Shown here one piece after another: positions 1 to 20,581 of a DNA stretch of 20,581 bases (its first letter is position 1; each line of letters opens with the position of its first letter). A model generated the notes under the pieces. It had not been told where the DNA came from. It ran no database searches and saw only the letters and a program-made list of their open reading frames with translations. This DNA is from a virus. The DNA is taken from the IMG/VR virus record IMGVR_UViG_3300023180_000505, positions 1-20,581 of that record. The stretch is one strand, 5' to 3'. A program made the translations under genes and the position numbers.

Positions 1-950
1 TTACCGCGATATCGTGAGGAAGCACATATATTAAGGTAATCAATGAAAATAATATCAGGTTTAAATGACTTCTTAAGTGCAAGTTCATTAAGAAGTGACT
101 TAAAGTGTCCACTGTGAGCACTCGCTGTAGGGTACTCTTTAATTATAAGAGATCCCTGAGTCTTCTTAGAGAGATTAGTAATTTTGGTTTCAAACATCTT
201 ACGTGGAAGATTTGCGATCTCTTGGATGTTGACATTTAAAAGGTTTGCGTCAATACGTTCCGCAATTCTTTCTTCAGCCATCTCCATCGTAATGTACAAA
301 ACATTTTTACCTTGCAACAGAACGGAACTAGCCATGTGACACATGAATAGAGACTTGCCGACACCCGTTCCAGCAAGAGCAATATTGAGAGATTTATTGC
401 AGAGTCCACCCTTTGTAATCTTGTTGAAGAATTCCAGATCAAAAGGAATCTTTTCTTCTGTTTGATGATAAAAATCATAACGACCTTCATAATCTTGGAG
501 GTAGTCATGTCCTACGTTAGAGTCGAAACTGACTGCAAGTGCATCTGAAAGAATGGAAGGAATCGCATCCTTGGTTTTCTTCTGATCATTACCATCTACA
601 ATGGAGATGGACTCCATCAATGCAAGGTAGATAGCTTTGTCACGACACCACTTCTCAGTAGTATCAATCAACCACTGAGTATCCAAAGCAGAGTCATCTA
701 GTTTACTTACGTACTCAGTTACTTCTTTATAAGTATTCTCATTTAGATCAGTACGATTATCAACTTCAACACGAAGGATCTCTTGGTTAGGAAGTTTATT
801 GTAGTTAAAAATAAACTTACCAATCTCCTCAAAAACTACCTTCTCAGTATAGTCAGTGAAATATTCAGTTCTGATGAAAGGCATAACCTTTCGGGAATAT
901 TCTTCATTAAATGCGAGACTCCTAAGAATAGTAGTTTCAACCCTTTCCAT
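1..950 (-). CDS. 41: gp41-like replicative DNA helicase (primase-helicase), partial
   Basis: This is the 5' part of the gene (316 complete codons); the 3' end runs off the window at base 1. The product should be the hexameric replicative helicase that unwinds DNA ahead of the fork and works with the phage primase. It is recognised by a RecA/DnaB-type ATPase core: a Walker A motif GTGVGKS at about residues 194-200, a following helix with MCHMASS, an ITMEMAEERIAERI segment typical of DnaB-like helicases, and a Walker B strand DIIFIDYL near the truncated end. T4 gp41 is about 475 residues, so roughly two thirds is present. The ATG at 950-948 overlaps the TAA stop of the preceding gene (TAATG), which suggests translational coupling. 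The order uvsX, small oxygenase, 41 agrees with other marine T4-like phages. Confidence 0.93.
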   Translation of the reverse strand, partial: MERVETTILRSLAFNEEYSRKVMPFIRTEYFTDYTEKVVFEEIGKFIFNYNKLPNQEILRVEVDNRTDLNENTYKEVTEYVSKLDDSALDTQWLIDTTEKWCRDKAIYLALMESISIVDGNDQKKTKDAIPSILSDALAVSFDSNVGHDYLQDYEGRYDFYHQTEEKIPFDLEFFNKITKGGLCNKSLNIALAGTGVGKSLFMCHMASSVLLQGKNVLYITMEMAEERIAERIDANLLNVNIQEIANLPRKMFETKITNLSKKTQGSLIIKEYPTASAHSGHFKSLLNELALKKSFKPDIIFIDYLNICASSRYRG

Positions 951-1489
951 TAGTAATAGTGACAATAAGTGGACATAATATACTTTATTCCTTTATTGAC
1001 TCGTAATCCTGCATGAGGATACTGCCAAGTTGGAGGAAACACCATAACTGACCCTCTCTTAGGGACAATCTTTTTATTGTGATGAGGAAACTCAGTCTCT
1101 CCACCAGTGAAATCATCATTCAGATAATACAAGAAAGCTAGATACCTTCTTGCAGATGCATGATTATCTACATCAACGTGGATGTCAAAACGATCATGAC
1201 TTCTGGAATGATATTTCTTGATACGAAACTCTTCCAAAAAGAGTCTCTGGGGATACCATCTAGTGTAATCTGAGAACTGTTTTTTGTAAAGATCCAGAAC
1301 TTTCTTGGTATTCAGTGAAAGTTGTTTAATACTCTCTGGATGTTTTTGATTAATATTTAATTGAGTGAAATTGGGAGTACCGCCGTTTTTAACAATCTCC
1401 TTGTATCCACTCAAATCAAACATATGAATTAAAGTTTCGCACAGTTTTTCATCAAGGACATCTTCATAAACCTTGATGAAATCACCCAT
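950..1489 (-). CDS. 2OG-Fe(II) oxygenase, prolyl-4-hydroxylase-like
   Basis: A 179-residue single-domain protein with the double-stranded beta-helix signature of the 2-oxoglutarate/Fe(II) oxygenases. The metal ligands are visible: HVD (His104, Asp106) and the distal His159 in PHAG, followed by Lys169 in KGIKYIM, the residue that binds 2-oxoglutarate in P4H-like enzymes. The GGETEFP segment between them is also typical of prolyl-4-hydroxylases. The substrate is unknown; protein hydroxylation or nucleobase modification are both possible. I prefer the ATG at 1489, which has AGGAAGAG a few bases upstream and overlaps the uvsX stop by 8 bp. An upstream in-frame ATG at 1516 would add nine residues (MKLQRKSFV) and cannot be excluded, because GGAG also precedes it. 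Such small oxygenases are common in cyanomyoviruses. Confidence 0.85.
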   Translation of the reverse strand: MGDFIKVYEDVLDEKLCETLIHMFDLSGYKEIVKNGGTPNFTQLNINQKHPESIKQLSLNTKKVLDLYKKQFSDYTRWYPQRLFLEEFRIKKYHSRSHDRFDIHVDVDNHASARRYLAFLYYLNDDFTGGETEFPHHNKKIVPKRGSVMVFPPTWQYPHAGLRVNKGIKYIMSTYCHYY

Positions 1490-2498
1490 AACGAAACTCT
1501 TCCTTTGCAATTTCATCTAGTTTCTCCATTACTTCTGGAGTGAAATATATTTCGGGGTCTTTGAGTATAGCTTTAGCATAGACTTTTTTGCCATCCATCT
1601 CGTAACGTCCTGCGACGTTTTTCCAGAGACCGCCAATCTCACCGAGTTCAAGAAGACCATAATAACGATCAAGACCACGCTCATCGTAATACAGACGTAC
1701 TTCCACATCTTTGTTCTCCTTGCTTAAACGCGACTTAGCAGTCTTTGCCTTGATAAGGTTTCCAACAATTTCTGTTCCATCCTTTTCTTTTTTCTTTGAG
1801 AGATGAATGATCGTAGAGGCAGCATACTTAAGACCAGAACCACCACCCATCTCTTTAGTAGGAACGTAAGAGCCAATAACATCGTAAGTGTGGTTAGTAA
1901 CAATCATGGGAATGTTAGCTTGACCCAACTTGAGGGTGATCATACGGAATGCACCTTTGACCAACTGAGATTTGGTCATGTCACGAACTTGTTTGTCGTT
2001 GAGTGCGTCGGTGATTTCCTTCTCAGTGGAAAGCATACCTAAGGAGTCTAACACAAACATACAGGGTTTGCGTTCCTCTAATGGTTTCTTAAGATACAGA
2101 TCTACCGCCTTCAGAGCCTTACCACGGAAGTCTTCAATCGTAACTACGTTGACGACAACTAACCTGCTGAGGTCAATGCCCCTAGACTCAAGTAAGGATT
2201 TATTGATAGCGGCCTCAGTATCAAAGTAGAGACAATAACCATCGGGGTTAGAATCAAGAAAATTCTTAACCACAGCGAGAGAAAAGAAAGTCTTTCCAGT
2301 AGAAGACTCTCCAGCAATAGCAGTAATCTTATTCCCAGATACACCGCCAAATATACTACCTGAAACCAGTGCATTAAAAATGTACGAACCTGTGTCAACA
2401 TAAGTTTCTGTTTCATCAATTTCGGAAGCAAGTTGTGTATACTCACCGCCAATTTCTTTTACAATGTCTTTAAGAAAATCCAATTTAAAAATCTCCAC
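1482..2498 (-). CDS. uvsX: UvsX, RecA-like recombinase
   Basis: A 338-residue RecA/Rad51-family strand-exchange protein. It forms filaments on single-stranded DNA and drives recombination-dependent replication and repair in T4-like phages. Walker A is GESSTGKT at residues 63-70 and Walker B is the hydrophobic strand MFVLDS at about 147-152. The DTEAAIN segment after LYF (about residues 93-99) and the conserved TNHTYDVIG and GGGSGLKY segments (L2 region) match UvsX. T4 UvsX is about 390 residues, so this is a slightly short member. The start ATG overlaps the end of the upstream oxygenase gene by 14 bp, and its TGA overlaps the ATG of the next gene, so it sits inside a tight operon. Confidence 0.95.
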   Translation of the reverse strand: MEIFKLDFLKDIVKEIGGEYTQLASEIDETETYVDTGSYIFNALVSGSIFGGVSGNKITAIAGESSTGKTFFSLAVVKNFLDSNPDGYCLYFDTEAAINKSLLESRGIDLSRLVVVNVVTIEDFRGKALKAVDLYLKKPLEERKPCMFVLDSLGMLSTEKEITDALNDKQVRDMTKSQLVKGAFRMITLKLGQANIPMIVTNHTYDVIGSYVPTKEMGGGSGLKYAASTIIHLSKKKEKDGTEIVGNLIKAKTAKSRLSKENKDVEVRLYYDERGLDRYYGLLELGEIGGLWKNVAGRYEMDGKKVYAKAILKDPEIYFTPEVMEKLDEIAKEEFRYG

Positions 2499-3150
2499 TA
2501 ATTACTTTAATTTTATCATAAGTTTCATCAAACCAAATATCAACACTAAGAACATATCTTTTTTGATTTGAAATTATTTCTCCAGGAGCGTGCAGATAAG
2601 TTGATGGAAAAAGAAACCAACTCAATTCTCTAGAAGGTAATTCAAATTCGTTTCCGCCTATATGAAATTTAGTTTCTCCTTTATTTGTTTTTGGTAGTTT
2701 AAGATAAAAAACCCCTGTTATAGAATCCGGATGTGTTGGATTATGTATATGCCACACTGGAGTATCATCTTGACGACCAGATGATTTCCAATTCATATAA
2801 CACCAAGTAAAAATATTATACTTACCCAAATTTAGGTTGTCAATCAACTTTTTTTGGTTTACATAATTTTCAACACTTTCCAAATATGTTTCTTTTAACT
2901 TCTGAAAGGGTTCTTCCAAAAATAAATTAAAATCTCCTGGAGTCTGAAGTCCTGGAGATTCATGTTTAATATTATTAACGTTATAAAATTTTTTATTTAG
3001 ATAATCTATAACATTTTTAATATCAGTATATGTAAACCTATTTGGATAAAAATACTCCTTTACTCCAAAAGGGTGTTCATAAACTTTAGGCAACAAATCC
3101 AAATTGTTCTCGGAGAATTTGTTTGTAAGGTCCACCAGGATTTTCCTCAC
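2485..3150 (-). CDS. 2OG-Fe(II) oxygenase-like protein (HxH type)
   Basis: A protein of up to 221 residues, visibly AT-richer than its neighbours. The C-terminal half resembles the putative 2OG-Fe(II) oxygenases of the TIGR02466/2OG-FeII_Oxy_5 group: WHIHNPTHPDSITGVFYLKLP-like strands with His134 and His136 (HxH instead of HxD), FLFPSTYLHAPGE with a distal His187, and Arg198 in QKRYVLSVDIW. The N-terminal 100 residues contain no motif I recognise. The longest reading starts with a GTG at 3150, which overlaps the small gene at 3086-3256 by 65 bases. No ATG lies in the first 100 codons, so either the GTG or one of the TTG codons near 3105-3090 must be used. Family assignment is fairly good; the exact start is uncertain. 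Confidence 0.72.
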   Translation of the reverse strand: MRKILVDLTNKFSENNLDLLPKVYEHPFGVKEYFYPNRFTYTDIKNVIDYLNKKFYNVNNIKHESPGLQTPGDFNLFLEEPFQKLKETYLESVENYVNQKKLIDNLNLGKYNIFTWCYMNWKSSGRQDDTPVWHIHNPTHPDSITGVFYLKLPKTNKGETKFHIGGNEFELPSRELSWFLFPSTYLHAPGEIISNQKRYVLSVDIWFDETYDKIKVISGDF

Positions 3151-3256
3151 GAATTTCTTTTACAATTTTTAGTTTCTGATAAAGAGAGGTATCTCCACCA
3201 AGGCGAAGAGCACTCACAATAGTGTCAAGTTCTTTATCGTTAATAGGCAGATCCAT
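3086..3256 (-). CDS. Small conserved hypothetical protein (56 aa)
   Basis: A 56-residue reading frame from MDLPINDKEL to EQFGFVA, ending in TAA. It has a very good ribosome binding site: GAGGAG lies 5 bases before the ATG, inside the end of the preceding small gene. The gap to that gene is 1 base, and the 3' end is overlapped by the following oxygenase frame. The sequence is charged and likely alpha-helical (KLKIVKEIREE), with a GGP turn near residue 41. I recognise no domain. The strong ribosome binding site and close packing make it a credible gene. Its position, just upstream of uvsX and downstream of gp43, suggests expression with the replication genes. Confidence 0.7.
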   Translation of the reverse strand: MDLPINDKELDTIVSALRLGGDTSLYQKLKIVKEIREENPGGPYKQILREQFGFVA

Positions 3257-3257
3257 A

Positions 3258-3419
3258 CTACTCCTCTAGATTTTTAGACTCTGTGCAGATAACCCAATTA
3301 TACTGGGTTTTCATCTCTTTTGCAAACCACTTTGCAGTGATTTCATCATTAAATTCTCTATGGTGCTGATAAGGAGAAATATCTCCAGGTTCAGCCCAAC
3401 AGACAGTGTATTTACTCAT
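3258..3419 (-). CDS. Small conserved hypothetical protein (53 aa)
   Basis: A 53-residue frame from MSKYTVCWAEPG to SKNLEE, ending in TAG. Its ATG overlaps the TGA stop of DNA polymerase (ATGA), and its stop is followed one base later by the ATG of the next small gene, so it behaves as a coupled operon member. It is rich in aromatic residues (three Trp, three Tyr) and has a WFAKEMKTQYNWVICTE segment that could be a helix followed by a strand. I see no catalytic motif and no membrane segment, and I cannot assign a function. Confidence 0.65.
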   Translation of the reverse strand: MSKYTVCWAEPGDISPYQHHREFNDEITAKWFAKEMKTQYNWVICTESKNLEE

Positions 3420-5914
3420 CCGAAGAAAGACTCCAAACTGATTTTCTTTTCAACAGACCAACCAATAGCATTGAGAATAATCTTCATCGGTTCAACAAAA
3501 GATTTGTCAAACTGTGCATCATAATCAACGTATTGTTCATATCCAAGTTCCCTGGGGAAGTCCTGAATGAAAGAGAAGACATTCTCTTGAATAGGATTTG
3601 GAACTTTCAAGTATAAGAACTTAATCTTCTCTCCGCTTTGAATTGCTGCATACTTCTTATCAAGTCCAACTTTCTTGGTGTAGTGGTTATACAAGATCGC
3701 ACCACGAACATGAATGGGACAACCTTTGTTGTACATGTCAGTGCGAGACATCCACTTATTGATCTCAGAAACACTGCGGGGAAACGCAATCTCTTCTGGT
3801 TTCAGTTTCTTGAATTCCTTACGAGCATTTTCGATGAAGTCAATCACATCATCCTCACCTTTAGTCATGATGATATCCAATGCATCCTTAATATACTTAC
3901 GACATGGTGCAGGAGTAGAAGTTTTGATCGCTTCAATACCCATCATCTTCAGTTTGGGTTTCTCATATCGGACACCCTCACTATCCCAGACACGGAGAAT
4001 ATAACGTTTCTTACCAGTCCAAATACCACGTTCCGCGATGTTCTCGCGTTTCATGATCATTTTGTTTTCGTAGGCGTTGAGGTAAGTGGCCAATTCTTCG
4101 TAAGAACTCTCAATATACTTTTCAAGTTCCATGTGACTGACCTTATCAAGGAAATTAACAATCTCCTCAGTAGACGCCTCTCTACCCTTGAATACTGCGT
4201 CAACAAAAGGACCCATATTAAGGTAGATAGAATCGGTATCAATAGCAATAACATAGTCTACTCCATCAGATTTAAGAACATTGTTTAGATATTTGTTCAT
4301 CTTCTCTTCTATCCATTGGATAGAGACTTGACCAGAGAGTGTAATCGCTTCTGCATTTGCAAGTTTGTAATATCGAAAATACTCATTACCGATGGCACCA
4401 TAAGCGCTATTAAGAGCGATCTTTTTAGCCATTTGGATGTTATCACATCGAGAAATCTCTTTCTCAAGTTCTTTGGTTGGAGTCTTCTCATAAGCTTTCT
4501 TTGCCTCAATCATCTTCTTCTTAAAGATGACACGTTCGTTGTACATTTTTTCCATCAGTTCAGGAAGGAATCCACGCACATCTTTACGGTACATCGCACC
4601 GTTGGCACAAACTGCATTGTCTTTATACATCTCAAAAGTCAGTTCTTTATTCAGAATCTTACTGACTGTCACGTTGGGATGACGTTGTTCAATCAGAGTT
4701 TCTGGAGAGATGTTGTACTGCATGATCAAGTGGGGATATAGTGAGTTAAGGTCAAAGTTGACAACCCACTCATATGCACCAGGGATAGGTTCTTTTACAA
4801 ACGCACCCGCATATTTTTCACTCTTACTGTTACGTTCCTTCTGAGGAATTACAATGTTCTTCTTCAAAAGATAGTTATAAATGATTGCGTCCCAGGTTCT
4901 CACCTGATATGCGATATCGTTGAAGTTTACCTTAGCGTCAAACGCACGAGTGAAACACAAGTCAATCAGTTTCAGTTTATCCTCAAGACGGTCAACCAAC
5001 TCCACGTCAACGATGTTGTACTCTACGAACTTCTGCCAGTTGTTAGTATAAAAGTCACGGAAAGTATCAAATTCAGAGTGATCCAACTTGTTCTGACCCA
5101 ACTCCATGAAGGCGATGTGATCTAGTCGGTAGCTTTCTTGATTCGGAGTCGCAGGAGACTTCTTATAGAGATCGAGGTAGTCCAGAATAGACACACCCGC
5201 AATGCGGCAACTAAGTTGTTTACGACCAGAGATTGTAACCTCATCAACACGAACGATGTTCCACGGAGAGAGACGTTTGGCGAACTTCTCACCCATCAGA
5301 CGGGTCATGCGACCCACTAGGTAGGGCATGTCATACAACTCGTTATTCCACCCTGTAACGACCTCTGGTGGGTTTGCCGTCCACCAGTCCATAAACCTAC
5401 CGATAAGGTCATACTCGTCCGCACACTGGATGAACCTGACGTTCTTCTGCGTAATGTTTGCAGGACGTGAACCAAAAGTAATAATCTGTTTGGTATTGTA
5501 ATCCTGAACCGTGATCAAAAGAAGTTCTTCAGCACAGTTGAAGACATCGGGGAATCCACTCTCAGCTGCAACCTCAATGTCAATGGTGATAACCTTGATC
5601 TTACTACTATCAAACTTAATCTCTTCTTCTGGATAGTTCTGAGCAATGTACTGATAAACATATCGGTCATTCCCATAAACCCTGAACCCATTCACATCCT
5701 GATACTTGTCCAAGAATTCTTTACAGTCTCGGATAGTTCCAGGTTGAATGGGTTCAACATGCTGTCCATCCAAGGTCTTGAACTTACTTTCCTTCTTAGA
5801 AGGAACAAAAAACCTTGGATAAAACTCTTCTCTTTTTGTAAAATGTTTGCCGTTTTCGTATCCACGGACGAGGATATCATTACCTAGTTGAAATACACTT
5901 GTGTAAAACTTCAT
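3416..5914 (-). CDS. 43: gp43-like family B DNA polymerase
   Basis: The 832-residue replicative polymerase with 3'-5' proofreading. Exonuclease motifs are Exo I IDIE (Asp112, Glu114), Exo II in WNNELYDMPYL (about 189-199) and Exo III in YNIVDVELV (Asp303). Polymerase motifs are A NFDLNSLYPHL (about 387-396), B KKIALNSAYGAIGNE (about 497-511) and C IDTDS (558-562), followed by the KKRY element. The C-terminus ISLESFFG fits the short sliding-clamp-binding peptide found at the end of T4-type gp43. T4 gp43 is about 898 residues; this length fits cyanomyovirus homologues. The start ATG overlaps the stop of the Sm-like gene upstream (ATGA). The frame is intact, with no intron or split. Confidence 0.98.
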   Translation of the reverse strand: MKFYTSVFQLGNDILVRGYENGKHFTKREEFYPRFFVPSKKESKFKTLDGQHVEPIQPGTIRDCKEFLDKYQDVNGFRVYGNDRYVYQYIAQNYPEEEIKFDSSKIKVITIDIEVAAESGFPDVFNCAEELLLITVQDYNTKQIITFGSRPANITQKNVRFIQCADEYDLIGRFMDWWTANPPEVVTGWNNELYDMPYLVGRMTRLMGEKFAKRLSPWNIVRVDEVTISGRKQLSCRIAGVSILDYLDLYKKSPATPNQESYRLDHIAFMELGQNKLDHSEFDTFRDFYTNNWQKFVEYNIVDVELVDRLEDKLKLIDLCFTRAFDAKVNFNDIAYQVRTWDAIIYNYLLKKNIVIPQKERNSKSEKYAGAFVKEPIPGAYEWVVNFDLNSLYPHLIMQYNISPETLIEQRHPNVTVSKILNKELTFEMYKDNAVCANGAMYRKDVRGFLPELMEKMYNERVIFKKKMIEAKKAYEKTPTKELEKEISRCDNIQMAKKIALNSAYGAIGNEYFRYYKLANAEAITLSGQVSIQWIEEKMNKYLNNVLKSDGVDYVIAIDTDSIYLNMGPFVDAVFKGREASTEEIVNFLDKVSHMELEKYIESSYEELATYLNAYENKMIMKRENIAERGIWTGKKRYILRVWDSEGVRYEKPKLKMMGIEAIKTSTPAPCRKYIKDALDIIMTKGEDDVIDFIENARKEFKKLKPEEIAFPRSVSEINKWMSRTDMYNKGCPIHVRGAILYNHYTKKVGLDKKYAAIQSGEKIKFLYLKVPNPIQENVFSFIQDFPRELGYEQYVDYDAQFDKSFVEPMKIILNAIGWSVEKKISLESFFG

Positions 5915-6165
5915 TTAGTGAGAGTCAAATAATCATTAAGTAGAGTTTCTTTGGGATCAACCAAAGTCAAAATCTTGTCTGAAGAGATCATAATCGCATC
6001 AGTGTTGGCAGTCAACTCACTCAACCAAGAAGTAAGTTTGCCGTCAACAATCTGATAGGGATTGATCAACTTACAATCAGGCTCTCCAAGTTCCGATACC
6101 ACTGCAGCAATCTTGGAAATAATTGTTTGTCCGTTTACTAGGACAATAACTTGAACATCATCCAT
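5911..6165 (-). CDS. Sm-like (LSm-fold) small protein, paralogue B
   Basis: An 84-residue protein that looks like a divergent copy of the upstream 124-residue protein and of the protein at 9895-10194. The shared pattern is a first strand (VQVIVLVNGQTIISKI), then an INPY turn (residues 35-38), then a strand-turn-strand ending in ILTLVDP and a short helix containing a Tyr. It lacks the FSPW segment of the other two. I interpret it as a small beta-barrel of the Sm/Hfq type. A Sm-like protein of putative cyanophage origin has been solved crystallographically, as I recall, so the fold is known in this setting, but the role is not. The ribosome binding site GGAGGAG lies inside the preceding gene, and the ATG overlaps that gene's stop by 8 bp. 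It is coupled to gp43 downstream. Confidence 0.72.
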   Translation of the reverse strand: MDDVQVIVLVNGQTIISKIAAVVSELGEPDCKLINPYQIVDGKLTSWLSELTANTDAIMISSDKILTLVDPKETLLNDYLTLTK

Positions 6166-6532
6166 TCGACTCCTCCACTAAAATTTGAGAATTAATATTT
6201 TGTTCTTCTAGAGAATCATTCATTTTATTTTCATATGATGATTTAATCCATGGGTGTGGATTAACAACAGTAACTACCCAACTTGGATCTACAGCAACTC
6301 TTTTATCATGAGATAGAATAATCCATGGACTAAATGCAACTTTATGTTCCACTTCCCCATCTTCATTAAATTGATCAATACTACCTTCAACTAACAATTC
6401 AGAAGTCAAAAGACGAGCTATGTATGGATTGGAAAAAACATAAGCTTTGCGATTATTATTTTCATCTACAAGTTCCATGATGTCTGCGATTACTTGTTCT
6501 CCAGACTTCAAAAGTGCCAACTGAACAGCCAT
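6158..6532 (-). CDS. Sm-like (LSm-fold) small protein, paralogue A
   Basis: A 124-residue protein of probable Sm-like beta-barrel fold. Its pattern is ALLKSGEQVIADIMEL (first two strands), FSNPYIARLL, VAFSPWIILS, then RVAVDPSWVVTVVNP and a Tyr-containing helix. The same order appears in the 99-residue protein at 9895-10194 and, more weakly, in the next gene. The C-terminal 25 residues (NDSLEEQNINSQ and onwards) are acidic and probably flexible. It is the first gene after an intrinsic terminator. The start is secure: AGGAGGTAAGGAG precedes the ATG, giving two overlapping Shine-Dalgarno options. It heads the unit that runs through gp43. RNA binding is an inference from the fold, not seen directly. 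Confidence 0.78.
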   Translation of the reverse strand: MAVQLALLKSGEQVIADIMELVDENNNRKAYVFSNPYIARLLTSELLVEGSIDQFNEDGEVEHKVAFSPWIILSHDKRVAVDPSWVVTVVNPHPWIKSSYENKMNDSLEEQNINSQILVEESNG

Positions 6533-6564
6533 AATTACTCCTTACCTCCTAATAAGATACCATG

Positions 6565-6605
6565 AAAAAAGGGAGGTGTCAACTGGATTTTGCCAGTTAC
6601 CTCCC
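6565..6605 (-). terminator. Rho-independent terminator after hsp20
   Basis: On the minus strand a stem GGGAGGT...ACCTCCC (7 bp) continues after a 3-base bulge into AACTGG/CCAGTT (6 bp) with a 6-base loop, and is followed directly by six T residues (6570-6565). It ends transcripts coming through hsp20 and separates them from the Sm-like/gp43 unit. The plus strand has no T tract after the hairpin, so it acts in one direction. Confidence 0.88.
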
Positions 6606-6636
6606 CGTACAGCGTAGCGCCGACGATATTCAGTTT

Positions 6637-6644
6637 TATTTATA
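6637..6644 (-). promoter_or_regulatory. T4-type late promoter box TATAAATA
   Basis: An exact match to the T4 late promoter consensus TATAAATA on the minus strand, 22 bases after the hsp20 stop. It points at the terminator 32 bases further on, so a transcript starting here would be about 60-70 bases unless it reads through into the Sm-like gene. T4-like late promoters need only this box, so chance occurrence in AT-rich sequence is possible. Confidence 0.55.
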
Positions 6645-6666
6645 ATCTATACTCAACTGTTTCGCT

Positions 6667-7101
6667 TTAAAGATAATCTTTACGAGCGTGATGTTCTGGA
6701 ACTATTTTTCCGAGGACGATTCTGAGGAGTCCGTCTTCGAAGGTAACGTCTCGTACTTCGGTGTCGTCGGATAAAGTCCACGCTCTTTTAAAACTTCTGC
6801 TAGCCACGCCCTTGTGGATAAACGTCCTGTCCGATTCTGTATCAGATTTTTGTCCCTCGACAAAAAGTTTTCCATACTCCGTGTACGCATGAACTTCCTC
6901 CTTCTTAAATCCTGCTAATGCGATTTCCAGGTGCGATTCTACATTATTTACCTGAACAAGATTATACGGAGGATAGTTTGTTGAAGTTTCGTGAAGATTA
7001 AACAGACGATCAAAGTATTCGTCCATACCGATACTGTTCTTAGTGATCCTGTCCATAAGTGTGGACAAATCGGCAGCAGTATACCTCGTGAGGTTAGTCA
7101 T
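6667..7101 (-). CDS. hsp20: Small heat shock protein, Hsp20 family
   Basis: A 144-residue alpha-crystallin-type chaperone that would hold unfolding proteins, perhaps capsid or host photosystem proteins, during infection. The N-terminal 35 residues contain the FDRLFNL segment of IbpA-like proteins. The alpha-crystallin domain starts at YPPYNLV and continues through LAGFKKEEVHAYTEYGKLFVEG and FKRAWTLSDDTEV to DGLLRIVL. The last ten residues (PEHHARKDYL) form a short tail. The ribosome binding site AAAGGAG lies 8 bases before the ATG. Unlike most neighbours it is a stand-alone unit: a terminator and late-promoter-like boxes lie on each side, so it is likely regulated separately from the replication genes. 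Hsp20 is a near-universal cyanomyovirus gene. Confidence 0.95.
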   Translation of the reverse strand: MTNLTRYTAADLSTLMDRITKNSIGMDEYFDRLFNLHETSTNYPPYNLVQVNNVESHLEIALAGFKKEEVHAYTEYGKLFVEGQKSDTESDRTFIHKGVASRSFKRAWTLSDDTEVRDVTFEDGLLRIVLGKIVPEHHARKDYL

Positions 7102-7136
7102 TATTGTAGCTCCTTTAAAAGCGAGTTTGTGTTTTG

Positions 7137-7167
7137 TGTACCCTTTCGGCGTACAATACTATTTAAC
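7137..7167 (-). promoter_or_regulatory. Late-promoter-like box plus leader hairpin upstream of hsp20
   Basis: On the minus strand GTTAAATAGTATTG (7167-7154) is followed immediately by a hairpin: stem TGTAC/GTACA plus CC/GG with one bulged G and a GAAA tetraloop (7155-7137). If TTAAATA serves as a degenerate late box, the hsp20 mRNA would begin at or just before this stem, like the 5' stem-loops that stabilise phage mRNAs. The 12-base segment TAAATAGTATTG recurs with one change at 7263-7252. Confidence 0.45.
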
Positions 7168-7170
7168 CAT

Positions 7171-7212
7171 AAAACGAAAAAGAGAGGTAGGGTGACAACC
7201 GTACCTCTCTTT
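7171..7212 (-). terminator. Rho-independent terminator between regA and hsp20
   Basis: On the minus strand AAAGAGAGGTA pairs with TACCTCTCTTT (11 bp including A-T pairs), with an inner GGT/ACC stem across one mismatch, followed by TTTTTCGTTTT. It would end the long replication transcript after regA. The plus strand reading has no comparable T run. Confidence 0.85.
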
Positions 7213-7232
7213 AGGGTGTTCCGACTTTTGTA

Positions 7233-7265
7233 GAGACCGCACGAAAGGTCTCAGTACTATTTATT
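7233..7265 (-). promoter_or_regulatory. Late-promoter-like box AATAAATA overlapping the regA stop, with hairpin
   Basis: AATAAATA (7265-7258, one mismatch to the T4 late consensus) spans the regA stop codon. Directly after it lies a hairpin with a 6-bp stem GAGACC/GGTCTC (7252-7233). The terminator at 7212-7171 follows. The arrangement box, hairpin, terminator could yield a short RNA of about 75 bases. It repeats the design found just upstream of hsp20. Confidence 0.4.
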
Positions 7266-7695
7266 GTGCTTCTGGTTTCTTCTTCTTACCAATGTTATAC
7301 TTACTCTCAAGAACCCAATCGCCCTTATCCTTATAAGAAAGAACTTTAATTTGATTCAGAGGAGCAACATCAGTAATAGATTCTGGTTTGACTACCGAAA
7401 CCAAACCCCAATCGGAAATTAGGTTAATAATTCTATTGCGTCTTTGAACATCATTCACTGTAAGATTTGCGTGTTTACCGTCAAGAGCAAACAACTCTTT
7501 AAAGTGGACAATGTAATAACGTCCTTGTTTATGAAGAATATGACAAGACTGATATATTTTCTTCTCTTTCCTAGAAGCAACACCAATACGAGTCAAAGTT
7601 TCACGAACTTTTAAAAAATCATCGGGTTCATTCAGAACTACTTCAACCATTTGATCTTGTGACCAACTGACTTCAGGTTCAACGAAGGTACTCAT
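7261..7695 (-). CDS. regA: RegA translational repressor of early genes
   Basis: A 144-residue RNA-binding protein that blocks translation initiation of early phage mRNAs, in T4 including its own and those of replication genes. It aligns along its length with T4 RegA (122 aa): EPDDFLKVRETLTRIGVA, IYQSCHILHKQGRYYIVHFKELF, VQRRNRIINLISDWGLV and a C-terminal KYNIGKK. The first about 14 residues and the last 7 extend beyond T4 RegA. The ribosome binding site GGAGG is 7 bases before the ATG, and the ATG overlaps the gp62 stop (ATGA). The order 44, 62, regA is kept from T4, although several genes have been inserted between 44 and 62. Confidence 0.96.
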   Translation of the reverse strand: MSTFVEPEVSWSQDQMVEVVLNEPDDFLKVRETLTRIGVASRKEKKIYQSCHILHKQGRYYIVHFKELFALDGKHANLTVNDVQRRNRIINLISDWGLVSVVKPESITDVAPLNQIKVLSYKDKGDWVLESKYNIGKKKKPEAQ

Positions 7696-8072
7696 CTTTT
7701 GCCTCCAACATCAAGTTTCGATTTGATATGATTAATTTGATCTTTAGTTAGAATCTTCATCGCTTGTTGAGCCTTTTCATTACTATAACCATAGTACGAT
7801 TTTACTGCATCAAGATCTTGAATTTTCTCTTTTTTAAGCCACGGAGAAAATCTTTTCCGTTTCCTGATGGTATTTAGTAAAAAATCATATTGTAGTTTTG
7901 ATGGCAACTGATGATTGAGGTTCATCTCATTTGCAAACATAATTGTATCAACAAAACCAGAGAGACACTTATTAATAATAAAAGGGGGATATCCCTTCTC
8001 AAGTGAATGATCTTCATCAATCAAATTCTTTTTCGTCTGATTGATCGAGTTTAACCAGTCCTTCAATTCCAT
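7692..8072 (-). CDS. 62: gp62-like clamp loader small subunit
   Basis: A 126-residue protein at the place expected for gp62, directly before regA. With gp44 it forms the clamp loader that opens the gp45 ring and places it on primed DNA; gp62 has no ATP-binding motif, in agreement with this sequence. Recognisable parts are YPPFIINKCLSGF (residues about 28-40), MNLNHQLPSKLQYDFLLNTIRKRKRF (about 50-75) and WLKKEKIQDLDAVKSYYGYSNEKAQQAM, all typical of cyanophage gp62. It is much shorter than T4 gp62 (187 aa), as is usual in these phages. The start has GAGAGAA upstream and overlaps the previous gene by 10 bp. Confidence 0.88.
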   Translation of the reverse strand: MELKDWLNSINQTKKNLIDEDHSLEKGYPPFIINKCLSGFVDTIMFANEMNLNHQLPSKLQYDFLLNTIRKRKRFSPWLKKEKIQDLDAVKSYYGYSNEKAQQAMKILTKDQINHIKSKLDVGGKR

Positions 8073-8251
8073 TGAAATTCTCTCATGTAATGTTCAATAC
8101 TCATACCAAATTTTTTTGCCTGGAGTTGATAATATTTGGTACACACATCAACTTCTTCTTGAGTCCAACCCTTTGGGTGTCTCCATACGGCAATATCAAT
8201 TGTTTTCTTACCGATTTTCTGTTTATTGAATTTAATTAATTTTGGACCCAT
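8063..8251 (-). CDS. Small conserved hypothetical protein (62 aa)
   Basis: A 62-residue basic protein whose ATG overlaps the TAA of the DruA-like gene (TAATG) and whose stop overlaps the gp62 start by 10 bp, so it is embedded in the operon. Two parts can be seen: a basic N-terminus (KLIKFNKQKIGKK) and a helical segment HPKGWTQEEVDVCTKYYQLQAKKFG. The WTQEEVD segment recalls the first helix of small Myb/SANT-like or helix-turn-helix proteins, but this is only a resemblance. Function unknown. Confidence 0.72.
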   Translation of the reverse strand: MGPKLIKFNKQKIGKKTIDIAVWRHPKGWTQEEVDVCTKYYQLQAKKFGMSIEHYMREFQWN

Positions 8252-9372
8252 TATCGAATAATATCAATTTCATCTGGGTTTGAATTCCAAGTCTCAACCT
8301 TGGTGCGAAGTCTACCTTCAGACTTCAGTTTTTCATATCGGTTAGAAGCTTTCTTTTTCCACCACTGGATCAGATTCTCCATATGGAACTTGTCATAGTT
8401 TTGACCAGTGCGAAGAACATCCTGTTCACCAAGAATCACTTCCCGTGCATTCTCGAAACCATAATCAGACATATAGAAACGTTTCTGTTCAGTCAGATTT
8501 TTTGCACTTACAATCGCAGTCTGGAACTCCACAGCCTTTTGAGAAGGTAAGTTTTTCTTGATCAGAGAGATCATCTTTTGTTGAGTCTTGAGTTTGCGAC
8601 TCGATGCGTCCTCCTTCACCAGACTCTTGTTCCCGTTGCGTGCTATAAACCATTTGTTCAACTCCTGGAAGATATCGTCATGCAGAAGAGGAGTAAAATC
8701 ACTTTGAGTGAGTCCCCGATACCTCATGTAGGGTTTGAGTCCATCATACTGAGAGGATGACTTTGTAGACCCGTACAGAGATGTAGTCTCAAAGAGACAG
8801 ATGTCTGCATCATACTTACTATTTAATGTCTCACGAGCAGTATGTGAACAACAAAGAAGAGACAGGAGTTTACCACCAAGACAGTTAAACCCGAACGGTT
8901 GAGTGGGAACAATAATGAATCCCATGATCGCATGACGATTGAACCGACTCAATTCTGGAGTCCGACCCAACCAATCATTACGAGGTTTAGAGTTAATCGT
9001 AGGAGAACCGAAACGACAGAATCCAAGGATTTTGTTCGTGTTCATTTCTTTGACAATCCACTTCAAGGACTTCCCAGGAATGGAGTCTTCAATAGCGTGA
9101 GACGTAGTAATCTGCAGTCTCTCACTAAAGTATTCGTTACTAAATCCACCCTTGACACCAGCGGTATACACTTTGATGTCCATATCTTCAGGGTGCATGT
9201 CGAATGCATCAAACATGTCATCTTCAGGGCCCATACCCAGAAGAGACGTTTGCATCTGACTCATTCGGTCAAGTTTAACATTACGCAAGTATTCATCGAT
9301 ACGTCCCATATTAGAGAAGTAATCAATGAATTTGTCTGCTGCATATACTGCATCAATTTCACTTAAATTCAT
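8251..9372 (-). CDS. DruA-like (DUF4338 family) protein
   Basis: A 373-residue protein. The central region, residues about 95-235, follows the pattern of DUF4338, the family containing DruA of the Druantia defence system: ILGFCRFGSP, RNDWLGRTPE, RHAIMGFIIVP, LGGKLLSLL, then YDADICLFETTSLYGS with TKSSSQYDGLKPYMRYRGLT. The counterpart in DruA runs RDxxIGW, RFLILPxV, NLASxILS, LLETFVD, GTxYRAANWxxxGxT. The N-terminal 90 residues and the C-terminal 130 (lysine-rich, ending in RLRTKVETWNSNPDEIDIIR) are outside this core. The biochemical activity of the family is not known to me. The gene is coupled to neighbours at both ends (ATGA upstream, TAATG downstream) and lies between the two clamp loader genes. 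Assignment is from motif memory and should be checked by profile search. Confidence 0.62.
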   Translation of the reverse strand: MNLSEIDAVYAADKFIDYFSNMGRIDEYLRNVKLDRMSQMQTSLLGMGPEDDMFDAFDMHPEDMDIKVYTAGVKGGFSNEYFSERLQITTSHAIEDSIPGKSLKWIVKEMNTNKILGFCRFGSPTINSKPRNDWLGRTPELSRFNRHAIMGFIIVPTQPFGFNCLGGKLLSLLCCSHTARETLNSKYDADICLFETTSLYGSTKSSSQYDGLKPYMRYRGLTQSDFTPLLHDDIFQELNKWFIARNGNKSLVKEDASSRKLKTQQKMISLIKKNLPSQKAVEFQTAIVSAKNLTEQKRFYMSDYGFENAREVILGEQDVLRTGQNYDKFHMENLIQWWKKKASNRYEKLKSEGRLRTKVETWNSNPDEIDIIR

Positions 9373-9893
9373 ATCTTAAGATCACAAACTTCATATTCAA
9401 AAATGGATTTTTCCCTCTCAGTAAATCCAGTACCATACAGTTTACCACATTCAAATGGAATTTTCCTAACAGAATCAATTTTACCTTTAGTATATCTATC
9501 AACAGGAGGGTACTTCAAAATATCATCTTTCCTAATTCGAATGAATTTAGTAAGACTATAATTAAAAAATATCATTACAAACTGATTATGTTTTAAAAAC
9601 TTCTCTTTTCTCTGCAAGAAAGAAATATATCTGTAGTTACTAGGCCAATCAGTGTTCCATTGAGACCACCTTTCAACATCTACAGCATATTTCAATTTTA
9701 CCATCTCATCAAAAACACCAAGATCGACCCCATACTTTCCATATGGTTTTTCTATAATTCGATCAGAAGTTTCGGAATGAGACTTAAGGAACTCAGAAAT
9801 AATAGATATTTCTTTCCCATCGTCAAAGGAATCCCCCCTATCGGAGTAGGATCCAAAGTTTCTAATATCAGTTTTGGTAATGATGTCCGTCAT
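9369..9893 (-). CDS. Hypothetical protein, possible restriction-endonuclease-like fold
   Basis: A 174-residue protein of unknown function. The stretch from residue 50 to 75 (YGKYGVDLGVF then KLKYAVDVERW) has the shape of the PD-(D/E)XK nuclease core: Asp57 at the end of one strand and Asp72-Val-Glu74 in the next, followed by QWNTDWPSNYRYISFLQRKEKFL, which could be the helix that comes next, and a hydrophobic strand FVMIFFNYSL. The usual Lys is replaced by Glu, so the match is imperfect. A role in DNA repair or recombination would suit the neighbourhood but is inference. It is AT-richer than flanking genes. The start lies one base after the Sm-like gene stop, and the stop overlaps the next ATG. 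Confidence 0.6.
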   Translation of the reverse strand: MTDIITKTDIRNFGSYSDRGDSFDDGKEISIISEFLKSHSETSDRIIEKPYGKYGVDLGVFDEMVKLKYAVDVERWSQWNTDWPSNYRYISFLQRKEKFLKHNQFVMIFFNYSLTKFIRIRKDDILKYPPVDRYTKGKIDSVRKIPFECGKLYGTGFTEREKSIFEYEVCDLKI

Positions 9894-9894
9894 T

Positions 9895-10194
9895 TTAAAG
9901 AATCAGTTTCTTTGCTTCTGGAGTAACAATTGTACTTCCACCATAAACTTCATTGTATTTGGTTTTAACTGCAGGATCAACTTCTGCAACATAGATGATA
10001 TGAGTTTTAGCGATACACAACTCTGGAATTGACCTATCAATCACTGAAGCCCATGGAGCAAATCCAACCCTACCATCAGGACTTGGAAGAACTACCAGTC
10101 CATTCTTCAGAGTAACGAAGTTATCATCTTCAGAAATAAGTTCTGCAATGACTTCTTCGCCCGTTGCAATACGAAATAGTTTTACTTCAATCAT
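9895..10194 (-). CDS. Sm-like (LSm-fold) small protein, paralogue C
   Basis: A 99-residue protein of the same pattern as the pair at 5911-6532. It has KLFRIATGEEVIAELI (compare ALLKSGEQVIADIM), TLKNGLVVLP, VGFAPWASVI (compare VAFSPWIILS), ELCIAKTHIIYVAEVDP and a Tyr-containing helix TKYNEVY. The conserved GE(E/Q)VIA and FxPW elements fit the first strands and the middle of an Sm-type beta-barrel. The C-terminus VTPEAKKLIL is a short extension. It lies downstream of gp44 and the small 56-aa gene, with 2 bases between the upstream stop and its ATG, so it is made with the clamp loader genes. Confidence 0.78.
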   Translation of the reverse strand: MIEVKLFRIATGEEVIAELISEDDNFVTLKNGLVVLPSPDGRVGFAPWASVIDRSIPELCIAKTHIIYVAEVDPAVKTKYNEVYGGSTIVTPEAKKLIL

Positions 10195-10196
10195 TA

Positions 10197-10367
10197 TTAA
10201 TCAAAAGTTAAAGGGGTTGACATGTCCAACATAGGTTGGAGTTTACCGAAGTTGACTGCATTTTCAGAAAAAGATAGTTGCAATGCTTCGAGAATTTTAA
10301 GAATGTTTTCTTCTGGATTTTCCTTGAACTTCTCAAGATCCAGAGCAAAGTATTCGGTCTTATTCAT
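10197..10367 (-). CDS. Small conserved hypothetical protein (56 aa)
   Basis: A 56-residue acidic protein from MNKTEYFALDLEKF to STPLTFD. The ATG overlaps the gp44 stop (ATGA), and the gene ends in two tandem TAA codons 2 bases before the next ATG. The sequence reads as one or two amphipathic helices (LEKFKENPEENILKILEALQ) followed by a less ordered tail. I know no family. Its fixed place right after gp44 suggests a small replication-associated factor, but that is only positional. Confidence 0.68.
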   Translation of the reverse strand: MNKTEYFALDLEKFKENPEENILKILEALQLSFSENAVNFGKLQPMLDMSTPLTFD

Positions 10368-11314
10368 TTAAAATCACACTCCACCATAATTTCGGTTAAC
10401 GCCGCCAAAAGATTAATTTCTTGATCGGCAACGAAGGCAATCTGATACTGATACTTAGCAATAATAAGAACAGCGGCAGGAATAGAACTAGCGACAAGGG
10501 ATTCGTAACAAGCGTCATAAACGCGACGCAAAAGTACACCAGAATCATTATCCAAATTATTAACGACCCACTTGCGTACTTCAGGGAAGTTCTTTTCCTT
10601 AAGGTTTTTAACCAATGCATTGACATTAACATCAGAAAATTCAGCTAGAATTGCAGAATCAATCTTACCGCCTGCAGAGTATCGTTGACACTCATTCAGA
10701 ACACGACGCCAATCTGGGAAGTGTTTATTAATAAGTTCTACCAGGACCTTGTTATCAAATTCAATACCTTCTGTACCCAAGATTTCTTGGAGACGACCGA
10801 AGAACTTTGCAGCGATTGCTGGTTTTTGTTTTCCGTTAATAGAGAAGTCAACAACGGCACATCGACTGTGAAGTGGTTCGATGATTTTATTTTTGTAGTT
10901 ACAAGTGAAGATGAATCGACAGTTGTTATAAAACGCCTCAATATTCGCCCGTAAGAGGAGTTGTACGTCGTGGGTCGTGTTATCAGCCTCGTCAATAATG
11001 ATGACTTTGTGCTTCGCGTCAGTTGCAGATAGTGAGACGGTCGAAGCAAAGTTTTTGGCTTGATTCCGTACCGTGTCCAGGAATCGACCCTCATCGGATC
11101 CATTGATGACATAATAATCTACTCCAAGTTGATTACAAAGAGCCTTAGCAACTGTGGTCTTACCAATACCAGGAGGACCAGAAAGAAGAAGGTTTGGAAT
11201 TTCTTTTTTATTTAGAAACTCCCGAAACATTTGTTTTGCGGAGTCTGGAAGAACGCATTCTTCAATAGTCTTGGGTCGATACTTTTCAACCCAAAGAAAA
11301 TCAGTGTTGTTCAT
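10364..11314 (-). CDS. 44: gp44-like clamp loader ATPase subunit
   Basis: A 316-residue AAA+ ATPase of the RFC/clamp-loader clade, the ATP-driven part of the gp44/62 complex that loads the sliding clamp. It begins with the WVEKYRPKTIEECVLP box typical of clamp loaders, then Walker A GPPGIGKT (46-53), Walker B IIIDEAD (105-111), sensor 1 FTCN (136-139) and the SRC motif with the arginine finger (150-152). The C-terminal collar domain follows. The length matches T4 gp44 (319 aa). The gene starts 6 bases after the stop of the preceding conserved protein, with only a weak ribosome binding site visible (GGG about 11 bases upstream). Confidence 0.97.
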   Translation of the reverse strand: MNNTDFLWVEKYRPKTIEECVLPDSAKQMFREFLNKKEIPNLLLSGPPGIGKTTVAKALCNQLGVDYYVINGSDEGRFLDTVRNQAKNFASTVSLSATDAKHKVIIIDEADNTTHDVQLLLRANIEAFYNNCRFIFTCNYKNKIIEPLHSRCAVVDFSINGKQKPAIAAKFFGRLQEILGTEGIEFDNKVLVELINKHFPDWRRVLNECQRYSAGGKIDSAILAEFSDVNVNALVKNLKEKNFPEVRKWVVNNLDNDSGVLLRRVYDACYESLVASSIPAAVLIIAKYQYQIAFVADQEINLLAALTEIMVECDFK

Positions 11315-11320
11315 AATAAA

Positions 11321-11830
11321 TTAAACCCAGTCAGGTTTTCGGTTTGGCATTCGAAGGTAATTATCTTTTACCCAAGGTTTTGAGGCAATGTACCTCTTGT
11401 ATGCAGTAAAAGTATCGATAGAATCATCATACTTAAACTCATCATACATTGCACGAGCGAAGGGAGTTACATTGGTGATCTTACCTTTGGGAAAAAGGTA
11501 GTATGCATGAGTCAATGTCCCCTCACAGGAGTGAGTTTTATTATACCGCAGAGAGTATTCAGAACACAAGTTCAATCCCCACTTGATGAGCCAATAGGCA
11601 TTATCCACCGTCTCAGCCGCCCACTTCGTACATGGATGGTTGCGGAATGCTCCCCTCTCTGTCTTGTAGGCAGTGCCGTCTTGTTTGGGAAGAATGCCGT
11701 AATTGTGATACCAAGGAGAAGCAACAATGCTGAGCATTTGGCAACACTCAAGCGGCATCTTGACAATGTGTTTGTCAGGAAGACAGATTGCACTTTCAGC
11801 AGGGAACGGATCAGTGACAAAGATGTTCAT
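11321..11830 (-). CDS. Conserved phage protein with HxxKMxxE motif
   Basis: A 169-residue protein of a family I recognise from many tailed phages but whose function I do not know. The signature is at the N-terminus: MNIFVTDPFPAESAICLPDKHIVKMPLECCQML, with the conserved DKHxxKM...E..Q.L arrangement (His21, Lys24, Glu28). Later conserved blocks are HPCTKWA (around 65-71) and LIKWGLNLCSEY, and a C-terminal RMPNRKPDW. The conserved charged residues and the HPC/W elements suggest an enzyme or nucleic-acid-binding protein. It is coupled to the upstream gene by an ATGA overlap. Confidence 0.8.
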   Translation of the reverse strand: MNIFVTDPFPAESAICLPDKHIVKMPLECCQMLSIVASPWYHNYGILPKQDGTAYKTERGAFRNHPCTKWAAETVDNAYWLIKWGLNLCSEYSLRYNKTHSCEGTLTHAYYLFPKGKITNVTPFARAMYDEFKYDDSIDTFTAYKRYIASKPWVKDNYLRMPNRKPDWV

Positions 11831-12282
11831 CTAATAAACTGAAGAATGTAGTCTACACCCCATTGTAACTTATCTGGAGCGATCTCTTCAATGTGTTGAG
11901 ACAAAAGTTTTTGTGCATTAACAATTCTTTCTTTTCCAAGAACGTTATACATAATGATCGAGATTCTCATAAATTCTTGAAAATCTTCTTCAACACCATT
12001 TTTTGCACCACTCACATAAAGATCACGAATCTCACCAAAAATTTCTTTTAGATGATCATCGAAAGTGATAATTTCTTCTCCCAGTGGAATTTCCATTCTT
12101 TTAATGCAACCCATACTAAATTGCATTGCTCTTCGAGTATCATCAACTGAAAGAGCATAACTTGCATTATCCCTAAAAGCATATTGAATAACACCATTAG
12201 TGCATTCCATAACTCGAAGAACGGAAAGTTTTTCCTTATCTTCTTCGGTCAGATTTTCAAACGTTTCTTTCCAGTTTCTCAT
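11827..12282 (-). CDS. Conserved hypothetical protein (151 aa)
   Basis: An intact 151-residue protein with coupled start (ATGA with the small membrane protein gene) and coupled stop (ATGA with the next gene). It is acidic and mainly helical in appearance, with no Cys/His cluster, Walker motif or membrane segment. Notable segments are RRAMQFSMGCIKRMEIPLGEE and a C-terminal SQHIEEIAPDKLQWGVDYIL. I cannot assign it to a family. Its place between the sliding clamp and the clamp loader suggests co-expression with them. Confidence 0.75.
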   Translation of the reverse strand: MRNWKETFENLTEEDKEKLSVLRVMECTNGVIQYAFRDNASYALSVDDTRRAMQFSMGCIKRMEIPLGEEIITFDDHLKEIFGEIRDLYVSGAKNGVEEDFQEFMRISIIMYNVLGKERIVNAQKLLSQHIEEIAPDKLQWGVDYILQFIR

Positions 12283-12497
12283 AATGAAAGTTGAATAATT
12301 TTAGATGCATCTATTGCAGAGAAGAATGTTTCAAGTCCAACAATGTCCCAAGTTCGAATCTTGATTGCAAATGGAAGCATTGCAAGATTACCAATTAAAC
12401 GAATCCAACATCCCCAATAAACAGAAACATATAAAATAAGGAAGTACCCCACAATTAAGCAAAGACTTCCCAAAACTCGCAATTGGTTTGCATTCAT
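12279..12497 (-). CDS. Small two-helix membrane protein (72 aa)
   Basis: A 72-residue protein with a hydrophobic N-terminal half: VLGSLCLIVGYFLILYVSV (about residues 7-25) and, after WGCWIR, LIGNLAMLPFAI (about 33-44). Together they make one clear and one weaker membrane segment. The C-terminal 25 residues (TWDIVGLETFFSAIDASKIIQLSL) are amphipathic. I chose the ATG at 12497, four bases after the gp45 stop, with GAAGAG upstream inside the gp45 tail; the longer reading back to 12536 would overlap gp45 and begins without ribosome binding site. A phage inner-membrane protein made with replication proteins might tether or affect the host membrane, but that is speculation. Confidence 0.7.
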   Translation of the reverse strand: MNANQLRVLGSLCLIVGYFLILYVSVYWGCWIRLIGNLAMLPFAIKIRTWDIVGLETFFSAIDASKIIQLSL

Positions 12498-12501
12498 AAA
12501 A

Positions 12502-13170
12502 TTACTCTTCGTAAGTAGAATCAGGCTCCAGAGCAATATAATAGGTCAGATTCTTGTCTTCGGATTGGAAACGAGACAAAAGTTTACGAGAGATCACCAC
12601 TTCATAAGAACCAGGGAGGATCTTGATATTCTCCACCTTGAAGTTAAGGGTGAAAGTTCCAGTGGTCTCACCGACAACCAGAGAATACTCGTTAGAAGTT
12701 TCATTCTTCTTGTCGCGGACAACCAGTTTCACCACACCAGCTTCACCAACCACAGAAAGGTCAGGAACACCATAAACTGCAGCAGCCTTGAGAAGTTTAT
12801 CCAACTGTTGAGTATTCAGTTCAAAACAAACATCCTCAGAGGGAAGAGTGATAGACTTATCGGGAGGAGTCACGATCACTGCAGGATCTGCAAAGAAGTA
12901 CTTAGAGCGAGACTTACCTTCGCGGATAGTCACATAACTATCGTTCTTGAAATCCAATTGAGGATCCTGATACAAGGACATTGCGTTCAGGAACTGATTC
13001 AGATCGTAGATACCAAAATCACGTTCAAACTCCTCATCAACCTGCACTTCTGCAAGGATGTTCTTCATCACACTGATGGTGCGGAGTTTGTTACCTTCCT
13101 TGAAGAGAATAGACTGGTTGATGCCAGAGAAGTTCTTAAGAAGAGAAAGAGTCTTTTGAGAGAGTTGCAT
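12502..13170 (-). CDS. 45: gp45-like DNA polymerase sliding clamp
   Basis: A 222-residue clamp subunit; three copies form the ring that tethers gp43 to DNA and, in T4, also activates late transcription. The start MQLSQKTLSLLKNFSGIN lines up with the T4 gp45 start (MKLSKDTTALLKNFATIN), and the C-terminus YYIALEPDSTYEE lines up with T4 YVVALEADSTHDF. The middle FGIYDLNQFLNAMSLY matches the T4 AIYDLNGFLGILSL segment. An upstream in-frame ATG at 13191 overlaps the previous stop as ATGA and would add seven residues (MKLQEKN), a near repeat of the true N-terminus. I favour 13170 by homology, but the coupled start is possible; neither has a strong ribosome binding site. Confidence 0.96.
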   Translation of the reverse strand: MQLSQKTLSLLKNFSGINQSILFKEGNKLRTISVMKNILAEVQVDEEFERDFGIYDLNQFLNAMSLYQDPQLDFKNDSYVTIREGKSRSKYFFADPAVIVTPPDKSITLPSEDVCFELNTQQLDKLLKAAAVYGVPDLSVVGEAGVVKLVVRDKKNETSNEYSLVVGETTGTFTLNFKVENIKILPGSYEVVISRKLLSRFQSEDKNLTYYIALEPDSTYEE

Positions 13171-13187
13171 GTTTTTTTCTTGGAGTT

Positions 13188-13595
13188 TCATCGGTGGGGG
13201 TAGGTTTCTCGTTGGGCGTTTTTGTCGTTAAAGTTCATAAGGAGAACTGCATAGTGCATGATCTTCATAATATCACGACGGGCAGTACCTTTCTTATCAT
13301 ATCGTGAAGCATATTTGAGAATATTACTGCGACAGAATGCCTCACCATCACCACAAGCTTCGATTAAGTCAAGTGTTTGAATTTGATCATCACCAGCAGA
13401 GTAATGTTGATTATAAGTACCACGGATATACTCAAGAAGTTCTCTTACAATGTCTTCTTCATTGTACTTCCAGGGGTTTGCTGGAGAATTGGGAATAATA
13501 ATGTTTTCACTCATGTTGTTCTGAATTAAGAATTCGTAGTCACTATGACCCCAAGGGGTCAGGCCATCTTTTAGTTCAATAGTGTCATTTTGCAT
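13188..13595 (-). CDS. DUF3310-like phage protein
   Basis: A protein of up to 135 residues. The C-terminal half matches the DUF3310 pattern seen in many phages: IQTLDLIEACGDGEAFCRSNILKYASRYDKKGTARRDIMKIMHYAVLLM, that is an acidic Cys-containing helix, the GNxxKY-like element (here SNILKYASR), then a D..K...Y helix. The family function is unclear, although it is often found next to nucleotide or DNA metabolism genes. The start is doubtful: the ATG at 13595 has no Shine-Dalgarno and sits right behind a hairpin, while an internal ATG at 13514 (MSENIIIPNS) is an alternative. The stop overlaps the longer gp45 start as ATGA. Confidence 0.8.
   Translation of the reverse strand: MQNDTIELKDGLTPWGHSDYEFLIQNNMSENIIIPNSPANPWKYNEEDIVRELLEYIRGTYNQHYSAGDDQIQTLDLIEACGDGEAFCRSNILKYASRYDKKGTARRDIMKIMHYAVLLMNFNDKNAQRETYPHR
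13546..13561. repeat. Perfect inverted repeat TGACCCC-TT-GGGGTCA
   Basis: A 7-bp perfect stem with a 2-base centre (or 6 bp with a 4-base loop), within the first codons of the DUF3310-like gene (codons for LTPWGH). No T run follows on either strand, so it is not a standard terminator. It could be a protein-binding palindrome or an mRNA hairpin that limits translation. Confidence 0.5.
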
Positions 13596-13601
13596 AACAA
13601 T

Positions 13602-13624
13602 GGGAAGGCAGTTTTTACCTTCCC
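13602..13624 (-). other. Hairpin between the CobS-like and DUF3310-like genes
   Basis: On the minus strand GGGAAGG pairs with CCTTCCC (7 bp) around a 9-base A-rich loop. It starts 8 bases after the CobS-like stop and ends 6 bases before the ATG at 13595. No T tract follows on the minus strand, so termination is unlikely; it may protect or separate mRNA segments or reduce initiation at 13595. Confidence 0.5.
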
Positions 13625-13632
13625 AAATTTTA

Positions 13633-14742
13633 TCAGAATACAGTCACTCCGTCAACTTGTTCAGAAGGAAGCTGGAAGTCTGCATCCACTTTGTCATACA
13701 GTTCTAGGAAAGACTGTTTGGTTTCGTCATCAAAACGATTCACACAGACTTGAATCGCTTTGGCTTTGTCACCAAAGATACTGTAAGCACGAATGATGTG
13801 AACCAAACGACGGGTAGAAATCACTTCCTCAATACCACCATCATAGAAGGTCTTACGGATGATGTCAGCCCAGTCAGCAAGACGCTTACAGAACTCACCA
13901 TCAGTGACACCAAGAGTCTGTGCAACCTTGTCAAGAATCTTGACTTCATTTGCAACAGAAGGATATTCCTGTTCAAAAGTCACAGGGAAGCGTTCAAGGA
14001 ATGCTTCGTTCAGAACATTAGTCCCGATGAAACGTCCATCGTCAGAACCCTTACCCTTGGTGTTTGCAGTAGCAATCACGTTGAAACCAGGAGCAGGTTT
14101 GACGAAACGACCAATCTTCTTCAGAAAGACACCCTTTCCTTCGAGGATCGATTGAAGGCAAAGAATCTTGTTGGAAGCCAGGTCAATCTCGTCAAGCAGT
14201 AGAATCGCACCGCGCTCCAGGGCTTCGACGACCGGACCATTGTGCCAAGCGGTTTCACCGTTAACGAGACGGAATCCACCAATGAGATCATCTTCATCAG
14301 TTTCAATAGTAATGTTTACACGGATCAGTTCACGACCCAACTGAGCACAAGACTGTTCCACACCAAAAGTTTTCCCGTTACCACTAAGACCAGTGATAAA
14401 GGTAGGGTAAAAAAGACGACTGGAGATAATTTTTTTAATATCCTTAAAATTACCAAACTGGACAAAGGTATCATCTTTTTCAGGAATGAGATTTTGTTGA
14501 ACTGCAGCAATAACTGCAGGAGAATTATAGGATACTTCCAAATCTTGAATAGTTTCTTTCGTTACTTCCAGATTCCAACGACCACGGGAAACCTTATAGG
14601 AATCCAGACGACGAGTGACCGTAGGATAGGAGAGACTGTTCATTGCACAGTAGGCTTTGACATCTCCAGAAGTAATTTCAGACCCATAAGAAGCTTTGAG
14701 ACCCTCAAGGATTTGATCATCAGTCATCTTGGAACGAGGCAT
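13633..14742 (-). CDS. cobS: CobS/MoxR-type AAA+ ATPase
   Basis: A 369-residue MoxR-clade AAA+ ATPase that cyanophage annotations call CobS, the ATPase subunit of aerobic cobaltochelatase. Walker A is GLSGNGKT (118-125), Walker B LLLDEID (181-187), sensor 1 TANT (225-228), and the arginine finger lies in FLERF (248-252); GGF...WHNGPVVEAL is the MoxR-type insert. The N-terminal 60 residues differ from an ATPase: SGDVKAYCAMNSLSYPTVTRRLDSYKV looks like a helix-turn-helix followed by RGRWNLEV. Its usual partner class, a VWA protein, is encoded upstream at 18284-20449. No other cobalamin gene is in the window, so chaperone-like remodelling of another substrate is equally possible. No clear ribosome binding site precedes the ATG; ATG codon 6 is an alternative start. 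Confidence 0.9.
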   Translation of the reverse strand: MPRSKMTDDQILEGLKASYGSEITSGDVKAYCAMNSLSYPTVTRRLDSYKVSRGRWNLEVTKETIQDLEVSYNSPAVIAAVQQNLIPEKDDTFVQFGNFKDIKKIISSRLFYPTFITGLSGNGKTFGVEQSCAQLGRELIRVNITIETDEDDLIGGFRLVNGETAWHNGPVVEALERGAILLLDEIDLASNKILCLQSILEGKGVFLKKIGRFVKPAPGFNVIATANTKGKGSDDGRFIGTNVLNEAFLERFPVTFEQEYPSVANEVKILDKVAQTLGVTDGEFCKRLADWADIIRKTFYDGGIEEVISTRRLVHIIRAYSIFGDKAKAIQVCVNRFDDETKQSFLELYDKVDADFQLPSEQVDGVTVF

Positions 14743-14829
14743 TAGGTTGTGTGTTTCTCAACTGAAGCTATAATACGATAAATGGAGTGATGTTGGAAGC
14801 CCCTTTGTGCAGGTTGTTGAAGTGGCCAC
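14743..14829 (-). promoter_or_regulatory. Intergenic region with a possible -10 promoter upstream of the CobS-like gene
   Basis: These 87 bases are one of the few real gaps. On the minus strand TATTAT (5 of 6 to TATAAT) lies at 14775-14770, with a poor -35 (TTCCAA) 17 bases upstream. This could be a sigma-70 type promoter restarting transcription after the AT-rich cargo genes. No hairpin with T tract is seen. Weak evidence. Confidence 0.3.
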
Positions 14830-16839
14830 TCATAAAATATCTTTCAATTTGCCAACCAAATGCCTATTCCAAAAATCATAAATTGAAATTTCTATTTCAG
14901 GATCTACAACATATAAAGAAGACAGACATCTTTGTTGTAAAGTTTGTACTTCGACATGACCATATAAAAATGTAGTTGCATCTGTTGAAAATATATTTGA
15001 TAGATTGATAAACTTTCTACCTTTTCCAACAAAAATATTAGCAAATTTTTCTGAATCTTTATATAAATCAGCAACAACAAACTTAGTTGGCGTTTTTTTG
15101 AATAAACGCCAATATTTGCAAAAATTTTCAACTCCACCAAAATGTTTCATCAACTCCGTTAATGAACTGGTGAAAGATTCATCTTCAACGTATCCGTGAC
15201 TAGTTTTACCCAACCAAACAAAGTTATCTTTCCCAGAAAATTTTCGAATACATTCAACAATATTGTCACTAGGCCATTCATGTAAATGTTTATACCACTG
15301 TAAACTTTTTACATTAAAATCATATACCAGTATTTTTCCACCTGCATTTAATTTTTCGTTCTTAAAAATGTCAAGTAGTTTAAACCCACTTCCAGTATTT
15401 GCAACAAGATCGAACTTCCCTTTATTACTTATTGACATTGTTTCACTATTAAACAACCAAATTTGATCTTTGATCGATAATACATCTGTTAAAATTTTAT
15501 TTTGATTCCAATTTTGACCTTCATATGTAGTCAATGTTTTTATACTATGTTCAAATCTTTCAGTTTCATGTTCTGGGTAACAATAAAACTTATTATGTCT
15601 GATTTTTTCACTCAAAGTTATTACAGGCCAATCACCCAAAAACATTGATGTTAAAAGTTTCCATCCCTGGCCAGAATTTGATTGGAGTTTTTGTTCACCG
15701 GAATACTTGACCCAAAGTGGAGTATAGTCATCATGAAAATTTTCAACGCTCCTTTCAATTACTGGCAACATTTGTTTTGATGGAAACCATTCTCCAAATT
15801 CTGGACATCCAACTTCTTTCCATGCAAAAACGTTTACTATAAAAAATTGAGGGTGCAATTCCAACCAATTTCCAGGCCAAGATAAGATATGTCCAGCTAT
15901 TCCAAAATGATTTTTGTTTATAAAATCTTTTATCTCTCTATCATAATCAAAACTTTTTAATGTACATCCCGCTGACTGAATGACGCAATATTCATATCCC
16001 TTAATCAGAGACTCTTTTAATATTTCGTGTATTTCATCTCCACAAATTATTTCTGCGTTATTTCTAGCTCTATTGAGATAAAACAAAGTTGCTCCTTTAA
16101 ATCTCAAATACATCGAAAAGTTATTAATCTTCTTTATTTGATTGTAGACACCGTAACAAACTTTTTTTTCTCTCATTTTCAGTTGTTTTAATGCTCCATA
16201 GATCAACCTTTCATTAATATCTCCATGAACAATAAAATGATATCTTGGTTGCGTACTGTTATTATATACTGCATGGACATTACCAATGTCTAGAAAAAAT
16301 CCAGTACCTTGTTTAAAAGGCACTCTTCCCCATTTTTCAAAATAAAAATCACAACCAGTGGGATTGTTTATTGCGATGTTTAGTGGACCAAAGATTCTAC
16401 CTTCTCCATCAGAATGTGGCATTATATACCCACCAGGAGATAGTTTCATTATACGAACTCTATCATAACTATGATATCCAAGTTTTTTCAAAAACTTCAC
16501 ACAAGTCGGAAACTGTTCGCAAACATCAGTCCATTTATAATCTGGTTCAGTTAATCCATATTGATCATAATGTTCAGTAGCATCAGATCGAATTCCATGT
16601 AAAGTTAAGGCAGACCAACCTTCATGAGAGTAACTTGAATGTTTATCTTGTTGTCTGTGTCCAACAAAAAGATGATCATTTTCTATGCATTCTTTATGCA
16701 TTTCTCTAAAATCATCCTGAAAATCTATTTGAAGAAAAGGCCAATCAGAATCAAATACATTAAAAGTTCTTTCTTTTCTAGAAGGATACCATTGATTATC
16801 CAATGATTTTTCTATAAATTTGTCAATTATTTTATTCAT
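14830..16839 (-). CDS. Large fusion protein with N-terminal 2OG-Fe(II) oxygenase domain
   Basis: A 669-residue protein that appears to have three parts. Residues about 30-210 resemble aspartyl/asparaginyl hydroxylase-type 2OG oxygenases: ligands HSD (His142, Asp144) after GGYIMP, distal His189 in DIGNVHAVYN and Arg199 in QPRYHFIVHG. Residues about 225-400 are a second domain with YCVIQSAGCTLKSFDYD, FGIAGHILSWPGNWLELHPQ and FFIVNVFAWKEVG, which I take as glycosyltransferase-like by appearance only. Residues about 455-669 contain FDLVANTGSGFKLLDIF and GGKILVYDFNVKSLQWY, a Rossmann-like or methyltransferase-like pattern. The likely role is modification of a protein or glycan, with unknown substrate. 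It is strongly AT-rich compared with neighbours. The ATG at 16839 overlaps the preceding stop (ATGA); ATG 16851 would add four residues. Confidence 0.75.
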   Translation of the reverse strand: MNKIIDKFIEKSLDNQWYPSRKERTFNVFDSDWPFLQIDFQDDFREMHKECIENDHLFVGHRQQDKHSSYSHEGWSALTLHGIRSDATEHYDQYGLTEPDYKWTDVCEQFPTCVKFLKKLGYHSYDRVRIMKLSPGGYIMPHSDGEGRIFGPLNIAINNPTGCDFYFEKWGRVPFKQGTGFFLDIGNVHAVYNNSTQPRYHFIVHGDINERLIYGALKQLKMREKKVCYGVYNQIKKINNFSMYLRFKGATLFYLNRARNNAEIICGDEIHEILKESLIKGYEYCVIQSAGCTLKSFDYDREIKDFINKNHFGIAGHILSWPGNWLELHPQFFIVNVFAWKEVGCPEFGEWFPSKQMLPVIERSVENFHDDYTPLWVKYSGEQKLQSNSGQGWKLLTSMFLGDWPVITLSEKIRHNKFYCYPEHETERFEHSIKTLTTYEGQNWNQNKILTDVLSIKDQIWLFNSETMSISNKGKFDLVANTGSGFKLLDIFKNEKLNAGGKILVYDFNVKSLQWYKHLHEWPSDNIVECIRKFSGKDNFVWLGKTSHGYVEDESFTSSLTELMKHFGGVENFCKYWRLFKKTPTKFVVADLYKDSEKFANIFVGKGRKFINLSNIFSTDATTFLYGHVEVQTLQQRCLSSLYVVDPEIEISIYDFWNRHLVGKLKDIL

Positions 16840-17816
16840 AAACCCATCCAAAAATCATCGAGTAATTCCATACTAGTTACACTTTTAACTTTAGAAAAGA
16901 CTTCTTCATTCCACCTTTTTTGCAATCTCATATCAAAATACCAATCATCACGAACAGGATGAAAATCTAAAAAAGTTTTATCAATTAAAATACTTCCAAG
17001 GTAATATCTACCCAATCCCAGAGTATTTAAATTTTCTATAGGAATCCTTTCTTGAGCTGCTTGATCTACAGTTTCATACCATTTGTAAAATTCTAACTCA
17101 ACTACTTTTTGAATATATGAACTAGATTGAAAACAAAGCCAAACTTCAGAACTATACATTTCCTGAACTTTAACTTGATTATTGGTAACTACTCTAACAT
17201 CATTATCCTGACTTGCACTCAAATAATCTTTACCTAAAGTGTTGTACCCGAGATAAAGTTGACCCCAAGTAAACTCTGTTGATAAAAATAGTTTGTCTTT
17301 TTCTTCTAATTTTCTGCCAGGATAAGGTGGATAAACAGTAACTAAGGCACTATATTGTGGAAACACCTCTCCTGTAGTTTCCATAGCAGTTTCAGTTATA
17401 TGGATCCATTCGTTTAAATCCAACCAACGAGTATGAGCATATTCACCTGCATACAATAAAGGATTTGCTCCATATTCTTCAAATTTTTCGTGCAAATAAT
17501 TAAGAGATTCTCTACCTACATCCTTAGTTCCATTTAGAATAGGTAGACTAACATCTTTTTTGACTTTTTTGTATATTAAGTTAATATCAGAAATTATAGA
17601 ATTTAACTTATCAGTCAATTCTTTCAAATGAGAAATATTTTTATTTGATATTTTTAAATTTAAATATGTCTCCCTATTTCTCCTATATGTTACAACTTCA
17701 TTTATCCACTTTTCTCTTAAACTATTTGGTTGCAGGGAATAAGTTAATCGAAGGGGTTCTCCATTTTCAAGTTCAAAAGTATATCTTACTCCCTTATTAC
17801 CTTCAAAAAAATCCAT
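16836..17816 (-). CDS. Hypothetical protein (326 aa), AT-rich cargo
   Basis: An intact 326-residue protein I do not recognise. The N-terminus MDFFEGNKGVRYTFELENGEP and LRLTYSLQPNSLREKWINEVV look like a beta-rich start followed by a helix. Residues about 60-90 (HLKELTDKLNSIISDINLIYKKVKKD) have heptad-like spacing that could form a coiled coil. The C-terminal half is rich in aromatic residues (WGQLYLGYNTLGKDYL, FYKWYETVDQ, DWYFDMRL). No catalytic motif is evident. It shares low GC and an ATGA junction with the oxygenase fusion gene and is probably co-inherited with it. AGG lies about 9 bases before the ATG, and only 31 bases separate it from the gene upstream. Confidence 0.8.
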   Translation of the reverse strand: MDFFEGNKGVRYTFELENGEPLRLTYSLQPNSLREKWINEVVTYRRNRETYLNLKISNKNISHLKELTDKLNSIISDINLIYKKVKKDVSLPILNGTKDVGRESLNYLHEKFEEYGANPLLYAGEYAHTRWLDLNEWIHITETAMETTGEVFPQYSALVTVYPPYPGRKLEEKDKLFLSTEFTWGQLYLGYNTLGKDYLSASQDNDVRVVTNNQVKVQEMYSSEVWLCFQSSSYIQKVVELEFYKWYETVDQAAQERIPIENLNTLGLGRYYLGSILIDKTFLDFHPVRDDWYFDMRLQKRWNEEVFSKVKSVTSMELLDDFWMGL

Positions 17817-17847
17817 AAAGTAAACCTCAGATCATATAATAATTTAT

Positions 17848-18255
17848 TCAGTCTCTTGGGGAATCATACTTCTCTCTTGCTTTGGATTCTCTCTTCTCTT
17901 TAGAAGTGAATCCATGTTTAGCAACACGAGCATTGCGTGTTTTAATACGTTCCTGTTCCACTTCACCTTCAGTTGGTTTGCGACCTCTTTCCTTTTTCTC
18001 TTCACGAGAACCAGGATGTTCTTTACGGAACTTACTGGTTATACCTTGGTACTTACCAGCTCTCTCATACTCACCAACCTTCTTACCCCTCTCTTCTACT
18101 TCAGGATTTCTTTTTTCCATAATATCTGCAAACCAAGCTTCACTCATGTTGAGGATGATCTTATCTGCAGATTGTTCGGTTGATGCAAAACCTTCGTCAA
18201 GAAGATACTCAAGAACTAGGTTGTAAGTATCAAGATCGGAATTGGTATGATTCAT
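17848..18255 (-). CDS. Small charged cyanophage protein, possibly virion-associated
   Basis: A 135-residue protein with two distinct halves. Residues 1-45 (LDTYNLVLEYLLDEGFASTEQSADKIILNMSEAWFADIM) carry an N-terminal module that I recall from many cyanophage and pelagiphage proteins, often structural: a LxEGxAxTxxxAxxIxxNMSxxW pattern. The rest is strongly basic and acidic by turns (RKEHPGSREEKKERGRKP, KTRNARVAKHGFTSKEKRESKAREKY), with no hydrophobic core, so it is probably disordered or nucleic-acid binding. I use the ATG at 18255; a TTG two codons upstream is in frame. No good ribosome binding site is seen. A late-promoter-like AATAAATA lies 23 bases upstream, which would fit late expression. 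Confidence 0.75.
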   Translation of the reverse strand: MNHTNSDLDTYNLVLEYLLDEGFASTEQSADKIILNMSEAWFADIMEKRNPEVEERGKKVGEYERAGKYQGITSKFRKEHPGSREEKKERGRKPTEGEVEQERIKTRNARVAKHGFTSKEKRESKAREKYDSPRD

Positions 18256-18277
18256 TTGCAAACGGTGACTTTTTAAT

Positions 18278-18285
18278 TATTTATT
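18278..18285 (-). promoter_or_regulatory. Late-promoter-like box AATAAATA upstream of the small charged protein gene
   Basis: One mismatch to TATAAATA on the minus strand, overlapping the stop codon of the VWA protein gene (18284-18286). The next ATG is 23 bases away, consistent with a short leader. In AT-rich sequence around a TAA stop such a box can occur by chance. Confidence 0.4.
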
Positions 18286-20449
18286 AGGCAACAAGTTCAA
18301 TAAACTCCCCAAGAATCTTCTTATTCATCTTCTTACCCTTCAGAGACTTTACAAATGCAGACTTGATTTGAGTCTTAGTAGCATCTTCCTTCACTTCAAA
18401 CTCAGTATCCTGAGAAAGAGCCGTGGAAGAAAGTCCAAAGTAAGTATGATAACCAGACTTCTTGATAGAGAAGGACTTGGTTTTCCTCCAGTCAGAAGTA
18501 ACTTTATCCAGTTCATTTCCAGAGTAACCGTAGTAACGACGAATGAAACTGTTTGCATCACGAGACTCCAGGACTCGCATACCGATAAAGTTCACTTCAG
18601 GGAACCTATCACGAAGATTGCGAAGAAGAACATCAGTGAACTCATGATATTCGTGACCGAACTTATAGGTATTACCAGTCTTACGATCCCGAAGGAAAGA
18701 ACTGTAACCATCGATGCGATTCAGACCGATGTAAACTTCACCACTTTCTTTAAGTTGAGGGAAACGATCTTTAAACTCTTTGTGATACTTCAGAGGAGGA
18801 GCTTCACCATCGGTCAGAACAACACACTGAACCTTCTGGAGTTTGTTCTCCTTCTGGAACTTAGGAAGAATCTGATGAAGAGAAATCAGAGCTTCGTTCA
18901 GAGGAGTACCAGAAAGAGACAAACGATTGGGGTGTTGGTAGATAGGAACATTACTGTAATGTGCAGAGAATTCATAAGAAATCCGCCAGATGTTGATCAT
19001 TTGTTCTTCAAGAACACGATTGTTAGTCTTACTGGTGAAAAGATTCATCAGACAGAAACTTTCATCAACTTGAGCAAGACCGTGTTTCTTGGTGTAGTGA
19101 GGTTCCATCTGGATCCACTTACCATTTTCATCATATTGATTTCGACGCCATTCATGAGTGAATGCATAAACCTCAAAAGGAATTGCGACTTTCTTGCAGA
19201 ACCAAACCAGATTATAAAGTTGTTTGATGGTATCCAACATCACACGAGACATAGAACCAGACCAGTCCAGAACAAAGACTAGACCATGGTTTTTACCATC
19301 TGCGAGAGTGGTAACTTTCTTGAAAAGATCTTCATTGTACTTATAGGAATGAAGTTTAGTGCAGTCCAGAACTCCAGTACGAGCAGTTGTTGCACGAGCG
19401 TAGGAGTCTGCAGATTTCTTACACTCAAACTCTTTCACGAGATAGTTGACTTCTTTCTGTGCAGAACGTTTGAACTGAACAAACTCCTTATCAACTTCAC
19501 CGAAGAGATTTTCATCGGGCATCTTTTCTTCTGTCAGTTTCCACCAACGATCAATCTCTGCATGAACTTCAGAGTTGGAAGCAATAACAGTATCAAGGTT
19601 TACTTTGGGAAGTTCAACATAGATGTTCTCATCGAAAGCGGAGTTAGAAACAAGATCCTTGATAGCTTCTTCAAGATTATCTGCGGTACGAACTTCAGGA
19701 TCATACGACTCGCCACCCTGGTTTGAACCAGTCTTGGAGGGTTGATCCGATTGTTGATTAGACTGACCCTCAGAGGACGCCTGGCCACCCTCTCCAGACT
19801 CTTGAGGGGAATCCTCTTGGAGGGATTGATCTGCAGAATCACCAGGGTCAGAACCACCAGCGTTACTCTCGTGATTATCCATGGAACCAACCTTAGTCTG
19901 TTCCTGTTCTTCACCCTTGCAGTATTTGTAGAGTTCTTCTGCTGCAATAATCACATCAGCAAAAGTCTCACAAGAAGCAATCATCTTGACAATCTCCGTT
20001 TCCTTTTCGGTAAAAGAGATGTTCAGATAGTTACCAACCTTGAAGAAAAGGTTTGCACGGTCAGCAAGATTGAAAGTAGAAATATCTTCACCTTCTATCT
20101 GGAAGAAGTCCTCATCATGAAGTTCCTGATAACCACCATAGAAACACTTGTTCAGTCCTGCATACCGACGCTTCATCAGTTTCTCAATACGAGCATCCTC
20201 AACCACATTCACAAACTGGTGGGGAATGTGTTTAGGAATATCCTCGTTAGGAGTATAGAGTGCATGACCCACCTCATGACCAACCAACATATCATAGACC
20301 ACACTAGAAGCCTTCTCCCACATCGGAAGGATCAGAACACGAGTATCAACATTGAACGATGCAGTGGAGACGTTCTTGTGTTCCACAACCAGGTCTTCAG
20401 TTGCGAGGAGACGGGCGAGGTTACCCTTGACTTCGTGGTTAACGGTCAT
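18284..20449 (-). CDS. CobT-like VWA-domain protein with HExxH metallopeptidase-like motif
   Basis: A 721-residue protein. Near the N-terminus lies HEVGHAL (58-64), a zinc-protease HExxH motif, followed by NVVEDARIEKLMKRRYAGL (81-99), which could supply a third metal ligand (Glu84 or Glu89) and also resembles the conserved CobT region. Residues about 178-250 are low-complexity (Ser, Gln, Gly, Asp, Glu), as in the acidic linker of CobT. The C-terminal VWA domain has the MIDAS motif DWSGS (395-399), with SGTPLNEAL and VVLTDGEAPP further on. VWA proteins of this type work with MoxR ATPases; the CobS-like ATPase at 13633-14742 is the obvious partner. I use the ATG at 20449; an ATG at 20479 overlaps the -10 box and is unlikely. 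Confidence 0.85.
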   Translation of the reverse strand: MTVNHEVKGNLARLLATEDLVVEHKNVSTASFNVDTRVLILPMWEKASSVVYDMLVGHEVGHALYTPNEDIPKHIPHQFVNVVEDARIEKLMKRRYAGLNKCFYGGYQELHDEDFFQIEGEDISTFNLADRANLFFKVGNYLNISFTEKETEIVKMIASCETFADVIIAAEELYKYCKGEEQEQTKVGSMDNHESNAGGSDPGDSADQSLQEDSPQESGEGGQASSEGQSNQQSDQPSKTGSNQGGESYDPEVRTADNLEEAIKDLVSNSAFDENIYVELPKVNLDTVIASNSEVHAEIDRWWKLTEEKMPDENLFGEVDKEFVQFKRSAQKEVNYLVKEFECKKSADSYARATTARTGVLDCTKLHSYKYNEDLFKKVTTLADGKNHGLVFVLDWSGSMSRVMLDTIKQLYNLVWFCKKVAIPFEVYAFTHEWRRNQYDENGKWIQMEPHYTKKHGLAQVDESFCLMNLFTSKTNNRVLEEQMINIWRISYEFSAHYSNVPIYQHPNRLSLSGTPLNEALISLHQILPKFQKENKLQKVQCVVLTDGEAPPLKYHKEFKDRFPQLKESGEVYIGLNRIDGYSSFLRDRKTGNTYKFGHEYHEFTDVLLRNLRDRFPEVNFIGMRVLESRDANSFIRRYYGYSGNELDKVTSDWRKTKSFSIKKSGYHTYFGLSSTALSQDTEFEVKEDATKTQIKSAFVKSLKGKKMNKKILGEFIELVA

Positions 20450-20470
20450 TGATCTGTTGCGTATGAACCT

Positions 20471-20476
20471 ATTATA
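20471..20476 (-). promoter_or_regulatory. -10 box TATAAT upstream of the VWA protein gene
   Basis: An exact TATAAT on the minus strand, 22 bases before the ATG at 20449 and directly after the terminator. No TTGACA-like -35 lies at 16-18 bases, where the terminator stem sits, so an activator-dependent (middle) promoter or extended -10 use would be needed. Confidence 0.5.
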
Positions 20477-20477
20477 C

Positions 20478-20505
20478 AAAAGGACCCCGCTGTTTAGGCG
20501 GGGTC
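20478..20505 (-). terminator. Rho-independent terminator upstream of the VWA protein gene
   Basis: A perfect 8-bp GC-rich stem GACCCCGC/GCGGGGTC with a 7-base loop, followed on the minus strand by CTTTTG. It ends the transcript of the gene whose last codons are at 20581-20552. The plus strand has no T tract after the hairpin. Confidence 0.88.
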
Positions 20506-20539
20506 ATGTGACGGTTCATCAACTGTCTTTGGGTATAAT

Positions 20540-20547
20540 TATTTATC
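20540..20547 (-). promoter_or_regulatory. Late-promoter-like box GATAAATA
   Basis: One mismatch (first base) to TATAAATA on the minus strand, 4 bases after the TGA of the upstream gene and 34 bases before the terminator stem. As with the boxes beside regA and hsp20, it lies between a stop codon and a terminator. Confidence 0.35.
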
Positions 20548-20551
20548 AGTA

Positions 20552-20581
20552 TCAAGATGCAACAAATGCTTCTCCAAGTTC
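20552..20581 (-). CDS. C-terminal end of an upstream gene (partial)
   Basis: Nine codons reading ELGEAFVAS followed by TGA at 20554-20552, open to the window edge. The strong terminator 47 bases further on supports the end of a gene here. The product cannot be named from nine residues. Confidence 0.45.
   Translation of the reverse strand, partial: ELGEAFVAS

What the first reader, a model, noticed from the sequence alone, without database searches (positions are those of the whole stretch)
5911..10194. Three Sm-like (Hfq/LSm-type) paralogues within the replication operons
Proteins at 5911-6165, 6158-6532 and 9895-10194 share one pattern: a sGE(E/Q)VIA strand, an NP or NG turn, an FxPW element (absent in the 84-aa copy), a strand ending in VVxVVxP/ILTLVDP and a Tyr-containing final helix. 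I recall a published crystal structure of a Sm-like protein of putative cyanophage origin, so the fold is plausible. Three different copies beside gp43, the clamp loader and RegA suggest a hetero-oligomeric RNA- or ssDNA-binding ring, possibly a phage counterpart to Hfq acting with RegA or on host small RNAs. The role is undescribed as far as I know.
Basis: partly seen in the sequence, partly recalled or inferred. Interest (0 to 1): 0.8.

Follow-up and report, generated by a model that had tools for sequence, protein, structure and literature searches.

The report
Sm-like protein paralogues beside phage polymerase
A marine virus of cyanobacteria carries three related small proteins with the ring-forming Sm fold, known elsewhere from RNA-handling machines, placed in fixed positions beside its DNA-replication genes; the fold was already known from one metagenomic relative, but the set of paralogues and its tight coupling to the polymerase gene appear undescribed and their job is unproven.

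Summary
The three ORFs are at the stated coordinates (all on the minus strand) and are homologous to each other, unlike control families from the same window. All three have solved structure 3BY7, an Sm/LSm-like protein from ocean metagenomes, as best PDB match. Predicted structures of the 84- and 124-aa proteins superpose on 3BY7 chains at 1.3-1.9 Å for the better matches, and nearly all further PDB matches shown are Sm/LSm proteins. They are not Hfq: no Hfq or LSM sequence model matches, and the helix is C-terminal.

They belong to four ancient paralogue families (PHROGs 431, 483, 527 and 471, the last often annotated "methylamine utilization"). All 15 T4-like cyanophages checked carry 3-5 copies; T4 carries none. 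Positions are fixed: 431-483-gp43 (gp43 directly follows 483 in 75 of 75 distinct loci, usually overlapping ATGA), gp44-527, and uvsW-471-gp55.

RNA binding is unproven. Every member is acidic, and only the 84-aa family conserves the loops where Sm proteins hold nucleotides. My best reading: 431 and 483 form a heteromeric Sm ring made together with gp43 that acts on nucleic acid around replication; 527 is a homomer. Action with RegA or host small RNAs has no support.

The parts
5911..6165 (-). Sm-like protein, 84 aa (PHROG 483, Pfam DUF6561); stop codon overlaps the gp43 start (ATGA)
   Evidence: 89.9 bits, cut-off 27; 3BY7 E 3e-5; AF2 model vs 3BY7_C TM 0.82/0.84, rmsd 1.4 A
6158..6532 (-). 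Sm-like protein, 124 aa (PHROG 431), acidic disordered C-terminal tail; overlaps the 84-aa gene by 8 nt
   Evidence: 3BY7 E 4e-8; AF2 model vs 3BY7_A TMt 0.93, rmsd 1.3 A
9895..10194 (-). Sm-like protein, 99 aa (PHROG 527), the subfamily to which 3BY7 belongs; conserved C-terminal tail (I/V)TPxxKKLIL
   Evidence: 3BY7 E 3e-10; tree: with 3BY7 98/92
6571..6606 (-). terminator-like hairpin GGGGAGGTAACTGG-CAAAAT-CCAGTTGACACCTCCC followed by six T (6570-6565)
   Evidence: kept with compensatory stem changes in relatives
6554..6582 (-). sigma-70-type promoter TTGACA-N17-TATCTT, its -35 box embedded in the hairpin's 3' arm; opens the 431-483-gp43 transcription unit
   Evidence: TTGACN-TANNNT in 58 of 69 distinct upstream regions of 431 against 2.4% background
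3416..5914 (-). gp43 DNA polymerase, directly downstream of and overlapping the 84-aa Sm gene

Best explanation
These are three members of a cyanophage-centred radiation of Sm-fold proteins. Shown: Sm-type fold (predicted for two, homology to 3BY7 for the third), common ancestry, ancient split into four families, and fixed genomic slots. Inferred: the 124-aa (431) and 84-aa (483) proteins, which are adjacent, overlapping, sister paralogues, co-assemble into a heteromeric Sm ring, made from its own promoter and translated in coupling with gp43. The ring uses the 84-aa protein's conserved inner loops to hold a short single-stranded nucleic acid stretch, most likely phage mRNA or template/primer strand near the polymerase, so that polymerase output or access is tuned. 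The 99-aa protein (527) works separately as a homo-oligomer (pentamer, like 3BY7) with a C-terminal docking tail.
For: Fold: 3BY7 is top for every query; below the 3BY7-derived hits nearly all PDB hits listed are Sm/LSm. Ancestry with negative controls. Pair logic: 431 lies directly upstream of 483 in 73/77 distinct loci and gp43 directly follows 483 in 75/75; both families are present in all 15 T4-like cyanophages; 431 and 483 group together in the tree (94/88), 483 is one clade at 100/99. Pocket: in 483 the loops L3 and L5 (the nucleotide-binding loops of Sm proteins, established knowledge) are the most conserved part (0.81 and 0.97 against 0.67, p = 0.0004). Homomer for 527: it is 3BY7's subfamily, the LSm part of TIP60 is pentameric (PMC10374429), and 527 is absent from 10 of 15 genomes that carry the pair. 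Promoter.
Against: No nucleic-acid binding has been shown. All 83 aligned family members have net negative charge (-2 to -16, against +4 for the E. coli Hfq core). The canonical Sm2 Arg-Gly is absent: loop 5 reads SSDK, DPSW or AKTH. In 431 and 527 the loops L3/L5 are not the conserved part. Co-assembly was not modelled: no multimer prediction was available. The 84-aa vs 99-aa direct profile match is weak. Operon adjacency can reflect shared expression only.
Confidence: 0.4

Rival explanations
1. Protein-interaction adaptors: the Sm rings do not bind nucleic acid but act as scaffolds that dock onto replication, recombination or late-transcription proteins encoded next to them (gp43, gp44/62, UvsW/gp55), with the family-specific C-terminal tails as docking peptides.
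For: All members acidic. Each of three families has its own conserved tail: 527 ends in KKLI(L/V), the last five residues among the most conserved parts (0.94 against 0.75); 471 ends in GY(L/V)G(S/T)(V/I)...LExIYK and part of 431 ends in an acidic linker plus ENFEV. Slots beside specific protein partners are fixed. Cyanobacterial Hfq, an Sm protein of the host, lacks RNA-binding residues and is thought unlikely to act in RNA metabolism (PMC10989914).
Against: The Sm fold is overwhelmingly used for RNA; the conserved pocket loops of 483 need an explanation; the acidic net charge does not exclude a local basic pore.
Confidence: 0.35
2. One reading: one mixed ring of all three proteins that acts like Hfq on phage mRNAs with RegA, or on host small RNAs.
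For: Shared fold, same replication region, RegA nearby.
Against: 527 is missing from 10 of 15 genomes that keep 431 + 483 and in S-RIM8 lies in a different neighbourhood, without gp44 or gp62; RegA is separated from the pair by hsp20 and a terminator-like hairpin; no Hfq sequence or topology match.
Confidence: 0.08
3. Independent homomeric rings with unrelated jobs that merely share a fold; the gp43 coupling reflects timing of expression only.
For: Low identity between families, different tails, 3BY7 alone is solved as a homo-oligomer (five chains in the entry).
Against: Near-invariant order 431-483-gp43 with overlaps across very divergent phages is more than timing usually requires.
Confidence: 0.15
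4. Not Sm proteins at all: the motif similarity is accidental for small beta-barrels.
For: Sequence identity to 3BY7 is only about 20%.
Against: Profile hits, predicted structures with 1.3-1.9 A fit and control families exclude it.
Confidence: 0.02

Closest known systems
PDB 3BY7, Sm/LSm-like protein from ocean metagenome (JCVI_PEP_1096686650277)
   Same: Best sequence and structure match of all three; falls with the 527 family; a gene whose GOS homolog is 3BY7 lies in a phage-like marine contig with gp17/gp18 homologs (PMC2530865).
   Different: Only the 99-aa protein is its closer kin; the 84- and 124-aa proteins are separate ancient families in another slot, coupled to gp43.
Pfam DUF6561 (PF20198)
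   Same: The 84-aa protein is a full member (89.9 bits, cut-off 27); the matched part of the 3BY7 sequence also passes (32.2 bits), which gives this DUF its fold.
   Different: The 124-aa protein scores below the cut-off (22.1) and the 99-aa protein is not matched.
Pfam Sm_like (PF16243) / PHROG 471 ('methylamine utilization'), the uvsW-gp55 paralogue
   Same: Same superfamily; already deposited as 'Sm-like RNA and/or DNA processing protein' in S-SCSM2R.
   Different: Different slot and C-terminal tail; outside this window fragment. The methylamine name has no support.
Hfq (bacterial Sm protein)
   Same: General five-strand Sm barrel; possible ring.
   Different: No Hfq sequence match, helix at the C-terminus instead of the N-terminus, acidic, RNA-contact residues not recognisable.
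Eukaryotic and archaeal LSm/SmAP proteins
   Same: Nearest structural group after 3BY7; eukaryotic LSm rings are heteromeric from paralogues.
   Different: No LSM Pfam match; the Sm2 Arg-Gly is missing; ring size and RNA binding unknown here.

Membership tests
Sm/LSm superfamily | Sm-type five-strand barrel | tested here: met
   AF2 models of the 84- and 124-aa proteins match 3BY7 (E 9e-5 and 7e-6), then Sm/LSm proteins; the 99-aa protein only by profile homology to 3BY7, E 3e-10
Sm/LSm superfamily | Sm1/Sm2 sequence motifs as captured by Pfam LSM | tested here: not met
   No Pfam hit up to E = 1 other than DUF6561; loop 5 lacks Arg-Gly in all three
Sm/LSm superfamily | ring-shaped oligomer | not testable with these tools
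   3BY7 holds five chains and the derived TIP60 uses a pentameric LSm (PMC10374429); no multimer prediction available
Sm/LSm superfamily | binds single-stranded RNA | not testable with these tools
   Indirect evidence is divided: conserved L3/L5 in 483 only, acidic charge in all
Hfq | Hfq sequence model | tested here: not met
   no Hfq hit at E up to 1
Hfq | N-terminal helix before strand 1 | tested here: not met
   Strand 1 starts at residue 3-4; the only long helix is C-terminal
3BY7 / DUF6561 cyanophage Sm-like family | profile membership | tested here: met
   84 aa: DUF6561 89.9 bits; 124 aa: PHROG 431 E 7e-24 and 3BY7 E 4e-8; 99 aa: PHROG 527 E 3e-29 and 3BY7 E 3e-10
3BY7 / DUF6561 cyanophage Sm-like family | carried by T4-like marine cyanophages, absent from T4 | tested here: met
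   15 of 15 T4-like cyanophages plus pelagiphage HTVC008M (471 type only); T4 and S-TIM5 have none

The most novel reading that the evidence does not exclude
Cyanophages have evolved a virus-encoded heteromeric LSm-type ring (431 + 483) dedicated to the replicative DNA polymerase, made in translational coupling with gp43 and acting on its mRNA or at the replisome; with the 471 and 527 rings this would be a multi-ring Sm system specific to viruses.
Probability: 0.2. Interest if true: 0.82.

Novelty: new variant of a known kind. Interest (0 to 1): 0.55.

Why it matters
Kyanoviruses are very abundant marine viruses, and these genes (3-5 per genome in all 15 T4-like cyanophages checked) sit among their replication genes yet are labelled 'hypothetical' or 'methylamine utilization'. 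Recognising them as one Sm superfamily with fixed partners turns several core unknowns into a testable question: does a DNA phage run its own LSm-like rings, on RNA, on ssDNA or on proteins? Many of the hosts have no Hfq or an Hfq that does not bind RNA, so a viral Sm system would be doing something the host lacks.

Tried and rejected
Rejected: Hfq membership. A single ring of all three proteins (presence pattern). A cellular origin: three hits in a genome collection were phage fragments binned into MAGs, with gp43, hsp20 or RegA beside them. A known riboswitch or other RNA family, or a tRNA, in the window: none. A repeated copy of the hairpin-promoter elsewhere in the window: only one. Literature on DUF6561, 'putative cyanophage origin' or 'methylamine utilization' in cyanophages: nothing on function in the held library; the 3BY7 paper itself was not found there, so its claims are cited from memory only. 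Profile comparison of the 84- and 99-aa families directly is inconclusive.

Full report
What is there. The window is a 20,581-base virus record, a fragment of a T4-like marine cyanophage whose recognisable genes lie on the minus strand. The three ORFs are real and exactly placed, but on the minus strand: 84 aa (6165 to 5911), 124 aa (6532 to 6158) and 99 aa (10194 to 9895). Relatives of all three, in the same order, occur in Synechococcus phage S-SCSM2R, annotated there 'DUF6561' twice and 'TIP60 protein', and in many IMG/VR contigs.

Are they one family? PHROGs files them in three families (483, 431, 527) that cross-match each other and a fourth, 471. With alignments of 36, 28 and 19 relatives, hhalign gives 431-527 prob 96 / E 1e-9 and 483-431 prob 95 / E 2e-8. 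The direct 483-527 comparison is weak (prob 2.6), but 471 links to all three at prob 87-97. Eight unrelated families from the same window reach at most prob 5.2. So common ancestry is shown, in one case through intermediates.

Which fold? Profile searches of the PDB put 3BY7 first for each family (E 3e-5, 4e-8, 3e-10). AlphaFold2 models of the 84-aa (pLDDT 86, pTM 0.77) and 124-aa protein (pLDDT 79, pTM 0.66, tail disordered) show five main strands (DSSP splits some of them) and a C-terminal helix. Foldseek finds 3BY7 chains first (84 aa: TM 0.79-0.82 by query; 124 aa: TM 0.87-0.93 by target), with the TIP60 cages built on a pentameric LSm (PMC10374429) among them, then almost only Sm and LSm proteins from spliceosomes and archaea. 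The 3BY7 entry title calls it structurally similar to Sm/LSm-like RNA-binding proteins. I recall its paper (Das et al. 2009) describing a pentamer of putative cyanophage origin with a suggested role in RNA and/or DNA processing; that paper was not found in the held library.

How widespread? Four searches over 18 phage records find 471 and the 431+483 pair in all 15 T4-like cyanophages tested, including freshwater S-CRM01. 527 is present in 5 of 15. P-HM2 has two 431 copies and S-RSM4 five Sm genes in all. Pelagiphage HTVC008M has only the 471-type gene, in the same uvsW-gp55 slot. T4 and S-TIM5 have none. A tree of 62 rows makes 483 one clade (100/99), puts 3BY7 with 527 (98/92) and groups 431 with 483 against 471 plus 527 (94/88). 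The paralogues are therefore old. 471 is found in 466 phage records, many annotated 'methylamine utilization', although the S-SCSM2R member passes the Pfam Sm_like cut-off.

Gene arrangement. Among distinct 483 genes with enough flanking sequence, 431 lies directly upstream in 73 of 77 and gp43 directly follows in 75 of 75, mostly with the four-base overlap ATGA. 527 follows gp44 in 51 of 60 cases (seven of the other nine are at contig ends). In this window 431 and 483 overlap by 8 bases, 483 and gp43 by 4. Upstream of 431 there is a terminator-like hairpin whose 3' arm carries the -35 box TTGACA of a sigma-70-type promoter, about 45 bases before the start codon. The promoter pattern is found in 58 of 69 distinct upstream regions against 2.4% of random stretches, and the stem is kept by compensatory changes, e.g. 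GGGAGG/CCTCCC, GAGGGG/CCCCTC. The sequence alone suggests that this unit starts its own transcription and is set apart from hsp20 and RegA; no transcript data were available.

How might it work? Sm proteins hold nucleotides with loops L3 and L5 around the pore (established knowledge). In the 84-aa family these loops, (S/A)(E/D)(L/I)G(E/Q)PDC and ISSDKI, are the most conserved part of the protein (p = 0.0004). In the 124- and 99-aa families they are not (p = 0.82 and 0.99); there the KSGE/TGEE turn, the FxPW element and, in 527, the C-terminal tail are conserved. All 83 aligned sequences have net negative charge, whereas the E. coli Hfq core is +4. The canonical Sm2 Arg-Gly is replaced. Taken together a heteromeric 431:483 ring in which 483 supplies the pocket is the reading I prefer, with the polymerase or its mRNA as the likely place of action because of the strict coupling. 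A pure protein scaffold is almost as likely: the host's own Hfq lacks RNA-binding residues and is judged unlikely to act in RNA metabolism (PMC10989914). The 99-aa protein, grouped with 3BY7 and often absent where the pair is present, more likely forms its own homo-oligomer and docks through its KKLIL tail.

What is new. The fold of this protein kind and its cyanophage link were known, and single members carry Sm names in databases. I found no description of the four-family system, of the fixed 431-483-gp43 coupling, or of the common identity of DUF6561, PHROGs 431/483/527 and the 'methylamine utilization' gene. The library lacks most subscription papers, so this absence is weak evidence. The function remains open.

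Noticed in passing
6554-6606 (minus strand): Terminator-like hairpin with a sigma-70-type promoter in its 3' arm, highly conserved in relatives with compensatory stem changes; resembles the promoter-stem-loop cassettes (PeSLs) that I recall from T4-type phages.
   Followed up: partly
8251-9372 (minus strand): 373-aa protein of PHROG 19197, annotated 'methylcarbamoylase mom' in S-SCSM2R, with a Pfam hit to Druantia protein DruA (E 5.5e-9, above cut-off); often follows the 527 gene (45 of 60 loci). Possible DNA-modification or defence-related gene.
   Followed up: no
L114:2129-2542 and PHROG 471 members: The core cyanophage gene between uvsW and gp55 is widely annotated 'methylamine utilization' but belongs to the Sm_like superfamily; likely misannotation.
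   Followed up: yes
14830-16851 (minus strand): 673-aa ORF with an aspartyl/asparaginyl beta-hydroxylase-type domain near its N-terminus (PF05118, E 4e-10) and a long C-terminal part without a Pfam match.
   Followed up: no
L251, L252, L253: Phage fragments with the 431(-483)-gp43 or hsp20/RegA neighbourhood binned in MAGs labelled Formosa, Thermoplasmata and Paceibacterota; probable contamination or misbinning.
   Followed up: yes
BFVD hits of the 84-aa model: Weak but high-probability Sm-like fold matches in large phages of proteobacteria (BcepSauron, Atu_ph07, phiRSL1, RL38J1), so viral Sm-like proteins may reach beyond cyanophages.
   Followed up: no
10197-10367, 9369-9893, 16836-17816 (minus strand): ORFs of 56, 174 and 326 aa without any PHROG or Pfam match.
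   Followed up: no
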